Source: Barnesiella viscericola DSM 18177 (GTDB taxonomy: Bacteria; Bacteroidota; Bacteroidia; Bacteroidales; Barnesiellaceae). From it: a DNA stretch of 64,000 nucleotides. The notes below the pieces were generated by a model. It was not told the origin of the DNA, made no database searches, and was given only the letters and a program-made list of their open reading frames with translations. The first letter of the stretch is position 1. Each line of letters starts with the position of its first letter. This document shows, in pieces, positions 1-64,000 of the stretch. The stretch lies in the NCBI RefSeq assembly GCF_000512915.1, contig NZ_CP007034.1, positions 2,604,501 to 2,668,500 of the forward strand, written 5' to 3'. The position numbers and the translations under genes were made by a program.

Positions 1-132
1 GCTCCCGTGGGTACTTGCAGGGTGCGTGCATTTCGTACCGGCCGCAACATCTCTATCGTGAGCGGTAACCCGTCCATGGAGGCTCAATTGTCGGCCTGTC
101 TCTCCGACAAGCCGTGGAATGGTACCTTGTAG
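1..132 (+). CDS. C-terminal fragment of an unidentified protein
   Basis: Frame 1 is open from the window edge to a TAG at 130-132, giving 43 residues that end in KPWNGTL. The other two forward frames close early, at 58-60 and around 64-66. The reverse strand is also open here, so the coding call is not certain. I do not recognise the family, and the 5' part of the gene lies outside the window. Confidence 0.4.
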   Translation, partial: APVGTCRVRAFRTGRNISIVSGNPSMEAQLSACLSDKPWNGTL

Positions 133-188
133 TCTCGAACGGCATTTTTTTTTTCGGGGTATGAGATTCTATCTTATCGCGATTTTTG

Positions 189-196
189 TACCTTTG
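189..196 (+). promoter_or_regulatory. Putative -7 element upstream of trpS
   Basis: TACCTTTG matches the Bacteroidetes -7 consensus TAnnTTTG. No clean TTTG is seen at the expected -33 distance, so this is a weak call. Transcription would start near 203 and leave an untranslated leader of about 120 nt before trpS. I see no hairpin or Trp-rich leader peptide in that stretch. Confidence 0.4.
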
Positions 197-325
197 CCGA
201 GGTATGAAACCGGCGCAAGACTTGAACGACAGGATTACCGGAAGTGTCTCTCATCGAGGGCAGGATTTCTCGTAAGAGTGGCCGGAGGTAAAAAAGAGAA
301 TAGTGAAAGATAAATTTTAGGATAT

Positions 326-1387
326 ATGAGAAAAGAAGTTGTAGTAAGTGGCATACGCTCCACGGGAAATTTACATTTGGGAAATTATTACGGTGCATTG
401 CGCAATTTTGTGAAGATGCAGGAAGAGGATAAATACAACAGCTATTTTTTCATAGCCGACCTGCACGCCCTCACGACGCACCCCGATCCCAAGATGCTGC
501 ATGAGAACGTGCGCGATATCCTTTGCGAATATCTGGCCGCCGGGCTCGACCCCGAGAAGTCGACCCTGTTTGTGCAGAGCGATGTGCCCGAGATTTCGGA
601 GATGTATCTGCTGATGAATATGCACGTAGGTATCGGTGAGTTGATGCGTACCGCCTCGTTTAAGGACAAGGCCCGCAAACAGCTGGGTATCAAGACCGAT
701 AACGACGGCGACATCGAGCACGAGATTATCGGTAACAACACCAACAAACGGGTGAATGCCGGTCTGCTTACATACCCCACGTTGATGGCGGTCGATATTC
801 TTATCCAGCATGGTAACTATGTGCCGGTAGGGAAGGACCAGGAACAACACTTGGAGTTGACCCGCCGCTTTGCCCGTCGCTTCAATTCGACCTACGGGGT
901 GGAGTATTTCGAGGAACCGCAGAATTTCAACTTCGGCAGCGAACCCATCAAAATTCCCGGCCTCGACGGTTCGGGCAAGATGGGTAAGTCGGAAGGCAAC
1001 TGCGTCTACCTCATTGACGACGAAAAGACCTTGCGCAAGAAGATCATGCGGGCTGTGACCGACGAGGGTCCCAAAGTTCCCAACTCGCCCAAGGCCGAGT
1101 CGGTGGAGAACCTCTTCACGTTGCTTCGAGTTGTCTCTTCGTCCGATACGGTAGCCTATTTCGAGGAGAAATACAACACCTGCGAAATCCGCTATGGCGA
1201 CTTGAAGAAACAGTTGGCCGACGATATTCTCAAAGTAACACTGCCCATTCGGGAGCGCTTCTTCGAGATTCAGAACGACGAGGCCTATCTGGCCCGTGTC
1301 GTGAAGATGGGTGCCGAGAAGGCTCGCGAGACGGCCTCGAAAACGCTGCGCGACGTGCGCGAAATCATGGGATTCAAACCTTTTTAA
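326..1387 (+). CDS. trpS: Tryptophan--tRNA ligase
   Basis: Cytoplasmic class Ic aminoacyl-tRNA synthetase that charges tRNA-Trp with tryptophan using ATP. The 353-residue product has the normal family length. The HIGH-like signature GNLHLGN lies at residues 14-20 and the KMSKS-like loop KMGKS at 218-222, both in the expected places for a TrpRS Rossmann catalytic core. The start ATG is preceded by an A-rich stretch (TTTTAGGATAT) with no Shine-Dalgarno, as is common in Bacteroidetes. The next gene begins 12 bp after the stop, so the two are probably cotranscribed. The leader contains no Trp-codon run, so leader-peptide attenuation is not indicated. Confidence 0.97.
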   Translation: MRKEVVVSGIRSTGNLHLGNYYGALRNFVKMQEEDKYNSYFFIADLHALTTHPDPKMLHENVRDILCEYLAAGLDPEKSTLFVQSDVPEISEMYLLMNMHVGIGELMRTASFKDKARKQLGIKTDNDGDIEHEIIGNNTNKRVNAGLLTYPTLMAVDILIQHGNYVPVGKDQEQHLELTRRFARRFNSTYGVEYFEEPQNFNFGSEPIKIPGLDGSGKMGKSEGNCVYLIDDEKTLRKKIMRAVTDEGPKVPNSPKAESVENLFTLLRVVSSSDTVAYFEEKYNTCEIRYGDLKKQLADDILKVTLPIRERFFEIQNDEAYLARVVKMGAEKARETASKTLRDVREIMGFKPF

Positions 1388-1399
1388 TAGATAGCAACT

Positions 1400-2350
1400 A
1401 TGGAACCACATCATCACCATCATGTGCACCCGACGCCCGATTTGCAGAAACTCAATCGGTCGTTCATCATCGGTATCGTGCTGAACATTGTCTTTGTGTT
1501 GGCCGAGGCCGGTGCCGGATTCTATTACGATTCACTGGCTCTGCTCTCCGATGCCGGGCATAACCTGAGCGATGTGGTGAGCCTGGTGCTGGCTCTTTTT
1601 GCCCTGAGGCTTTCGTTGGCGAAACCCTCGTTGCAATATACCTATGGCTACAAGAAGAGTACCGTACTGGTGTCGCTGCTCAATGCAGCTATCCTTTTCA
1701 TTGCCGTGGCCGTGATACTCTACGAGAGTATCGACAAGCTGCGCAATCCCGCCCCGCTCGACGGTGGGGCCATTGCCTGGGTGGCTGCGATAGGTATTGT
1801 GGTGAATGCCTTTACCGCCTATCTCTTCTTTGCCGACAAGTCGAAAGACCTGAATGTCAAAGGGGCCTATCTGCACATGGCTGCCGACACGCTGGTGTCG
1901 GTGGGGGTGTTGATTTCGGGCGTCGTGATCAAGTACACGGGTTGGGATATCATCGACCCCATTATCGGTATCGTGGTGGGGCTGGTTATCCTCTACTCCA
2001 CCTGGCATCTGTTGCAGGAGAGTCTGCGGCTGGCCCTCGACGGGGTGCCCGAGAATATCGACGTGCAGAAGGTCGAGCAGACGCTCTCGTCCGACCCCGA
2101 TGTCATCAATGTGCATCACCTGCATATCTGGGCCATCAGTACCACACAGACCGCCTTGACGGCTCATGTGGTCGTGCGCGACATCTTGCGCATGCACGAG
2201 GTGAAACACAGGTTGAAGCAGGCTTTGCACCAATTGGGTATCGACCATGCCACCTTTGAACTCGAAGTGAAGGAGGAGCATTGCGACGGCCATTGCGACT
2301 GCTGCGACGAGCACACCGGTTGTGACGAAGATACGCAACCCTATTTGTAG
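1400..2350 (+). CDS. Cation diffusion facilitator (zinc/cobalt exporter, CzcD/ZitB-like)
   Basis: Inner-membrane divalent-metal/proton antiporter of the CDF family, most likely exporting Zn(II) or a similar ion. The 316-residue protein shows six predicted membrane segments and the two H-x3-D pairs of the transport site: H54/D58 in TM2 (DAGHNLSD) and H159/D163 in TM5 (HMAAD). A cytoplasmic ferredoxin-like domain follows. The N terminus has a His cluster (residues 4-8 and 10), and the last 25 residues are rich in Cys, His and Asp (CDGHCDCCDEHTGCDED). Both tails look like metal-binding sensors. It lies 12 bp downstream of trpS and is followed by a strong terminator at 2382-2426. Family certain; metal specificity inferred. 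Confidence 0.93.
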   Translation: MEPHHHHHVHPTPDLQKLNRSFIIGIVLNIVFVLAEAGAGFYYDSLALLSDAGHNLSDVVSLVLALFALRLSLAKPSLQYTYGYKKSTVLVSLLNAAILFIAVAVILYESIDKLRNPAPLDGGAIAWVAAIGIVVNAFTAYLFFADKSKDLNVKGAYLHMAADTLVSVGVLISGVVIKYTGWDIIDPIIGIVVGLVILYSTWHLLQESLRLALDGVPENIDVQKVEQTLSSDPDVINVHHLHIWAISTTQTALTAHVVVRDILRMHEVKHRLKQALHQLGIDHATFELEVKEEHCDGHCDCCDEHTGCDEDTQPYL

Positions 2351-2381
2351 AGGGACCGTATAAAAGAGAAAAATCCTGAGG

Positions 2382-2426
2382 TCGGGAGAAGAGCGGGTGG
2401 CAGCCCCTTTTCTCCCGATTTTTTTT
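2382..2426 (+). terminator. Intrinsic terminator after the CDF exporter gene
   Basis: A perfect 9-bp stem, TCGGGAGAA (2382-2390) with TTCTCCCGA (2410-2418), is followed at once by eight T residues (2419-2426). It separates the convergent trpS-CDF unit from dprA. Confidence 0.85.
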
Positions 2427-2438
2427 GAGGGTGGGAGG

Positions 2439-3536
2439 TTACAGCTTGTAGACTCCGCCTGGCAGTGCCTTGACAACTCCCTTGAATTCCAGTTCGACCA
2501 GCACCGACAGCAGTTGCGACAGGGGGCGGTCCAGTTCGACCGTCATGCGGTTTATCTGCCCTTCGCCCCGTTCTTTCAAGTAGTCGACCAAAGTTTGTTC
2601 CTCGTCGGTAAGGTCGGGGAAGAACGACCGTTGCACCGCCTCGCGACGCGGCGCCTTCCAGCACATGGCCTCGACGAGGTCGTCGGCCGAGGTGATGAGA
2701 GCCGCCCGATTGCGGCGAATCAGTTGGTTGCAGCCGGCCGAGGTCTCGCGGTGAATATCGCCGGGCAGGGCAAAGACGTCGCGGTGATAGCTCTCGGCAA
2801 TACCGGCCGTGATGAGGGCGCCCCCCTTTTCGCGCGACTCGACGATGACCACGGCGTCGGCCAATCCGGCTACGATGCGGTTGCGGGCCACGAAGAAGGC
2901 CGGGTGCATGGGGTGATAGCCGGGATACTCGGTGAGGAGCCCACCGTGCGAAACCATCTCGATGGCTGTGTTTCGGTGGCTGGCCGGGTAGATGTGGTCG
3001 AGCCCGTGGGCCAGTACGGCCACCGTGTCGAGTCCCTGCTTCAATGCCGCACGGTGAGCACAGATGTCGATACCGTAGGCCAGCCCGCTCACGATAATCA
3101 GTTGGGGAAAGCCGATTGCCAGGTCGCGAACCAGTGCTTCGCAGAAACTCCGGCCATACTCCGTGGCCCTGCGGGTGCCTACCACACTCACCACCTTGGC
3201 CGCATTCAGGTCGGCCGTACCCCGGTAGTAAAGCAGCGGAGGCGCGTCGACACACTCGGTCAACCGGGTCGGGTAGGCCGGGTCGGTAAAGTAGAGCGGG
3301 GTGATGTTCCCCTTTTGGAGAAACTCCATCTCCTGGCGGGCTTTCTGCATGGCTTCGCGACGAATGTCGTCTTGGAGCATGCGGCCGCTGATTCCAGTCA
3401 GCTCCCGCAGTTGGTTTTCGGGCAGACTGAAAAAGAGTTCGAGGCTCTCGACCGTCTCGTGGATATGCTGAGCCAGCGATTTGTTCATTCCCTTGATGCG
3501 GGAGAGCGCGATGCGGTATAGCACCTCTGGTTCCAT
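2439..3536 (-). CDS. dprA: DNA-processing protein A
   Basis: DprA/Smf binds incoming single-stranded DNA and loads RecA during natural transformation. It is also widely kept in species not known to be competent. The 365-residue protein has an N-terminal SAM-like segment, the Rossmann-like DprA core (VVSVVGTRRATEYG, SGLAYGIDICAHRAAL, ARNRIVAGLADAVVIVES, GGALITA), and a C-terminal winged-helix domain from about residue 295. Length and domain order are typical. It sits 18 bp downstream of a thioesterase gene on the same strand, so the two probably form one unit. Confidence 0.95.
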   Translation of the reverse strand: MEPEVLYRIALSRIKGMNKSLAQHIHETVESLELFFSLPENQLRELTGISGRMLQDDIRREAMQKARQEMEFLQKGNITPLYFTDPAYPTRLTECVDAPPLLYYRGTADLNAAKVVSVVGTRRATEYGRSFCEALVRDLAIGFPQLIIVSGLAYGIDICAHRAALKQGLDTVAVLAHGLDHIYPASHRNTAIEMVSHGGLLTEYPGYHPMHPAFFVARNRIVAGLADAVVIVESREKGGALITAGIAESYHRDVFALPGDIHRETSAGCNQLIRRNRAALITSADDLVEAMCWKAPRREAVQRSFFPDLTDEEQTLVDYLKERGEGQINRMTVELDRPLSQLLSVLVELEFKGVVKALPGGVYKL

Positions 3537-3554
3537 GGTATTGTGGGCAAACGG

Positions 3555-3956
3555 TTATTGCAGGAATTTTTCGAAGTAGGGCAGGAACTCTTCGCCACGG
3601 GTGATTCGTCCGTTCGAGGTAGCCACCACCTCGACCACCGCTTTGATGCACAGTTCGCCCGACACTTTGTAGATGTCTTGATAGAACACAAACTTGATGC
3701 CCTCGCGACGCATGTACAGCTTGCTGACAAATCGGTCGCGGCTGCGCAGCGGTGCCTTGTAGTTGACTTCGATGCGGTTGACAACCGGGTCGATACCCTG
3801 CTGGTGCATCTCAACAAACGTAATTCCCGTAGACGACAGAAATTCGTGGCGGGTGTGTTCGAGGTAATGCAGGTAGATGGCGTTGTTGACAATGCCCTCC
3901 ATGTCGCATTCGTAGTCGCGCACCTGCATCTCTATTTCAAAAATATAATGAGGCAT
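3555..3956 (-). CDS. Acyl-CoA thioesterase, YbgC/4HBT hot-dog family
   Basis: Small cytoplasmic hot-dog-fold thioesterase that hydrolyses acyl-CoA thioesters. The 133 residues match the family length, and the N-terminal signature RDYECDMEGIVNNAIYLHYLEHTRHEFL carries the usual catalytic Asp (CDMEG) and the Asn-rich turn. The physiological substrate cannot be read from the sequence. A TATCTTTG -7 element on the minus strand (3988-3995) lies about 30 bp before the start, so this is probably the first gene of a thioesterase-dprA unit. Confidence 0.9.
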   Translation of the reverse strand: MPHYIFEIEMQVRDYECDMEGIVNNAIYLHYLEHTRHEFLSSTGITFVEMHQQGIDPVVNRIEVNYKAPLRSRDRFVSKLYMRREGIKFVFYQDIYKVSGELCIKAVVEVVATSNGRITRGEEFLPYFEKFLQ

Positions 3957-4082
3957 ATCTTTATGTGGGTTCTGTTTTTAGTTTTTACAAAGATAGTACA
4001 GATATTTTATTCTCCACTCATCTTTCGTTTACAGAAGATAGGATTCGGCTCGGTATGGCCAAACTTGAAAACTATGTTTTCG

Positions 4083-4114
4083 TTTGTCTCTACTCTCGCC
4101 TTTTATTATCTTTG
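4083..4114 (+). promoter_or_regulatory. Bacteroidetes sigma-ABfr-type promoter for the C45 hydrolase gene
   Basis: TTTG at 4083-4086 and TATCTTTG at 4107-4114 are separated by 20 bp, an excellent match to the -33/-7 consensus. The predicted transcription start near 4121 lies upstream of ATG 4136 and rules out an upstream in-frame ATG at 3965. Confidence 0.75.
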
Positions 4115-4135
4115 CTCTGGTTAAAAAGCAGAATT

Positions 4136-5338
4136 ATGTGTAAACGCTTAGCTATATTTCTCCTGTTGTGTTTGGTGGCCGGGGCTTCGGCCTGGGCCTG
4201 TACCTCGGCAGTCGTATCGGGACGGGTGACCCCCGACGGTCGTCCGCTGTTGTGGAAACATCGCGATTCGTCCGACTTGAACAACCGCATCGTGCGTTTC
4301 GATGCCGTCAAGGGGCAACTCTCTTTCGTGGGGCTGGTGAACGGGGTCGACACGCTGGCCCGTGAGGTGTGGACCGGTTACAACAGTGCCGGTTTTGCCG
4401 TGATGAATACCGCCTCGTATAATCTGAAAAACGACACCTCGTCGCTGGCCGACCGCGAGGGGGTGGTGATGAAGCGCGCTTTGGCCGTGTGCCGCACGGT
4501 CGACGACTTTGAACGGCTGCTCGCCGAGTGGCCCCGGCCCATCGGGGTGGAGGCCAACTTCGGGGTGATTGATGCCGAAGGGGGTGCCGCCTATTTCGAG
4601 GTGAACAACTACGAGGTGTTCCGTTACGATGCGGCCGATAGTCCCAACGGTTATCTGTTGCGCACCAACTATTCGATGTCGGGTCGTCCCGACGAGGGGC
4701 TCGGCTATATCCGCTACGACCACGCCGAGGAGTTGTTTGCTCCTGTGGCGGAACAAAAAGCGGTTACGGCCGAATGGCTCACCGGTGTTTGCTCCCGGTC
4801 GTTCTATCACGCTTTTCTGGGGCGCGATTTCTCGGGCGACAACTGGGTGGTCGATCAGGATTTCATTCCGCGATACAGCACCTCGGCCTCGCTGGTGGTC
4901 GAGGGGGTAAGGCCCGGTGAGTCGCCCGCCTTTACCACGATGTGGACGGTGTTGGGCTATCCGCCCTGTTCTATCGTGTTGCCGGTATGGCTCGGTTGCA
5001 ACAGTGGGATACCCGCCTTGTTGCAGGCTCAGGGTGATACGGTGCGTTCGTCTCTGTGCGAGTGGTCCAACGCTTTGAAGCAGGAGGCCTTTCCCGTGAA
5101 GCGGGGCAGCGGGTCGCACTATCTGCACATGGCCCGTCTCTTCCGGTCCGATGGTAGCGGCATCACACAACAACTGCTCGGCCTCGAAAAGGAGGTCTAT
5201 GCCCGCAGTCGCACGCTGCTCGACGAGGCCCGTCGCTCCGGCTCGTGGAACGACCGCCGGGTAGAGCGCATGCTGGGCGACATCGAGCAACAGGTCTCTG
5301 CCTTTTTTCAGCAAATCCTGAGTGACGAGAGCCGATAG
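4136..5338 (+). CDS. Exported C45/AAT-like N-terminal nucleophile hydrolase
   Basis: Predicted secreted Ntn hydrolase related to acyl-CoA:6-aminopenicillanic acid acyltransferases and choloylglycine-type amidases. Starting at ATG 4136 the protein has 400 residues: a signal peptide (MCKRLAIFLLLCLVAGASA), then WACTSAVVSGRVTPDGRPLL. Cys22 would become the catalytic N-terminal nucleophile after processing; the C-T-S-x-V start and the following PDGRPLLWKHRDS are typical of this group. The upstream in-frame ATG (3965) is rejected because it would bury the signal peptide and precedes the promoter. The natural substrate (an N-acyl amide or peptide) is unknown. It is transcribed alone, and two hairpin repeats follow its stop. 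Confidence 0.82.
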   Translation: MCKRLAIFLLLCLVAGASAWACTSAVVSGRVTPDGRPLLWKHRDSSDLNNRIVRFDAVKGQLSFVGLVNGVDTLAREVWTGYNSAGFAVMNTASYNLKNDTSSLADREGVVMKRALAVCRTVDDFERLLAEWPRPIGVEANFGVIDAEGGAAYFEVNNYEVFRYDAADSPNGYLLRTNYSMSGRPDEGLGYIRYDHAEELFAPVAEQKAVTAEWLTGVCSRSFYHAFLGRDFSGDNWVVDQDFIPRYSTSASLVVEGVRPGESPAFTTMWTVLGYPPCSIVLPVWLGCNSGIPALLQAQGDTVRSSLCEWSNALKQEAFPVKRGSGSHYLHMARLFRSDGSGITQQLLGLEKEVYARSRTLLDEARRSGSWNDRRVERMLGDIEQQVSAFFQQILSDESR

Positions 5339-5378
5339 TGTTCCTTAGCTCTCGAAAATCTTTTTCCCTTGATATGCC

Positions 5379-5406
5379 CTGGATTCCGCGTTGTGGCGCG
5401 GAACAG
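5379..5406 (+). repeat. Dispersed palindromic element, TTCCGC class (degenerate)
   Basis: CTGGATTCCGCG...CGCGGAACAG. It shares the CTGGA head and TCCGC/GCGGA stem with the other elements listed at 49.8, 53.6, 62.1 and 64 kb, but the 3' TGAC is changed to CAG. Confidence 0.6.
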
Positions 5407-5410
5407 CATG

Positions 5411-5448
5411 AACAAGTCACCCCGCATCTCGATGCGGGGTGACTTGTT
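5411..5448. repeat. Perfect 18-bp inverted repeat, CCCCGC class
   Basis: AACAAGTCACCCCGCATC (5411-5428) pairs without a mismatch with 5431-5448 across a 2-nt loop. The core GTCACCCCGCATC is the inverted-orientation arm of the dispersed palindrome family. It sits between convergent genes (stops at 5338 and 5486) and could end transcripts or block exonucleases from both sides. Confidence 0.8.
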
Positions 5449-5485
5449 ACTCTATATGATAACTGGCTTATCAGAATCTTGCCGA

Positions 5486-7492
5486 TTATTCGTCGGTGGT
5501 TTTATCTATTAACCGGTTAAGCCGTTCGAGCAATTCGTCGCCTAGGGCTGTTTTCTCCTCGATATGGCGGCATACCATCTTGACGAAGGGGTCGCTCTCG
5601 AACTCGCCACGCACCTGCTCGAAGTCGAAATCGCGTTGGCTGGCCGAGCCGTCGACGCCGAATCCGATGCGTGAAATCATCGAGAACTCCTTGCGGGCGT
5701 CGTCGTAGAGCATGCGGTCGAGCGATACGACGGCTTCGTTCCATTGCCGCACGATGCCGATGATATCCTGAGGGGTGAGTTGGTCGATGCTCTTGCCGTA
5801 CCAGCGTTGCATCTTCGAGCATACCCAGGTCCACTCCATGTCGTAGTAGCGGTGGTGCAGCGTGCGGAAGAAGGCTTCGGCCGCTTCGAGCGTATAGTCG
5901 CTCTGGTGTACGATGCGCTCAATCTCCTCCTGCATGGCCTGCTTGGGAATGATGAGTCCCGCCAGGTCTATCCACTCGCCTTCACCCAGCGGGTCGGTGG
6001 GTTGCAGTCGGCTGTGCAGGTCGTCGAGGTCGGCAAAGGGGGTTCCTTCGAGCCGCTTGATAATCGAGTTGCCCATGAACTTGTGCACGGCCAGGGTGTA
6101 GAGGTTGATACCCTTCTCGAGCGAACTGTTTTTGATGGTGGTACTCTGGAACGAGTAGCACTCCGAGGTCTCGCCCGAAGTCTGTTTAAGCCCTTGCAGG
6201 GTGTCGATACCCTGCAACATCTTTTGAATCGTGTAGGGGCTCAGCAGGTTGAAGTTGATGCAGTCGAGTTTGTCGGGGTCGGTGCGCCGGTCGCGTTTGG
6301 GCCATTTCTGGGCATCGCGTATGGTGCCCACGCTTTTGAGGTTGGCACCCGGTACGAGGTAAGAGCGGTTGCCGTGCTCGATGAGGTAGGAGAAGGGCAT
6401 GCCCGAGGTGTCGGGGTGGGTGACGTGCCGCCCCATGATAAGCGAGAAGGCACCTATCTTGGCGGGCCACAGCATGTAGGAGTCGCTCGTGGTTTTCGAC
6501 CCGCGTTCGACAACCCCCTGGTGAATGGGCCCCAGCTTGTACATGTGGTTGCTCTGGTTCGAGCCGCTGCCGGCGTTCAGGAACGAGAACATGCCGGCGA
6601 TGAGCAGACTTGACTTGTGCATGGTCACCGTGTAGGGCCCGGCAAAGATGGCACAGGCCTCGCCGTTCTCGCCCTGGCAGTTGCTGAAAAACAGCGAGTC
6701 GTGGGCCGAGAAGAGGTGGGTGAGGTGGCAGGCTTGCCCGATGAAGCAGCGCGACAGAACCACCCCGTCGCTCACGCAGGCTCCCGAACTGATAATGAAA
6801 TCTTCGGCCGTGACGTTGGCCCCGATGTACACGGGAGCTTCGGTGCAGCTGTTGATGGTGCCGTTGTCGAGGCGCGAAGCCCCCTCGATGCGGCAGGCGT
6901 CGCCGATGCAGACGTTGCGTATTGTGCCCGTGTTGACAATATGGACACCGTTGCCTATCGTGCCGCGGGTGCTTTTGACCGAACGGGCGTAGTCGGCTAT
7001 CATTTGGCCCAGCCGGCCGATGAGGTCGGGGCGATGGCGGTACATGGCCACGATGTAGGCCAGTTGGGCCGAGAGTCGGTTGTAGATGGGGACCTCGCGG
7101 CCACCCGTCTCGTTGAGCACCGAAACCTCGGTGTTGTTGCCGAAACAGCTCTCTCCCTCGGTAAGCAGCAGGTTGACATTCTGTATGTAGCAGTAGTCGC
7201 CTATCTGATAGTTGGCCACATAGTTGGGAATGTTTTCGATGAGGGTATTGTTGCCGATTGTGCAGTTGTGCAGGGTGACGTGGCGCAATCCGGCGTGTTT
7301 CCTTAATCCTCCCGGCAACTCGATTTCCTGCTCGAATCGTCCCAGATAGACCTCGCCCGAGAATCGGGTGTGGGCGATGTATGCGGGTGAGAAGCCCTCG
7401 GCTACGTGTACTTGGTTCCAGTTGTCGGCCATGCACTCCTGAGCGGTGAGCCGTTCGATTTCCGTGCGGTTGAGTTTGCGATATTTTGTCAT
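5486..7492 (-). CDS. DUF4954 family protein with left-handed beta-helix repeats
   Basis: Large (668 aa) cytoplasmic protein recognised as the Bacteroidetes DUF4954 family. Residues from about 60 to 400 show many hexapeptide-like turns (IGNNTLI, IGDYCYI, IGNGVHI, IGDACRI, IGANVTA), as in left-handed parallel beta-helix acyl/nucleotidyl-transferases. The C-terminal 250 residues are mostly helical. The family contains GlmU-like folds but its biochemical role is not established; a sugar-nucleotide-related function would be inference. It lies 55 bp downstream of hflX on the same strand, with no obvious promoter in the gap, so cotranscription is likely. Confidence 0.85.
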   Translation of the reverse strand: MTKYRKLNRTEIERLTAQECMADNWNQVHVAEGFSPAYIAHTRFSGEVYLGRFEQEIELPGGLRKHAGLRHVTLHNCTIGNNTLIENIPNYVANYQIGDYCYIQNVNLLLTEGESCFGNNTEVSVLNETGGREVPIYNRLSAQLAYIVAMYRHRPDLIGRLGQMIADYARSVKSTRGTIGNGVHIVNTGTIRNVCIGDACRIEGASRLDNGTINSCTEAPVYIGANVTAEDFIISSGACVSDGVVLSRCFIGQACHLTHLFSAHDSLFFSNCQGENGEACAIFAGPYTVTMHKSSLLIAGMFSFLNAGSGSNQSNHMYKLGPIHQGVVERGSKTTSDSYMLWPAKIGAFSLIMGRHVTHPDTSGMPFSYLIEHGNRSYLVPGANLKSVGTIRDAQKWPKRDRRTDPDKLDCINFNLLSPYTIQKMLQGIDTLQGLKQTSGETSECYSFQSTTIKNSSLEKGINLYTLAVHKFMGNSIIKRLEGTPFADLDDLHSRLQPTDPLGEGEWIDLAGLIIPKQAMQEEIERIVHQSDYTLEAAEAFFRTLHHRYYDMEWTWVCSKMQRWYGKSIDQLTPQDIIGIVRQWNEAVVSLDRMLYDDARKEFSMISRIGFGVDGSASQRDFDFEQVRGEFESDPFVKMVCRHIEEKTALGDELLERLNRLIDKTTDE

Positions 7493-7547
7493 ATGCTCGT
7501 TGTTGAATGAGGCCGGAGGATAGCCCGCGGTGAAACAATTTATTGGG

Positions 7548-8789
7548 TCAGGATTCTTCTTTTTCTTCGTCGGTAGCGATTTCGTCGTAGTGCTGAAAGA
7601 GGAAATCGTTGTAGGGGAATCGCGTGGTGTGTATCTCCTTGACCCGTTGGTAGAGCAGTGCCTTCAACTCGTCGATGTTTTTCTTCTCGCGGGCCGAGAT
7701 GAAGATGCAGTTGTCGTGCATCTTGGCCATCCAGGTCTCTTTCAGTTCGTCGAGCGAGATGTTCTCGCGGGTGCGGGGAGTGAGGTCGTCGGCCGCTTTC
7801 TCTACGTAGGAGAAGGCATCGATTTTGTTGAATACCAGAATCATGGGTTTGTTGGTCGAGTCGCACACCTCTTGAAGCGTCTTGTTCACCACCTCGATTT
7901 GCTCCTCGAAGGCCGGGTGCGAAATGTCGACCACATGGAGCAGCAGGTCGGCTTCGCGCACCTCGTCGAGGGTCGACTTGAACGAGTCGACCAGGTGGGT
8001 GGGCAGTTTGCGGATAAAGCCTACGGTATCGGAGAGCAGGAAGGGCAGGTTGTCGACAATCACCTTGCGCACCGTGGTGTCGAGGGTGGCAAAGAGTTTG
8101 TTCTCGGCAAAGACCTCGCTTTTGGCCAGCAGGTTCATGAGGGTCGACTTGCCCACGTTGGTATATCCCACCAGCGCTACACGTACCAGTTTGCCGCGGT
8201 TTTTGCGCTGGATACTCTTCTGGCGGTCGATGCTTTTCAGCTCCTCTTTCAGATGCGAAATCTTGTCGAGGATAATACGGCGGTCGGTCTCGATTTGCGT
8301 CTCACCGGGACCACGCATGCCGATACCGCCCCGTTGACGTTCGAGGTGAGTCCACAGGCGGGTCAGGCGGGGGAGCAGGTATTGATATTGAGCCAGTTCG
8401 ACCTGCCGTTTGGCGTTGGCCGTCTGGGCCCGTTTGGCAAAGATGTCGAGAATGAGGCTGGTGCGGTCGAGAATCTTCACTTGCAGCTCCTTCTCGATGT
8501 TCTGCACCTGCTTGGCCGAGAGGTCGTCGTCGAAGATGACCATACCTATCTCGTTCTCGTCGATGTAGTTTTTTATCTCGGCCAGCTTGCCTGCGCCGAC
8601 AAAGGTGCGGGAGTTGGGCATGTCGAGCCGTTGCAGGAATTTCTTCACGGGCTCGGCTCCGGCGGTCTCGGCCAGGAAGGCCAGCTCGTCGAGGTACTCG
8701 TTGGCTTTCGCCTCGTTCTGGGTGTTGGTAATCAGTCCTACCAGGACGGTGCGTTCGGTTTCTTCTTGGGTTAGGATAAATTCTTTCAT
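7548..8789 (-). CDS. hflX: GTPase HflX
   Basis: Ribosome-associated GTPase that splits stalled 70S ribosomes and acts in stress recovery. The 413-residue protein has the N-terminal HflX domain, the family signature GPGETQIETDRR (residues 160-171), a P-loop GYTNVGKS (208-215), the switch II motif DTVGF and the specificity motif NKID. Length is typical. It is the likely first gene of an hflX-DUF4954 unit. The 54-bp gap upstream, toward the metalloprotease gene, holds no clear TAnnTTTG element. Confidence 0.96.
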   Translation of the reverse strand: MKEFILTQEETERTVLVGLITNTQNEAKANEYLDELAFLAETAGAEPVKKFLQRLDMPNSRTFVGAGKLAEIKNYIDENEIGMVIFDDDLSAKQVQNIEKELQVKILDRTSLILDIFAKRAQTANAKRQVELAQYQYLLPRLTRLWTHLERQRGGIGMRGPGETQIETDRRIILDKISHLKEELKSIDRQKSIQRKNRGKLVRVALVGYTNVGKSTLMNLLAKSEVFAENKLFATLDTTVRKVIVDNLPFLLSDTVGFIRKLPTHLVDSFKSTLDEVREADLLLHVVDISHPAFEEQIEVVNKTLQEVCDSTNKPMILVFNKIDAFSYVEKAADDLTPRTRENISLDELKETWMAKMHDNCIFISAREKKNIDELKALLYQRVKEIHTTRFPYNDFLFQHYDEIATDEEKEES

Positions 8790-8843
8790 ATGTCGTACTC
8801 CAAAGAGGTACCTTACAGATAATGCTTTTGGTTACCTCTTTGT

Positions 8844-11381
8844 TTAGTTGTTAAACAGTTTTTCAATGTGGATAATCTGGTAGTCATAGAAATTGCGGGT
8901 GGCGCTGTCGGCCGTGGCGGCTCTCTTCTGCTTGTAGAGCGAGAGTATCTTTTTGAGGGCGCCGGTCATGTAGGGAGCCATCTCGGCCACAGACATCGAG
9001 GGCCCCGTCGTGAACCGGGTAAACGATTGCTCCCCGACCTGGTGGCACAGCGCATGGCTGCACGGGAAGGGTGCCCCGTCGAGGTCGATGTCGTCGGTCA
9101 GGGGATTCAGGTTTATCTTTACGGGTGTCCCTTGCAGGTCGGAGTATTGTATGAGTTGCTCGATGGTTTCGCTTTGCAGGTCGCGCTCCACGTCGTTCAA
9201 CTTCCGTCCCTGGTAGGTAGCCTTGAATACCTCGGCAATTACGTCGTTGAGGTAGCTGTCGACGGTGTAGTTTTTGACCGGGTTGATGGCTCCGCCCTCG
9301 TGGATACGGAAGAGGGTAGACGGCTTGATGAGGCTGGACGGGAGCATGCGGTGTATCGCGCTGGCATAGTTGACGTTGGCACCGATACGTTGCAGCAGGT
9401 CGGCGGGAGTGAGCCAGTCGCGATAGGTGCGGGCCTGGTTGAGAATCCATTTCAACGCCTTCCGCTGGGTAGCCTTGTCGAGGTAGATGTAGGGCAACGT
9501 GTCATCGCCCTGGCGCACCTCGGTATAGAGCACCCCGCCGATGTAGGGTATTACGTGGCGCAGGTGGCGGTTGTACTGTTGCACAAGAGCCGAGTATTCG
9601 TCGCGTATCGTGCGGTAGTCTTTCCCCTCGTCGAAGAACCATTGCTCAAAGTTCTTTACGATGAGTTTGAGATTCGAGATGGCCATCTCACCGGCCTTGA
9701 AGTGGTCGTTGCTCAGGTCCTCGGTCTGGTCGGTAGGGTCGTAGGTATCGGGGTATTGTTGGGCCCCGAAGGTGTACATGGGGTCGGCCTTCTTCTCGGC
9801 AATCCAGCGGTCGAGAGTAGCCACTTCGTCCTGCGGGGTGGGGGCGTCGGCAATAAGTCGGTAGCCCCAGTTGATGGCATAGATGTCGTAGACTCCCAAG
9901 ACGGGCGGGGTGAGGCGCACGCCGCGTTCATAGTCGCCCGGCTGAGCCACAAAGTTGTTGCGGGCATAGTCCATGATACTGGGTGTGGTTCCGTATTTCT
10001 GGGTGAACGACGGGCTGCGCAGCGAGTCGATGGAGAACGCGTAGCTGGCCCCCATGTTGTGCATGAGCCCCAGGGTGTGGCCTATCTCGTGTGAGGCTAC
10101 GTAGCGCAGCGACTCGCGCATGACGTCGTTGTCGAAAGTCTCTTGTCTCACTCGCGGGTCGACGGCTCCCGTCTGGGCAAACCGCCAGTTGTGTACCAGC
10201 GAGATGACGTTGTGGTACCAGATGACATCGGCCGTGAGTATCTCGCCGCTGCGAGGGTCGACATAGCTCGGACCCATGGCATTGGCAATATCGGTCACGG
10301 CATATTTCACACAACTGTACCGCATGTCGTCGGGGTCGAAATCGGGGTCGTTCTTCGGGTAGTCGCGGGCGATGACGGCATTTTTGAACCCGGCGGCCTC
10401 AAAGGCGGTGTTCCAGTCCTCCACACCCTGTTTCACGATGTCGCGCCACTTGTCGGGGAAGGCACTGTCGACGTAGAAGACAATCGGTTTCTTGGGTTCT
10501 ACCAGTTCGCCTCTGAGGTAGGCTTCGCGATCTTCGTCCTTCGGTTCGAGCCGCCAGCGGTGAATGTATTGTGTGCGGTCTATGCGGTCCTTGTCGCTGG
10601 TATAGATGTTTTTGGTACTCGAAAAGAAGCCCACTCGGCGGTCGTAGATGCGGGGACGCATGGGTTGCTCGGGCAGCAGTACCAGCGAGCGGTGCATGGT
10701 CACGGTGCAGATGTTGTCGCCGGTGAAACTGAGCACCGAGCGAATCTCACAGTTTTGCGGGAAACTCTTGACTCCCAGAATATAGGAGTTGGCCGCCGTG
10801 TAGGTGCCCGTCTTTATCTTGGACGAGGGCTTGCTGGGCATGGGGCTGATAATCTTCTCGTTGGTCTTGAAGAAGTCGCTCATGTCTACCACCACGTCAT
10901 TCCCGTTCTTGGCCTCGATTTTGAAGGCCTTGATGATAGGGTCGCCGAAATTCCGGTCGAACGAGGCGGCGATGGGGTCCTTGGGGTCGATGATGTTGGC
11001 GTGTTGCACCAGGTGCATGAAGAGCGATTGCTCATTCTTGCTGAACCTGATCATAAAGGGGTCGGTGGTCATCTCGCCGGCCACGAATAGCTTGGGGTCG
11101 GTTGTGGTGGCTACCCGGCTCGACAACAGGAAGGTGCGGCTCATCAGCGAGTCGGGCACCTCGACCAGCAGCTTGTTGTCGGTCGTCAGGTGCAGGGTGA
11201 ACATACCCTTTTGTGTTTTGGCTCCCTTGATGAGTTTGTCGTATTTCGATTCTTGAACGGTCGTGTCTTTAACCTGTTCTTTTCGGTTCTCTTTCTTACT
11301 CTTTCTTTTGGCGTAGCAGTTTGCCGGAGAGGCTCCGGCAAGAAGCAGGGCCGTCAGCAGGGCCCATGTCAATTTTTTCAT
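8844..11381 (-). CDS. Exported zinc-dependent metalloprotease, DUF5117/DUF5118 family
   Basis: Predicted periplasmic or surface metalloprotease of 845 residues. It starts with a signal peptide (MKKLTWALLTALLLAGASPANCYA) and then a Lys-rich linker. The extended zinc site HEIGHTLGLMH places His431, His435 and His441 as ligands and Glu432 as catalytic base (metzincin-like HExxHxxGxxH). N-terminal regions resemble the DUF5118-DUF5117 modules common in Bacteroidetes. Substrate unknown. It has its own promoter at 11416-11447 and no close partner; hflX follows 55 bp after its stop. Confidence 0.9.
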   Translation of the reverse strand: MKKLTWALLTALLLAGASPANCYAKRKSKKENRKEQVKDTTVQESKYDKLIKGAKTQKGMFTLHLTTDNKLLVEVPDSLMSRTFLLSSRVATTTDPKLFVAGEMTTDPFMIRFSKNEQSLFMHLVQHANIIDPKDPIAASFDRNFGDPIIKAFKIEAKNGNDVVVDMSDFFKTNEKIISPMPSKPSSKIKTGTYTAANSYILGVKSFPQNCEIRSVLSFTGDNICTVTMHRSLVLLPEQPMRPRIYDRRVGFFSSTKNIYTSDKDRIDRTQYIHRWRLEPKDEDREAYLRGELVEPKKPIVFYVDSAFPDKWRDIVKQGVEDWNTAFEAAGFKNAVIARDYPKNDPDFDPDDMRYSCVKYAVTDIANAMGPSYVDPRSGEILTADVIWYHNVISLVHNWRFAQTGAVDPRVRQETFDNDVMRESLRYVASHEIGHTLGLMHNMGASYAFSIDSLRSPSFTQKYGTTPSIMDYARNNFVAQPGDYERGVRLTPPVLGVYDIYAINWGYRLIADAPTPQDEVATLDRWIAEKKADPMYTFGAQQYPDTYDPTDQTEDLSNDHFKAGEMAISNLKLIVKNFEQWFFDEGKDYRTIRDEYSALVQQYNRHLRHVIPYIGGVLYTEVRQGDDTLPYIYLDKATQRKALKWILNQARTYRDWLTPADLLQRIGANVNYASAIHRMLPSSLIKPSTLFRIHEGGAINPVKNYTVDSYLNDVIAEVFKATYQGRKLNDVERDLQSETIEQLIQYSDLQGTPVKINLNPLTDDIDLDGAPFPCSHALCHQVGEQSFTRFTTGPSMSVAEMAPYMTGALKKILSLYKQKRAATADSATRNFYDYQIIHIEKLFNN

Positions 11382-11415
11382 ATCTCAGTTTTTTGTGTCT
11401 CTTGTTTCTCTACTG

Positions 11416-11447
11416 CAAAAATAGGGTAAACCGATTGCAGAAACAAA
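11416..11447 (-). promoter_or_regulatory. Promoter of the zinc metalloprotease gene
   Basis: On the minus strand, TTTG (11447-11444) is followed after 20 bp by TATTTTTG (11423-11416). The predicted start near 11409 gives a leader of about 28 nt before the ATG at 11381. Confidence 0.7.
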
Positions 11448-11534
11448 TGTATAGACTATAAAACTGAGCAAATAGAGCACTCATTTCACTCTTTTTGTGA
11501 CATTTCGCACCCCGGGACCCACAACTCCCGATAT

Positions 11535-12560
11535 CTATTGCAGAAAGTTGTCGAGGGGAATGTTGTATTTTTTCAAGATAGTCTCGGGGTTGTACGAGAG
11601 TTTGGCTTCGCGCAGACCCGGATCGCCGGCATCGTCCTCGCGGTTGATATACTGCACTTCGGGGTGAGTCTCGGCCATCTGTGCCGAGTAGAAATAGTTG
11701 ATGGCCTCGTAGGCGCCCACAATATCCTTCCGGGCTTTTTCGATGTGTACGATGAGGGTGTCGTTTACCACCTCGCCTACCGAGAAGGCGGCAATCTCGC
11801 CCCCCACGCGCAGGAGTCCGCCCTCGAAGGGGAGCCGGTCATACTCGCGCAGCACCTGAGCCACTTTGCTCTCTTCGTAGGCAAAGAGTTCGCTGTCCTT
11901 GTGATAGGCCTGCATATAGCGGTCGAAGAAGGCTTTCAACTCGGGCAGATTCTGTGCGGTGACAGGTTCGTATTGAAAGTCGGGATAGGTGCTCTTGAAC
12001 TTGTTCACCCGGTTGCGTTTCTTGTTGAAGCGGTGTCCCACGAGGGTGGCCAGGTCGGAGGCCCGGTAGAGGTAGTCGCCCCAGTCGGGCAGTTCGGTCA
12101 CGGGGCAGCCATACAGTCCGGCGATGGTCTGAGCCGCCGGTTCGGGTACGGCTGAGAGAATCAAGGGCTGTCCGTGTTGCCGGCAGTAGGCTCCCAGCAA
12201 GGGGATAGACTCTTTTAAATCCAGTGCGCCCACCGGCACGGCAAAGGCGGTGTTCTGCAAGTGGTCCTCTTCGCCGCCTCGAATGAAAAGCGTGTCGTGG
12301 CAGATGGCATACTCATAGCCGAAATAGTCGACCCACATGTAGATGCCGCCGATTGAGAAGTCGCAGGTGCGGTAACTCTGTTGGGGCAGGTAGGGGGCAA
12401 TCTCGCTCAGCGAGTTGAGGGTAATGGGTTTGAACACCAGGCAGTCGGTCGCAGCCGGTTGTGTGAGCTCGGGGGCAGTTTCCAATCGGGTTGTCTCCAT
12501 GAGGCTGAATTTTTGTTGTGTGGTCAGGTCGAAAAAGTCGGGCAAGAGAGCAATACCCAT
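11535..12560 (-). CDS. DUF2156 (phosphatidylglycerol lysyltransferase C-terminal-like) GNAT-fold protein
   Basis: 341-residue cytoplasmic protein recognised as DUF2156, the tandem GNAT-fold domain also found at the C terminus of MprF lysyl-PG synthases. Here there are no membrane segments, so it is not a full MprF. Features include YRTCDFSIGGIYMW near the N terminus, the basic stretch GHRFNKKRNRVNKFKS, and the C-terminal motif INREDDAGDPGLREAKLSYNP, which resembles the acyl/aminoacyl-transfer site of the family. Substrate unknown; an aminoacyl or acyl transfer is inferred. A second in-frame ATG at 12500 (METTRLET) is an equally good start. A TATTTTTG element (12607-12614, minus) lies upstream. 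Confidence 0.78.
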   Translation of the reverse strand: MGIALLPDFFDLTTQQKFSLMETTRLETAPELTQPAATDCLVFKPITLNSLSEIAPYLPQQSYRTCDFSIGGIYMWVDYFGYEYAICHDTLFIRGGEEDHLQNTAFAVPVGALDLKESIPLLGAYCRQHGQPLILSAVPEPAAQTIAGLYGCPVTELPDWGDYLYRASDLATLVGHRFNKKRNRVNKFKSTYPDFQYEPVTAQNLPELKAFFDRYMQAYHKDSELFAYEESKVAQVLREYDRLPFEGGLLRVGGEIAAFSVGEVVNDTLIVHIEKARKDIVGAYEAINYFYSAQMAETHPEVQYINREDDAGDPGLREAKLSYNPETILKKYNIPLDNFLQ

Positions 12561-12749
12561 ATTGTCGCATTGCGGCGCTGCCCGGGCTTGTATTTTTTTT
12601 GCGCTGCAAAAATAGATAATTTTTATCGGTACATATTTATAAACAATCTATTTTGTCATTTAGTTTCAAAAATTTAAAATTATTAGACACTCTTTTTATG
12701 AAAAGATATGATATTTTGAATTTTCTTCTCAAAATGATACGTAAATATT

Positions 12750-12778
12750 TTTGTTATTGGAAAAATGATATATATTTG
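12750..12778 (+). promoter_or_regulatory. Promoter of asnA
   Basis: TTTG (12750-12753) and TATATTTG (12771-12778) with a 17-bp spacer, slightly shorter than usual. The predicted start near 12785 gives a leader of about 40 nt. The gap 12561-12826 is otherwise AT-rich and shows no gene. Confidence 0.6.
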
Positions 12779-12826
12779 CAGGGATTTTACACTAATTGAA
12801 TTCAAATATTAACCAAGGAAAACCAA

Positions 12827-13861
12827 ATGCCACTGATTATCCCCCAACGCTATAAACTCAAACTTTTACCCGAAACCACCGAGATGGCCATTAAAATGTT
12901 GAAAGATGCTTTTCAGGAGCGATTGGCCAAAGCACTTAACCTGCGTCGGGTGACGGCCCCGTTGTTTGTCTTGTCGGGCACGGGGTTGAACGACGACCTC
13001 AACGGCAACGAGCAGGCCGTGTCGTTCCCCATTGCCGATATGGGTGGCCGTCGGGCCGAGGTGGTACACTCGCTGGCCAAGTGGAAGCGGGTGAAGCTGG
13101 GAGCCTATGATATAGCACCGGGCTTCGGGCTCTATACCGACATGAATGCCATTCGCACCCACGAGCAGCTCGACAACCTGCACTCGCTTTATGTCGACCA
13201 GTGGGACTGGGAGAAGACCATCACCCGCGAAGACCGCAACCTCGAATACCTCAAAGAGACCGTGCGCAACATTTATCGGGTAATCAAGGAGTGCGAGAGT
13301 CTCATATATGCCGAGTTCCCTCACATCACCCCCACGCTGCCCGACGAGATTACCTTCATACACACCGAGGAGTTGTTGCAGCAATATCCCCATCTCACCC
13401 CCAAGGAGCGCGAGGCCGAGGCGGCCCGTCGCTATGGAGCCATTTTTCTCATCGGTATCGGTCAGCAGCTTAGCGACGGTACCCGTCACGACGGTCGGGC
13501 TCCCGACTACGACGACTGGACTACGCCCAACAGCGACGGCTATCTGGGGTTGAACGGCGACATCGTGCTGTGGAACACCGTGTTGGAGACCCCCTTCGAG
13601 CTCTCGTCGATGGGCATACGGGTCGACAAGGAGGCGCTGCTTCGTCAGCTCGACATCTGTGGTTGTCCCGAGCGAGCCCAACTCAATTTCCACCGGGCCT
13701 TGCTCAACGATGAACTGCCCCTCTCGATAGGGGGCGGTATCGGGCAGTCGCGCTTCTCGATGTTCCTGCTCCAGAAAGCCCATATCGGCGAGGTGCAAGC
13801 CAGCATTTGGCCCGAGGAGCAGATTGCCGAGTGTGCACGCCACAATATCCATTTGTTGTAA
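12827..13861 (+). CDS. asnA: Aspartate--ammonia ligase (ammonia-dependent asparagine synthetase)
   Basis: AsnA makes asparagine from aspartate, ammonia and ATP (AMP-forming) in the cytoplasm and is structurally related to class II aspartyl-tRNA synthetases. The 344-residue product is close to the E. coli length and shows characteristic segments: LNGNEQAVSFPI, EVVHSLAKWKR, GFGLYTDMNAIR, RDENL-like EDRNLEYLKETVR, and the C-terminal class II motif 3-like GGGIGQSRFSMFLL. The gene is single, with its own promoter. The absence of a glutaminase domain means free ammonia is the nitrogen donor. Confidence 0.97.
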   Translation: MPLIIPQRYKLKLLPETTEMAIKMLKDAFQERLAKALNLRRVTAPLFVLSGTGLNDDLNGNEQAVSFPIADMGGRRAEVVHSLAKWKRVKLGAYDIAPGFGLYTDMNAIRTHEQLDNLHSLYVDQWDWEKTITREDRNLEYLKETVRNIYRVIKECESLIYAEFPHITPTLPDEITFIHTEELLQQYPHLTPKEREAEAARRYGAIFLIGIGQQLSDGTRHDGRAPDYDDWTTPNSDGYLGLNGDIVLWNTVLETPFELSSMGIRVDKEALLRQLDICGCPERAQLNFHRALLNDELPLSIGGGIGQSRFSMFLLQKAHIGEVQASIWPEEQIAECARHNIHLL

Positions 13862-13963
13862 GACGACACCTTTGCGATTGAGAATGAGGCCCTTCGATGT
13901 AGCCCGGCAGAATCCCGATTGTGGCGGTCGAAAAATAATTCCATTTTTTTTTGAAGCGAAGGG

Positions 13964-13994
13964 TTGCAGAATTGGAAAAAGCGTTCTATCTTTG
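13964..13994 (+). promoter_or_regulatory. Promoter of tRNA-Asp
   Basis: GTTG (13963-13966) and TATCTTTG (13987-13994) with 20 bp between them; the tRNA begins 19 bp after the -7 element. Confidence 0.7.
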
Positions 13995-14012
13995 CACTCG
14001 CAAAACGAAACT

Positions 14013-14089
14013 GGTGCGGTAGTTCAGCTGGTTAGAATACATGCCTGTCACGCATGGGGTCGCGGGTTCGAGTCCCGTCCGCACCGCCA
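14013..14089 (+). tRNA. tRNA-Asp (anticodon GTC), CCA encoded
   Basis: The acceptor arms GGTGCGG (14013-14019) and CCGCACC (14079-14085) pair fully. The anticodon arm CATGC-CTGTCAC-GCATG gives anticodon GTC. The T-arm carries GGTTCGAGTCC, the discriminator is G, and CCA is encoded at 14087-14089. It is transcribed alone from 13964-13994 and ends at the 14-bp hairpin that follows. Confidence 0.97.
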
Positions 14090-14110
14090 GTTTACAAGGC
14101 AAGAACAGGA

Positions 14111-14145
14111 AAAGCTCCGATTCAATTTTGAATCGGAGCTTTTTT
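14111..14145 (+). terminator. Terminator of tRNA-Asp
   Basis: AAAGCTCCGATTCA (14111-14124) is perfectly complementary to 14129-14142 across a 4-nt loop and runs into a T tract. It may also serve transcripts arriving from the right. Confidence 0.88.
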
Positions 14146-14235
14146 CGTTTTCGGCCGGAATGGGGGAGAAGGGAGCGGGAGCTCGGTGACGACATAACCC
14201 GGGAGTATCCGGGGCGACCTAAAAAGATGAGAGGA

Positions 14236-14697
14236 TTATTTCACATATACCCCTTCGTGGGCGATGACCAGCGTTTCGAAGGAGTATGCGTTTTCATTGG
14301 CCTTGATCTTCTCTCGGGTGAGTTTCTTGGGCCATGCGTTCACCGCTTCCCAGGTTTGTACGGGGTTACCCGATTCGTCCAACAGACTCACCGTCATCGT
14401 TTCGCGCTGGATTATGTTCTGCTTCACTTGGTCTACCCAGTCGAGCACGGCTTTGTTATCTTTCGATATTCCCTGTTTGATGGTCAGATCGCCTGCTTTT
14501 CTCAGTCCCGGCATTTTCAGCTTGGTGAAGACCGGAGTGTCGCCTGCACGATAAGTGATTTCTTCATATTCTGTTTCCAGTCCCGACACTTCGCTGCACG
14601 AAATGTCGCCTACGTTTGAGATAGATACTTTGAAATAAAAACTTGGTAAAGGCCATGCCTGTGTGTCGGCACGCTGCGTCAATTCGTTGTCTGTCAT
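14236..14697 (-). CDS. Orphan contractile-tail tube protein (phage T4 gp19-like)
   Basis: The 153-residue product resembles the gp19/tail-tube family shared by contractile phages and extracellular contractile injection systems. Family-like features are the N-terminal PLPSFYFKVSI, the segment SEVSGLETEYEEITYRAGD, KMPGLRKAGDLTIKQGI, and the C-terminal NAWPKKL...ANENAYSFETLVIAHEG. Normally such proteins stack as hexamers around a rigid tube inside a sheath. No sheath, baseplate, spike or ATPase genes are nearby: the left neighbour is tRNA-Asp and the right neighbours are fucose genes. The ATG at 14697 is preferred over a GTG at 14721. It may be a remnant of an element inserted beside the tRNA, or a component acting with a system encoded elsewhere. 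Confidence 0.8.
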   Translation of the reverse strand: MTDNELTQRADTQAWPLPSFYFKVSISNVGDISCSEVSGLETEYEEITYRAGDTPVFTKLKMPGLRKAGDLTIKQGISKDNKAVLDWVDQVKQNIIQRETMTVSLLDESGNPVQTWEAVNAWPKKLTREKIKANENAYSFETLVIAHEGVYVK

Positions 14698-15027
14698 AGT
14701 ATGTCTGTTATCATATTGCACAGTAAATTACCATAGTCTCTTGTCGTTTTAAGGTTGGGGCGGATTGTGTAATGCAGCCTTGAAACTTTGCTTTTGTGCA
14801 ATTTACAATTTAATCTCGAAGGGTACAAGTATTTGCCGTGGGTTTTTAGAAATTGTGGTATGGGGTAGCTACTCCTTTGTCATTTCGTTTTCAAGGAGAA
14901 TCTTTTCTCCGGTTTCGGGGAGAAGAGAGTGTGTAACCTGCTCTTAAACATACGATATTCTTTGGTAGTTCTGAATAAAATCCGTTCCTTTGAGTCAGCA
15001 CAGTTCAGCACAGTTGGCTGGCTGTAT
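14698..15027. other. Intergenic region between the tail-tube gene and fucR
   Basis: About 330 bp separating divergent genes. It must hold both promoters, but I see no clean TTTG/TAnnTTTG pair; CTCCTTTG around 14873 is the closest partial -7 toward fucR. No hairpin, tRNA or extra gene is evident. Confidence 0.4.
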
Positions 15028-16014
15028 ATGCGCGAGGAGATGAATTTCGGACAACAGTCTACCAAGGTCAAGCAACTGTCGGATATTATCGAGCAGGATA
15101 TCCGAATGGGACGGTACAAAACCCGTTCGGCACTGCCTTCCATCAATTGCCTCAGCGAGGCCTATGGCGTGTCTCGCGATACGGTGTTCAAGGCCTTTTC
15201 TCTGTTGAAAGAGCGACGGTTGATCGATGCCGTTCCGGGGAAGGGTTACTACGTAATCAATCGGCAGGAGCGGATTTTTCTGTTGCTCGACGAATATTCA
15301 CCTTTCAAGGATACGCTATACAACAGTTTTATAAAGGGGCTTGCTTCCTCCTATAAGGTAGACTTGTGGTTCCACCAGTACAACGAGCGCATCTTCAACA
15401 CAGTGCTTCACGAGGCCATCGGGCGGTACAATTACTATGTGGTGATGAATTTCGACAACGAGAAGTTCTCTCCGCTTTTGGGTAAGATAAATCCGTCGCG
15501 ACTTCTGCTTCTCGATTTCGGCAAGTTCGACAAGGGGAGTTGCTCGTATATCTGTCAGGATTTCGACGAGGCTTTTTATGGGGCTTTGACCCGACTGTCG
15601 GACCGGCTGTGCCGATACAGGAAGATTGTTTTCCAGTTTTCGCCGGATTCCAAGCACCCGAGGAGTTCAATACGGAGTTTCGAGCAGTATGGGCGGGATA
15701 ATGGGTTGCCCGTCGAGGTAATGGAGACCGATGGACTCGACCGGATAGAACAGGGGACGGCCTACATCGTAATCCGGCAGATGGACGTGGTGAATGTCAT
15801 CAAGCGTAGCCGGGCGGAGGGACTCAAATGTGGTGTCGATTTCGGTCTTGTGGCCTATAACGATACCCCGGCCTACGAAGTGATAGACGATGGCATCACC
15901 GCCATCAGTATCGACTGGGAGAAGATGGGGCGGAAGTTAACCCGGTTTATCACCACAGGAGAGCCGGTGCATGAATATCTTCCTACCGAGGTGCATCTGC
16001 GGCACTCGGTGTGA
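15028..16014 (+). CDS. fucR: GntR-family transcriptional regulator of fucose genes
   Basis: Cytoplasmic DNA-binding regulator, probably the repressor of the adjacent fucose operon, released by a fucose-derived signal as described for FucR of Bacteroides thetaiotaomicron. The N-terminal winged helix-turn-helix (IEQDIRMGRYKTRSALPS, LSEAYGVSRDTVFKAF, GKGYYV) occupies about the first 75 residues. The rest looks like a LacI/periplasmic-binding-type sugar sensor domain (ending FGLVAYNDTPAYEVIDDGITAIS). An open frame runs back to 14929, but ATG 15028 (MREEMNF) or 15040 fits the domain boundary better. It reads toward fucI, 84 bp away. Assignment to fucose rests on family and position. Confidence 0.85.
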   Translation: MREEMNFGQQSTKVKQLSDIIEQDIRMGRYKTRSALPSINCLSEAYGVSRDTVFKAFSLLKERRLIDAVPGKGYYVINRQERIFLLLDEYSPFKDTLYNSFIKGLASSYKVDLWFHQYNERIFNTVLHEAIGRYNYYVVMNFDNEKFSPLLGKINPSRLLLLDFGKFDKGSCSYICQDFDEAFYGALTRLSDRLCRYRKIVFQFSPDSKHPRSSIRSFEQYGRDNGLPVEVMETDGLDRIEQGTAYIVIRQMDVVNVIKRSRAEGLKCGVDFGLVAYNDTPAYEVIDDGITAISIDWEKMGRKLTRFITTGEPVHEYLPTEVHLRHSV

Positions 16015-16098
16015 GGGTGGGGAAAAAGGAGTGATACCCCGATGAAAAACGCAATGATTTGTAACGATATATGTATGAACTTTTTATAATGTAAAACC

Positions 16099-17874
16099 AT
16101 GAAAAAATATCCGAAAATCGGGATTCGTCCCACAATCGACGGGCGCCAGGGTGGCGTTCGCGAAAGTCTTGAAGAGAAGACCATGAATCTGGCCAAAGCC
16201 GTGGCCGAACTGATTTCTACCCATTTGAGGAATGGCGACGGAAGTCCCGTAGAGTGTGTGATTGCCGACGGCACCATCGGTCGTGTGGCCGAGAGCGCAG
16301 CCTGTGCCGAGAAATTTGAACGCGAAGGGGTAGGGTCGACCATCACCGTGACCTCCTGCTGGTGCTATGGCGCCGAGACGATGGATATGAATCCCTACTA
16401 TCCGAAAGCCGTATGGGGGTTCAACGGGACCGAGCGTCCCGGGGCTGTTTACTTGGCCGCCGTGTTGGCCGCGCATGCCCAGAAGGGTCTCCCCGCTTTC
16501 GGCATCTATGGCCATGACGTGCAGGATATAGACGACAATACGATACCGGCCGATGTAGCCGAAAAGATTCTGCGCTTTGCCCGTGCCGCCCAGGCCGTAG
16601 CCACGATGCGCGGAAAGTCCTATCTGTCGATGGGTAGTGTCTCGATGGGTATCGCCGGCTCTATCGTCAACCCCGACTTCTTCCAGGAGTACCTGGGCAT
16701 GCGCAACGAGTCGGTCGACCTGACCGAAATCATTCGCCGCATGACCGAAGGTATCTACGACAAGGAGGAGTATGCCAAAGCGATGGCCTGGACCGAGAAA
16801 TATTGCAAGGTAAACGAGGGCGAAGATTTCAAGAACCGTCCCGAAAAACGCAAGACCCGCGAGCAGAAGGATGCCGACTGGGAGTTCATCGTGAAGATGA
16901 TGATTATCATGCGCGACCTGATGACCGGAAACCCGAAACTCAAAGAGATGGGCTTCAAGGAAGAGGCGTTGGGCCACAATGCCATTGCCGCCGGGTTCCA
17001 GGGACAGCGTCAGTGGACCGACTTCTATCCCAACGGCGACTATCCCGAGGCTTTGCTCAACACCTCGTTCGACTGGAACGGCATTCGCGAGGCCTTTGTG
17101 GTAGCTACCGAGAACGATGCCTGCAACGGCATTGCCATGCTGTTCGGTCACCTGCTGACCAACCGGGCCCAAATCTTCTCCGACGTGCGCACCTATTGGA
17201 GTCCCGAGGCTGTGAAACGGGTCACGGGCAAGGAGTTGACCGGCCTGGCTGCCAACGGTATCATTCACCTCATCAACTCCGGAGCCACGACGCTCGACGG
17301 TTCGGGACAAGCCATCGACGAGAACGGTAACCCGGTGATGAAGGAGCCGTGGAACCTGACCCAGGCCGATGTGGAGAACTGCTTGAAGGCGACGACCTGG
17401 TATCCGGCCGACCGCGATTACTTCAGGGGTGGCGGCTTCTCGTCCAACTTCCTCTCCAAGGGTGGCATGCCGGTGACCATGATGCGCCTGAATCTGGTGA
17501 AAGGCCTTGGCCCTGTGCTCCAGATTGCCGAGGGGTGGACGGTTACCATCGATCCCGAAATCCACCAGAAGCTGAACATGCGCACCGACCCCACCTGGCC
17601 TACCACCTGGTTTGTACCCCGTTTGTGCGACAAGCCGGCGTTCAAAGATGTCTACTCCGTGATGAACAACTGGGGTGCCAACCACGGCGCCATCAGCTAC
17701 GGGCACATCGGTCAGGATCTGATTACGCTGGCCTCCATGCTCCGCATACCGGTGTGCATGCACAATGTAGACGACGACAAGATTTTCCGTCCGGCTGCTT
17801 GGAACGCCTTCGGCATGGACAAGGAGGGCGCCGACTATCGGGCTTGTCGGAACTACGGTCCTATTTATAAATAA
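16099..17874 (+). CDS. fucI: L-fucose isomerase
   Basis: Converts L-fucose to L-fuculose (and often D-arabinose to D-ribulose) with Mn(II). The 591-residue product matches the family length. The metal-binding residues are present: E338 (ATENDACNG), D362 (SDVRTYW) and H536 ([15 protein letters not shown]), the counterparts of E337, D361 and H528 of the E. coli enzyme. It opens the catabolic unit fucI-fucO-fucA-fucK-fucP. The 84-bp gap after fucR shows no standard TAnnTTTG promoter, so the operon promoter is uncertain. A hairpin follows before fucO. Confidence 0.97.
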
Positions 17875-17898
17875 TTTATCTAATTCAATTCAAGTATT

Positions 17899-17939
17899 GC
17901 CGTTCGGGCTCCCGCTTGTATGGGGCGGGTCCGAACGGC
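17899..17939 (+). other. Intercistronic hairpin between fucI and fucO
   Basis: GCCGTTCGG (17899-17907) pairs perfectly with CCGAACGGC (17931-17939), and the stem extends inward with G-T pairs. No T run follows, so it is more likely an mRNA processing or stability element than a terminator. Confidence 0.6.
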
Positions 17940-17961
17940 CATCATTCCATTACTGATACAT

Positions 17962-19116
17962 ATGATTAACAGATTTGTATTAAACGAAGTCTCCTACTTC
18001 GGACCCGGAGCTCGGGAAGTGCTCCCCAAAGAGATTGCCCGCCTTGGGTTGAAAAAGGCCTTTGTCGCTACCGACAAGGATTTGATCAAGTTCGGTGTGG
18101 CCGATAAGGTGCTGAGTGTGCTTAGCCAGGCCGGTATCCCTTATGAAATTTTTAGTGACATCAAGCCCAATCCTACCGTCTCCAATGTCAAGGCCGGGGT
18201 AGCCGCCTATGCTGCTTCGGGGGCTGACTTTATCATCGCTATCGGCGGTGGGTCGTCGATGGATACGGCCAAGGCCATCGGCATCATCACCAACAATCCC
18301 GAGTTCAGCGACGTGGTTTCGCTCGAAGGGGTGGCCGACACCAAGAAGAAATCGGTCCCCATCATTGCCCTGCCCACCACTGCCGGTACGGCTGCCGAGG
18401 TGACCATCAACTATGTGATTACCGACGAGAAGAATCAGAAGAAGATGGTTTGCGTCGACCCGAACGACATTCCGGCCATTGCCATTGTCGATGCCGAACT
18501 CATGTACACCCTGCCCAAGAGCCTCACCGCATCGACCGGGCTCGATGCGCTCACCCATGCCATCGAAGGACTCATTACCAAAGGTGCCTGGGAGATGAGC
18601 GACATGTTTGAAATCAAGGCCATCGAGATGATAACCCGCTACCTGGAAACGGCTGTGAACGAGCCGACCAATGCCGAGGCCCGCAACGGTATGGCCGTGG
18701 CTCAGTACATCGCCGGCATGGCCTTCTCGAACGTCGGTCTGGGTGTGGTACACGGTATGGCCCACCCGCTGGGAGCCATCTTCGATATTCCTCACGGGGT
18801 GGCTAATGCCTTGCTGTTGCCCACCGTTATGGAGTTCAATGCCCCCGCGGCACTCGACAAGTATGTCGAGATAGCCAAGGCCATGAATGTCTACTCCGCC
18901 GGCATGAGCCGTGAGGAGGCTGCCGATGCCGCCGTGAAAGCCGTGAAGGATCTCGCCGTGCGGGTGGGTATCCCGCAGCACCTGTCGCAACTGGGCATCG
19001 AGGAGAAAGACCTGCCGCGCCTGGCCAAGGCGGCCTATGCCGATGTATGCACGCCGGGTAATCCGAGAGAAGTAAACGAAGAGATAATTTTGGACTTGTA
19101 TAAGAAAGTATTATAG
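17962..19116 (+). CDS. fucO: Lactaldehyde reductase (iron-dependent alcohol dehydrogenase)
   Basis: Reduces L-lactaldehyde from fuculose-1-phosphate cleavage to 1,2-propanediol with NADH, regenerating NAD+ during anaerobic growth. The product of 384 residues is a group III Fe-ADH: an N-terminal dinucleotide-binding domain with IAIGGGSSMDTAKA, then the Fe ligands D195 and H199 (LDALTHAIEG), H264 (VHGMAHPLGA) and H278 (IPHGVANALLLP). ATG 17962 (MINRFVLNEVSYFG) is chosen because it starts the conserved N terminus; the frame is open further upstream. It is 4 bp from fucA. Placement between fucI and fucA differs from the fucRIAKP order I know from Bacteroides. Confidence 0.95.
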   Translation: MINRFVLNEVSYFGPGAREVLPKEIARLGLKKAFVATDKDLIKFGVADKVLSVLSQAGIPYEIFSDIKPNPTVSNVKAGVAAYAASGADFIIAIGGGSSMDTAKAIGIITNNPEFSDVVSLEGVADTKKKSVPIIALPTTAGTAAEVTINYVITDEKNQKKMVCVDPNDIPAIAIVDAELMYTLPKSLTASTGLDALTHAIEGLITKGAWEMSDMFEIKAIEMITRYLETAVNEPTNAEARNGMAVAQYIAGMAFSNVGLGVVHGMAHPLGAIFDIPHGVANALLLPTVMEFNAPAALDKYVEIAKAMNVYSAGMSREEAADAAVKAVKDLAVRVGIPQHLSQLGIEEKDLPRLAKAAYADVCTPGNPREVNEEIILDLYKKVL

Positions 19117-19120
19117 GATT

Positions 19121-19759
19121 ATGATAACGAACGAACATATCGAACAATTCATTGCACAGGCCCATCGGGTGGGCGATGCCGGGCTCACCGTGTGCAGCAG
19201 CGGCAACATATCCTGGCGTGTGGGCGATGAGGTACTGCTCTCGGGCACCGGCTCGTGGGTACCTGTCCTGCCCAAGGAGAAGGTGGCTGTATGCCGGCTC
19301 GAAACCGGCGAAGTGCTGAACGGCGTGAAGCCCTCGATGGAGAGCGGATTCCACCTGGGAGTATTGCGAGAACGTCCCGACGTGAATGTGGTGCTCCACT
19401 TCCAGTCGCCCTATGCCACGGCGGTGGCCTGTATGTCGGAACAGCCGAAGGACTTCAACGTGACGGCCGAGGTGCCTTGTCACGTGGGGGCCGAGATTCC
19501 CGTGATTCCCTATTATCGGCCGGGTTCGAAGGAGTTGGCTGCTGCCGTCATTGCCGCCATGAAGGACCACAACTCCGTCCTGTTGCGGAAGCACGGTCAG
19601 GTGGTGTGTGGAAAAGATTTTGACCAGGCTTTCGAGCGGGCCATGTTTTTCGAGATGGCCTGTCGCATCATTATCCTTTCGGGGGGACGGTACGGCACCC
19701 TCTCGCCTGCCGAGATTGACGACCTGGAAACGTATGTATTAGGAAAGAAGACCCCATGA
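19121..19759 (+). CDS. fucA: L-fuculose-1-phosphate aldolase, class II
   Basis: Zinc aldolase that cleaves L-fuculose-1-phosphate to dihydroxyacetone phosphate and L-lactaldehyde. The 212-residue length is typical. The phosphate-site motif SSGNISW (residues 26-32) and the catalytic Glu74 (MESGFHL) are present. By position the zinc ligands are H93, Q95 and H158. The usual H-x-H pair reads H93-F94-Q95, so the second ligand is a glutamine rather than histidine. Given its place in an intact operon the enzyme is probably functional. It overlaps fucK by 4 bp, suggesting translational coupling. Confidence 0.92.
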   Translation: MITNEHIEQFIAQAHRVGDAGLTVCSSGNISWRVGDEVLLSGTGSWVPVLPKEKVAVCRLETGEVLNGVKPSMESGFHLGVLRERPDVNVVLHFQSPYATAVACMSEQPKDFNVTAEVPCHVGAEIPVIPYYRPGSKELAAAVIAAMKDHNSVLLRKHGQVVCGKDFDQAFERAMFFEMACRIIILSGGRYGTLSPAEIDDLETYVLGKKTP

Positions 19760-21114
19760 AAGAAGCCTATCTCGCCGTAGATTTCGGGGGCGGTAGCGGG
19801 CGTGTAATCGCCGGCTACCCCGCCGAAGGAGGGCTCCAACTGGAAACCGTCTACCGCTTCCCCAACCGGCAGGTGCGCATGGGCGGACACATTTACTGGG
19901 ATTTCCTCTCGTTGTTTGAAGATATGAAACGGGGAATCCGTATGGCCGTCGACAAGGGCTACCGCATCAAGAGCGTCGGTATTGACACCTGGGGGGTGGA
20001 TTTCGGGTTGATTGACAAGCAGGGCAACCTGCTGGGCAACCCGGTGTGCTACCGCGACAGCCGCACCGACGGCATGCCGGAGCAGGTTTTTGCCCGCATC
20101 GATCCCAGTGCGCACTATGCCGTGGCCGGTACGCAGGTGATGGCCATCAATACGCTCTTCCAGCTCTATGCCATGAAGCAGGAGGGGAGTCCGCTGCTCG
20201 ACGTGGCCGACCGGTTGCTGTTCATGCCCGACCTGTTCAGTTATTTCCTGACCGGGGTGGCCAACAACGAGTACAGCATAGCCTCTACCTCGGAGTTGAT
20301 GGATATCCGGGCCTGCCGGTGGAACGAGACGCTCATGCGCGAGCTGGGTTTGCCGGAACATCTCTTCGGCGACATCGTGATGCCGGGGACGAGCCGGGGT
20401 GTCTTGAAGCCCGATGTGAAGGAAGAACTGGGGCTGGACTACGATGTGGAGGTGATTGCCGTGGCCTCGCACGACACGGCCAGCGCCGTGTATGCTGTCC
20501 CGACAGCTGCCGACGGTGAGGTGACCGCCTTTCTCAGCTCGGGCACCTGGTCGTTGCTGGGAGTGGTATGCGACGAGCCTGTCCTCACCGAAGAGGCCCG
20601 ACTGCACGGCTTTACCAACGAAGGTGGAGCCGAGGGAAAAATCTGTTTCCTGCAAAACATCACCGGTCTGTGGATTCTCCAACGGCTGATGAGCGAATGG
20701 GGCGATGCCGGTCTATGTACCGACTACGAGGTGTTGATTCCGGCAGCCGAAGAGGCCGAGTTTGCCACGTGCATCGATGTCGACGATACCCGGTTTGCCA
20801 GTCCGGTGAATATGGCCGATGCCATTGTCGGCTACTGTCGGGAACAGGGAACGCCCGAGCCACATACGCAGGGCGAGTTCGTCAAGTGTGTACTCCTCTC
20901 TCTGGCCGAGCGCTATCGACGGGGGGTCGAAGGGTTGAACCGGTTGTTGCCCTGCCCGATAACCCGATTGCAAATTATCGGGGGCGGCTCGCAAAACCGT
21001 TATCTGAATCGGTTGACGTCCCAGTCTACCGGCTTGCCGGTTACGGCAGGCCCCGTAGAGGCGACCGCTATCGGCAACATACGGGCGCAGATGGAACTGG
21101 TTGCCCGTCGCTGA
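19756..21114 (+). CDS. fucK: L-fuculokinase / rhamnulokinase-type FGGY kinase
   Basis: Phosphorylates L-fuculose at C1 with ATP, feeding FucA. The 452-residue protein is a two-domain FGGY carbohydrate kinase. The N-terminal phosphate-binding segment AVDFGGGSGRV, the substrate region IDTWGVDFGLID and YRDSRT, and the C-terminal nucleotide site LSSGTWSLLG with IIGGGSQNRYLNRL are all visible. Motif details look closer to RhaB rhamnulokinases than to enterobacterial FucK, as I expect for Bacteroidetes fucose kinases. The fucose assignment therefore rests on its neighbours. The start overlaps the fucA stop. Confidence 0.9.
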   Translation: MKEAYLAVDFGGGSGRVIAGYPAEGGLQLETVYRFPNRQVRMGGHIYWDFLSLFEDMKRGIRMAVDKGYRIKSVGIDTWGVDFGLIDKQGNLLGNPVCYRDSRTDGMPEQVFARIDPSAHYAVAGTQVMAINTLFQLYAMKQEGSPLLDVADRLLFMPDLFSYFLTGVANNEYSIASTSELMDIRACRWNETLMRELGLPEHLFGDIVMPGTSRGVLKPDVKEELGLDYDVEVIAVASHDTASAVYAVPTAADGEVTAFLSSGTWSLLGVVCDEPVLTEEARLHGFTNEGGAEGKICFLQNITGLWILQRLMSEWGDAGLCTDYEVLIPAAEEAEFATCIDVDDTRFASPVNMADAIVGYCREQGTPEPHTQGEFVKCVLLSLAERYRRGVEGLNRLLPCPITRLQIIGGGSQNRYLNRLTSQSTGLPVTAGPVEATAIGNIRAQMELVARR

Positions 21115-21155
21115 AAAACCTATGAATGAATCTTAATCTTTTAATCTGACTATCC

Positions 21156-22457
21156 ATGAAAATATCAATCGTGAGTAAAAACGGGGTGAGCTATTTGCTG
21201 CCGTTTATCCTCATAACCACCTGTTTTGCCTTGTGGGGATTTGCCAACGACATCACCAACCCGATGGTCAAGGCCTTTTCGAAAATCTTCCGCATGAGCG
21301 TGACCGACGGGACGCTGGTGCAGGTAGCCTTCTACGGAGGCTATTTTGCCATGGCTTTCCCGGCAGCCATGTTTATCCGCAAGTACACCTACAAGGCCGG
21401 TGTGCTGCTGGGGCTCGGCCTCTATGCGCTGGGTGCGCTGGCCTTTTTCCCGGCCAAGTTGACGGGCAACTACTATCCGTTTCTGTTGGCCTATTTTATC
21501 ATGACCTGCGGTCTGTCGTTTCTCGAAACCAGTTGTAACCCCTATATTCTCTCCATGGGTTCCGAGGAGACGGCAACCCGCCGGCTCAACCTGGCCCAGG
21601 CCTTCAACCCCATCGGCTCGCTGCTGGGCATGTATGTGGCCATGAATTTTATCCAGAACAAGCTGCACCCGTTGGATACGGCCGAAAGGGCACAGCTCTC
21701 TCATGCCGAATTTGAGGCCATACGCGATTATGACCTGTCGGTGCTCATTGCCCCCTATCTGATTATCGGGGTGGTGATTCTCGTGATGCTGCTGGTCATT
21801 CGGTCGACGCCGATGCCCCGGAATGCCGATACTTCCAAGTCTATCGACTTTATTCCCACGCTGAAACGCATCTTTTCCAAGAGACATTATAAGTACGGCG
21901 TTGTCGCACAGTTCTTCTACGTAGGGGCACAGATCATGTGCTGGACCTTTATTATCCAGTACGGTACCCATCTGTTCACGTCGCAAGGTATGGAAGAGCA
22001 GGCGGCCGAGGTGTTGTCGCAGAAATACAATATCATAGCCATGGTTATCTTTTGCGTGAGCCGTTTCATCTGTACCTTTATCTTGAAGTATGTGAAGCCG
22101 GGCCGGCTTTTGATGGTGCTGGCGGTGGCGGCGCTTGTGCTCACGGCCGGGGTGATATTCTGTGTGGAGAGCGTTTGGGGCATGTATTGTCTGGTCGGGG
22201 TTTCGGCCTGCATGTCGCTGATGTTCCCCACCATCTACGGCATAGCCCTGAAAGGCATGGGCGACGATGCCAAGTTCGGTGCCGCCGGCCTTATCATGGC
22301 CATCTTGGGCGGGTCGGTGTTGCCGCCGGTTCAGGCCGCTATCATCGACTGCAAGGAGCTGTTCGGCATGCCGGCCGTGAATGTATCGTTCATTCTTCCC
22401 TTCATCTGTTTCGTGGTGATTGTCATCTACGGTTATCACATGCGCCGGGCGGTGTGA
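21156..22457 (+). CDS. fucP: L-fucose:H+ symporter permease
   Basis: Major-facilitator inner-membrane transporter importing L-fucose with protons. The 433 residues contain about twelve hydrophobic segments. FHS/FucP-type features are LITTCFALWGFANDITNPMVKAF in TM1 and the following loop, GLSFLETSCNPYI, and NLAQAFNPIGSLLGMY. A central cytoplasmic loop separates the two six-helix bundles. It is the last gene of the fucose unit and is followed by a long hairpin at 22519-22566. Confidence 0.95.
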   Translation: MKISIVSKNGVSYLLPFILITTCFALWGFANDITNPMVKAFSKIFRMSVTDGTLVQVAFYGGYFAMAFPAAMFIRKYTYKAGVLLGLGLYALGALAFFPAKLTGNYYPFLLAYFIMTCGLSFLETSCNPYILSMGSEETATRRLNLAQAFNPIGSLLGMYVAMNFIQNKLHPLDTAERAQLSHAEFEAIRDYDLSVLIAPYLIIGVVILVMLLVIRSTPMPRNADTSKSIDFIPTLKRIFSKRHYKYGVVAQFFYVGAQIMCWTFIIQYGTHLFTSQGMEEQAAEVLSQKYNIIAMVIFCVSRFICTFILKYVKPGRLLMVLAVAALVLTAGVIFCVESVWGMYCLVGVSACMSLMFPTIYGIALKGMGDDAKFGAAGLIMAILGGSVLPPVQAAIIDCKELFGMPAVNVSFILPFICFVVIVIYGYHMRRAV

Positions 22458-22518
22458 GTGTTTTTCACGCACCCGCTTTCTGTGGAGTGTATGGGTTAAA
22501 GTGATACCTTTGTTGCGG

Positions 22519-22566
22519 GTAGGGTGAGTGGCTTTCTCGATTGCGCGGGAAAGCCACTTGCCCTAC
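22519..22566 (+). terminator. Long hairpin after fucP (terminator or small RNA)
   Basis: GTAGGGTGAGTGGCTTTC (22519-22536) pairs with 22549-22566, with two G-T pairs and no other mismatch. It is followed by a modest T-rich tail (TCTTGTTTTC). A TACCTTTG element ends 6 bp before the stem, so the hairpin could alternatively begin its own short transcript. Confidence 0.6.
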
Positions 22567-22717
22567 TCTTGTTTTCGGGGCGGGAGACCGGGGTGAAAAA
22601 GGGGGACCGTGGGTTGTTTACTGGTTGGGTGGGGGATATTTTGAAGCAATGATGAAAAATCAGACGGCCTATTGCGCATTTCAACCTCTATTTTGGTCGT
22701 TTCACCGGCAGGCGGGT

Positions 22718-22747
22718 GTTGGATAACCCGTAAGGGTCGTAACTTTG
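22718..22747 (+). promoter_or_regulatory. Promoter of the metal-efflux operon
   Basis: GTTG (22718-22721) and TAACTTTG (22740-22747) with an 18-bp spacer; predicted start near 22754, about 24 nt before the ATG. Confidence 0.6.
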
Positions 22748-22777
22748 TAACGATTATAAATTTAGTATCTATCACAT

Positions 22778-25700
22778 ATGTTTGCAAAGATCGTACACTT
22801 TTCAGTCCGAAGGAAGCTGTTTGTAGCCCTGACTACGCTGCTGCTTCTGGCGGGGGGCGTCTACTCCATGCTGACGTTGCCCATCGATGCCGTGCCCGAC
22901 ATTACCAACAACCAGGTGCAGATTGTCACCGTGTCGCCCACGTTGGCTCCGCAAGAGGTGGAACAGCTCATTACCTTCCCTATCGAGATAGCCATGAGCA
23001 ACGTGATGAATGTCGAGGAGATACGCTCGGTATCGCGTTTCGGGCTGTCGCTCGTGACGGTGGTTTTCAAGGAGGACGTGCCCACGTTGGATGCCCGCCA
23101 GCTGGTCAACGAGCAGATTCAAATGGTGTCGGGCGAGATTCCACCCGAGCTGGGAACGCCCGAGCTAATGCCTATCACCACCGGATTGGGTGAGATTTAT
23201 CAATATGTACTCAAAGTGGCGCCGGGCTATGAAGACCGCTACGACGCCATGGAGCTGCGCACCATTCAGGACTGGATTGTGAAGCGGCAGCTCTCGGGTA
23301 TTCCCGGCATCGTCGAAATCAACAGCTTCGGCGGTTATCTGAAACAATACGAAGTAGCGGTCGATCCCGATGCCCTCTATTCGCTCAACATCACCATCGG
23401 CGAGGTGTTCGAGGCCCTGAGCCGCAACAACCAGAACACCGGCGGTAGCTATATCGAGAAAGTGAACCGGGCCTACTATATCCGCTCGGAGGGTATGATT
23501 AACGACCTGAAAGATGTGGAGCAGATTGTGGTGACCAACCGGGGCGGTATACCGGTACACATCGGCGACATCGGCCGGGTGCAGTTCGGTGCTCCCAAGC
23601 GCTTCGGAGCCATGACCAAGGACGGTGAGGGCGAGTGTGTGGGTGGTATCGCCATGATGCTCAAAGGGGCCAACGCCAACGTGGTGACCAAGGAGTTGGA
23701 GAAGCGGGTGGCCAAGGTGCAGCAGATGTTGCCCGAAGGAGTGTCGGTCGAGCCTTACCTGAACCGCTCGGAACTGGTGAACCGCAATATCTCGACCGTG
23801 ATACGCAACCTGGTAGAGGGTGCCATCATTGTGTTCCTGGTGCTCATCATCTTCCTGGGGAATGTGCGGGCCGGCCTGATTGTGGCGTCGGTCATTCCGC
23901 TGGCCATGCTCTTTGCCTTTATCCTGATGCGTATCTTCAACGTGTCGGCCAACTTGATGAGTCTCGGTGCCATCGACTTCGGTATCGTGGTCGACGGCTC
24001 CATCGTCATCTTGGAGGGTATCCTGGCCCATCTCTACGGGAAGGAGCTCAGGGGTCGCACCCTCACTCGTGAACAGATGAACGACGAGGTGGAAAAGGGG
24101 GCCGGGCGTGTGGTGCGCAGTGCCACGTTTGCCGTGCTCATCATCTTGATTGTGTTCTTCCCCATCTTGACCCTCTCGGGAATTGAAGGAAAATATTTTA
24201 CGCCTATGGCCAAGACCCTGGTCTTCTGTATCATAGGTGCCCTTATTCTCTCCTTGACCTATGTGCCCATGATGGCTTCGCTCTGCCTGAAACGCACCAC
24301 GACCGTCAAACGCACGCTGGCCGACCGTTTCTTCGGTTGGTTGAACCGGATTTACCACCGGGCACTCCGTTTCAGTCTGGCCCACGTGTGGGGAACCATC
24401 GCCGGAGCATTTGTCGCTCTGATACTCTCCCTGCTGCTCTTCACGAAATTGGGAGCCGAGTTTATTCCTACTCTCGACGAGGGTGATTTTGCCATGCAGA
24501 TGACCCTCCCGGCCGGTAGCTCGCTGAGTCGGAGCATCGAGGTCTCGCTCGATGCCGAGAAACGGTTGAAGGAGCGTTTCCCCGAAATCAAGCATGTGGT
24601 GGCCAAAATCGGTACGGCCGAGGTGCCCACCGACCCGATGGCGGTCGAAGATGCCGACGTGATGATTGTCATGAAGCCATTCAGCGAATGGACCTCGGCG
24701 TCGAGCCGGGCCGAGATGGTGGAGAAGATGAAACAGTGTCTGGATTCCGTCGAAGGGGCCGAGTTCAATTTCAGCCAGCCTATCCAACTCCGGTTCAACG
24801 AGTTGATGACGGGTGCCAAGGCCGATATTGCCATCAAGCTCTATGGAGAGGATATGACCGAGCTGTACAGTAAAGCCCGCGAGGCTGCCCGCTACGTCGA
24901 GCAGGTGCCGGGTGCCGCCGATGTGCAGGTTGAGCAGGCCATGGGTCTGCCGCAGTTGCTCATTCATTTCGACCGGGCCAAGATAGCCCGCTACGGCATC
25001 GACATCGAAGAGCTGAACACCGTAATCCGCACCGCCTATGCCGGCGAGACGGCAGGTGTCGTCTTTGAGAACGAACGCCGGTTCGACCTCGTGGTACGTC
25101 TGGACAAGGAGAAAGTGAGCGACTTGAACATCGACAAGCTCTTTGTTCGCACGAAAGACAACATTCAACTCCCGTTGAGCGAGGTGGCCAGCATCGACCT
25201 GGTGAACGGTCCGCTCCAAATCAACCGCGACGCCACCAAACGTCGGGTGGTAATCGGGGTGAATGTGCGCGATGCCGACATTCAGCAGGTAGTGAGCCAG
25301 ATCAGAGAGTCGCTCGACAAGAATGTGAAACTCAAACCCGGCTACTACTTTGAATACGGCGGCCAGTTCGAGAACCTGCAAAATGCCATCAGCACCCTCA
25401 CGGTGGTTATCCCCATCGCTCTGATGCTCATTCTGTTGCTGCTCTTCTTTGCCTTTCACAGCGTCACCTATTCGCTGGTCGTATTCTCTACCGTGCCCCT
25501 CTCGCTTATCGGCGGAATCGTGGCCCTGTGGCTGCGGGGCTTGCCATTCAGTATCTCGGCCGGTGTGGGCTTCATCGCCCTCTTCGGTGTAGCGGTGCTG
25601 AACGGTATCTTGATGATTAACCATTTCAACGACATACGCAACCGCACGCAATATGCCCGATGCACCAACCGCATCATTGCCGAGGGGTGTCCGCATCTGT

Positions 25701-27103
25701 TGCGCCCTGTCTTCCTGACCGGACTGGTGGCCTCGCTGGGTTTTGTGCCGATGGCTGTTGCCACCTCGGCCGGTGCCGAGGTACAGCGTCCGCTGGCTAC
25801 CGTGGTGATTGGCGGACTGATTGTCTCGACGGTGCTGACCCTGATTATTATCCCCGTCTTTTATCGGGTGGTAGGCATGCTGGCCGCCCGTCGCTTGCGT
25901 AGGAAGAGCCGTCGCTCGATGCGCAAGGCTGCGCTGACTGTCGCTCTCGTGGCACTTGCCTGGCCGGCCGTACAGGCTCAGCAGACGGTTTCGATGGACC
26001 AGGCGGTCGAGATTGCCTTGAACAACAACCCCCGCTTGAAGATGGCCGAATCGGAGATTGAGCGGGCTCGGGTCTCGAAGGGTGAGGCCTGGGACGGCGG
26101 CAGTACCTCGTTCAGCTATTCGTGGGGGCAACTCAATGGTCCCGACTGTCACGACAACGAGCTCTCCATCGAGCAGTCGCTCGGTTCCCTGCTCACCCCC
26201 TTCTACAAGAATGCCTTGGCCAACACCCAAATCAGCAAGGGTGAGAGCTATCGCGACATGGTGAAGCGTGAGGTGAAGGCCGAGGTGAAACGGGCGTGGG
26301 CCTATTACCAGTATGCCTTCCATCTCAACACGTTGTACAACGGGCAGAAGGAGTTGGCCGAACGGCTCAGAAACAGTGGCGAGCAACGCTACCAGCAGGG
26401 CGACATCGACCTGGCCGAACGCAACATGATTACCGCCTTGGCTACCGACCTCTATACCCGTTGGCTCGAAGCCTCCGAAGAGTTGTCGCTGTCCGAGCGC
26501 CGGTTTGCCTGGGCCTGTTACAGCGATGAACCTTTGTCGCCGGCCGATACTTCGCTGGCCGTGATGCCCATGCCGGCCGCCAGCTTGTCGCTCTCGTCAC
26601 GCCATCTCGACTATTTCAACGCTCAGGTGCAGGAGAAGAAGGAGATGTTGAAAATCGAGCGCAGCCGTTTCTTCCCCGAGTTTTCGGTAGGGTATGTGCG
26701 CCAGAAGATAGCCCCTGTCTCGGGGTTGAACTCGTGGATGGTAGGCGTCTCCCTGCCCATACTCTTCTTCCCGCAGCAGAGCCGGGCCAAGCAGGCTCGC
26801 ATCGACTTGCAGATTGCCAACTGGCAGGCCGAAGACAACCGTCGCCAGCTCTCCAATCGGGTGAGTGAGTTGCAGAGCCAGCTCGTGCGTCAGCGCGAAC
26901 GGTTGCTCTACTACCAGCGGGCCGCCGTCAAGGAGGCCGAGGCGTTGCAGAACAGCGCGCTGAAAAAATTCCAGGCCAATGAGACCAATATCACCGAGTT
27001 TATACAAAGTCTGAATGCCGCCCGCGAAATCCAGCGGGGCTACATCGAGACCGTCTATGCCTACAACATTACCGTTCTTGAACTGGAACTCTACACCGAG
27101 TAA
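22778..27103 (+). CDS. CzcA/CusA-type heavy-metal RND pump fused to a TolC-type outer-membrane factor
   Basis: Single frame of 1441 residues combining two proteins that are usually separate. Residues 1 to about 1040 form a heavy-metal RND transporter with twelve membrane segments. The HME-RND proton-relay motif AIDFGIVVDGSIVILE carries D400, D406 and E413. From M1048 (25919) a second module begins with a signal-peptide-like segment (MRKAALTVALVALAWPAVQAQ). It continues as a TolC/CzcC outer-membrane factor with ALNNNPRL and long coiled-coil helices to residue 1441. The hydrophobic segment may act as a thirteenth helix or be cleaved after export. Substrate is probably Cu(I), Zn or a similar ion, not determined. 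First gene of an operon with the adaptor and a sensor/regulator pair. Confidence 0.93.
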   Translation: MFAKIVHFSVRRKLFVALTTLLLLAGGVYSMLTLPIDAVPDITNNQVQIVTVSPTLAPQEVEQLITFPIEIAMSNVMNVEEIRSVSRFGLSLVTVVFKEDVPTLDARQLVNEQIQMVSGEIPPELGTPELMPITTGLGEIYQYVLKVAPGYEDRYDAMELRTIQDWIVKRQLSGIPGIVEINSFGGYLKQYEVAVDPDALYSLNITIGEVFEALSRNNQNTGGSYIEKVNRAYYIRSEGMINDLKDVEQIVVTNRGGIPVHIGDIGRVQFGAPKRFGAMTKDGEGECVGGIAMMLKGANANVVTKELEKRVAKVQQMLPEGVSVEPYLNRSELVNRNISTVIRNLVEGAIIVFLVLIIFLGNVRAGLIVASVIPLAMLFAFILMRIFNVSANLMSLGAIDFGIVVDGSIVILEGILAHLYGKELRGRTLTREQMNDEVEKGAGRVVRSATFAVLIILIVFFPILTLSGIEGKYFTPMAKTLVFCIIGALILSLTYVPMMASLCLKRTTTVKRTLADRFFGWLNRIYHRALRFSLAHVWGTIAGAFVALILSLLLFTKLGAEFIPTLDEGDFAMQMTLPAGSSLSRSIEVSLDAEKRLKERFPEIKHVVAKIGTAEVPTDPMAVEDADVMIVMKPFSEWTSASSRAEMVEKMKQCLDSVEGAEFNFSQPIQLRFNELMTGAKADIAIKLYGEDMTELYSKAREAARYVEQVPGAADVQVEQAMGLPQLLIHFDRAKIARYGIDIEELNTVIRTAYAGETAGVVFENERRFDLVVRLDKEKVSDLNIDKLFVRTKDNIQLPLSEVASIDLVNGPLQINRDATKRRVVIGVNVRDADIQQVVSQIRESLDKNVKLKPGYYFEYGGQFENLQNAISTLTVVIPIALMLILLLLFFAFHSVTYSLVVFSTVPLSLIGGIVALWLRGLPFSISAGVGFIALFGVAVLNGILMINHFNDIRNRTQYARCTNRIIAEGCPHLLRPVFLTGLVASLGFVPMAVATSAGAEVQRPLATVVIGGLIVSTVLTLIIIPVFYRVVGMLAARRLRRKSRRSMRKAALTVALVALAWPAVQAQQTVSMDQAVEIALNNNPRLKMAESEIERARVSKGEAWDGGSTSFSYSWGQLNGPDCHDNELSIEQSLGSLLTPFYKNALANTQISKGESYRDMVKREVKAEVKRAWAYYQYAFHLNTLYNGQKELAERLRNSGEQRYQQGDIDLAERNMITALATDLYTRWLEASEELSLSERRFAWACYSDEPLSPADTSLAVMPMPAASLSLSSRHLDYFNAQVQEKKEMLKIERSRFFPEFSVGYVRQKIAPVSGLNSWMVGVSLPILFFPQQSRAKQARIDLQIANWQAEDNRRQLSNRVSELQSQLVRQRERLLYYQRAAVKEAEALQNSALKKFQANETNITEFIQSLNAAREIQRGYIETVYAYNITVLELELYTE

Positions 27104-27143
27104 CCGGCAGCAATCCAATCATTCACCTCAAAAATCCAAGAAA

Positions 27144-28076
27144 ATGAACCATACAATGAACCTGATGAAACAACCTGCGATTTATCTGATGCTGGCCCTG
27201 CTGGCTGCATCGTGTTCAAACTCGTCGAGCTCTTCGACCTCGACCGAGTCGGCCGGGGCCCCCGACACGGTGGCACAGGCCCCGGGCGACAGTGCTCAAA
27301 TGCCCAAGGTCGATGGTGTGAGCGGTGCCACCAACGTCTCCAATCCGCCTTCGTTCAATGGCGTTATTATGATGCCCCCGCAAAGCCACGTCACCGTCAC
27401 GCTGAGCATGGGCGGCTCGGTGCAGGAGATTCGGGTCCTGCCCGGCCAGCACGTGCGCAAGGGCGAGGTGATTCTCACCTTGGCCAATCCCGCCTTCATC
27501 GAGCTTCAACAATCCTACCTCGATGCCGCCGCCCAGACCGAATATCTGAAAAAGGAGTATGAACGCCAGCAGAAACTGGTTTCCGGCGAATCGGCTTCGT
27601 TGAAGCGCCTGCAACAGAGCAAGGCCGACTACCTGTCGATGAAGAGCCGCATGGAGGCTGCCGCTGCCCAACTCACCTTGCTGGGCACCGATACCGCTTC
27701 GCTCTCTCGTAATGGTATTCGCACCTACCTCGATGTGCGGGCTCCGCGCAACGGCTATGTGACCAACATGGATATCAATGCCGGCAAATATTTTGCCGCA
27801 GGCGAACCCGTGTGTGACGTGATTGACAAGAGTGCCCCCATGTTGCAGCTGACCGCCTATGAAAAAGATTTGGACAAGTTGCAACCGGGGACTCGCTTCA
27901 CCTTCAATGTGAACGGTATGCCCGACACCTCGTTCACGGCCGATCTGGTCTCGGTCGATCAGATGGTCGACAACGTCAACCGCTCCATCAAGGTCTATGC
28001 CCGCATCTTGCAGGCAAACACGAATTTCCGCCCCGGCATGTATGTGGTGGCCAAGATTACGGATAAAAAGCACTAA
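27144..28076 (+). CDS. RND periplasmic adaptor (membrane-fusion) lipoprotein, CusB/CzcB-like
   Basis: Periplasmic adaptor joining the upstream pump to its outer-membrane channel. From ATG 27144 the product has 310 residues and begins with a lipoprotein signal whose Cys24 (LLAASCSNSS) would be lipidated. A Ser/Thr-rich linker follows, then a split lipoyl domain (GGSVQEIRVLPGQHVRKGEVILTL and VRAPRNGYVTNMDINAGKYF), a helical hairpin (about residues 120-185) and a beta-barrel (MLQLTAYEKDLDKLQPG). An upstream in-frame ATG at 27015 lies inside the pump gene and is rejected. The 40-bp gap after the pump shows no promoter. Confidence 0.93.
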   Translation: MNHTMNLMKQPAIYLMLALLAASCSNSSSSSTSTESAGAPDTVAQAPGDSAQMPKVDGVSGATNVSNPPSFNGVIMMPPQSHVTVTLSMGGSVQEIRVLPGQHVRKGEVILTLANPAFIELQQSYLDAAAQTEYLKKEYERQQKLVSGESASLKRLQQSKADYLSMKSRMEAAAAQLTLLGTDTASLSRNGIRTYLDVRAPRNGYVTNMDINAGKYFAAGEPVCDVIDKSAPMLQLTAYEKDLDKLQPGTRFTFNVNGMPDTSFTADLVSVDQMVDNVNRSIKVYARILQANTNFRPGMYVVAKITDKKH

Positions 28077-28085
28077 CTTTATCGC

Positions 28086-29129
28086 ATGAAGTTGTTTCGT
28101 CTCCATAAGCGGTTCCTGTTGATGCTGAACGCTATCGCCATTCTGGTGGCGTTCCTGATGCACCTGCCCGAGCTCATAGCCCTCTTCGAGCCCGAGGCGG
28201 GCAGCCGTCTCTTCCCCGATGTGCACTGGGCCAACGTCAGCTACGAGATACTGTTTACCTATCTCTCCATGTTGCTGCTCTTTCTCCTGAACATCAAAAT
28301 CATGATGCCCGCCAAGCCCACGACCGAGTTGGGGTGGAAGCGGGTGGCGGTGACGTTTGTCGTCACGCTGGTGGTGTGCAATCTGCTGGGAAAGGGCTTT
28401 GTCTATGTGCATCAGCACCTCGGGGTCCCCGCCATTACGGCCACGCTGCATCACTACCTGCACCCGTTGCGCGATATCTTGATTGCCTGCATCGTTACCG
28501 GTACCAGTTACCTGTACTATCAGAACCAACGCAGCCGGCGCATGTTGCTCGAGAATGAACAGTTGCGCACCGAAAATCTCGTCAACCAGTACGAGGCCTT
28601 GAAGAGTCAGCTCAATCCGCACATGCTCTTCAACTCGCTCAACACCCTCTATTCGCTCATCAGGGAGTCGCCCGACAAGGCGCAGAACTACCTGCAAGAG
28701 CTGTCGCGGGTCATGCGCTACACGTTGCACGACAACCAGTCGCACACCGTGGCCCTGAGCGAAGAGATGAGCTTCGTGCGTTCCTACATCTACTTGTTGC
28801 AGATGCGTTATGAAGACAATCTGCATTTCGAGATTGAGATTCCGCAAGAGCTGCTGCAACGGCAGGTGCCGTTGATGGCCGTGCAGATGCTGGTCGAGAA
28901 TGCCGTGAAGCACAACGAAATCAGCAACCGCAAGCCCCTCACCATACGCATCTGTGCCCAGGGCGATTCCCTCTGCGTGAGCAACCGCATTCAGCCCCGA
29001 CTCTCGGACAGCAGCAATACCTGCATAGGGCTGGCCAACCTGTCGAAACGTTATCAGTTGCTCTTCGGGCGCGATATTACTATCGAAGAGAATGAAAAGA
29101 ACTTTCAAGTAACTTTGCCGTTGATATGA
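28086..29129 (+). CDS. LytS-type sensor histidine kinase
   Basis: Inner-membrane sensor kinase of the His_kinase (PF06580) class. The 347-residue protein has about four N-terminal membrane segments (to residue 140), a short coiled coil, and the phosphoacceptor motif QLNPHMLFNSLNTLYSLI with H179. A GHKL-type ATPase domain (VQMLVENAVKHN, CIGLANLSKRYQLLFG) ends the protein. It begins 9 bp after the adaptor gene and overlaps the response regulator by 4 bp. The likely role is to control the efflux operon that contains it; the sensed signal is unknown. Confidence 0.92.
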   Translation: MKLFRLHKRFLLMLNAIAILVAFLMHLPELIALFEPEAGSRLFPDVHWANVSYEILFTYLSMLLLFLLNIKIMMPAKPTTELGWKRVAVTFVVTLVVCNLLGKGFVYVHQHLGVPAITATLHHYLHPLRDILIACIVTGTSYLYYQNQRSRRMLLENEQLRTENLVNQYEALKSQLNPHMLFNSLNTLYSLIRESPDKAQNYLQELSRVMRYTLHDNQSHTVALSEEMSFVRSYIYLLQMRYEDNLHFEIEIPQELLQRQVPLMAVQMLVENAVKHNEISNRKPLTIRICAQGDSLCVSNRIQPRLSDSSNTCIGLANLSKRYQLLFGRDITIEENEKNFQVTLPLI

Positions 29130-29884
29130 AAACCTTGATTATAGAAGACGAGAAGGCTGCCCTCCGCAACTTGAAGGCGGCGATGAAAGAGGTAGCGGTC
29201 GAGTTTGAGATTGTGGGCGAGACCGACAGTGTGGCCGGTACGTTGGAGTGGTTTGCCGCGCACCCCATGCCCGAGCTGGTCTTTATGGACATACATCTGG
29301 CCGACGGTTCGGCCTTCGGTATCTTCGATCGGGTGGACATTACCTGTCCCATCATCTTCACCACCGCCTACGACGAGTATGCCTTGCAGGCCTTCCGGGT
29401 GAACAGTATCGCCTACCTGCTCAAACCCATCAGCGGTGTCGACCTGCAAAAGGCTGTCGACAAATTGAAAATGCTTGAAGGCAGTGAGAGCCGTCAACCG
29501 ATGGTCGACCTGCAAGCCGTGATGCGTGCCCTGAAACGGGAGGAGAGTTACAAGACCCATTTTCTCGTCCCCGTGAAGGGCGACCGTTTCGTGCCGGTGA
29601 GTGTGGAGCAAATCTGCTATTTCTATATCGACGGCGGGGCCGTCAAGGCGGTGACGCAGTCGGCCGGGAGCTACGACTTCCAGCAGACCCTCGACGAACT
29701 GGCCGAGCAACTCAATCCCCGCCACTTCTTCCGGGCCAACCGGCAGTATATTGTGGCCCGCAAGGCTGTCGTCGGAGCCAGCCTGTGGTTCGGCGGACGC
29801 ATGGTGCTGCAACTCACTCCCCCCACAGCCGAAAAGGTAATCATCAGCAAGGCTCGTGTCCCGGCCTTCAAAGAGTGGTTCTGA
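29126..29884 (+). CDS. LytTR-family response regulator
   Basis: 252-residue cytoplasmic response regulator, partner of the kinase it overlaps. The receiver domain has the acidic pocket near E7-D8, the phosphorylation site D55 (LVFMDIHLAD) and the Lys of LLKPIS. The LytTR DNA-binding domain spans about residues 145-245 (FLVPVKGDRFVPVSVEQICYF, FFRANRQYIVARKAV). LytTR proteins usually bind paired direct repeats upstream of targets; I did not identify such repeats with confidence before 22778. It is the last gene of the unit and is followed by a strong terminator. Confidence 0.92.
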   Translation: MKTLIIEDEKAALRNLKAAMKEVAVEFEIVGETDSVAGTLEWFAAHPMPELVFMDIHLADGSAFGIFDRVDITCPIIFTTAYDEYALQAFRVNSIAYLLKPISGVDLQKAVDKLKMLEGSESRQPMVDLQAVMRALKREESYKTHFLVPVKGDRFVPVSVEQICYFYIDGGAVKAVTQSAGSYDFQQTLDELAEQLNPRHFFRANRQYIVARKAVVGASLWFGGRMVLQLTPPTAEKVIISKARVPAFKEWF

Positions 29885-29924
29885 TAATCGGGAGCGTACG
29901 TTTATCAGGCTTTGAAAAGAAACT

Positions 29925-29963
29925 AAAAAGGGTGTATCCAATTATGCAGGATACACCCTTTTT
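29925..29963. terminator. Bidirectional terminator after the response regulator
   Basis: AAAAAGGGTGTATCC (29925-29939) is perfectly complementary to 29949-29963 across a 9-nt loop, with A and T runs on the two sides, so it can end transcription from either direction. Confidence 0.88.
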
Positions 29964-30061
29964 GGGGTTTATGCGGAGCCCTCCCGGGGAGAGGAGGTGC
30001 CGCAATCTTATTTATAGATGTCCAATTCTTTCGGGAAGCAAACTGTTATAAAACCCTGAAA

Positions 30062-30904
30062 TTACAGGTGCGACAGGTCGGTGACGGCGGTGGGGCAGAG
30101 TATGGCGGCATGGGCGGCCTGTTGGGCAATCTTGGCCTGGGCTTCGCTCACCCCTTCGGGGCGGTAGGCAATGCCTGTCGACGGCTCGCCGAAGAAGGTC
30201 TCGAACCAGGTGCAGGCGGCGGTATAGCGGCCGTAGGTCAGGTTCAGGTGATAGCCGTCGCGGCACAGGGTGTCGCCCAGGCTGCTGCTGCGGGCATTTT
30301 GTATGGCCGTGCCGGTGGGTATGACCCGGGTGATGTGTTGCCTGCGGGCGGCCTGGCTGTAAGCAAAGACCACGTCGTCGTACATGGTTTGCTGGTCTTT
30401 CCCGTAGCGGTAGAAGCCGGGGTGGGTCGAGTTCCGGGCATAGGCCCAGGTCTGTTGCAGGGCATACTGCACGTGGGGATTGGTGGCGAGTGGCCGCACA
30501 TAGTCCATGAGTTCGGCCAGGTCGGGGAAGTAGGTGCCGTATTGTCCGGCCAAGTCGCTCACCTGTTGGAAGACGATATAGTCCCACGCTTCGTCCCGAA
30601 TGGCGTCGTGCAGCGTTTTGTCATGCTCTTCGGTATATTTCCCGTCGATGTTCTTGCGGTACAGATAGGCAGGGCGGTCGTGACGGGCGTTGTCTAGGTG
30701 GCGTGCGATGGAGCAGCCGCCTATGTAGGTATTGGCGACGATGATGTGTTTCCCGGCCGAGCGGGCCACCTCGTCGAGGTATTCGATGCCGTCGTCGGCA
30801 AAGCTGTTGCCGATGGCGAGTATCCTGAGGGTGTCGTTTTGGGCATGGAGCGATGCGGTCAGGAGCAAGGCGAAAAGGAGCAGTAGCGCACGATAGGTTT
30901 TCAT
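30062..30904 (-). CDS. Exported DUF4886 (SGNH-hydrolase-like) protein
   Basis: 280-residue protein with a cleavable signal peptide (MKTYRALLLLFALLLTASLHAQ), recognised as DUF4886. The block I motif ILAIGNSFADDGIEYL resembles the GDS-type nucleophile region of SGNH esterases. Later motifs YIVFQQVSDLAGQY and CRDGYHLN (the probable Asp/Gly-x-His block) fit that fold. An esterase acting on acylated carbohydrate is plausible but not shown. It is convergent with the efflux operon. A divergent start region lies at 30905-31015, and hyaD ends 112 bp upstream on the same strand. Confidence 0.85.
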   Translation of the reverse strand: MKTYRALLLLFALLLTASLHAQNDTLRILAIGNSFADDGIEYLDEVARSAGKHIIVANTYIGGCSIARHLDNARHDRPAYLYRKNIDGKYTEEHDKTLHDAIRDEAWDYIVFQQVSDLAGQYGTYFPDLAELMDYVRPLATNPHVQYALQQTWAYARNSTHPGFYRYGKDQQTMYDDVVFAYSQAARRQHITRVIPTGTAIQNARSSSLGDTLCRDGYHLNLTYGRYTAACTWFETFFGEPSTGIAYRPEGVSEAQAKIAQQAAHAAILCPTAVTDLSHL

Positions 30905-31015
30905 AAGCCGTGATGATTTGAGGTATTTTTATTCGGGGAGCCAAATTACAAATTTTCTTTTGCTTTTCGTCCCCGGGAGGTGTGATATTTTTGTGCATTT
31001 GTGTGGGCAGGGGGC

Positions 31016-31540
31016 CTATTCGATGCGTATCGGGCAGCGACCGTGCCTCAGGTCTTTGATAATCTCGAAGACCAGTTGCAGAATTTGCGGTATGGCCCGC
31101 CTGATTTCGGGCGACAGGTGCATGCCCAGTCGGTGGCAGTTGCGCACGCTCACGGCCAGCAGTTCGATTTGCGGGGCCTGTCCCAGCAGGAGCATGGCGT
31201 CGATCATCTCTTTCAGCCCTATCTCGTGAGCGCTCAGCAACGGCGGGTAGTCGCGGGAGTATCGGGGCGATAGGCGGCGAATGGTACCGGCCGGGCGGTT
31301 GTCGAGCGCCGCGTCGACAAGGATTACCCGGGGATAGCTCTGCAAGGTCTCCAACAGAGCCAGTCCCCCGGTGCCTCCGTCGAGCACGTCGACACCTCGG
31401 GGCAACTCCATCTGGCTGAGGGTGTGCACAATGTGTATACCTATCCCCTCGTCGTTGAGCACGAGGTTGCCTATGCCCAGCACGAGAATGGGTTCGTTGG
31501 CCGGGTTGGCTGCGATGGGCTTATTTTCGTTTCGTTTCAT
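31016..31540 (-). CDS. hyaD: Hydrogenase maturation endopeptidase
   Basis: Nickel-dependent protease that removes the C-terminal peptide of the hydrogenase large subunit after metal insertion. The 174 residues carry the family motif VLGIGNLVLNDEGIGIH (the Glu is a nickel ligand), LDGGTGGLALL, VDAALD and SAHEIGLKEM (the His is a ligand). It is the last gene of the leftward hyp-hya operon. Its ATG at 31540 overlaps the end of the cytochrome b gene by 20 bp, implying coupling. The expected substrate is HyaB, cut after the His of DPCMACAVH. Confidence 0.93.
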   Translation of the reverse strand: MKRNENKPIAANPANEPILVLGIGNLVLNDEGIGIHIVHTLSQMELPRGVDVLDGGTGGLALLETLQSYPRVILVDAALDNRPAGTIRRLSPRYSRDYPPLLSAHEIGLKEMIDAMLLLGQAPQIELLAVSVRNCHRLGMHLSPEIRRAIPQILQLVFEIIKDLRHGRCPIRIE

Positions 31541-32282
31541 GGGTTATTTCCTCTTTTTGTCGGTGAATCTGTTGTTGCTGCTGTTGTTCGGTCTCATAGG
31601 CCTCGGCCAGGTCTTCCCGTACGAACTTCCACCCGCCGATAATCGACGAGGCTACACCGTTGCGCTCGATGTAGTCGTGATAGAACACCAGGTAGATGTG
31701 GGCGATGGAGAAGAGGATAAAGGCCCACATGGCGATGTGGTGTATCTGCCGCACCACGAAAAAGCCTCCCCACATTTGCAGCAGCCACGAGAAGAAGGGT
31801 TCCATCACGTTGTTGGTCGATACGCAGAACATGGCCATGCCCGTGAAGGTCTGTACGAGGAAGAGCAGGAATACCCCGAAGTAGGTGAAGGCGGCCAGAC
31901 TGTTGTGCCCGATGTCGTAGACCGGGTTGGGCGAGAGTAGCAGCACGTCGACCCGGGTGGTGTCGCAGATGCCCCGCCACTGTCGCCGGGTGAGCGGCAG
32001 GTAGTTGTTCCAGCGGGCGAACGAGTTGCCGGCAAAGGCCCAGTAGAGCCGCACCAGAAAGTTGAGGATAAAGACAAAGGCGGCGACAAAGTGGATAAAC
32101 CGCACCCATCCGAACCAGTAGTTGGCCTCGGGCGGTGTGGCGTGCTGTATGGCCGGCGGGTTGCCGATGAGGTAGCCCGTCACGCACAGCACGACGATGG
32201 ATAGGGCATTGGCCCAGTGGAAGATGCGCACGGGCAGCTCCCATACATAGACTTCGCGTAAGGATTTTCGGCGGCTTATCAT
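31521..32282 (-). CDS. hyaC: [NiFe]-hydrogenase cytochrome b subunit
   Basis: Inner-membrane di-haem cytochrome b that takes electrons from the HyaA iron-sulfur clusters to the quinone pool. The 253-residue protein begins MISRRKSLREVYVWELPVRIFHWANAL, the usual start of this family, where the RxFHW His is a haem ligand. Four to five membrane helices follow, with further His in HFVAAFVF, HIAMWAFILFSIAHIYLVFYHD. The C terminus is Gln/Lys-rich and hydrophilic. The frame is open far upstream across hyaB, but the family N terminus fixes the start at 32282, 29 bp after hyaB. Confidence 0.94.
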   Translation of the reverse strand: MISRRKSLREVYVWELPVRIFHWANALSIVVLCVTGYLIGNPPAIQHATPPEANYWFGWVRFIHFVAAFVFILNFLVRLYWAFAGNSFARWNNYLPLTRRQWRGICDTTRVDVLLLSPNPVYDIGHNSLAAFTYFGVFLLFLVQTFTGMAMFCVSTNNVMEPFFSWLLQMWGGFFVVRQIHHIAMWAFILFSIAHIYLVFYHDYIERNGVASSIIGGWKFVREDLAEAYETEQQQQQQIHRQKEEITHETKRK

Positions 32283-32311
32283 GACGTTTCTTTTTTTGAG
32301 GGTGGGTCGGG

Positions 32312-34030
32312 TTATATCATTTCGCAGCGGTGTATGTGCTCGCCCTTCTCGTCGTAGAGGTGTACGGCACAGGCCATGCAGGGGTCGAACGAGTGTATGG
32401 TGCGAATGATTTCGAGCGGGGTCTGCGGGTCGGCGACGGGGGTGCCGACGAGGGAGGCCTCGAAGGCCGACCGCTCGCCCCGGGTGTCGCGGGGCGAGGC
32501 ATTCCAGGTGGTGGGGACAATCATCTGGTAGTTGGCTACCTTTCCCTTCTCGATGTTCACATAGTGGGCCAGCGAGCCACGGGGAGCCTCGGTGAGGCCT
32601 ACCCCCTGAGCCGATTCGGGCCAGGTGTCGGGTTCCCACTTGGTACCGTTGAACATGCGGTAGTCGCCGCGTTTGATGTTGAGCAGCAGGGCGGTGTAGA
32701 AGTCGGTCTGCCAGTCGGCCAGCAGACTGGCCTCGATGGCCCGGGCCAGGGTGCGTCCGGCGGTGGAGTACATCGCCTCGTAGCCGACTCCCAGCTGGTC
32801 GAGGCATCGCCGGGTGATGGCCCGGTAGGTTTCGTCGCCGCAGGCGTGGGCCACGATGTTGCGGGCCAGCGGTCCCGTCTCCATAGGCATACCTTTGTAG
32901 CGGGGCGTTTTGATCCAGCTGTACGGTTGGTCCCGATCGAGGTATTCGTAAGGGGGCGTGGCACCCGTGTAGTCGAGACGGGTCTCGCCCACCGAGGGGT
33001 GCAACCCCACCTCCTTGCCCTGCGTGTAGGAGTACCACGAGTTGTTGACGAATTCGAGCAGTCCGTCCATGGCCCACGGGTCGAACTCGATGACCTGCGA
33101 CAGGTCTCGGTCGACGACGATGCCCCGCGGACTCTTGTAGGTCGACAGTTCGCCGTAGTGACCCATGGGGTAGTCGCCGTAGGCGATGTAGTTGCGCAGG
33201 CCGCCGCCGATGCGGGTCCACTCGGGGTAGTAGGAGAGAATGGCCACCACGTCGGGCAGGTAGACCTGTTGCACGAAGGTCTGCGTGCGTTCGATAATCT
33301 GGGCCACGTAGTTGAGCCGCTCCATGTTGAGGGCGTTGGGGTCGTTGATGTTGATGGCGCAGGCCATGCCGCCCACCAGAAAGTTGGGGTGCGGGTTCTT
33401 CCCCCCGAAGATGGTCTGGATTTTCACCATCTCCTTCTGCACGTCGAGCGCTTCGAGGTAGTGGGCCAGCGCCACGAGGTTGACCTCGGGCGGCAGCTTG
33501 TAGGCAGGGTGCCCCCAATAGCCGTTGGAGAAGATGCTGAACCGGCTTGTCTCGATGAAATTCTGTACCTTCTCCTGTATCTCGACAAAGTACCCGATGG
33601 AGTTCTTGGGCCAGTCCGAGAGGCTTTGGGCCACCTCGGCCGCCTTGCGGGGATCGGCTTTCAGGGCCGATAGCACGTCGACCCAGTCGAGCGCCTGCAA
33701 CTGGTAGAAGTGGGTCACGTGGTCCTGTATGGTCACGGCCGACTGCATGAGGTTGCGCACCTGCTCGGCATTGGGCGGGACGACGATGCCGAGGGCATTT
33801 TCGACCGCCCGCACCGAACAGAGCGAATGTATCGAGGTGCATACGCCGCACACCCGGCCCACATAGGCCCACACGTCGCGGGGGTCGCGGTCCTTGACAA
33901 TGATTTCGATGCCGCGTATCATGGTACCCGAGCTGAAAGCGTCGGTAATGATGCCGTCGTCGATGTCGGCCTCGATGCGCAGGTGGCCTTCGATTCGGGT
34001 GATGGGGTCTACAACAATTCGTTTGGTCAT
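32312..34030 (-). CDS. hyaB: [NiFe]-hydrogenase large subunit
   Basis: Catalytic subunit that oxidises H2 at the Ni-Fe(CN)2CO centre on the periplasmic side. The 572 residues have both nickel-site motifs: L1 RVCGVCTSIH (C61, C64, H68) and L2 DPCMACAVH (C551, C554, H557). The 15 residues after H557 (LYDEKGEHIHRCEMI) are the peptide expected to be cut off by HyaD. Length is typical of group 1 uptake enzymes. It is exported folded with HyaA by the Tat pathway as a hitchhiker. The gene lies 19 bp after hyaA. Confidence 0.97.
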   Translation of the reverse strand: MTKRIVVDPITRIEGHLRIEADIDDGIITDAFSSGTMIRGIEIIVKDRDPRDVWAYVGRVCGVCTSIHSLCSVRAVENALGIVVPPNAEQVRNLMQSAVTIQDHVTHFYQLQALDWVDVLSALKADPRKAAEVAQSLSDWPKNSIGYFVEIQEKVQNFIETSRFSIFSNGYWGHPAYKLPPEVNLVALAHYLEALDVQKEMVKIQTIFGGKNPHPNFLVGGMACAININDPNALNMERLNYVAQIIERTQTFVQQVYLPDVVAILSYYPEWTRIGGGLRNYIAYGDYPMGHYGELSTYKSPRGIVVDRDLSQVIEFDPWAMDGLLEFVNNSWYSYTQGKEVGLHPSVGETRLDYTGATPPYEYLDRDQPYSWIKTPRYKGMPMETGPLARNIVAHACGDETYRAITRRCLDQLGVGYEAMYSTAGRTLARAIEASLLADWQTDFYTALLLNIKRGDYRMFNGTKWEPDTWPESAQGVGLTEAPRGSLAHYVNIEKGKVANYQMIVPTTWNASPRDTRGERSAFEASLVGTPVADPQTPLEIIRTIHSFDPCMACAVHLYDEKGEHIHRCEMI

Positions 34031-34049
34031 GATGGGATAGTTTTATCGG

Positions 34050-35231
34050 TTAGTCTTTCTCTTGTTCCAACTGATGCGCCTTGTGGTCGAGCCGCTTCTC
34101 CTGTTGCTCGATGTGCCGCTCGTCGGCGGCAAAGGCTTCGCGGTTGGGCTCGTCGTTGTCGAGCTGGTTCTTGATGAGCTTGCGTTTCTGGATATTGGTC
34201 ACGATGGCGTGGGCGGCCACTCCCGCCGCAGCCACGGCGGTGAGTCCCAGACCTATCTGGTCGGCGGTAGCCTCGATGCCGAATCCGCGTACGTCGGGCA
34301 GGTGGTGATACAGGGGTTCGGCGTCCCAGAAACCGGGTTCGGCACAGCCTATGCAGCCGTGGCCCGACTGTATGGGGTAGCTCACCCCCTCGTTCCACTT
34401 GATGACGGCACACGAATTGAAGGTGTTGGGACCCTTGCAGCCCATCTTGTAGAGACAATACCCCTTCTTGGCGTTCTCGTCGTCGAAGGCCTCGACAAAG
34501 AGTCCGGCATCGAAGGCCGGCCGGCGGTAGCAGGTGTCGTGAATGCGGCGGCCGTAGAAGGTAACGGGTCGGCCCATGGCGTCGAGTTCGGGCAGACGGT
34601 CGAAGGTGAGTATGTAGGTAATGACTCCGGCCATGACGTCGGCGATGGGCGGACAGCCCTGCACGTTGATGACCGGTTTGCCCGAGATGACTTTATGCAC
34701 GGGTTTCGCATCGGTGGGGTTGGGATAGGCTCCCTGCACGCACCCCGACGAGGCGCAGTTGCCCCAGGCGATGATGGCGCTCGCTCCCCGGGCCGCTTCG
34801 TCGAATATCTGTCGGGCCGACTGTCCGGCGATGGTGCAGTAGCCCGGGTTGCCCAGGGGAATGGAGCCTTCGACAATCATGATATACTTGCCCCAGTTGG
34901 CTTTCATGGAGCGCTCGCGAACCTCTTCGGCCTGGAATCCGCTGGCTGCCATGAGCGTGTCGGAGTAGTCGAGCGAAATCATTTCGAGCAGAATCTGCCC
35001 CACGAGCGGGTGCGACGACCGCAGGAACGACTCGCTGCAACAGGTACATTCCTGAAAGTGAAACCACAGTACCGGTTTGCGGGGCTTGGATTGCAGGGCG
35101 TTGACCACCTGGGCCAGGCCGCTCTGTTGGAGCCCCAGCATGGCTCCCATGATGCCGCAGAATTTGAGAAACTGGCGGCGGGTGTATCCTTTCGCTTTCA
35201 ATTCCTGGTAGAATGTCTTTTCTTTTTCCAT
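34050..35231 (-). CDS. hyaA: [NiFe]-hydrogenase small subunit with Tat signal and six-Cys proximal site
   Basis: Electron-transfer subunit of 393 residues. The Tat signal is at the N terminus (YTRRQFLKFCG, R18-R19), and a C-terminal membrane anchor runs at about 322-347. Cluster ligands can be read. The proximal site has C62, C64, C65, C159, C164 and C193: CTCC instead of CTGC, and a Cys five residues after C159 where sensitive enzymes have Gly. The distal site is H231, C234, C259, C265; the medial [3Fe-4S] site is C274, C293, C296. The two extra cysteines are those that create the [4Fe-3S] cluster of oxygen-tolerant enzymes such as E. coli Hyd-1. The gene follows hypE by 22 bp. Confidence 0.96.
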   Translation of the reverse strand: MEKEKTFYQELKAKGYTRRQFLKFCGIMGAMLGLQQSGLAQVVNALQSKPRKPVLWFHFQECTCCSESFLRSSHPLVGQILLEMISLDYSDTLMAASGFQAEEVRERSMKANWGKYIMIVEGSIPLGNPGYCTIAGQSARQIFDEAARGASAIIAWGNCASSGCVQGAYPNPTDAKPVHKVISGKPVINVQGCPPIADVMAGVITYILTFDRLPELDAMGRPVTFYGRRIHDTCYRRPAFDAGLFVEAFDDENAKKGYCLYKMGCKGPNTFNSCAVIKWNEGVSYPIQSGHGCIGCAEPGFWDAEPLYHHLPDVRGFGIEATADQIGLGLTAVAAAGVAAHAIVTNIQKRKLIKNQLDNDEPNREAFAADERHIEQQEKRLDHKAHQLEQEKD

Positions 35232-35253
35232 GATGGATAGGCGTTTGATAGGT

Positions 35254-36294
35254 TCAACAAATGCGAGGCAGCTGTTCGCCGCTCAGCATATCGAGCACGC
35301 GGGTCTGTCCCAGGGCCAGTTCCAGAAGCACCTCGGGGCGGCGGTCGTCGGTCACGTGGCCGATGAGGCGGGCCCCCTTCCCGTGCGGGTCGTTGCGAAT
35401 GATGTGCAGGGCCTGTTCGGCATGTTCGTCGGGCAGGAAGATGAGCAGGATACCCTCGTTGGCTACGTAGAGCGGGTCGAGCCCCAGCAGGTCGCAGGCG
35501 GCACGCACCGGCGGCTCGATGGGGAGTGACTGTTCGTCGAGGGTGATGGTGACGCCGGCCCCCTCGGCAATTTCGTTGAGCGTACTCGACAGGCCGCCCC
35601 GGGTGGGGTCGCGCAGCATGTGTACGTCGGGGACACCGGCCAGCAGGTTCGATACGATGTGGGTCAGGGCGGCGGTGTCGCTCTCGATGGTTGTCTCGAA
35701 GTTCAGCCCCTCGCGAGTGGAGAGTATCGACACTCCGTGATTGCCTATCGGGCCGGTCACGATTACGGCGTCGCCCTTCTGTACCCGGTGCAGACCTATC
35801 TCGATGTTGCCGGGTACGAGTCCGATACCCGAGGTGTTGATGTAGAGCCCGTCGCATTTGCCGTGTTCCACCACTTTGGTGTCGCCGGTCACAATCGATA
35901 CGCCTGCCCGTGTGGCAGCCTCGCGCATGGCCTGCACCACTTGCCGCAGGGTGTCGAGGGGGAGCCCCTCTTCCAGAATGAAGGCGGCCGAGAGGTAGAG
36001 CGGTGTCGCCCCGCAGCACAGCAGGTCGTTCACGGTACCGTTCACGGCCAGGTCGCCGATGTTGCCGCCGGGGAAGAAGAGTGGAGAAACCACAAACGAG
36101 TCGGTTGTGAAGGCGAGGCGCGAATGGGGCATCGGCAGGGTGGCCCCGTCGTGAGCCTGTTCGAGCCATTGGTTGGCAAAGGCCGGGTAGAAGATGCTTT
36201 CGATGAGGCGGTTGGTCATGCGTCCGCCCCCGCCGTGGGCGAGGGTGATGCAGTCGGTAGGCTGCGTGGGCAGCGGACAATCGGGTATGTTCAT
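35254..36294 (-). CDS. hypE: Carbamoyl dehydratase HypE
   Basis: HypE accepts a carbamoyl group from HypF on its C-terminal cysteine and dehydrates it with ATP to the thiocyanate that supplies the active-site cyanide ligands. The 346-residue PurM-like ATPase has LAHGGGGRMTNRLIE and SPLFFPGGNIGDLAVNGTVND near the N terminus and ends in the required PRIC with Cys346 as last residue. It is in the leftward unit, 15 bp after hypD. Cytoplasmic. Confidence 0.97.
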   Translation of the reverse strand: MNIPDCPLPTQPTDCITLAHGGGGRMTNRLIESIFYPAFANQWLEQAHDGATLPMPHSRLAFTTDSFVVSPLFFPGGNIGDLAVNGTVNDLLCCGATPLYLSAAFILEEGLPLDTLRQVVQAMREAATRAGVSIVTGDTKVVEHGKCDGLYINTSGIGLVPGNIEIGLHRVQKGDAVIVTGPIGNHGVSILSTREGLNFETTIESDTAALTHIVSNLLAGVPDVHMLRDPTRGGLSSTLNEIAEGAGVTITLDEQSLPIEPPVRAACDLLGLDPLYVANEGILLIFLPDEHAEQALHIIRNDPHGKGARLIGHVTDDRRPEVLLELALGQTRVLDMLSGEQLPRIC

Positions 36295-36309
36295 TTTCGT
36301 TCCAGTTTT

Positions 36310-37387
<1,078 letters not shown>

Positions 37388-37398
<11 letters not shown>

Positions 37399-37636
37399 GG
37401 TCGTCGGGGGTTAGGTAGTGAGCCAGCCGGTCGAAATCGGCCAGCGTCGCTTCGGCCTCCTCCCGGTCGAGTCGGGCGATGGCCATACCGGCATGGGCCA
37501 GAATAAAGTCGCCGGTAGAAGCGTCGACGTACTGAATGCAGATGGATTTGTACACGCCGCCGAAGTCGACGGTCGCCATACGCAGGGGCGTCGAGTCGTC
37601 GATGGCGATGATTTTTCCGGGAATAGCCAGGCACAT
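37388..37636 (-). CDS. hypC: Hydrogenase assembly chaperone HypC
   Basis: Small chaperone that carries the iron ligand group to the large subunit. The start is fixed at 37636 because the protein must begin MCLAIPGK, with the functional Cys at position 2; the frame is open back to 37669, but that start would hide the cysteine. This gives 82 residues, the family length. It is the first gene of the leftward hyp-hya unit and shares an 81-bp upstream region with the divergent hypF. Confidence 0.95.
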
Positions 37637-37717
37637 GAGGGTTCGGTTTTTACATATACCCCTGAACAACCATCGGCCTTGGATTGTTTAGAAAGCAATC
37701 TGAAAAAACGTTTGCAG
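37637..37717. promoter_or_regulatory. Divergent control region hypC / hypF with dyad repeats
   Basis: The 81-bp gap must start both hydrogenase units, yet shows no TAnnTTTG element on either strand. GATTG (37682-37686) and CAATC (37696-37700) form a 19-bp dyad, GATTGTTTAGAAAGCAATC, with 7 of 9 arm positions Watson-Crick paired. An imperfect repeat TGAACAACC (37663-37671) / GGATTGTTTA (37681-37690) overlaps it. These are candidate operators for a redox or hydrogen-linked regulator. Confidence 0.45.
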
Positions 37718-39997
37718 ATGAATCACTATCACATACATGTCAGGGGGCTTGTGCAGGGTGTGGGGTTCCGCCCCTGTATCTATCGCCTGGCTACCGAGAT
37801 GGGGTTGCACGGCTATGTGGAAAACAGTAACGACGGGGTGCTCATTGTGTTGCAGGCGACCGACGAGGAGAAGGAGCACTTTGTGCAGGCCTTGCCGCTC
37901 GTGGCTCCGGCCGTCGCTACTATCGAACGAATCGATGTCGAGGAGTGCCCGGCAAATTGCACCTACGATCGGTTCGAGATTGCTTCCAGCCGCAGCGAAG
38001 GCGACGAAATCACCCGCGTCAGTCCCGATATTGCCATCTGTCCCGAGTGCCTGCAAGACCGTCGGCGACAACCTCACCGCAAGGATTATCCCTTCATCAA
38101 CTGTACCCACTGCGGTCCCCGTTTCACCATTATCCAGGCGTTGCCCTACGACCGGGCGGTAACGACCATGAGCGACTTTGCCCTGTGCGATACCTGCCGC
38201 AGCGAATATGCCGATGTGACCGACCGCCGGTTTCATGCCCAGCCCATTGCCTGCAACCGTTGCGGCCCGGCCTACACGTTGTGCGATTCGGGCGGAGCCC
38301 GGGAACACGACTACCGGCACATCGTGAGCCGCATCGCCTCGGTGCTGACGGGCGGAGGCGTAGTGGCTCTGAAAAGTCTGGGTGGCTACAACCTGCTGTG
38401 CGATGCCGATAACGAGCAGGCGGTGACCCGGCTGCGGGAGGTGAAGGGGCGTTATGCCAAACCTCTGGCCGTGATGTACCGCGACGAGGCGACGGCCGCG
38501 GCCGATCTGGACCTGACCGACGAGGAGCGCCGGGCCCTGACCTCGTGGCGCCGTCCCATCGTGCTGTCGCACGAGCGCGCCCGTCACGCCCGCTGGCTCA
38601 ACGACGGTTATCATTCGCTGGGGGTTCTGCTGCCCTATATGGCGATACACTACGACCTGTTCGAGGCGGCTCCGTCGCTGCGGCGCATCGTGGTGACCAG
38701 TGGCAATCGCAGCGGCAATCCCATTGTCATTGCCGACGGTGAGGCGCACGACCTCTTCGACCCGCAGGTCGACCTGGTGGTGTCGTACAACCGCGAAATC
38801 TACAACCGGGTCGACGACTCGGTCGTGTGCGAATACGACGGTCTGTGCCGACCCGTGCGCCGGGCTCGGGGCTATACCCCCGAACCGCTGCACAATCTGC
38901 AATCCACCGAGGGCATCGTCGCCGTGGGGGCCGAGCAGGTGTCGAGCTTTGCCGTGGGAAAACACGACGATATTCTGTTGAGCCAGTATGTGGGCGAGTT
39001 GTCCCGTCGCGGAAACCTCGGTTTCTTCGAGGAGTCTTTTTCGCACTTCGCCCGCATCTTCCGCTTCCGTCCCCGCTGTGTGGTGTGTGACCTGCACCCC
39101 GACTATGCGGCTACGGTGTGGGGCGAGCGCTATGCCGCCGAGCACCAACTGCCGCTCTATCGGGTGCAGCATCATCACGCTCATGCCGCGGCGGTGATGG
39201 CCGAGTATGACCTGGCGGGCGAGGTGCTGGCCCTGTGTCTCGACGGCACGGGCTATGGCGACGACTGCACGATATGGGGCGGGGAGCTGTTGCGCTGTTC
39301 GCGCAGCCGGTACACCCGGTTGTCGCATCAGCCCTATCTGCCCATGCCGGGAGGCGATGTGGCGGCCCGCGAGCCGTGGCGCATGGCCGTTTCGCTGCTC
39401 TATTCGCTCTATGGCGAGTCGATGCCGTTGCCCCACGATTTTGTGGAGCGAATCGGTGCCGACCGCATCAGACTGGTGTGCCGCATGATAGCCCGCCGCA
39501 TCAACACGCCGCTGAGTTCGGGGGCGGGACGCCTCTTCGATGCCGTGGCCTCGTTGCTGGGGGTGGCCGATTTCAACCGCTATCAGGCCGAGGCTCCGCA
39601 GAAGCTGGAACAGCTGGCCGAAGGGTCGGCCGAGCGGCTCTATCCCTTCGACCCCGACAACCCCCTCGATATTTCATGGCTGGTGGTAGCCGTGGTCGAC
39701 GAGTTGAACCGGGGGATACCCCGCAGTGAGATTGCCGGAGCTTTTCATGCGACCTATGCGGCCATGTGGTGTGCCGAGGTGGTGCGCCAGGCTGCACAGC
39801 AGAAACTTTCGCGCGTGGTTCTCTCGGGGGGGGTGTTGCAGAACAAGCGGCTGGTCGACCGTTTGATGAACCTGCTGCGTCAAGCCGGGTTACAACCCTA
39901 TCTGCCGGCCGTCGTTCCCTGCAACGATGCCGGTATCGCCGTGGGGCAGATGGCCGTTGCCGCCGCCTGGCTCGAAGAGCGGGAGAGAAAGCGATAG
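37718..39997 (+). CDS. hypF: Carbamoyltransferase HypF
   Basis: Uses carbamoyl phosphate and ATP to carbamoylate HypE, the first step of cyanide ligand synthesis. The 759-residue protein has an acylphosphatase domain (HIHVRGLVQGVGFRPC, residues 5-20), two zinc-finger-like Cys motifs (CPECLQ...CTHCGPRF, CDTCRSEY...CNRCGP), a YrdC-like domain (about 200-380), and a Kae1-like carbamoyltransferase domain with H485-H487 and H489 in HHHAH. ATG 37718 is chosen because it starts the acylphosphatase strand; an earlier in-frame ATG (37418) lies inside hypC. Followed by hypA after 12 bp. Confidence 0.96.
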   Translation: MNHYHIHVRGLVQGVGFRPCIYRLATEMGLHGYVENSNDGVLIVLQATDEEKEHFVQALPLVAPAVATIERIDVEECPANCTYDRFEIASSRSEGDEITRVSPDIAICPECLQDRRRQPHRKDYPFINCTHCGPRFTIIQALPYDRAVTTMSDFALCDTCRSEYADVTDRRFHAQPIACNRCGPAYTLCDSGGAREHDYRHIVSRIASVLTGGGVVALKSLGGYNLLCDADNEQAVTRLREVKGRYAKPLAVMYRDEATAAADLDLTDEERRALTSWRRPIVLSHERARHARWLNDGYHSLGVLLPYMAIHYDLFEAAPSLRRIVVTSGNRSGNPIVIADGEAHDLFDPQVDLVVSYNREIYNRVDDSVVCEYDGLCRPVRRARGYTPEPLHNLQSTEGIVAVGAEQVSSFAVGKHDDILLSQYVGELSRRGNLGFFEESFSHFARIFRFRPRCVVCDLHPDYAATVWGERYAAEHQLPLYRVQHHHAHAAAVMAEYDLAGEVLALCLDGTGYGDDCTIWGGELLRCSRSRYTRLSHQPYLPMPGGDVAAREPWRMAVSLLYSLYGESMPLPHDFVERIGADRIRLVCRMIARRINTPLSSGAGRLFDAVASLLGVADFNRYQAEAPQKLEQLAEGSAERLYPFDPDNPLDISWLVVAVVDELNRGIPRSEIAGAFHATYAAMWCAEVVRQAAQQKLSRVVLSGGVLQNKRLVDRLMNLLRQAGLQPYLPAVVPCNDAGIAVGQMAVAAAWLEERERKR

Positions 39998-40009
39998 GAG
40001 GTAGGAGCG

Positions 40010-40369
40010 ATGCACGAATTGTCGTTGGCTTGTAGTGTGTTGGAGTTGGTCGGTAGCGAAATGCAACGGCATGGAGCCGGTACCCTGCGGAGCGTCGAGG
40101 TGACGGTGGGCGAGTTGTCGGGCGTCGATAGCGAGGCGTTTGTCTTTTCGTTGCAGATGGTTCTCGACCGCAGTGCCTATGCCGGAGCTCGGGTCTCCCT
40201 CACCCGGGTACCGCCCCGGTCGCACTGTACCGTTTGCGGGGCCGACTTTGAGCCGACCTCGTTCTATATGCCCTGTCCGCAGTGCGGCAGCCATGCCACG
40301 CGACTGGTGGCGGGACAGGAGTTTCGGCTCTCGTCGCTGACGGTCGAGACCGATGAAGATAAACCGTAA
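40010..40369 (+). CDS. hypA: Hydrogenase nickel-insertion protein HypA
   Basis: Nickel metallochaperone acting with HypB on the large subunit. The 119 residues begin MHELSLA, where His2 is a nickel ligand, and contain the structural zinc site C73-x2-C76 and C89-x2-C92. Size and layout are typical. It lies between hypF and hypB in the rightward unit. Confidence 0.96.
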   Translation: MHELSLACSVLELVGSEMQRHGAGTLRSVEVTVGELSGVDSEAFVFSLQMVLDRSAYAGARVSLTRVPPRSHCTVCGADFEPTSFYMPCPQCGSHATRLVAGQEFRLSSLTVETDEDKP

Positions 40370-40399
40370 CAAAATCATTAAACAAAATCATAAGAAACT

Positions 40400-41149
40400 A
40401 TGTGTAGCACTTGTGGTTGTGGCAATCGGGAGATGAGCCACGAAGAGATGCACCGTCGAGGTCTGCCTCATGCGCACGGCACGGCGGTCGATATTGCCGT
40501 AGAGCAAGATATATTGAGTGACAACAATCGGGTAGCCCGCGAGAATCGTGACCGTTGGAGTGCGATGGGTTGTGTCGCCATCAATCTGGTCAGTTCGCCG
40601 GGGTCAGGCAAGACGACCCTGCTCGAGCAGACTATCGTACATCTGGGGGAACAGGGATTCTACCGGGTGGCTGTCATCGAGGGCGATCAGCACACCGATT
40701 ACGATGCCGACCGCATCAGACGGCTGGGTGTGCCTGCCGTGCAAATCAATACCCACAACGGGTGCCATCTCGATGCCCGTATGGTGGCTGCGGCTGCCGA
40801 CGAGTTGCCGGTGAACGATTCGCTGCTCTTTATCGAGAATGTGGGCAACCTGGTGTGTCCCGCCATGTTCGATCTGGGCGAGCATCTGCGGGTGGTGGTG
40901 TTGAGTGTGACCGAGGGCGACGACAAACCGTTGAAGTATCCCTACATGTTTGCGGGGGCCGACGTCTGTGTCGTCAACAAGACCGACCTGCTGCCCTATG
41001 TCGACAGCCGTCTCGACCGGTTGAAGGAGAATGCCTTGAAAATCAATCCCGATATTCGTTTCTTCGAGACCTCGGCCACACAAGGCACGGGGCTCGATGC
41101 GTGGTGCGACTTTCTGTGCGGGTGTCTCGAAAGAAAGGAGGCCATATGA
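40400..41149 (+). CDS. hypB: Hydrogenase nickel-incorporation GTPase HypB
   Basis: GTPase that drives nickel delivery. The 249-residue protein begins MCSTCGCGN, the high-affinity N-terminal CxxCGC nickel motif, then a short His-containing segment (HEEMHRRGLPHAHG). The G domain has P-loop SSPGSGKTT (residues 65-73), the metal-site segments INTHNGCHLDARM and ENVGNLVCPAMFDLGE, and the guanine-specificity motif NKTD. Its stop overlaps the start of the methyltransferase gene (ATGA). Confidence 0.96.
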   Translation: MCSTCGCGNREMSHEEMHRRGLPHAHGTAVDIAVEQDILSDNNRVARENRDRWSAMGCVAINLVSSPGSGKTTLLEQTIVHLGEQGFYRVAVIEGDQHTDYDADRIRRLGVPAVQINTHNGCHLDARMVAAAADELPVNDSLLFIENVGNLVCPAMFDLGEHLRVVVLSVTEGDDKPLKYPYMFAGADVCVVNKTDLLPYVDSRLDRLKENALKINPDIRFFETSATQGTGLDAWCDFLCGCLERKEAI

Positions 41150-41775
41150 ATTTCTTCGACGAAATGGCCGGCGTGTGGGACCGCACCAGCCGACCCGATG
41201 CCGACAGGCTCGGGAATATCCTGTCGATACTGCACCTGTCGGAAGGCGAAAAGGTACTCGATGTGGGTACGGGCACGGGAGTGATGATACCCTTTATCCG
41301 CGAGCGGGTGGGCCCCTATACACCCATCGTGGCGGTAGACAGTTCGGAGAAGATGTTGCGCGAGGCCTCGTGGCGCTATGCGGGCGAGGGGGTGCATTTC
41401 ATTCAGGCCGATGTGGAGCGCGACCGTCTGGCCGGGCGTTTCGATGCCATCGTACTCTATTCGGTCTTTCCTCACTTTCGCTACCCGGTCGACACGATAG
41501 CCCGGCTGGTGACCGACAACCTCTGCTGCGGAGGTCGCCTGCTCATCGCCCACACGCAGGGGCGGAAGCACCTGAACCAGATACATGAGCGGTTGCTCTC
41601 GCGGGTCTTTTCGCGCCAGCTGTTGCCGGCGGCCGAGCAGGCTGCACAGTTTACCCGGGTGGGGCTCACCGTCACCTCGTTTGGCGAGACCGACGACTAT
41701 TACTACCTGTTGTTGCAGCGGGTAGGAGTGGGGCACGAGTTGAGCGTGTCGATTGCCGAGGCTATCTACGGGTAG
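41146..41775 (+). CDS. Class I SAM-dependent methyltransferase coupled to hypB
   Basis: 209-residue cytoplasmic methyltransferase of unknown substrate. Motif I VLDVGTGTGVMIP, the acidic end of strand 2 (IVAVDSSEKML) and FIQADVERD identify the SAM-binding fold. HFRYPVDTIARLVTDNLCCGGRLLIAHTQGRKHLNQIH corresponds to the post-core region of ubiquinone/arsenite-type methyltransferases. The ATG overlaps the hypB stop by 4 bp and is preceded by AAAGGAG, a clear ribosome-binding sequence that is unusual in this window. It is the last gene of the hypF-hypA-hypB unit, so a role linked to hydrogen or quinone metabolism is possible but unproven. Its 3' end overlaps convergent mnmD by 14 bp. Confidence 0.85.
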   Translation: MNFFDEMAGVWDRTSRPDADRLGNILSILHLSEGEKVLDVGTGTGVMIPFIRERVGPYTPIVAVDSSEKMLREASWRYAGEGVHFIQADVERDRLAGRFDAIVLYSVFPHFRYPVDTIARLVTDNLCCGGRLLIAHTQGRKHLNQIHERLLSRVFSRQLLPAAEQAAQFTRVGLTVTSFGETDDYYYLLLQRVGVGHELSVSIAEAIYG

Positions 41776-42448
41776 CTTCGGCCGCCTTGGAGGCTCGCAG
41801 AATCTCCCGTTTGCCGTGAGGCGGACCGGGCAGCCGCTCGACCGTGAAGCCGATGGCTTGCAGCCGTCGCCTGATTTCGCCCTTGGCACAATAGGTGGTG
41901 AGAATGCCGCCGGGCGTCAGGTGGTCGTAGAGGTGACGGAAGAGAGCTTCGCTCCACAGCTCGGGCTGTTTCTCGGGGGCAAAGGCGTCGAAGTAGACCA
42001 CATCGTATAGACCCTCGACCGGAGTACAGGTGAGGTCGGCATGGCGTTTGAGCAGCGTGAAATTCGGAGTAATCTCGACCGGTCGCTCCCATTCGCAACG
42101 GTGCAGCCGGGCAAAGGTAGGAGCCATGGAGGGATCGATGCGGTCGGGGTAGTCGAGCTGGGCAGCCAGTTCGGGTGCGAGCGGGTAGAGCTCGAAGGCC
42201 GTGTAGCGTATGTGCCACCCCGTTTGTTGCGCTTCGAGCAGGGTGAGCCAGGCGTTCAGGCCGGTGCCGAACCCCACTTCGAGCAGATTGATTTCGCTTT
42301 TCCTCCGCGCCCGCAGGGCCATGTCGATATAGACGTGGCGCGCCTCGGTCAGCGCCCCCTTGGTCGAGTGGTAATGCTCGTCGAGGTCGGGGCGGTAGAG
42401 GGTAGGCACTCCATCGGCAGTCGGTTCGATGACAATCGGGTGGCTCAT
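41762..42448 (-). CDS. mnmD: tRNA 5-methylaminomethyl-2-thiouridine methyltransferase
   Basis: Methylates nm5s2U to mnm5s2U at wobble position 34 in tRNAs for Glu, Gln and Lys. The 228-residue product is the stand-alone MnmD form without the FAD-dependent MnmC oxidase domain. It has the family signatures HYHSTKGALTEARHVYI, LEVGFGTGLNAWL (SAM site) and YFDAFAPEKQPELWSEALF (DUF752). The start at 42448 (MSHPIVIEP) suits the family; the frame is open to 42487. A TACCTTTG -7 element (42474-42481, minus) lies just upstream. Convergent with the preceding methyltransferase gene. Confidence 0.92.
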   Translation of the reverse strand: MSHPIVIEPTADGVPTLYRPDLDEHYHSTKGALTEARHVYIDMALRARRKSEINLLEVGFGTGLNAWLTLLEAQQTGWHIRYTAFELYPLAPELAAQLDYPDRIDPSMAPTFARLHRCEWERPVEITPNFTLLKRHADLTCTPVEGLYDVVYFDAFAPEKQPELWSEALFRHLYDHLTPGGILTTYCAKGEIRRRLQAIGFTVERLPGPPHGKREILRASKAAEATRR

Positions 42449-42574
42449 GGGTCGATGTAAAGCGGTTGGGAAACAAAGGTAAGACAATCTTTTGAGAAAG
42501 TGAGCTCGTGAAAAAAATTCCGAGTAGTGAAAGAATTTAAAACAAATGTAATATGATATTCATACGCTGCGGCC

Positions 42575-42582
42575 TATCTTTG
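42575..42582 (+). promoter_or_regulatory. -7 element upstream of the phosphate-transport pair
   Basis: TATCTTTG with no good -33 match. Transcription would start near 42589 and leave an approximately 100-nt leader before ATG 42688. Nothing else is recognised in 42449-42687. Confidence 0.45.
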
Positions 42583-42687
42583 TCACAGACAAAGCATACA
42601 GCGAGTTATCGCCCTCGCTCTGCCCCAAAGGGGGCGGACCGACAGCCCTTTTGAAGCGACAGTGTTAAATATATATACGATAAGACG

Positions 42688-43335
42688 ATGAAAAATTCCT
42701 TTTTTAGCCGGTTTACTCCCAAAGAACCCAAGTTTTTCCCTTTGTTGAAACAGTTGTCCGAGGTGCTGGTATCCTCGTCGGCCGTACTGGTCGAGAGCAT
42801 GAACTACGACCGGGCCGATGAACGCGATTCATACTACAAGCGCATCAAGGATTTGGAGCGCGAGGGTGACCGTCTGGCCCACCGCATCTTCGACGAGTTA
42901 GGCACCACCTTCATCACCCCCTTCGACCGGGAGGATATTCAGGCGCTGGCTTCGCACATGGACGATGTCATCGACGGCATAAACAGCTGTGCCAAGCGTA
43001 TCTCCATCTACAAGCCCCGCCCCATCGGCGAGAGCGGCAAGGAGTTGAGTCTGCTGGTGCAACAGGAGGCCGATTGCATTTGCAAGGCGATGGACGAGCT
43101 CGAACGCTTCCGCAAGAACCCTGCTCAGCTGCGCGAGTATTGCACCCGGCTGCACGACATCGAGAACCAGGCCGACGACGTGTATGAACACTTTATCAAG
43201 CGGCTCTTCGAGGAGGAGAAAGATTGCATCGAGATTATCAAGATAAAGGAGATCATGCAGATTCTCGAAAAGACCACCGACTCGGCCGAGCATGTGGGCA
43301 AGGTGTTGCGAACGTTGATTGTGAAATATGCCTAA
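42688..43335 (+). CDS. DUF47 (PhoU-like) phosphate-transport accessory protein
   Basis: 215-residue all-helical cytoplasmic protein of the DUF47/TIGR00153 family, distantly related to PhoU and almost always encoded next to Pit transporters, where it probably modulates phosphate uptake. Characteristic segments are RIKDLEREGDRLAHRIFDEL, TPFDREDIQALASHMDDVIDGIN and LHDIENQADDVYEHFIKRLFEEEKD. It is 12 bp upstream of the transporter gene, forming one operon. Confidence 0.92.
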   Translation: MKNSFFSRFTPKEPKFFPLLKQLSEVLVSSSAVLVESMNYDRADERDSYYKRIKDLEREGDRLAHRIFDELGTTFITPFDREDIQALASHMDDVIDGINSCAKRISIYKPRPIGESGKELSLLVQQEADCICKAMDELERFRKNPAQLREYCTRLHDIENQADDVYEHFIKRLFEEEKDCIEIIKIKEIMQILEKTTDSAEHVGKVLRTLIVKYA

Positions 43336-43347
43336 CCCGGTGGTGAG

Positions 43348-44364
43348 ATGGAGTTACTCATAATTATCATTGTCCTGGCGCTGCTGTTCGATTTTATCAA
43401 CGGCTTTCACGATGCAGCCAATTCGATTGCAACCATTGTGTCGACCAAGGTGCTCACCCCCTTTCAGGCGGTCTTGTGGGCTGCGGTCTTTAACTTTGTC
43501 GCCTTCTTCATTGCCAAGTATATCATTGGTGGCTTCGGCATTGCCAACACCGTCTCCAAGACGGTGGTCGAGGAGTTTATCACGCTGCCCATCATCTTGT
43601 CGGGAATCATTGCCGCCATCATCTGGAACCTCTTCACGTGGTGGAAGGGAATCCCCTCGTCCTCGTCGCACACGCTTATCGGCGGGTTTGCCGGGGCGGC
43701 CATCATGGCAAGCGGTTTCGGCGCGATACAGCTCAATATCATTCTCAAAATAGCCGCCTTCATCTTTCTGGCACCGTTCATCGGTATGGTGGTAGCCTTC
43801 GGCTTCACGATACTGGTGCTCTATATCTGCCGACGGGCACAGCCGCACAGGGCCGAGATGTGGTTCAAGCGGTTGCAGCTGGTATCGTCGGCGATGTTCA
43901 GCATAGGCCACGGCCTGAACGACTCGCAGAAGGTGATGGGTATCATCGCCGCCGCGCTCATTGCCGCCCACTCCATGGGGCTGGGAGCCGGTATCAACAG
44001 CATTGCCGACCTGCCCGACTGGGTAGCCTTTGCCTGCTTCACGGCCATCTCGCTGGGCACGATGTCGGGCGGTTGGAAGATTGTCAAGACGATGGGTACG
44101 AAGATTACCAAGGTGACTCCGCTCGAAGGCGTTGTGGCCGAGACGGCGGGAGCCTTTACCCTCTATCTGACCGAGTTCCTGAAAATCCCGGTGAGTACCA
44201 CCCACACCATTACGGGTGCCATCATCGGCGTGGGAGCCACCAAACGGTTGTCGGCCGTGCGCTGGGGCGTGACGAAAGACCTGTGGGTGGCCTGGATTCT
44301 CACCATACCGGTGAGTGCCCTGTTGGCCGCCGGTATCTATGGCCTGGTTTCCCTCTTTCTGTGA
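43348..44364 (+). CDS. Inorganic phosphate transporter, Pit family
   Basis: Inner-membrane low-affinity phosphate permease (PiT/PHO-4 family), probably carrying metal-phosphate with protons or sodium. The 338 residues have about ten hydrophobic segments and the duplicated PiT signature: FDFINGFHDAANSIATIVSTKVLTP at the N terminus and GAFTLYLTEFLKIPVSTTHTITGAIIGVG at the C terminus, plus GHGLNDSQKVMGIIAAAL. Cotranscribed with the DUF47 gene. Confidence 0.95.
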   Translation: MELLIIIIVLALLFDFINGFHDAANSIATIVSTKVLTPFQAVLWAAVFNFVAFFIAKYIIGGFGIANTVSKTVVEEFITLPIILSGIIAAIIWNLFTWWKGIPSSSSHTLIGGFAGAAIMASGFGAIQLNIILKIAAFIFLAPFIGMVVAFGFTILVLYICRRAQPHRAEMWFKRLQLVSSAMFSIGHGLNDSQKVMGIIAAALIAAHSMGLGAGINSIADLPDWVAFACFTAISLGTMSGGWKIVKTMGTKITKVTPLEGVVAETAGAFTLYLTEFLKIPVSTTHTITGAIIGVGATKRLSAVRWGVTKDLWVAWILTIPVSALLAAGIYGLVSLFL

Positions 44365-44442
44365 AGCTGTCGCACAGGGGTGACCGGGACTGCCGAGTAG
44401 CCCACTTGGGATAGATAATTGAAAGAAAAAACAGGTAAAAAG

Positions 44443-44473
44443 TTTGTTTTTCGATTTTAATATACTATATTTG
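44443..44473 (+). promoter_or_regulatory. Promoter of the his operon
   Basis: TTTG (44443-44446) and TATATTTG (44466-44473) with a 19-bp spacer, a full match to the Bacteroidetes consensus. The predicted start near 44480 is about 16 nt before the leader peptide. Confidence 0.8.
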
Positions 44474-44495
44474 TCGAGAATTATAATTAGACCTT

Positions 44496-44555
44496 ATGTT
44501 GTTTTTGTCTCTGCATCACCATCATTTGCATATTCCTTACGGAGGAGTACGGTGA
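44496..44555 (+). CDS. hisL: Histidine leader peptide
   Basis: A 19-codon frame reading MLFLSLHHHHLHIPYGGVR, with five His codons in six positions (CAT CAC CAT CAT TTG CAT), between the his promoter and a terminator hairpin. This is the classical design of a histidine attenuation leader: a ribosome stalled on the His run for lack of charged tRNA-His favours the antiterminator. Position and content make this the best small gene of the window, although it is too short for usual gene finders. Confidence 0.85.
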   Translation: MLFLSLHHHHLHIPYGGVR

Positions 44556-44623
44556 GTGGCGCATATAAGAATCGCATGGGAAATATATTGTAGGCTTACC
44601 GTTACGCGGCAAGCCTTTTTTTA
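44536..44623 (+). promoter_or_regulatory. his attenuator (pause, antiterminator and terminator hairpins)
   Basis: Three mutually exclusive pairings can be drawn. CTTAC (44536-44540) with GTGAG (44552-44556) is a pause-type hairpin over the end of the leader peptide. CGGTGAG (44550-44556) with CTTACCG (44595-44601) is the antiterminator, with one G-T pair. AGGCTT-A-CCG (44592-44601) with CGG-C-AAGCCT (44607-44616) is the terminator, with one A-C mismatch, followed by TTTTTT. The antiterminator uses the 5' arm of the terminator, as attenuation requires. Confidence 0.8.
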
Positions 44624-44656
44624 TTTTAAGACAATTAAAAGAAGAGAGTGTCTGTT

Positions 44657-45508
44657 ATGTTGAGAATTGCCATTCAGTCGAAAGGTCGGCTCTATGATGA
44701 GTCGATGGCTCTGTTGGAAGAGGCCGGCATCAAGTTGCCGGGCGGTAAAAGAACCTTGTTGGTCCCGGCTCGGAATTTCCCGATTGAGGTGTTGTTTCTG
44801 CGAGACGACGACATTCCCGAGTCGGTAGCCTCGGGTGTGGCCGATGTGGGTATTGTGGGATTGAACGAAGTGTTGGAAAAGCGTTGCCCCGTGGGGGTGC
44901 TTAAAAAGTTGGGTTTCGGGCGGTGCCGTCTGTCGCTGGCCATACCGCAGGATATTGACTATCCGGGGCGCGACTGGTTCACGGGGAAGAAGATAGCCAC
45001 CTCTTATCCCGGAATCCTGTCCGATTATCTGCACCGCAACGGCATCGAAGCCGATATTCACGTCATTACCGGCTCGGTAGAGATTGCTCCGGGTATCCGG
45101 TTGGCCGATGCCATCTTCGACATCGTGAGCTCGGGCAGTACGTTGGTGAGCAACCGCTTGAAAGAGGTGGAGCAGGTGGTGGAGTCGGAGGCGGTGCTCA
45201 TCGGTACCGACTCGCTGTCGGGCGAGAAACAGGAGATTCTCGACGAACTGATTTTCCGGTTCGAGTCGGTACAGGCGGCCGACGACAAGAAATACATTCT
45301 CATGAATGTGCCGCAGACCAAACTCGACGACGTGCTGGCGGTGCTGCCGGGCATCAAGAGCCCCACGGTCATGCCGCTGGCCGACCCCGCCTGGTGCTCG
45401 GTGCACACGGTGCTCGACGAGAAACGTTTTTGGGAGATAATTAACCGGTTGAAGGCCGCAGGTGCCGAAGGTATCGTGGTGCTCGACATTGAAAAGATGA
45501 TATTGTAG
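44657..45508 (+). CDS. hisG: ATP phosphoribosyltransferase, long form
   Basis: First enzyme of histidine biosynthesis, joining PRPP to ATP. The 283 residues make this the long HisG form: two catalytic lobes (LRIAIQSKGRLYDES, VGIVGLNEVLE, IVSSGSTLVSNRLKE) plus a C-terminal PII-like domain (KYILMNVPQTKLDDVLAVLPGIKSPTVMPL) that binds histidine for feedback inhibition. ATG 44657 is preferred over a GTG at 44648. First structural gene behind the attenuator. Confidence 0.96.
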   Translation: MLRIAIQSKGRLYDESMALLEEAGIKLPGGKRTLLVPARNFPIEVLFLRDDDIPESVASGVADVGIVGLNEVLEKRCPVGVLKKLGFGRCRLSLAIPQDIDYPGRDWFTGKKIATSYPGILSDYLHRNGIEADIHVITGSVEIAPGIRLADAIFDIVSSGSTLVSNRLKEVEQVVESEAVLIGTDSLSGEKQEILDELIFRFESVQAADDKKYILMNVPQTKLDDVLAVLPGIKSPTVMPLADPAWCSVHTVLDEKRFWEIINRLKAAGAEGIVVLDIEKMIL

Positions 45509-45509
45509 T

Positions 45510-46802
45510 ATGGCAGTAAAAGTATATACCAATCCGCGGCGCGAAGCGTGGAGCGAAATCTTGTCCCGACCGCGGGTCGATTTGAGTGCCTTGTCGCGCT
45601 CGGTAACCGATATTTTGGAGGCGGTGCGTACAGAGGGCGATGAGGCGTTGAAACGTTATGAACGGCAGTTCGACGGGGTGGAGTTGGACGCTTTGCCGGT
45701 GTCGTCTGCCGAAATCGAGGCAGCAGCTGCTGCTCTCCCCAACGAGTTGAAGAGTGCCATTGCACAGGCCATTGCCAATATCCGCAAGTTTCACGCCTCG
45801 CAGGCTATCGAGAGCCACCGGGTCGAAACCTCGCCCGGAGTGTGGTGCTGGCAGAAGGCTGTGGGCATCGAACGGGTGGGGCTCTATGTGCCGGGGGGCA
45901 CGGCTCCGCTCTTTTCGACGGTGCTGATGCTGGCTGTTCCGGCCCGGCTGGCCGGTTGCCGCGAGGTGGTGATGTGTACCCCGCCCGGGCGCGACGGTAC
46001 GGTAGCTCCGGCCATCTTGTATGCCGCCCGCGAAACGGGGGTGGATCGCATCTTCAAGCTGGGCGGTGTGCAGGCTATCGGAGCCATGGCCTTCGGTACG
46101 GCGAGCGTGCCGGCCGTGGGGAAAATCTTCGGGCCGGGCAACCGCTATGTCATGGCAGCCAAGCAACAGGTGCAGACCCGGGGTGTGGCTATCGACATGC
46201 CGGCGGGGCCGTCGGAGGTGATGATTGTAGCCGACGCCGGTGCCGACCCGCGTTTTCTGGCAGCCGATTTCCTTTCGCAGGCCGAACACGGCCCCGACAG
46301 CCAGTCGATTCTGGTGACGGCCAGCCGGGAACTGGCCGACCGTCTGCCGGCCGAGATTGAACGTCAGGCGACCTGTTTGCCCCGTCGCGAACTGGTGGAA
46401 CAGTCGCTCTCCCACAGCTCGATTGTCTGTCTCGACGACGAAGCCGAGCAGTTGGCTCTGGTCAACGCCTATGCGCCCGAGCACTTGATTGTACACCGGG
46501 CCGATGCCGAGGCGTGGGCCGAAGGGGTGGTCAACGCCGGGTCGGTCTTCCTGGGCTATTATACTCCCGAGAGTGCCGGCGATTATGCCTCGGGTACCAA
46601 CCACACCTTGCCTACGAGCGGATATGCCCGGGCATACAGCGGCGTCAATCTCGACAGCTTTACCCGCAAGATAACCTTTCAACACATCTCGCCCGAGGGG
46701 CTGAAAAACCTCGGGCCTGTCATCGAAACGATGGCTTCCGCCGAACAACTCGATGCTCACCGCCGGGCCGTTGCCGTGCGGTTGCAAAACCTCGACAAGT
46801 AA
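45510..46802 (+). CDS. hisD: Histidinol dehydrogenase
   Basis: Zinc enzyme oxidising L-histidinol to L-histidine in two NAD+-dependent steps. The 430 residues match the family, with GLYVPGGTAPLFSTVLMLAVPA, the cofactor region FGPGNRYVMAAKQQV, MPAGPSEVMIVAD, the zinc-ligand region LSQAEHGPDSQSI, and the C-terminal APEHLIVH and TSGYARAYSGVNLDSF. It begins 1 bp after the hisG stop, so translation is probably coupled. Confidence 0.97.
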   Translation: MAVKVYTNPRREAWSEILSRPRVDLSALSRSVTDILEAVRTEGDEALKRYERQFDGVELDALPVSSAEIEAAAAALPNELKSAIAQAIANIRKFHASQAIESHRVETSPGVWCWQKAVGIERVGLYVPGGTAPLFSTVLMLAVPARLAGCREVVMCTPPGRDGTVAPAILYAARETGVDRIFKLGGVQAIGAMAFGTASVPAVGKIFGPGNRYVMAAKQQVQTRGVAIDMPAGPSEVMIVADAGADPRFLAADFLSQAEHGPDSQSILVTASRELADRLPAEIERQATCLPRRELVEQSLSHSSIVCLDDEAEQLALVNAYAPEHLIVHRADAEAWAEGVVNAGSVFLGYYTPESAGDYASGTNHTLPTSGYARAYSGVNLDSFTRKITFQHISPEGLKNLGPVIETMASAEQLDAHRRAVAVRLQNLDK

Positions 46803-46814
46803 AAGGAGACAACG

Positions 46815-47873
46815 ATGAAGACACAGGAACAGATAGAACAGTGGGTACGCCCCAATATCCGGCGGCTGAAACCCTACTCCTCGGCCCGGAACGAGTTTTC
46901 GGGAGAGGCCTCGGTGTGGCTCGATGCCAACGAGAGTCCGTTTAACGAACCTTATAACCGTTACCCCGACCCTTTACAGTGGGCGGTGAAGCACCGGTTG
47001 GCCAAACAGCGGGGAGTGTGTCCCGACCAGATTTTCCTCGGGGTGGGCAGCGACGAGGCCATCGACCTGCTCTACCGCATCTTCTGCGAGCCCGGCAAGA
47101 GCAATGCCATCGCCTTTACCCCCACTTACGGCATGTATCGCGTGTGTGCCGACATCAACGGGGTGGAGTATCGCGAGGTGCCTTTACAGGCCGATTTCTC
47201 GCTCCCGGTCGAGGCTTTGTTGCGTGTGGCCGACAGGGAGAGCCGTCTGCTCTTTCTCTGCTCGCCCAACAACCCTACCGGCAATGCTTTCCCCGAGGCC
47301 GACATCGAGCGGCTCTTGACCGATTTCGACGGTATCGTGGTCATCGACGAGGCCTATATCGATTTCTCGTCGCACCCCTCCTGGCTTGCCCGGTTGAACG
47401 AGTTCCCCAATCTGGTCGTGCTGCAAACCTTCTCGAAGGCGTGGGGCAGTGCCGGGGTGCGGCTGGGCATGGCTTTTGCCTCGCCGCTTCTCATCGGTTA
47501 TTATAACAAGGTGAAATATCCCTACAACATCAGTGGTCCGGTGCAGCGTTATGCCCTCGACCTGCTCGATCGGGCCGATGAGGTGTGCCGATGGGTGGAA
47601 GAGACGTTGGCCGAGCGCAGTCGCTTTGTCGAGCGGCTCTCCACGCTGCCGCTAGTGCGTCGGGTCTACCCCAGCGAGGCCAACTTCGTGCTGGTGCGTG
47701 TCGAAGATGCCACAGCCCTCTACAATTGGCTGGTCGAGGTTGGTATCGTGGTGCGCAACCGCTCGTCGGTGACCCTGTGCGACGACTGCCTGCGCATTAC
47801 CATCGGGAAGGCCGACGAGATGGATAGTTTGTGGGAGGCGCTGTGCCGCTATAATCAAAACCGGGAAAAATGA
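46815..47873 (+). CDS. hisC: Histidinol-phosphate aminotransferase
   Basis: PLP-dependent class I/II aminotransferase making L-histidinol phosphate. The 352 residues start with the HisC-typical [17 protein letters not shown] and [12 protein letters not shown]-site motifs are [15 protein letters not shown] and the Schiff-base Lys208 in TFSKAWG. The gene is 12 bp after hisD and overlaps hisB by 4 bp. Confidence 0.96.
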
Positions 47874-48997
47874 AGAGAGTATTGTTTATCGACCGCGACG
47901 GGACACTGGTAGTGGAGCCTCCCGTCGATTATCAACTCGACTCGTTGGAGAAGTTGGAGTTTCGTCCGCGAGTCTTCCAGAGTCTGGCCTACGTGGCCGC
48001 CCGCCTTGATTTCGAGTGGGTGATGGTGACCAATCAGGACGGCATGGGAACCCCCTCGTTCCCGGCCGAGACCTTTTGGCCGGCCCAGCATAAGATCATA
48101 CAGGCGTTGGCCAACGAGGGGATTCGTTTCGACGAGGTCTGCATCGACACCTCGCTGCCCGAGGAGCAGAGACCTACGCGCAAGCCGGGCACGGCCATGC
48201 TCACCCGCTATATGGCGGGCGACTACGACCTGGATCACTCTTACGTCATCGGCGACCGCCTTACCGATGTGCAGCTGGCGGCCAATCTGGGGTGCCGGGC
48301 CATCTATTTCGCCCCTGCCGCGACCGGCGTGGCCGAGGTCGAGGCGGCCGGACTTGCCTCGGTGTGCGAGGCGGTGACCGATGACTGGTGGCAGGTGGCT
48401 CAGATTCTCTGTGGTGGGACCCGGCGTGTATCGCTCAGCCGCCGCACGGCCGAGACCGATATACAGGTGTCGCTCAATCTCGACGGTACGGGGTGCACCC
48501 AGATTCACACGGGCCTCGGTTTCTTCGACCACATGCTCGACCAGTTGGGTCGTCATTCCGGGGTCGACCTTCGGGTCGATGTCGCAGGCGACTTGCAGGT
48601 CGACGAGCACCACACCATCGAGGATACGGCGCTGGTGTTGGGCGAGGCCTTTGCCCGGGCTCTGGGCGACAAGCGGGGCATTGCCCGCTACGGATTCTCT
48701 CTGCCTATGGACGATGCGCTGTGCCGGGTCGCCCTCGACTTCGGGGGACGTCCGTGGCTGGTGTGGAAAGCCCGATTCCGTCGCGAGAAGATAGGCGACA
48801 TGCCCACCGAGATGTTCCTCCATTTCTTCAAGTCGTTCAGCGATGCGGCCCGCATGAATCTCCACATCGAGGCGGTGGGAGCCAACGAGCACCACAAAAT
48901 CGAAGGCATCTTCAAAGCCTTTGCCCGTGCCTTGAAGATGGCTGTGAAGCGCGATGTGACCGACTCGACGCTGCCCTCGACCAAAGGGTCGCTGTGA
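47870..48997 (+). CDS. hisB: Bifunctional histidinol-phosphatase / imidazoleglycerol-phosphate dehydratase
   Basis: Two-domain enzyme of 375 residues. The N-terminal HAD phosphatase ([13 protein letters not shown] with D8 and D10, then MVTNQDG and KPG) dephosphorylates histidinol phosphate. The C-terminal IGPD domain from about residue 180 has the Mn-binding repeats [17 protein letters not shown] and [11 protein letters not shown], and later [14 protein letters not shown]. It ends the gene run here. hisH, hisA, hisF and hisI are not in the window and must lie elsewhere. Confidence 0.96.
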
Positions 48998-49070
48998 GGC
49001 CGGTCGGTACGGCTCTTACTCCCGATGGGTACCGGACGGAAAAATATCGCGGTAAATTTGCAGGATTGAT

Positions 49071-49100
49071 TTTGGCAATGCCGTTTATTTGTTACTTTTG
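49071..49100 (+). promoter_or_regulatory. Promoter of the SPOR lipoprotein gene
   Basis: TTTG (49071-49074) and TACTTTTG (49093-49100) with an 18-bp spacer; predicted start near 49107, giving a leader of about 60 nt. Confidence 0.6.
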
Positions 49101-49167
49101 CACTATCTTCGCGAAGCGGAGTAAAAATCGAAAAAATAGAACGAATATCTAAACAACTATAAGTCCT

Positions 49168-49647
49168 ATGAAAAAAAATTGGATTTGGGCCTTGGCCCTT
49201 TTGTTGATTGGCGGTATGGCTTCGTGTAAGTCGAGCCAAAGCGCCTATAAGGCTGCCTATGAAAAGGCACAGGAGAAGAAGATAGAAGAGCCTGCTCCTG
49301 CACCCGTTGCCGAGCAACAGGTAGTAACCACCCCCTCGACCACGACGACGTCGAGTACCTCGGTAAGAGAGCGTAGCGAACGCATCAATGCTGTCGATGG
49401 TAACGACGCCTTGCTCAAAGAGTATAACGTAATCGTGGGTAGTTTCCGTCAACGTCTCAATGCACAGAGCCTCTGCGAACGTCTGCGCAACGACGGTTAT
49501 CCCGCCGTGTTGGCTCAGAATGCCGAGGGTTGGTATCGTGTCGTAGCCTGCTCGTTCGACAACCGTCCCGCTGCCGTACAGGCTCGCGAAGCCCTGCAAG
49601 CCCGTTACCCGCAATTTACCGATGCGTGGTTCCTGATCAACAAGTAA
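49168..49647 (+). CDS. SPOR-domain lipoprotein
   Basis: 159-residue exported protein. The signal MKKNWIWALALLLIGGMASC ends at a probable lipidated Cys20. A Lys/Glu- and Pro/Ser/Thr-rich linker spans about residues 28-72. A SPOR peptidoglycan-binding domain follows (YNVIVGSFRQRLNAQSLCERL...GWYRVVACSFDNRPAAVQAREAL). SPOR domains bind glycan strands stripped of stem peptides, often at division sites. It is transcribed alone and closed by the hairpin at 49671-49704. Confidence 0.9.
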   Translation: MKKNWIWALALLLIGGMASCKSSQSAYKAAYEKAQEKKIEEPAPAPVAEQQVVTTPSTTTTSSTSVRERSERINAVDGNDALLKEYNVIVGSFRQRLNAQSLCERLRNDGYPAVLAQNAEGWYRVVACSFDNRPAAVQAREALQARYPQFTDAWFLINK

Positions 49648-49670
49648 AAACGTATTTCCTTGATTCTATA

Positions 49671-49710
49671 CGAGGGGTGTTGCCCGCAGGGGCGATGCCC
49701 CTCGTTTCTG
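49671..49710 (+). terminator. Terminator of the SPOR lipoprotein gene
   Basis: CGAGGGG (49671-49677) with CCCCTCG (49698-49704), and the stem continues inward through TTGCCC/GGGGCGA. It is followed by TTTCTGTTG. Confidence 0.7.
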
Positions 49711-49719
49711 TTGTAGCAT

Positions 49720-49747
49720 GTCACCCCACACAACGATGCAGGGTCCA
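49720..49747 (-). repeat. Degenerate dispersed palindrome, CCCCGC class
   Basis: TGTCACCCCACAC...GCAGGGTCCAG keeps the GTCACCCC and GGGTCCAG ends of the family in reverse orientation, but the inner stem is damaged. Confidence 0.5.
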
Positions 49748-49793
49748 GTGAGGGACGTTGTAAACTGTTGCGGATACTCCTGCCCGGGTATTC

Positions 49794-49823
49794 CTGGATA
49801 CCGCGTTGAGGCGCGGTATGACG
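49794..49823 (+). repeat. Dispersed palindrome, TACCGC class
   Basis: CTGGATACCGCGTT...CGCGGTATGACG. The stem ATACCGCG/CGCGGTAT is perfect. A partial 3' arm, GTGCGGAATGACGTG, follows at 49829-49843. Confidence 0.75.
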
Positions 49824-49845
49824 TGAGCGTGCGGAATGACGTGTG

Positions 49846-50274
49846 TTACCGAAATACCAGATATTTGCGGGCAAAGAAGTTCCACAGGTAGACGATGGCC
49901 GCGGCTACTATCTTGGAGAACATGTAGTGGGTGCCGATGCAGTCGGTAAAGAGCCAGATGAGAGCGTCGTTGAGCAGGAGTCCCACCACGCCGATGGAGG
50001 CAAAGAAGAGGAACTCGACCAGTCGGTTCTTGAATTTCGAGTTGCTGAATACCCAGATGCAACTGATAACGTAGTTGACGAGCAGCCCCGAGATGAACGA
50101 GAGGGTGGCCGAGAGCAGGTAGTGCAACCCGGCATACTCGGTGAGAATATAGAGCAGCCCGAAATCGACGACGAAGGCAAAGCCGCCCACGAAGAAATAG
50201 CGTACGAACTGCACGAGCAGTCGGTCGGTGGTGCCATAGAACAGGCGTTTGAAGAGGTGCCCCGGTTTCATCAT
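49846..50274 (-). CDS. GtrA-like membrane protein (putative lipid-linked sugar flippase)
   Basis: 142-residue GtrA/DPMS-type protein with four membrane helices ([91 protein letters not shown]). The family is associated with moving polyprenyl-phosphate-linked sugars across the inner membrane. Start 50274 (MMKPGH) is used; the frame is open farther upstream, but that part overlaps the next gene. It overlaps the FAD enzyme gene by 4 bp and is the last gene of a three-gene unit. Confidence 0.88.
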
Positions 50275-51851
50275 TTGCTTTCGTGGTATTCTTCTTCGGT
50301 ATTGACCGACCACACGGCGCTCTTGTCGGTGTTGCCGGCGGCAATGTGGTCGACGGCTACCATGGCGGTCATCATCGAGTGGTCCATGTTGTTGTAGCGG
50401 TGCTGCCCGTTGCGGCCGATGCACCACAGGTTTTCGATGCCGTTGAGGAACTCCTTCACCCGGTCGAGCTCATAGTAGCTGCCGAAGTAGGAGGGGTAGG
50501 CCTTCTTGACCTTGATGCGTACCGAGTCGAGTACATCGGCGGGGTCGATGATACCGATTTTGGCCAACTCGCCCACCGCCATGTCGATGAACGCCCGGTC
50601 GTCCATCTGCCAAAAGGCGTCACCCTCGGTGCAGAAGTATTCGAGTCCTATCCACACGGTATTCTCGTAGTTCTTGACCAGATAGGGCGACCAGTTGTTG
50701 AAGACTTGCAGGCGGCCGATGCGCACGTCGCGCTCCTGAATGTAGATCCAGGTGTCGGGTATGCGGTTGGCAAAGGTCTTGATGCGGGTCTGATTGTCGA
50801 TGGTGAGGCGTTTCATGAGCAACCCCACGGTGATGAAGTCGCGGTAGGGCAGGTCGCCGGCAATGCGTTTTACCTCGTCGGGTACCTCGATGCCCCGAAT
50901 CGATTGCACGAGGTCTTTGAGAGGAAGTGACGAGAGCAGGTAGTCGCAGGGAACCTCCCGGCGTTCGCCTTGGGCATTCTCGACGGTGACGCTCGTCACG
51001 CGGTTGTTCTCGACGTGAATCTCCTTCACGGGTGTTTCGGTAATCACCTCGCCGCCCCGTTGGCGTACCTCGTCGGCCACGGTCTCCCACAGTTGCCCGG
51101 GCCCCAGTTTGGGATAGACAAATTGTTCGATAAGCGAGGTTTCCACCTCTTTTATATTCTCCTTTTTGGAGAAACTCTTTTTGAGCATGTCTTTGAGAAT
51201 GGCAAAGATCGACAGCCCCTTCACCCGTTGGGCACCCCAGTCGGCCCCCAGTTTCGAGGGGTGTACGCCCCACACCTTCTCGGTATAGTCCTCGAAAAAC
51301 ATGCGGTAGAGCGGTTTCCCGAAGCGGTTGATGTAGAAATTTTCGAGCGAGGTTTCGGGCTTCTTGAAGAAGACCGACCACAGGTATCCGCACCCGGCCT
51401 CGATGGTGCGCACCAGCCCCATGTTGGCGAAGGTCTGCCATTTGAGCGAGATGGGATAGTCGAAAAACTTGTGCAGGTAGAAGATGCGCGATATGCGGTT
51501 GCGCACCAGCATCACGCGGTCGCACTGTTCGGGGTCGGGGCCGTTGGCAGCAAAAGTCTTGTCGGTCGTGTGTAGCAGCTTGTCGTCGAGCGAGGGAGCC
51601 CCTTGCAGCGGCATGATCTCGTCCCACCAGTCGGTCACCCGCTGACTCTTGGAGAAGAAGCGGTGCCCCCCGATGTCCATGCGGTTCCCGTGGTAGCGCA
51701 CGGTGCGCGAGATGCCTCCGATTTCGCCCGATTCCTCAAAAACGACAGGGTGAATGTCGGTATGTTTGAGCAGTTCATACGCGCCGGTAAGTCCCGCAGG
51801 GCCGGCTCCGGCGATAACCGCCTGTTTCTGTTTCTTGTCGGTAGCGCTCAT
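50271..51851 (-). CDS. FAD-dependent amine-oxidase/UDP-galactopyranose-mutase-like oxidoreductase
   Basis: 526-residue flavoprotein. The N-terminal Rossmann motif [18 protein letters not shown] (G15, G17, G20) with [18 protein letters not shown] binds FAD, and [18 protein letters not shown] is the second conserved block. The overall pattern matches NAD(P)-binding FAD proteins that resemble protoporphyrinogen oxidase and UDP-galactopyranose mutase. No export signal is seen. Being between a GtrA flippase and a GT-C-like membrane protein, it may modify a nucleotide- or lipid-linked sugar; the exact reaction is not known. It lies 3 bp from the upstream gene. Confidence 0.82.
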
Positions 51852-51854
51852 GAG

Positions 51855-53414
51855 TTAGGGGTTGGTTTGTGACAGTTTTTTACGGGCAGCCTCTCGGTCG
51901 AATTTCAACAGATAGGTGTCGGGGTTGGGTATATAGGAGGCGACGAAGAAGAGGTCGTCGTTCTTCTGTATGGCCGGGTAGAGGTAGCGGACGGTCGAAC
52001 TGTATCCAAGCTGGTCGAGAATGACATACTCCACGCCATCGTCGAGCATTTTCTGGATCACGGCCCGGTCGTCCAGCGAGAAGGCATAGCCGGTGACCCG
52101 TGTCCCCGAGAACATGTAGAGCAGTTCGCCTTTACGCGAAGCAACCACCGTTTCGGGCGATACATGTTGTTTCAATACGGCTCCTATCTGGAAGAAGTTT
52201 TGATAGGCCGGCGGGAAGGGCATCTTGTTCATGGTGTGCAACGCTTTGATGTTGCTCACGCTGGTGAGCAGCAACAGGGCCAGAATCCATGGCGAGAATT
52301 TCTGTTTCATATTCAGCCGGCGCATGGCCCACACCACGACCTCGTAGAGCCCCACAAGCAGACCCATGTTCAGGAAGGGAATGAGTGCCGTGATATATCG
52401 GTTCTCGCTGGGGGTGCTGAAGATGGAGATAAGTCCGAAGGTAAAGACGGTGTAGCCGATGAGTACCCAGCGGTATTTACCGAATGCCCAGAATCCTCGA
52501 ATGATAAGGGCTACCAGTATGAGGGCTGCCAGCCACAATCCGAATCCGGCCGGCACCTCGGGGGCATAGTTGACTTGGAAATAGGGAATCACCGAGTTGG
52601 GCAACGCCTTGGATACCAACATGCCCAGCGTGTCGAAAAAGCGTTCGATGATGCCACTCAGGTCGAGCGAGCCATCTTCGGGGCGCCACGGATTCACCTG
52701 CGCTATCGACTCGAAATATCGGCTCTGTTCCATGCCCAGCGCCTTGTTGCGCCAAATCCACGGCAGGCACCCTACGATGAATCCCGCTACCGTAGCGAGT
52801 GCCTCTTTCCACTTTTTGGCACAGAGGAAGAAGAGTACCACCGCGGCAAACAGGGCAACGCCTTGGGTGCGTATGTGGTAGCAGAGCACAACCATCACCA
52901 GCATGGCATAGAAGGCCCAGTCCTTGTAGAAGGGCTTCTCCTTCTTCATCTGCGTGAGCAGGAAGATGGCCGCTGCCGAGACAAAGAAGCATGACATCTC
53001 GCTCATCATCATCGTAGAGAAGTGTAGCACCCGGTCGCTCAGTATGGCAGCACAGGCTCCCACCAGCGCCAGCGAGTCGGGCATCTTGCGTCTGATCATG
53101 AAGAAGAACAGCAGCAGTGCTCCCCCCAGCAGGAAGAGCCCGTTAAGCACCTTTTGCGCCACAACGCTGTCGGTGAAGAATCGTAGCGGGGTCATCAGCA
53201 ACGGATAACCCGGCGGAAAAGCGTTGGTCGGGTGGGTCGTCGGGGCTGAGATGTCGGCATATCCCTGTCCCGAAGCCAGGGCCGAGGCAAAGGTGTAGTA
53301 GCGGCAGTTGTCGCCGTTGATGTCTATCTTCGCATTGAAAATATAGAAGTAGGCACAAGCCCATACCAAGGCCAGCACTCCTATGTAGATGGCGCGATTT
53401 TTAGGCATTTTCAT
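51855..53414 (-). CDS. GT-C-type polytopic membrane glycosyltransferase (GT39-like)
   Basis: 519-residue inner-membrane protein with about ten to twelve helices, and the acidic first periplasmic loop (NAKIDINGDNCRYY) typical of GT-C enzymes that use polyprenyl-phosphate sugars. The motif THPTNAFPPGYPLLMTP follows in the same loop. A soluble C-terminal portion of about 110 residues starts near LLLLTSVSNIKALH. It opens the unit that continues with the FAD enzyme and GtrA. A TATTTTTG element at 53440-53447 (minus) may be its -7. Acceptor and sugar unknown. Confidence 0.78.
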   Translation of the reverse strand: MKMPKNRAIYIGVLALVWACAYFYIFNAKIDINGDNCRYYTFASALASGQGYADISAPTTHPTNAFPPGYPLLMTPLRFFTDSVVAQKVLNGLFLLGGALLLFFFMIRRKMPDSLALVGACAAILSDRVLHFSTMMMSEMSCFFVSAAAIFLLTQMKKEKPFYKDWAFYAMLVMVVLCYHIRTQGVALFAAVVLFFLCAKKWKEALATVAGFIVGCLPWIWRNKALGMEQSRYFESIAQVNPWRPEDGSLDLSGIIERFFDTLGMLVSKALPNSVIPYFQVNYAPEVPAGFGLWLAALILVALIIRGFWAFGKYRWVLIGYTVFTFGLISIFSTPSENRYITALIPFLNMGLLVGLYEVVVWAMRRLNMKQKFSPWILALLLLTSVSNIKALHTMNKMPFPPAYQNFFQIGAVLKQHVSPETVVASRKGELLYMFSGTRVTGYAFSLDDRAVIQKMLDDGVEYVILDQLGYSSTVRYLYPAIQKNDDLFFVASYIPNPDTYLLKFDREAARKKLSQTNP

Positions 53415-53556
53415 AGTTGATGCAAATAGATATTAAAAACAAAAATAATCTATTTTTCTTAGTGTATGAAATTTTTGTCGGGAATTGTGGTTGTGTTGAA
53501 TGTAATGGGTTGATTAATAGTATTAATCTATACTTTCTCGCCGTAGATAATGAGGT

Positions 53557-53580
53557 GTCGCTCCGCACTCGATGCGGAGG
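53557..53580 (-). repeat. Dispersed palindrome, short variant
   Basis: TGTCGCTCCGCACTCGATGCGGAGG: CTCCGCA/TGCGGAG stem, reverse orientation, with a degenerate left end. Confidence 0.55.
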
Positions 53581-53623
53581 CCGGTCTCGAATAGCAAAGG
53601 GCAAGTGCCGCAGGTGTTCTTTT

Positions 53624-53653
53624 CTGGATTCCGCATCACGTGCGGAATGACAG
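53624..53653 (+). repeat. Dispersed palindrome, TTCCGC class
   Basis: CTGGATTCCGCATCAC...GCGGAATGACAG. The stem ATTCCGCA/TGCGGAAT is perfect. The ends match the copy at 63967-63996. A partial arm, GTGCGGAATGATTC, follows at 53669-53682. Confidence 0.8.
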
Positions 53654-53687
53654 CAGTGCCGCGTCGTGGTGCGGAATGATTCGGTGT

Positions 53688-53713
53688 GTCACCCCGCACT
53701 CGATGCGGGGTCC
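53688..53713 (-). repeat. Dispersed palindrome, CCCCGC class
   Basis: GTCACCCCGCACTCG...GCGGGGTCC in reverse orientation; the stem ACCCCGCA/TGCGGGGT is perfect. Confidence 0.8.
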
Positions 53714-53764
53714 AAAAGAGGAGGGAGAATGTTTGCGTAAAGATTCCGGGGGAATAGAAATAGA

Positions 53765-53790
53765 AAAGGGTCGCTGTTTGCGACCCTTTC
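53765..53790 (-). terminator. Terminator of initiator tRNA
   Basis: AAAGGGTCGC (53765-53774) pairs with GCGACCCTTT (53780-53789) across a 5-nt loop; on the minus strand it ends in TTTTCT. Confidence 0.8.
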
Positions 53791-53793
53791 TCT

Positions 53794-53868
<75 letters not shown>

Positions 53869-53881
53869 GTGTTTGTGAGTG

Positions 53882-53911
53882 CAAAGGTACGGAGAATAAT
53901 TGAAAATGCAA
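53882..53911 (-). promoter_or_regulatory. Promoter of initiator tRNA
   Basis: On the minus strand, TTG (53911-53909) and TACCTTTG (53889-53882) with a 19-bp spacer, 13 bp before the tRNA. Confidence 0.65.
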
Positions 53912-54033
53912 GTATTTGAAGAACTTTTTTTGGTTTGTTTCTTGGTTTAATAAGTAATAGACTGATAATCAGTGTAATTTAGCAATGTTAAAGTTTCTGT
54001 TAAGAGAGCAAGTGAGAAAAACGAAGTGTTTGC

Positions 54034-54066
54034 TTTGGTTTTTAATGATAAAAATATGTAATTTCG
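54034..54066 (+). promoter_or_regulatory. Promoter of the TetR regulator gene
   Basis: TTTG (54034-54037) and TAATTTCG (54059-54066) with a 21-bp spacer; the -7 has one mismatch in TTTG. Confidence 0.5.
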
Positions 54067-54109
54067 CACAAGTTTTGCACCGATGTGCAGGTAAAGAAAG
54101 AGACAGGTT

Positions 54110-54688
54110 ATGGTTCGTACACGAGAATTGCTTATCGATGTGGCTCGCCAGTTGTTTGCCCGCAAAGGGGTGGCGGCTACGACGATGAACGATATTGCCG
54201 AGGCTTCGGGGAAAGGTCGTCGTACGATCTACACCTATTTCAAAAACAAGAACGAAATCTATTGGGCCGTGGTCGAGGCCGAGTCGGAACACTTGTATGC
54301 CCGTCTCGAAGGACTGGCCAACCGCGATTTGCCTCCCGAGGAGAAGTTGCTCAACTACATCAACACCCGGTTGGAGGCGGTCAAGGAGGCGGTGGTGCGC
54401 AACGGCACGCTGCGGGCCGAGTTCTTTCGCGACATCTTGAAGGTGGAGAAGGCCCGGCGGAGCATCGACGTGAGGGAGGAGGCTCTCTTGCGGAGTATCC
54501 TTACCGAAGGGGTGGAGCAGGGGGTGTTTCATATCCCCAACGTGACGGCTACGGCTTCGGTGTTGCACTATGCCTTGCGGGGGCTCGATGTGCCCTATAT
54601 CCGCGACAACTTTGCCGAGTGGGGCATCGACCGGTCGAGGTTGAAGGATTACATACTGGATTTCATCTTGTATGGCATAAAACGATAA
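54110..54688 (+). CDS. TetR/AcrR-family transcriptional regulator
   Basis: 192-residue one-component regulator. The N-terminal helix-turn-helix is clear (LLIDVARQLFARKGVAATTMNDIAEASGKGRRTIYTYFKNKNEIYWAVV, residues 7-55), and the remaining helical domain is the ligand-binding and dimerisation part. It lies 58 bp upstream of fabG on the same strand. In fatty-acid metabolism such regulators often sense acyl-CoA, but here both ligand and targets are inferred from position only. Confidence 0.92.
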   Translation: MVRTRELLIDVARQLFARKGVAATTMNDIAEASGKGRRTIYTYFKNKNEIYWAVVEAESEHLYARLEGLANRDLPPEEKLLNYINTRLEAVKEAVVRNGTLRAEFFRDILKVEKARRSIDVREEALLRSILTEGVEQGVFHIPNVTATASVLHYALRGLDVPYIRDNFAEWGIDRSRLKDYILDFILYGIKR

Positions 54689-54746
54689 GATTATTAACCG
54701 GGGGCGGTGAGGCGACTCGTTGCCCTGCATAATAAACAAGAAAATT

Positions 54747-55493
54747 ATGAAATTACTGGAAGGAAAAGTTGCTGTCATCACGGGTGCAGCACGGGGTATA
54801 GGAAAAGCTATTGCCCTGAAATTCGCTTCGGAAGGAGCTGATATCGCATTTACCGACCTCGCCATCGACGAGATTGGAAAGGCTACCGAACAAGAGATTG
54901 CCGCTTTGGGTGTTCGTGCCAAAGGGTATGCCTCGAATGCCGCCAACTTTGAGGAGGCTCACAACGTGGTTGCCGAGATTGTGAAAGATTTCGGTCGCAT
55001 TGATATTCTGGTAAACAATGCCGGTATCACTCGCGACGGTTTGATGATGCGTATGACCGAGCAACAATGGGACATGGTTATCAACGTGAACCTGAAATCG
55101 GCCTTCAACTTTATTCACGCCGTTACGCCCATCATGATGCGTCAGAAGGGTGGTAGCATCATCAACATGGCTTCGGTTGTAGGTGTATCGGGCAACGCCG
55201 GTCAATGCAACTACTCGGCCTCGAAAGCTGGTATGATTGGTTTGGCCAAGTCGATTGCCAAGGAGTTGGGTTCGCGCGGTGTACGTGCCAATGCCATTGC
55301 TCCGGGCTTCATCATTACCGACATGACGGCTGCTCTCTCCGACGAGGTGAAAGCCGAATGGGCCAAACAGATTCCGCTGCGTCGTGGCGGAACGCCCGAA
55401 GATGTGGCCAACGTGGCTACGTTCCTCGCTTCCGACCTGTCGTCGTATGTAACGGGTCAGGTTATCCACTGCTGCGGTGGTATGAACATGTAA
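54747..55493 (+). CDS. fabG: 3-oxoacyl-[acyl-carrier-protein] reductase
   Basis: NADPH-dependent short-chain dehydrogenase reducing 3-oxoacyl-ACP in fatty-acid elongation. The 248-residue product has the cofactor motif TGAARGIGKA, the structural NNAGITRDGL, the catalytic Ser-Tyr-Lys set (NMASVVG...YSASKAG) and the FabG-type C-terminal ending VTGQVIHCCGGMNM. ATG 54747 (MKLLEGKVAVITG) is chosen over an in-frame ATG at 54720. It follows the TetR gene and is ended by the terminator at 55520-55553. Confidence 0.94.
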   Translation: MKLLEGKVAVITGAARGIGKAIALKFASEGADIAFTDLAIDEIGKATEQEIAALGVRAKGYASNAANFEEAHNVVAEIVKDFGRIDILVNNAGITRDGLMMRMTEQQWDMVINVNLKSAFNFIHAVTPIMMRQKGGSIINMASVVGVSGNAGQCNYSASKAGMIGLAKSIAKELGSRGVRANAIAPGFIITDMTAALSDEVKAEWAKQIPLRRGGTPEDVANVATFLASDLSSYVTGQVIHCCGGMNM

Positions 55494-55519
55494 TATCCGA
55501 CACTTATCGGTATAGGAGC

Positions 55520-55553
55520 GAAGGGGCTGTATCGCATGCGATACGGCCCCTTC
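55520..55553. terminator. Terminator between fabG and the outer-membrane barrel gene
   Basis: A 16-bp stem, GAAGGGGCTGTATCGC (55520-55535) with 55538-55553, contains one T-G pair and a 2-nt loop. The following sequence CTGTTTCTCTT is only mildly T-rich. Confidence 0.75.
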
Positions 55554-55631
55554 CTGTTTCTCTTGGGAGGTTGGCCGGGAGCGGTCCGTTACGGGTGCCG
55601 CGATGTCAGTACAGGTCGGGGCGGATTGGGC

Positions 55632-57812
55632 TTATTTGCCAGCGGCATTGACCCCACCGCCGCCTATCACGTTGTTGATGCGCTGTTCGTCGGTCTCGTA
55701 TCGGCGGCCCCAGTTGAGGTTCCAGCTCACGCTGACGGCCACCATCTGTTTAATCATGTTTGTCGTTATCACCTGGTGGTATCCGGCGTAGCGGTTCCAG
55801 TTTTCTTTTTTCACTTTGTAGTCATTGATGAAGGGGTCGAGTACCATCACCCCGAAGTTCCAGTCCTTGTAGTTATAGGAGAGTTTGAGGGTGTGTACAT
55901 TCTCTCCGCCATCGAGTGTCTCGCCCCAGAACCGGTTGAAATTGGTTTGGAGCATGCCTTCGAGCGAGAATCCCCAGTGCGACAACTCGAAGGTGGCGTA
56001 GCAGTAGAAATTGTTGTAGACGTGGGTGTAGTTGTTGCCCCGCATCCAGTAGCGGTGCCAGGCAGGGCCGGCGCTGAGGGTGAGCCAGTCGGGAATGGCC
56101 GTTATCCGGGTATCGAGGTAGAAGCGTAACTCCTCGGCATTCTTCTGGTTGTTGTATCGGGTGAGGATTTTATCGCTTACCCACACCTTCTCGGGCATGA
56201 TGGCACCGGGAGCATGGGTATAACGGGCGCCCAGTTTGCCATAGAAGATACCGCGGTTGTACTGGTATTGCAATTCGTATTTGTAGGTGGCATAGGGCTT
56301 GACGTCGGGGTTGCCGGTCGATTGCTGTATGCCGTCGACGTCCTGCACCACGGGGCTGAGCATATCGAGACTGACAACGCTGCCCATGCGCACGAAGTTG
56401 AATCGCAGCGACGAGTAGTCGTCGATGGTATATCGGGCCGAGAGACGAGGCCGCCAGATGGAGTAGAGGTGCGACTCCCGGTCGCGCGGCACATAGGAGT
56501 AGAGGCTGTAACCGACACCCGCCGAGAAATCGAAATGCGGGCCCAGCCGCATCCAGTATTCGCCGAACAGATAGCTGTTGCCCTGGTTCATGCGGTCGTA
56601 GATGTCTTGCTCCACGTAGTTGTTGGTAATCCACGACTGGGTGTGGCGGATACCGGCCGTCACACGGCTGTTTTTCCACCGCTTTTCATAGTCGACCTCG
56701 CCCAGTATCGAGTAGGTGCGGCTCTTGATGAGGTTGTCGATGCCGACGAGCGACGAGCCGGTCGTGAAGCTGTTGTCGGTATATAATAGTTCGTCCTCGG
56801 TATAGATGCGGTGGCTGTTGGGCTGCTCGTAGCTGGCCACGACGTTGGCCATAAGTAGCTGGTCTTCGTCGAGATTGTATTGGTAGTAGAGATTGAGCGA
56901 AGGATTGAGACTGCGATTCTTCGAGTCGTCGAACATGAGGCTGGTCGTGCCGCCAGGTGAGTGGTCGGTGAGGATACCGCGGAAGAGATTCTCGTTCTGG
57001 GTGTAATAGAATTTGAGCGAAGCGTTGAACATCTGCTTTTGGGAGTCGAGATAATTGTAGCTGAGTGAATGACCGTTATTCCTCTGTTCAAATTTGCTTC
57101 TGTCGAGACTCTCTTCGGTGCGAGTATAGCGGGTACCGTCGGGCAATTCGTAGTGCTCGGTATTGTCGCGCAGCATCTTCAAGTTCCAGCGGGGAGAGAA
57201 CCAGCCCGAGTAGGAGAACTCCGACTTGCCACTGTTGACTTTGGCTCCCAGCCAGTATTCGCCGAATCCCCGGTTGACACTTTGGGTGATGTCGCCCATG
57301 AAGCTGCCGCCCGAGGTGGGGTTTTTGACGATAAAGTCGAGCACGGCACCCACCTCGCCGTAGCGTACACCCGGGTTGTCGATGTACTCGATACGCACAA
57401 TCTGCTCGGGTGAAAGGGCCTGAATCTCCTTGTTGTCGGCAGGACGGCCGTTGATACGCAGGCTCACCTCGCTCTGGTCGGCCAGGGCAATGCTGTTATC
57501 GGTAGGATTGATGATTACGCCGGGAATTTGCAGCTTTTGCAGCAACTGCAAGCCGTTGCGCGATTGTTCTATCTGTTGGGCGTTGGGGTATAGCAGGTTG
57601 CGGTCGGCCTTCTGCACCCACGACGAGGCTTCGACAGTCACCTCGTTGAGATCGACCTGTTTGAGCGAGCTCTCGATGGAATCGACATTCAGCTTGGTCG
57701 TGTCGGCATAGATTACGGCGACAGAGTCGTTCGGAAGATTAGGTGTGGCACCGTGAGTGTACAAGGGCGAGAGAGCCACCGCAAGCAAAGCGACCGATAG
57801 GATCTGTTTCAT
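55632..57812 (-). CDS. TonB-receptor-like outer-membrane beta-barrel protein
   Basis: 726-residue outer-membrane protein. The signal peptide MKQILSVALLAVALSPLYTHG is followed by a plug-like domain (LNEVTVEAS..., LLQKLQIPGVIINPTDNSIALADQSEVSLRINGRPADNKEIQALSPEQIVRIEYIDNPG). The remainder is beta-strand-rich with alternating aromatic residues. The N-terminal carboxypeptidase-regulatory-like domain usual in many Bacteroidetes receptors is not seen, and no SusD partner is adjacent. It groups with the outer membrane beta-barrel family rather than SusC; ligand unknown. A TATTTTTG element (57875-57882, minus) lies upstream. Confidence 0.88.
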   Translation of the reverse strand: MKQILSVALLAVALSPLYTHGATPNLPNDSVAVIYADTTKLNVDSIESSLKQVDLNEVTVEASSWVQKADRNLLYPNAQQIEQSRNGLQLLQKLQIPGVIINPTDNSIALADQSEVSLRINGRPADNKEIQALSPEQIVRIEYIDNPGVRYGEVGAVLDFIVKNPTSGGSFMGDITQSVNRGFGEYWLGAKVNSGKSEFSYSGWFSPRWNLKMLRDNTEHYELPDGTRYTRTEESLDRSKFEQRNNGHSLSYNYLDSQKQMFNASLKFYYTQNENLFRGILTDHSPGGTTSLMFDDSKNRSLNPSLNLYYQYNLDEDQLLMANVVASYEQPNSHRIYTEDELLYTDNSFTTGSSLVGIDNLIKSRTYSILGEVDYEKRWKNSRVTAGIRHTQSWITNNYVEQDIYDRMNQGNSYLFGEYWMRLGPHFDFSAGVGYSLYSYVPRDRESHLYSIWRPRLSARYTIDDYSSLRFNFVRMGSVVSLDMLSPVVQDVDGIQQSTGNPDVKPYATYKYELQYQYNRGIFYGKLGARYTHAPGAIMPEKVWVSDKILTRYNNQKNAEELRFYLDTRITAIPDWLTLSAGPAWHRYWMRGNNYTHVYNNFYCYATFELSHWGFSLEGMLQTNFNRFWGETLDGGENVHTLKLSYNYKDWNFGVMVLDPFINDYKVKKENWNRYAGYHQVITTNMIKQMVAVSVSWNLNWGRRYETDEQRINNVIGGGGVNAAGK

Positions 57813-58227
57813 TGGGTATCGTTGTTTTCTTATAGAGACGTAAAAGTACCGCGTTCAGTTGCAAAAAAACAGTGCAAAAATAAAATTTATTTTGCTACCG
57901 TTCTTATGAATATAGATTTCTTAATATTGTAGGTTTAGTCGTAAGAGACCTAATCATCTTAATTATGAAGTGGTCGATGTTTTTGTTTTACAATTAACAA
58001 TTTCTACGAAATTCCTTGTGGCTTTTCGTATTTAAAATTTAATTTATTTCAGCGATGTATTAGTTTAATTTTGTATTTTTGCGCAGATTTTAATGGATAT
58101 AAAGCGAAAGATTTTTTTATTGAAATTGGGTTATTAAAAAGTGATTGGGGCTTTTGATATAATGGTTTGTGTTTATCCATGAATTGAATAGATAAAATGT
58201 AGCTGAAATTAATAATAAGTTAGGAAT
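57813..58227. other. AT-rich intergenic region between divergent genes
   Basis: 415 bp of very AT-rich DNA. It holds the barrel-gene promoter (TATTTTTG, minus, 57875-57882) and a TATTTTTG element (58074-58081, plus) facing the next gene with only a weak -33 (TTTC). No coding frame or stable hairpin is seen. Confidence 0.5.
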
Positions 58228-59484
58228 ATGATGAAAAAAAGGACTTTGCATTTTTCATTCACAAACGCATTTAATTTCTTGATGTTGTTCTATACACTGT
58301 TGGCGTGCAGGAATCTGTATTGGGATACTATGAAAGAGATGACGGATATTGGTCTTATATCAGAATTCCTTGTCAATTATCAAGGTGGTTTTGCGCGCCG
58401 GGGATTATTGGGTGAGATCTTGTATTGGCTTTGGCAATCATATTCCATGGATCCCATATTGATTATACAGTCGATATCTATTATCTGTTTTTCGGGAGTT
58501 GTTATTTTCTTTGGATATCAATTTTTGAAGAAACGTTATAATTGGTGGATATTACCTTTGGGCTTTTTCTTGGCGAATGGTTGGATTATTCGTAAAGATT
58601 ACCTGATGATTTTGATTCTTGCAGCGATTATATATGGTTATATTCATTTGAAAAAGATCTATCTAAAATTACTTTTTGTAATTCTATTGGAGATTGTTCT
58701 TATTTTTACTCACGAAGCCTTTTTCTTTTTTGGAACACCATTTGTAATACTTTTGTTCTTGAGAGATAAAAATCTAGATGTGAAGATAGGAGTTCGGATT
58801 TTATTCTCTACTTTATTGGTATTGTTGTTCCTTATAGTTTGCTATTATAAAGGAAATAATCAAATAGTAATGAGTATTTCAAATTCATGGAGTCCTTTAT
58901 TCTCTGATCTGGTGCAAAATGGAGGGATTCTCAAATCTCTTAGTTGGGAAACTTTACCAACTATGAAATTCCATTTCCGAGTAAATTTTGTTGAGTCTAG
59001 CTTTGGATTTATAGGTTTAATTATTAGACCTATAACATTGTTCTTTGTTTATTATTTGGCCTCACGAATATTATTTGTGTTTAGGACTCCTCATTCTCAA
59101 TTACAGGATAATGATAAACCTTTGTTGGCTTCTATCCTGATATTTCAATTTATTATGCTCATTCCGATGTTTACAGTATTAAGTTGTGATACGGGAAGAG
59201 TAGTTTTGTACTGGTTATCTTCTTCATTTATTTTCTTTTTATTGATTCCTCGTGAGTTGTTAAAGTACATCTTTCCGCAGTATTTTTTGCGAAGCATTAC
59301 TAAGATAGATCAGAAAATAGATATTCTCCTCCCTCCTACAAAAGGTCTTATGGCTTTGTTGGTTTTAGTTATAACTATGACCCCTGTAGGATTTCATATA
59401 GATGAAGCAATGAGCCGTAGTGTATTTGGCGTTGTAGGAACATTTGTATCTAATATTTTGAGGTCGATAATGATAATATTCTAA
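58228..59484 (+). CDS. AT-rich polytopic membrane protein, GT-C-like
   Basis: 418-residue inner-membrane protein with about ten hydrophobic segments. I do not recognise a named family. The segment LVNYQGGFARRGLLGEILYWL near residue 48, in the first external loop, resembles a motif seen in uncharacterised polysaccharide-related membrane proteins. The size and topology would fit a lipid-sugar glycosyltransferase. Base composition is far more AT-rich than neighbouring genes, suggesting acquisition or an old polysaccharide-locus origin. It lies 2 bp from the UbiA-like gene and heads the four-gene cluster. Confidence 0.7.
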   Translation: MMKKRTLHFSFTNAFNFLMLFYTLLACRNLYWDTMKEMTDIGLISEFLVNYQGGFARRGLLGEILYWLWQSYSMDPILIIQSISIICFSGVVIFFGYQFLKKRYNWWILPLGFFLANGWIIRKDYLMILILAAIIYGYIHLKKIYLKLLFVILLEIVLIFTHEAFFFFGTPFVILLFLRDKNLDVKIGVRILFSTLLVLLFLIVCYYKGNNQIVMSISNSWSPLFSDLVQNGGILKSLSWETLPTMKFHFRVNFVESSFGFIGLIIRPITLFFVYYLASRILFVFRTPHSQLQDNDKPLLASILIFQFIMLIPMFTVLSCDTGRVVLYWLSSSFIFFLLIPRELLKYIFPQYFLRSITKIDQKIDILLPPTKGLMALLVLVITMTPVGFHIDEAMSRSVFGVVGTFVSNILRSIMIIF

Positions 59485-59486
59485 TT

Positions 59487-60368
59487 ATGAAAGATCTAAT
59501 CCTTTTGTTACGGCCCCACCAATGGGTAAAGAACGGATTTGTTTTTTTACCCTTGTTTTTTTCGGGACAGATTTTGAATATAGACTATCTCTTGGCCACG
59601 GTAGTTGCTTTTTTTTCATTCAGTTTTGTGGCAAGTTCGATTTATTGTTTCAATGATATATGGGATGTTGAGGCGGACCGGAAGCATGCCAAAAAGCGTT
59701 TCCGCCCCATCGCTTCGGGTCGTGTATCGAAACGTGCGGGTTATGGTTTGATGATTGCCATGGTTGTCTTATCCATAGTGTTGGCAGGTTGCTATTTCCG
59801 AGGCGATGTACTGTATCGGGTCCTAGGAATATTGTTGTTTTACTATGTGATGAATATAGCCTATTGTATCAAGCTCAAAAATTTTGTCCTTGTCGATGTT
59901 TTCATTATTGCCGTCGGTTTTGTGTTAAGAGTTCTCCTGGGAGGAGTCGTGACCGGTATATGGGTATCGCATTGGATTGTGCTCATGACTTTTCTGCTGG
60001 CTCTCTTTCTGGCATTTGCCAAGCGAAGAGACGATGTCGTGGTATACGAAGAGACCGGCGTATTGTTGAGAAAGAAGGTCAATCGGTATAACTTGGAGTT
60101 CATGAATCAGGTGATAACCATTTTGGCAACGATAATCATGGTGTGTTATATCATGTACACGGTGTCGGAGGAGGTGGTTTCCCGTATGGGGTCGCCTTAT
60201 TTGTATGTGACTTCTGTCTTTGTGCTGGCCGGGTTGATTCGCTATTTGCAGTTGACGATTGTCGATGTAAAGAGCGGTAGTCCTACCCGCGTCTTGATGC
60301 ACGACCGGTTTATACAGTTGTGTATTGTGGCCTGGATATTGTCATTCTTGATAATAATTTATTTCTGA
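59487..60368 (+). CDS. UbiA-family polyprenyl-phosphate phosphoribosyltransferase
   Basis: 293-residue inner-membrane prenyltransferase. The opening LLRPHQWVKNGFVFLPLFFSGQ and the Mg-binding motif NDIWDVEAD (residues 56-64) followed by RKHAKKRFRPIASGRV are the features of the decaprenyl-phosphate 5-phosphoribosyltransferase branch (Rv3806c-like) rather than UbiA/MenA quinone enzymes. It would attach phosphoribose from PRPP to a polyprenyl phosphate. About eight to nine helices. Packed between a GT-C-like protein (2 bp) and a HAD phosphatase (1 bp). Confidence 0.87.
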   Translation: MKDLILLLRPHQWVKNGFVFLPLFFSGQILNIDYLLATVVAFFSFSFVASSIYCFNDIWDVEADRKHAKKRFRPIASGRVSKRAGYGLMIAMVVLSIVLAGCYFRGDVLYRVLGILLFYYVMNIAYCIKLKNFVLVDVFIIAVGFVLRVLLGGVVTGIWVSHWIVLMTFLLALFLAFAKRRDDVVVYEETGVLLRKKVNRYNLEFMNQVITILATIIMVCYIMYTVSEEVVSRMGSPYLYVTSVFVLAGLIRYLQLTIVDVKSGSPTRVLMHDRFIQLCIVAWILSFLIIIYF

Positions 60369-60369
60369 T

Positions 60370-60969
60370 ATGGCGAAGAGAATTGTGGCGACGTTTGATT
60401 TCGATGGGACGATTACTCGCAAAGATACCTTATTGGAATTTATTAAATTTGTAAAGGGCGCGCCTGCTCTTTACGGAGGCCTATTGAGGTATGCTCCTTT
60501 GTTGGTCGCCTACAAGTTGGGAGTGTATCCCAACTGGAAAGTAAAGCAGAAGTTTTTCTCTCGCTTTTTCAGGCAGATGCCATACGACGAGTTTTGCCGG
60601 TGGGGGGAGCGTTTTGCCGGCTCCGTAGACCAAATGATCAAGCGTCCGGTTTTTGAGAAACTGTTGCAACATGTGCAGCATGTCGATGACGTATATATTG
60701 TCAGTGCCAGCGTGAAAGAGTGGATTTTACCCTGGGCTCGAAAGGCGGGGGTGACTCATGTAATTGCGACCGAGGTGGAGGTTGATGATCGAGGTCGGTT
60801 GACCGGGCGATTCTCTTCCCGAAATTGTTACGGACAAGAGAAGGTAAACCGATTCCTGGCCGAGGAGCCTCGGCGGGAGGACTATTATCTGTATGCCTAT
60901 GGTGATAGTCGGGGCGACCGGTATATGTTGGATTTGGCCGATCGGGCTATCTGGTGTAAAAAGATGTAA
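60370..60969 (+). CDS. HAD-IB family phosphatase
   Basis: 199-residue cytoplasmic HAD hydrolase. Motif I TFDFDGTITRKDT has nucleophile D10 and D12; motif II is in IVSASVKEW; motif IV is YGDSRGDRYMLDLAD. HAD-IB members include phosphoserine phosphatase-like enzymes. Because it sits 1 bp after the phosphoribosyltransferase gene, removal of the 5-phosphate from polyprenyl-phosphoryl-phosphoribose is the natural hypothesis. No export signal, so it would act on the cytoplasmic face. Confidence 0.88.
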   Translation: MAKRIVATFDFDGTITRKDTLLEFIKFVKGAPALYGGLLRYAPLLVAYKLGVYPNWKVKQKFFSRFFRQMPYDEFCRWGERFAGSVDQMIKRPVFEKLLQHVQHVDDVYIVSASVKEWILPWARKAGVTHVIATEVEVDDRGRLTGRFSSRNCYGQEKVNRFLAEEPRREDYYLYAYGDSRGDRYMLDLADRAIWCKKM

Positions 60970-60971
60970 GT

Positions 60972-61322
60972 ATGATTTATCTGTTGGCTTTTATCAGTAT
61001 TTTGTTGGGAGCCGTGGCCCAATATTTCTTGAAGATGGGTATGACCAATTGGGCCTTGAAAGGTTCTGTGGGTGAGATGCTTCGACTCCTTTTTCACAAT
61101 TACTACCTGTGGAGTGGCATTCTGTGCTATGGCGTGAGTATGCTCTTTTGGCTTTATGTGCTGTCGCGAATGGAGTTGAGTAAGGCCTATCCGATGGTGA
61201 GTCTGGGGTATGTTATCACGTTGTTGATTGGCTATTTCTTGCTGAATGAACCGCTGAGTTACCCCAAGGTAATAGGAATTGTTTTGATTGTGGCCGGGGT
61301 TTGTTTTATCGCACGCGGTTAA
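60972..61322 (+). CDS. SMR/EmrE-type four-helix transporter
   Basis: 116-residue membrane protein with four helices, similar to the SMR/DMT superfamily and to ArnE/ArnF lipid-sugar flippase subunits. Visible features are LGAVAQYFLKMGM in helix 1, a membrane Glu in MELSKAYPMVSLGYVITLLIGYFLLNEPLS, and a terminal helix IGIVLIVAGVCFIA. Its place after the UbiA-like and HAD genes (2 bp gap) suggests it moves a lipid-linked sugar across the membrane rather than exporting drugs. Confidence 0.82.
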   Translation: MIYLLAFISILLGAVAQYFLKMGMTNWALKGSVGEMLRLLFHNYYLWSGILCYGVSMLFWLYVLSRMELSKAYPMVSLGYVITLLIGYFLLNEPLSYPKVIGIVLIVAGVCFIARG

Positions 61323-61332
61323 TACCAAAAGG

Positions 61333-61363
61333 TTGTACGAGCCGACGAGATGTCGTATCTTTG
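61333..61363 (+). promoter_or_regulatory. Promoter of the RluA-family gene
   Basis: GTTG (61332-61335) and TATCTTTG (61356-61363) with 20 bp between; predicted start near 61370, 16 nt before the ATG. Confidence 0.7.
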
Positions 61364-61385
61364 CAGCGATTAAACTCAACGAATT

Positions 61386-62075
61386 ATGGAGGTGCTCTAC
61401 GAAGACAATCACGTGATTATCGTCAACAAGACCTGCTCTGAGATTGTGCAGGGCGACAAGACGGGTGACACGCCGCTGAGCGAGATGGTGAAGGCGTGGC
61501 TGAAAGAGAAGTACGACAAGCCGGGGAATGTCTTCGTGGGGGTGACTCACCGTCTCGACCGTCCCGTGAGCGGACTGGTCGTTTTTGCCAAGACGAGCAA
61601 AGCGCTCACCCGGCTGAACGACATGTTCCGCAACGGCGAGGTGAAAAAACAGTATTGGGCTATCGTCAAGCATGCCCCCGAGCAGGAGAGCGGTGAACTG
61701 GTACACTATCTCGTGCGTAACGAGAAGATCAACAAGTCGGTGGCTTATGACCGGGAGCGCCCGGGAGCGAAGCGGGCGGTACTCGATTACCGGGTGTTGG
61801 CACGTAGCGACCGCTACACGTTGCTGGAAGTCAACTTGAAAACGGGCCGTCATCATCAGATTCGCTGTCAGTTGGCCAAGATCGGTTCTCCGATCAAGGG
61901 CGATTTGAAGTACGGTGCCGAGCGCTCTAATCCCGACGGCGGTATTTCGCTGCATGCCCGCCATGTCGAGTTTATCCACCCCGTGTCGAAGCAGCTCATC
62001 AGCGTGACTGCTCCCGTACCTGACGATAATCTGTGGAAGGCTTTCGAGCAGATGGTCGAGGGCGAGAATCAATAA
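61386..62075 (+). CDS. RluA-family pseudouridine synthase
   Basis: 229-residue RNA-modifying enzyme converting uridine to pseudouridine in rRNA or tRNA. The catalytic motif HRLDRPVSG contains Asp58; other family segments are VLYEDNHVIIVNK, KQYWAIVKH and TGRHHQIRCQLAKIGSPIKGD. There is no N-terminal S4 domain, so it is the short RluA/RluC-catalytic form. The target nucleotide cannot be assigned. Single gene with its own promoter, followed by palindromic repeats. Confidence 0.94.
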   Translation: MEVLYEDNHVIIVNKTCSEIVQGDKTGDTPLSEMVKAWLKEKYDKPGNVFVGVTHRLDRPVSGLVVFAKTSKALTRLNDMFRNGEVKKQYWAIVKHAPEQESGELVHYLVRNEKINKSVAYDRERPGAKRAVLDYRVLARSDRYTLLEVNLKTGRHHQIRCQLAKIGSPIKGDLKYGAERSNPDGGISLHARHVEFIHPVSKQLISVTAPVPDDNLWKAFEQMVEGENQ

Positions 62076-62115
62076 AGAATTATAGGAAATACCTGCAAGA
62101 CTTATTCCTAAATCA

Positions 62116-62145
62116 CTGGACCCCGCATCGGGGTGCGGGGTGACA
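62116..62145 (+). repeat. Dispersed palindrome, CCCCGC class
   Basis: CTGGACCCCGCATCG...GCGGGGTGACA. The stem ACCCCGCA/TGCGGGGT is perfect and the ends match the TTCCGC and TACCGC classes. Confidence 0.8.
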
Positions 62146-62149
62146 TGTA

Positions 62150-62178
62150 CGTCATACCGCGCTACGACGCGGTATCCA
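62150..62178 (-). repeat. Dispersed palindrome, TACCGC class
   Basis: CGTCATACCGCGCTA...CGCGGTATCCA in reverse orientation, 4 bp after the previous copy; the stem ATACCGCG/CGCGGTAT is perfect. Confidence 0.78.
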
Positions 62179-62236
62179 AGAATACTGGCAGGGGTAAATA
62201 CCTGCAAAATACATTTCCTTTTGCTTGCATTCGACC

Positions 62237-62265
62237 GAAATCCGCATCGAGTGCGGGGGTGACAG
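62237..62265 (+). repeat. Degenerate dispersed palindrome
   Basis: GAAATCCGCATCGAG...GCGGGGGTGACAG. The TCCGCA/TGCGG core is kept but the outer arm is mismatched. It lies 17 bp from the helicase stop. Confidence 0.6.
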
Positions 62266-62281
62266 AGAGGCGCGGAGCCAA

Positions 62282-63616
62282 TCAGTAGCTGAACGAAATC
62301 TTAACTTTCTTGCCTTTTATCTTTTCGTCGCGGAGGCGGCGCAGCGTTTCGTGTGCCTTGTCGCGTGCCACGGCCGCGTAGCAGTAGTGGTCCTTGACCT
62401 CGATGAACCCTATTTCGTCGGCCGTCAGGCCCCCTTTTTGAGTGAGGAATCCCACGATGTCCCCTTTGCTGATCTTCTCTTTTTTCCCGGCGGCAAAGTG
62501 CAGGGTAGCCATGGGTGGCGTTTGTAGCAGATTGCTCGTCGGGTCGAGCCGGAAGGCGGTGGCTTGTCGGGCATATTCGGGCAGTTGCTCGGTGAGATCT
62601 ACAATCATAAAGGCTTCGCCCTCGGCATGCATGCGGGCCGTGCGGCCGTTGCGGTGGGTAAAGCTTTCGAGGTCGACTGGCAGGTGGTAGTGAATGATGT
62701 ATTTTACCTCGGGTATGTCGAGCCCGCGGGCCGCCAGGTCGGTCGAAACGCAGATGTAGCTGCTGCAATTGCGGAATTTGCAGAGCGCCCGTTCGCGGTC
62801 GGCCTGCTCCATGCCGCCATGGAAAGCCTCGGCAATGATACCTTGGTTGGTGAGAAATTGCTGCACCCGGTCCACGCTCTCGCGCTGGTTGCAGAAGATG
62901 AGGGTGAGAGCCGGTTTGAGGTTGCGCAGCAAGACGAGCAGCGTGTCGAGTTTGTCCTTTTCGGGTGAATCTATACGGTAGAGCGACAACCGCTCGTTTA
63001 TGTTCTCCTCGCTACGTTTCGAACCCAGAAAATCGAGTTTCACCGGGCGGCGCAGGGCTGTAAATGCGGGCAGTGATTCGCTGTCGGTTGCCGAGGTAAG
63101 AATCTTTTTCTTGACCTCTTTCAACGGGGCGATAATCTCTTTCATCTCGTCATGAAAGCCCAGTGCGAGGCATTTGTCAAACTCGTCGAGTACCAGCGTG
63201 TCGAGGGTGTCGAGCGACAGACGGCCTCGGCGCAGGTGGTCGGCAATACGCCCCGGAGTTCCCACGATGAGGGCCGGAGCCACGGCCAGCGACTTGCTCT
63301 CCTCACGCACCGAGTGACCGCCGTAGCAGCACACGATTTTGATGCCGGCGGCAATCTTGCGCAACACGCTCTCGATTTGCAGGGCCAGTTCCCGCGAGGG
63401 AACCAGCACGAGTGCCTGTACCCCGGCAGCCCGAGGATCGATGCGTTGCAGGACTGGCAGCAGGAAGGCCAATGTTTTTCCCGTCCCGGTAGGCGAGAGC
63501 AAGATGATGTCGTGGGGGCGCTGAGCCGTCTCGAGCATCTGTTTCTGCATGCCGTTGAGTGAATCGATATTCAGGTTGCGGCATGCCTTTTCGATAAGTG
63601 TACTGATTTCTTTCAT
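62282..63616 (-). CDS. DEAD-box RNA helicase, DbpA-like, with DEFD motif II
   Basis: 444-residue ATP-dependent RNA helicase. Motifs in order: SPTGTGKT (41-48), PSRELALQ (73-80), TPGR, DEFD (144-147), SAT, then in the second RecA domain STDLAARGLDI and HRNGRTAR. Motif II is DEFD rather than DEAD. The last 70 residues (KISKGDIVGFLTQKGGLTADEIGFIEV...) form a DbpA-type RNA-binding domain, suggesting a 23S rRNA/50S assembly role by analogy. Start 63616 (MKEISTLIEK) is chosen over an in-frame upstream ATG at 63652, which lies before the promoter's -7 box. Confidence 0.92.
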   Translation of the reverse strand: MKEISTLIEKACRNLNIDSLNGMQKQMLETAQRPHDIILLSPTGTGKTLAFLLPVLQRIDPRAAGVQALVLVPSRELALQIESVLRKIAAGIKIVCCYGGHSVREESKSLAVAPALIVGTPGRIADHLRRGRLSLDTLDTLVLDEFDKCLALGFHDEMKEIIAPLKEVKKKILTSATDSESLPAFTALRRPVKLDFLGSKRSEENINERLSLYRIDSPEKDKLDTLLVLLRNLKPALTLIFCNQRESVDRVQQFLTNQGIIAEAFHGGMEQADRERALCKFRNCSSYICVSTDLAARGLDIPEVKYIIHYHLPVDLESFTHRNGRTARMHAEGEAFMIVDLTEQLPEYARQATAFRLDPTSNLLQTPPMATLHFAAGKKEKISKGDIVGFLTQKGGLTADEIGFIEVKDHYCYAAVARDKAHETLRRLRDEKIKGKKVKISFSY

Positions 63617-63621
63617 GGGGG

Positions 63622-63653
63622 CAAAGATACGATATATCGCTGCATCGTGCAAC
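63622..63653 (-). promoter_or_regulatory. Promoter of the DbpA-like helicase gene
   Basis: On the minus strand, GTTG (63653-63650) and TATCTTTG (63629-63622) with a 20-bp spacer. The expected start lies at about 63612-63616, right at the ATG, so the mRNA may be leaderless. Confidence 0.65.
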
Positions 63654-64000
63654 TCGGCCCTTTTTGCCTCTCTGTGTCGTGTGCGTAGAGGAGTGTCAGC
63701 CTTTCTCCGTAAACGATAACCAAGATTTAAATAATATTAAAACGATACGAAATATGTTTGGAAATTATGTTTTATAGCAGAAAACGTACTATATTTGCAC
63801 AGTGTTTTTCATAGTATTAGATTAAGATTAAGGTTAACAAAGATTGGTTGTCGCGAGACAATCAATTTTTTTTGTGCCTATGTGAAATCTTTAAATAGAT
63901 ATAATCTGTTTATTTTTAGATGTTTATATAGATTTTCCACGACTTGTAATAGTAAAGACTGTCTTCCTGGATTCCGCATCAAGTGCGGAATGACAGAAAC
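63654..64000. other. AT-rich intergenic region at the right edge
   Basis: No coding frame is evident. A TATATTTG element (63790-63797, plus) suggests a promoter reading out of the window, although no good -33 lies at the right distance. The dispersed palindrome at 63967-63996 ends the window. Confidence 0.45.
63967..63996 (+). repeat. Dispersed palindrome, TTCCGC class
   Basis: CTGGATTCCGCATCA...GCGGAATGACAG, nearly identical to 53624-53653 (they differ in the loop), with a perfect ATTCCGCA/TGCGGAAT stem apart from the loop bases. Confidence 0.8.

Follow-up and report, generated by a model that had tools for sequence, protein, structure and literature searches.

The closest described precedent for the locus considered here is in Citrobacter youngae O1, for which an equivalent epimerase-free route was shown experimentally (Kelly et al. 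2024, PMC11127046). The three-component pentofuranose system of C. youngae O1/O2 comprises ORF12 (GT136), ORF14 (MATE), and ORF15 (HAD-UbiA); residues N247, D248, D251, and D255 of ORF15 were mutated (section 7), and E369 proved dispensable. The same authors treat Rv3807c as unrelated to the HAD phosphatases, call Rv3789 an SMR-family exporter, and describe GtrB as making a lipid-phosphate hexose from a nucleotide sugar (PMC11127046). The main text has no word beginning "Bacteroid", and the supplement lists more candidate systems, which may include some of the loci described below. Among the papers that literature searches listed, no other title points to such a cassette. The first-pass annotation of this DNA took the mycobacterial pathway as its precedent and missed C. 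youngae O1, the closest one on the evidence of PMC11127046.

The window (the whole 64,000-nucleotide stretch analysed, from Barnesiella viscericola DSM 18177) carries at 58228-61322 four co-oriented genes with gaps of 2, 1, and 2 bp, just as the first-pass annotation had described (a four-gene run with 1-2 bp gaps). Gene calls were combined from two programs: short SMR genes escaped the one that takes the longest ORF, and the low-GC GT-C gene escaped the codon-based one. The features are as follows.

58228..59484, + strand: gene for a GT-C-like membrane protein of 418 aa, a predicted pentofuranosyltransferase (model, GT-C matches)
59487..60368, + strand: gene for a UbiA-family, PPPRS/DPPRS-like protein of 293 aa (PF01040, 8j8j match, motif residues)
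60370..60969, + strand: gene for a HAD-IB phosphatase of 199 aa, a predicted phosphoribose 5-phosphatase (PF12710, TIGR01490, motifs)
60972..61322, + strand: gene for an SMR/EamA (ArnF-like) protein of 116 aa, a predicted lipid-sugar flippase (Pfam matches)
57890..61330, no strand: inserted island, approximate, starting within ~30 bp of the position given and ending between 61323 and 61356 (GC contrast, empty sites)

We consider it probable that the cassette serves extracytoplasmic pentofuranosylation, whereby a lipid-phosphate ribose is made, flipped, and put on an envelope glycan. The UbiA protein would load a polyprenyl phosphate, probably undecaprenyl phosphate, with 5-phosphoribose taken from PRPP; the HAD enzyme would take off the 5-phosphate to leave polyprenyl-phosphate ribofuranose; the SMR protein would bring this to the periplasmic face; and the GT-C protein would attach the lipid-borne ribofuranose to an envelope glycan. 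We infer each of these reactions, along with the use of PRPP as donor, the identity of the sugar as ribose, flipping by the SMR protein, and the periplasmic side of the transfer; the UbiA and HAD families, the intact catalytic motifs, the GT-C-like fold, the linkage, the island state, and the absence of any sign of known epimerase genes are read from sequence or model. The pathway of the first-pass annotation (make, dephosphorylate, flip, and transfer a lipid-phosphate ribose) is supported, and neither the UbiA phylogeny nor the conservation of the genes overturns it. A place within an O-antigen or capsule cluster was considered and rejected, as none was seen around 58-61 kb by gene name or by Pfam, the scan having covered a minority of the window's genes.

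The 58228 protein has nine hydrophobic segments in a simple scan and no match to Pfam or NCBIfam at E ≤ 0.01. Its AlphaFold (AF2) model is confident (pLDDT 87.3, pTM 0.88), and of the 50 VIA matches listed for it, every one of the 33 that align over at least 240 residues is a GT-C enzyme or a subunit with the GT-C fold. Matches along the length of the model include ALG3, PimE, and AftB, with Z no higher than 9.3, which is in the range common among helical folds, for which ~13 is advised; an unrelated match of 76 residues also reached Z 9.1. By enzyme, Z was 8.9 for AftB, 7.3 for ArnT, 6.6 for AftA, and 6.4 for EmbC. Foldseek against the PDB returned nothing at E ≤ 0.001, the best match being an archaeal OST at 0.045. 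The family alignment has 16 invariant columns across 32 sequences. Taken from the model, a GT-C-like fold and a role as pentofuranosyltransferase are predicted for this protein, and its family may be other than that of ORF12 (GT136).

Searching named genomes with the GT-C family alone gave 32 loci, some on short contigs. GT-C directly adjoins UbiA in 11 of them, including Pedobacter, Confluentibacter, Muribaculaceae, and Dysgonamonadaceae records; one (L105) has the order UbiA-GT-C-HAD. The first-pass annotation had made conservation as a unit a check on its proposal, and this held in part: the GT-C/UbiA adjacency recurs (11/32) and HAD is present in 10 of the 11, the eleventh ending with its contig, but all four genes occur in just two of the 32. 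Linkage counts lean towards these loci because the family profiles were built from the same loci; so counted, 22 of 28 order genomes have HAD no more than 6 kb from UbiA and in the same orientation, the two genes adjoining directly or overlapping in 16 of the 22, and HAD is found in 15 of the 20 nearest UbiA loci of the phylum draw, whereas the HAD profile found nothing at the five empty-site loci or at 20 GT-C loci without a UbiA or HAD neighbour. The SMR profile lies within 6 kb of UbiA in 7/28 order genomes and at none of the 20 phylum-draw loci. Over the whole order sample of 393 genomes, the GT-C family occurs in five and UbiA in 28; four of the five GT-C genomes also carry UbiA, and only one of the 28 UbiA loci, the window's own, has the GT-C family nearby.

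The island looks foreign, with a GC content of 32-49%, against 55.6%. Five genomes (L136-L140) among the eight others in the genus have an empty site between OMP and RluD-like genes, with flank matches that are good upstream in all five and convincing downstream in just two. The RluD-like gene at 61386 was rejected as a fifth member of the cassette, as seven of the eight other genomes hold a copy 90-96% identical, five of these beside the empty site; G002 gave only paralogues of 31-33%, and its site is unreadable. A phage origin was likewise rejected: in viral_contigs, none of six pattern matches for GT-C was confirmed as a relative, and the sole UbiA match in the phage collection, MT837543.1, is an unverified 6.6-kb faecal scaffold resembling a bacterial polysaccharide locus.

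In the close relative G006 the same site holds UbiA-HAD-SMR, but there is no GT-C of this family anywhere in its genome, nor was a GT-C remnant found in its OMP-UbiA gap; GT-C is therefore not an obligatory partner. Such an arrangement would also be expected were UbiA-HAD-SMR a supply of lipid-linked ribose for a GT-C coded elsewhere, with the 58228 protein using another lipid-linked sugar or acting as a polymerase. We judge this unlikely, though UbiA is not beside the GT-C family at 21 of the 32 loci, the same family adjoins a dolichol-phosphate-mannose-synthase-like (DPM1-like) gene in another lineage, the GT-C gene has a GC content of 32.3%, below the 43-49% of the other three, and a PMT-family GT-C that might take the ribose lies at 51855-53414. 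G003 and G004, however, also have PMT at their empty-site loci (in G004 cut by the stretch end), and at each of the 11 linked loci, which by record title come from several orders, GT-C overlaps UbiA or is no more than 36 bp away. Differing multi-TM genes occupy the same position in other cassettes (among eight proteins scanned, five match PMT_2, DUF6080, or DUF6044 and three match nothing), as expected for a swappable last step.

Transfer of ribofuranose by the cassette's own GT-C remains the preferred reading. The claimed HAD phosphatase is borne out by PF12710 (112.6 bits) and TIGR01490 (108.7 bits, over the cut-off of 98.3), and its motifs are intact: DFDGT at 10-14, SAS at 112-114, K158, and GDSRGD at 178-183. 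The SMR assignment also holds, with EamA at 41.7 bits (cut-off 28.2) and Multi_Drug_Res at 27.3 (23.7); the best NCBIfam model, ArnF NF002816, gave 69.8 bits and missed its cut-off of 99, placing the protein outside the ArnF subfamily. From these matches it is a putative lipid-sugar flippase.

The first-pass annotation reported no DprE1 or DprE2 in the window and guessed that ribose itself is transferred. The window indeed has neither, its lone DprE2-profile match (54 bits) being a FabG-like gene. The guess is strengthened by the complete genome (G000), where DprE1 has no match. There the DprE2 profile gives only 55, 55, and 35 bits, whereas the DprE2 of G035 scores 162, and one of the two matches at 55 is the FabG-like SDR close to the cassette. 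The extended-SDR epimerase of cassette type reaches at best 32 bits, compared with 739 and 420 for genuine copies. As the genome shows neither DprE1 nor a convincing DprE2, nor that extended-SDR epimerase, the sugar is most likely ribofuranose. These same scores make it quite unlikely that the pathway delivers another pentofuranose (Araf or Xylf) through an epimerase coded elsewhere in the genome, a reading that draws on relatives: 13 of the 20 nearest phylum loci, and G035 as well, have DprE1 near UbiA; SMR is followed by an extended-SDR gene in L039, L041, L043, and L217; and Kelly et al. found that their GT-C accepts both Ribf and Xylf donors (PMC11127046). An epimerase of an unrelated kind may nevertheless be present.

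The UbiA protein reaches 80.9-83 bits with PF01040 (cut-off 34.2). Its best NCBIfam models, three equivalogs named "decaprenyl-phosphate phosphoribosyltransferase", gave 214.7, 206.3, and 168.3 bits against cut-offs of 234, 207, and 474; because all three were missed, we call it DPPRS-like and place it outside the named equivalogs. The model "UbiA family prenyltransferase" gave 176.3 bits, under its cut-off of 351. The solved DPPR synthase 8j8j matches at E = 1.3e-41. The motifs quoted earlier are where they were said to be (RPHQW from residue 9, NDIWDVEAD at 56-64, and KRFRPIASG from 70). In loop II (N-D-x2-D-x3-D), N56 is conserved in 28 of 30 rows, D57 in 28 (with one E), and D60 and D64 in 29 each, the remainder being gaps, and thus the equivalents of ORF15 N247, D248, D251, and D255 are present and conserved; in loop IV, R180 is found in 30/30 rows, and Asp183 stands where ORF15 has E369 (D in 23 and E in seven of 30). 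A first tree (49 rows, 18 of them outgroup) contained some outgroup rows in the wrong frame and four that were under half filled and unreliable. The cleaner tree has 16 outgroup rows, two of them likewise under half filled and unreliable, and leaves out L064 and L066 as well as the genome's second UbiA protein; L163_ub, a badly filled outgroup row, forms a very long branch on the DPPRS side. In this tree the cassette protein falls on the 8j8j side, separate from the phylum's other sampled PF01040 proteins (93/99), the rows nearest to 8j8j being L058, L060, L061, and L062 rather than the window's subclade. By sequence, the protein is predicted to be polyprenyl-phosphate phosphoribosyltransferase-like, of the DPPR-synthase clade. 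That it is instead an ordinary aromatic or haem prenyltransferase in a metabolic operon unrelated to glycans would fit its membership in the broad UbiA family but is very improbable and was rejected on the NCBIfam scores and the tree, since the 4-hydroxybenzoate and haem models give only 23-25 bits against 214.7, the protein groups with 8j8j, and the genome's other UbiA-family protein scores higher with the Pfam model (122 bits). Judged by its listing, PMC9235831 concerns an aromatic prenyltransferase, Ubi-297.

The pathway is well supported and not new in kind; it differs in its SMR protein, its separate phosphatase, and a GT-C possibly of another family. A wider proposal seems to us evenly poised between right and wrong: that the 58228 protein founds an unnamed Bacteroidota GT-C family, which here adds alpha-ribofuranose from polyprenyl-phosphate ribose to a glycan and in other lineages uses a DPM1-made lipid-phosphate hexose. 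Like the DUF6080, DUF6044, and PMT_2 proteins, it would be a GT-C type unrelated to the others that works on a common UbiA-HAD donor core. Around this core the flippase could be SMR or GtrA and the epimerase could be DprE1/DprE2, an extended SDR, or missing altogether, the whole spreading as small islands among gut commensals. If true, the route demonstrated for an enterobacterium in 2024 would extend to gut Bacteroidota, an unannotated GT-C family would gain a role and two DUF families a suggested one, and the genes adjoining UbiA and HAD would predict which pentofuranose a surface glycan carries. Because empty sites form a natural series inside a single genus, the phenotype can be tested directly.

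Compared with known systems, the locus shares with GtrABC periplasmic glycan modification its three-part logic, and GtrA takes the flippase place in related cassettes, as a separate gene in L102 and L109, fused to HAD in L042, and also in L218; the UbiA protein, however, is predicted to use PRPP and not a nucleotide sugar. Like ArnE/ArnF and ArnT, it has an SMR-type protein, nearest ArnF among NCBIfam models, and a lipid-phosphate pentose that would pass to a GT-C (ArnT, Z 7.3), but ArnE/ArnF is an undecaprenyl-phosphate-L-Ara4N flippase, whereas the protein here scores below the ArnF cut-off and is a single SMR gene product, and the donor maker is UbiA rather than ArnC, the donor-making enzyme of the Arn system. 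With the mycobacterial decaprenyl-phosphate-arabinose pathway it has in common the family of the first enzyme (Rv3806c; 8j8j), the lipid-phosphate-pentose logic, and, as predicted from the model, the GT-C transferase fold (Aft/Emb), but the genome has no DprE1 and no convincing DprE2, and a HAD enzyme stands in place of Rv3807c. Compared with C. youngae O1 (PMC11127046), HAD and UbiA are fused there and separate genes here, the putative flippase is MATE there and SMR/ArnF-like here, and ORF12 has 652 aa with a C-terminal carbohydrate-binding domain against 418 aa for the GT-C here; the window also shows no recognisable O-antigen cluster to which the cassette would belong. What the two have in common, on the same source, is contiguous genes for a UbiA protein with the same Asn/Asp motif, a HAD, a putative flippase, and a GT-C-type protein, with no epimerase.

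The four plus-strand open reading frames proposed in the first-pass annotation lie exactly where it placed them (58228-61322), on a single strand and with intergenic gaps of 2, 1, and 2 bp; in order, they encode a GT-C-like protein (418 amino acids), a UbiA protein (293), a HAD protein (199), and an SMR protein (116). A Pfam and NCBIfam scan assigned genes 2-4 to UbiA, HAD-IB, and SMR/EamA, respectively, and gave no family match for gene 1. The UbiA protein fell below every named equivalog cut-off for decaprenyl-phosphate phosphoribosyltransferase (DPPRS) and the SMR protein below that for ArnF in NCBIfam, and they are therefore labeled DPPRS-like and ArnF-like. The closest solved structure to UbiA is DPPR synthase (8j8j, E=1.3e-41). 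The window protein has the loop II motif N56-D57-x2-D60-x3-D64, which is near-invariant among 30 sequences, the exceptions being gaps and a single E at 57. The HAD motifs DxD (10-14), S112-A-S114, K158, and GDSRGD (178-183) were all found. In both UbiA trees (49 and 45 rows, the second without two distant rows, L064 and L066), the window protein groups with the DPPRS-like proteins of the order and with 8j8j, whose closest rows on that side are from loci L058, L060, L061, and L062. The split from the phylum's other PF01040 proteins has 93/99 support in the cleaner tree, this outgroup being defined by family only, with a few rows badly filled and one on the wrong side.

Of the order's 393 genomes, 33 had a UbiA match at E<=1e-3, and the 28 genomes matching at E<=1e-34 were taken as the DPPRS-like set. 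In 22 of the 28, a same-strand HAD gene lies no more than 6 kb from UbiA, beside or overlapping it in 16 and 0.9-2.0 kb off in six. In genome G051 the HAD gene within 6 kb is on the opposite strand, and the profile search of the 28 loci found none within 6 kb in G241, G014, G062, G271, and G152. The neighbor profiles were derived from these same loci; in control searches the HAD profile matched 0/5 empty-site loci and 0/20 GT-C loci lacking a UbiA or HAD neighbor. SMR was within 6 kb of UbiA in 7/28 genomes, and the GT-C family in one, the window itself. UbiA matches at E<=1e-20 occurred in 138 of the 395 genomes drawn from the phylum; the neighborhoods inspected, the best 20 of 27 additional loci, included HAD in 15 and DprE1 in 13, with neither SMR nor the window's GT-C family in any.

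Approached from GT-C, the family was found in five of the 393 order genomes, four of which also have UbiA. UbiA was not seen at the GT-C loci of G035, G241, and G245, those of G035 and G245 being on short contigs (4-7 kb); a HAD of the cassette family lies ~6 kb from GT-C at one G241 locus. A single peptide pattern retrieved 32 GT-C loci from the named collection, and in 11 (L094, L098, L099, L100, L102, L103, L104, L105, L107, L108, and L109) GT-C is at most 36 bp from UbiA or overlaps it. HAD is also present in ten of these, and L103 breaks off inside UbiA; the order in L105 is UbiA-GT-C-HAD, and L094 and L100 carry the complete four-gene set. Record titles for the 11 name Barnesiella, Bacteroides sp., Bacteroidales, Muribaculaceae, Porphyromonadaceae, Dysgonamonadaceae, Symbiothrix, Pedobacter, and Confluentibacter, plus one Clostridium sp. 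MAG; all save Confluentibacter are MAGs. In L106, GT-C adjoins HAD without UbiA, and 20/32 loci have neither neighbor. GT-C is preceded in L113, L114, L115, L121, and L124 (about 8090-11200) by genes of 242-243 and 331-339 amino acids. Those of L114 encode a GT2 protein, with dolichol-P-mannose synthase as top solved match (5mlz, E=8.4e-17), and a STELLO-like protein; the L113 pair resembles them by eye, and the L115, L121, and L124 pairs were matched by length and place only. A DPM1-like GT2 with a STELLO-like gene is a candidate second donor type for the family, from the families tested for L114.

An alignment of 32 GT-C sequences (fragment L125 excluded) has 16 invariant columns, including G53, G54, R57, R58, K123, H162, E163, S220, W221, D321, and R324; E46 and D124 are near-invariant. 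The helices of the AlphaFold model (pLDDT 87.3, pTM 0.88) and the positive-inside rule would have all of these residues face the periplasm; E46 would sit in the loop right after helix 1, the customary GT-C place. Foldseek by itself gave no significant match to the model. The top whole-length VIA-align matches were ALG3 (Z 9.3, 273 residues), PimE (9.1, 258), and AftB (8.9, 299), followed by OST (8.5), PglB (7.7), and ArnT (7.3), all of them moderate values (Z <13) given that the protein is helical. Among the matches listed, each of the 33 that align over 240 residues or more is a GT-C enzyme or a GT-C-fold subunit, PIG-U and translocon chains included; the remaining 17 span at most 145 residues, and one unrelated 76-residue match reaches Z 9.1. 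DUF6080 or DUF6044 membrane proteins adjoin UbiA-HAD in the GT-C place elsewhere (L042:11340-14015, L055:11012-12298, and L050:7867-9609) and may be pentofuranosyltransferases; a literature search found nothing naming either family. Separately, a 526 amino acid protein, FAD-dependent-looking by its N-terminus, adjoins a PMT-family GT-C (519 amino acids) at window 50271-53414 (minus strand), and a similar-looking protein lies near UbiA and a PMT_2 GT-C in L058, L061, and L062.

The flippase and epimerase places are filled variously in related loci:

L102, L109: GtrA in the flippase place, a separate gene
L042:10384-11337: HAD phosphatase and GtrA/DPMS transmembrane domain in one fusion protein
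L057:9544-13094; L198-L200, L202-L204, L206-L211, L213; L219:4998-8021: UbiA-DprE1-DprE2 sets, mostly with HAD, in Bacteroidota
L039:7378-8352; L041; L043; L217:2746-3711: extended SDR after UbiA-HAD-SMR

The L042 fusion suggests that dephosphorylation and flipping are linked steps. The DprE1-DprE2 sets, found in 13/20 phylum neighborhoods (best 20 of 27 loci) and on a Flammeovirgaceae plasmid, are probably a polyprenyl-P-arabinofuranose version. In L057 (G035; order UbiA-DprE1-DprE2-HAD), DprE1 at 426.7 bits and DprE2 at 162.4 do not reach their cut-offs of 500 and 250, and the DprE2-like protein scores higher, 290.3, with SDR model NF005489. Six of the 13 phylum DprE1 proteins, run on NCBIfam, gave 390-439 bits for DprE1 (cut-off 500) and no alternative family at E<=1e-40. 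The extended SDR, split over two frames in L041 and L043, recalls by description only the C. youngae O2 ORF13 that gives Xylf, and these loci are possibly a third, xylofuranose-type version. The L217 record (MT837543.1), labeled "Bacteriophage sp." (unverified), holds UbiA-HAD-SMR-epimerase and multi-TM genes and looks like a bacterial polysaccharide locus. Going by genes present, ribose is the likeliest sugar transferred by the window cassette, because its genome has zero DprE1 matches and the DprE2 and extended-SDR searches returned only SDRs, at up to 55 and 32 bits, respectively; an unrelated epimerase in the same genome might alter that sugar.

The cassette forms a low-GC island. GC contents of the four genes are 32.3, 43.2, 49.3, and 44.7%; the window as a whole stands at 55.6%, and its two genes flanking the cassette, an upstream OMP gene and a downstream RluD-like gene (61386), at 55-56%. 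Site comparison within the genus covered G001 and G003-G008 (G002 left out). The flanking genes adjoin, 219-329 bp apart and without the cassette, in G003, G004, G005, G007, and G008; G001 has the full set, its GT-C relative being 78% identical, and G006 has UbiA-HAD-SMR without GT-C. In G003, a UbiA-HAD pair sits on a different contig, which suggests separate gain. The upstream gap begins with 56-87 bp that match all five empty sites (L136-L140). Before the RluD-like gene, the match spans 37 bp in L139 and 17 bp in L138, drops to chance level (8 bp) in L136 and L137, and is absent from L140; the island is therefore put at about 57.89-61.33 kb, its downstream edge less certain than its upstream one. 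TATCTTTG (61356-61363), 5' of the RluD-like gene, falls in the region shared with four of the five sites, in two of which these eight bases are the whole match, and resembles a Bacteroidetes -7 promoter box, so that the RluD-like gene may keep its own promoter.

The cassette is real, and comparative evidence gives good support to its predicted pathway, a different version of a kind of system described in 2024. The mycobacterial analogy drawn in the first-pass annotation holds for the first step; in logic, C. youngae O1, as presented by Kelly et al. (2024, PMC11127046), is the closer relative. There, work with membranes, farnesyl-phosphate substrates, and mutants showed that a HAD-UbiA fusion yields polyprenyl-P-Ribf, which the GT-C enzyme GT136 transfers, a MATE protein being the presumed flippase; in C. 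youngae O2 there is an SDR epimerase for Xylf, and homologues of DprE1/DprE2 are found in candidate Araf systems. Of the O1 kind and likewise epimerase-free, the window cassette differs in that its HAD is a separate gene, SMR takes the place of MATE, and its GT-C may belong to a family other than GT136.
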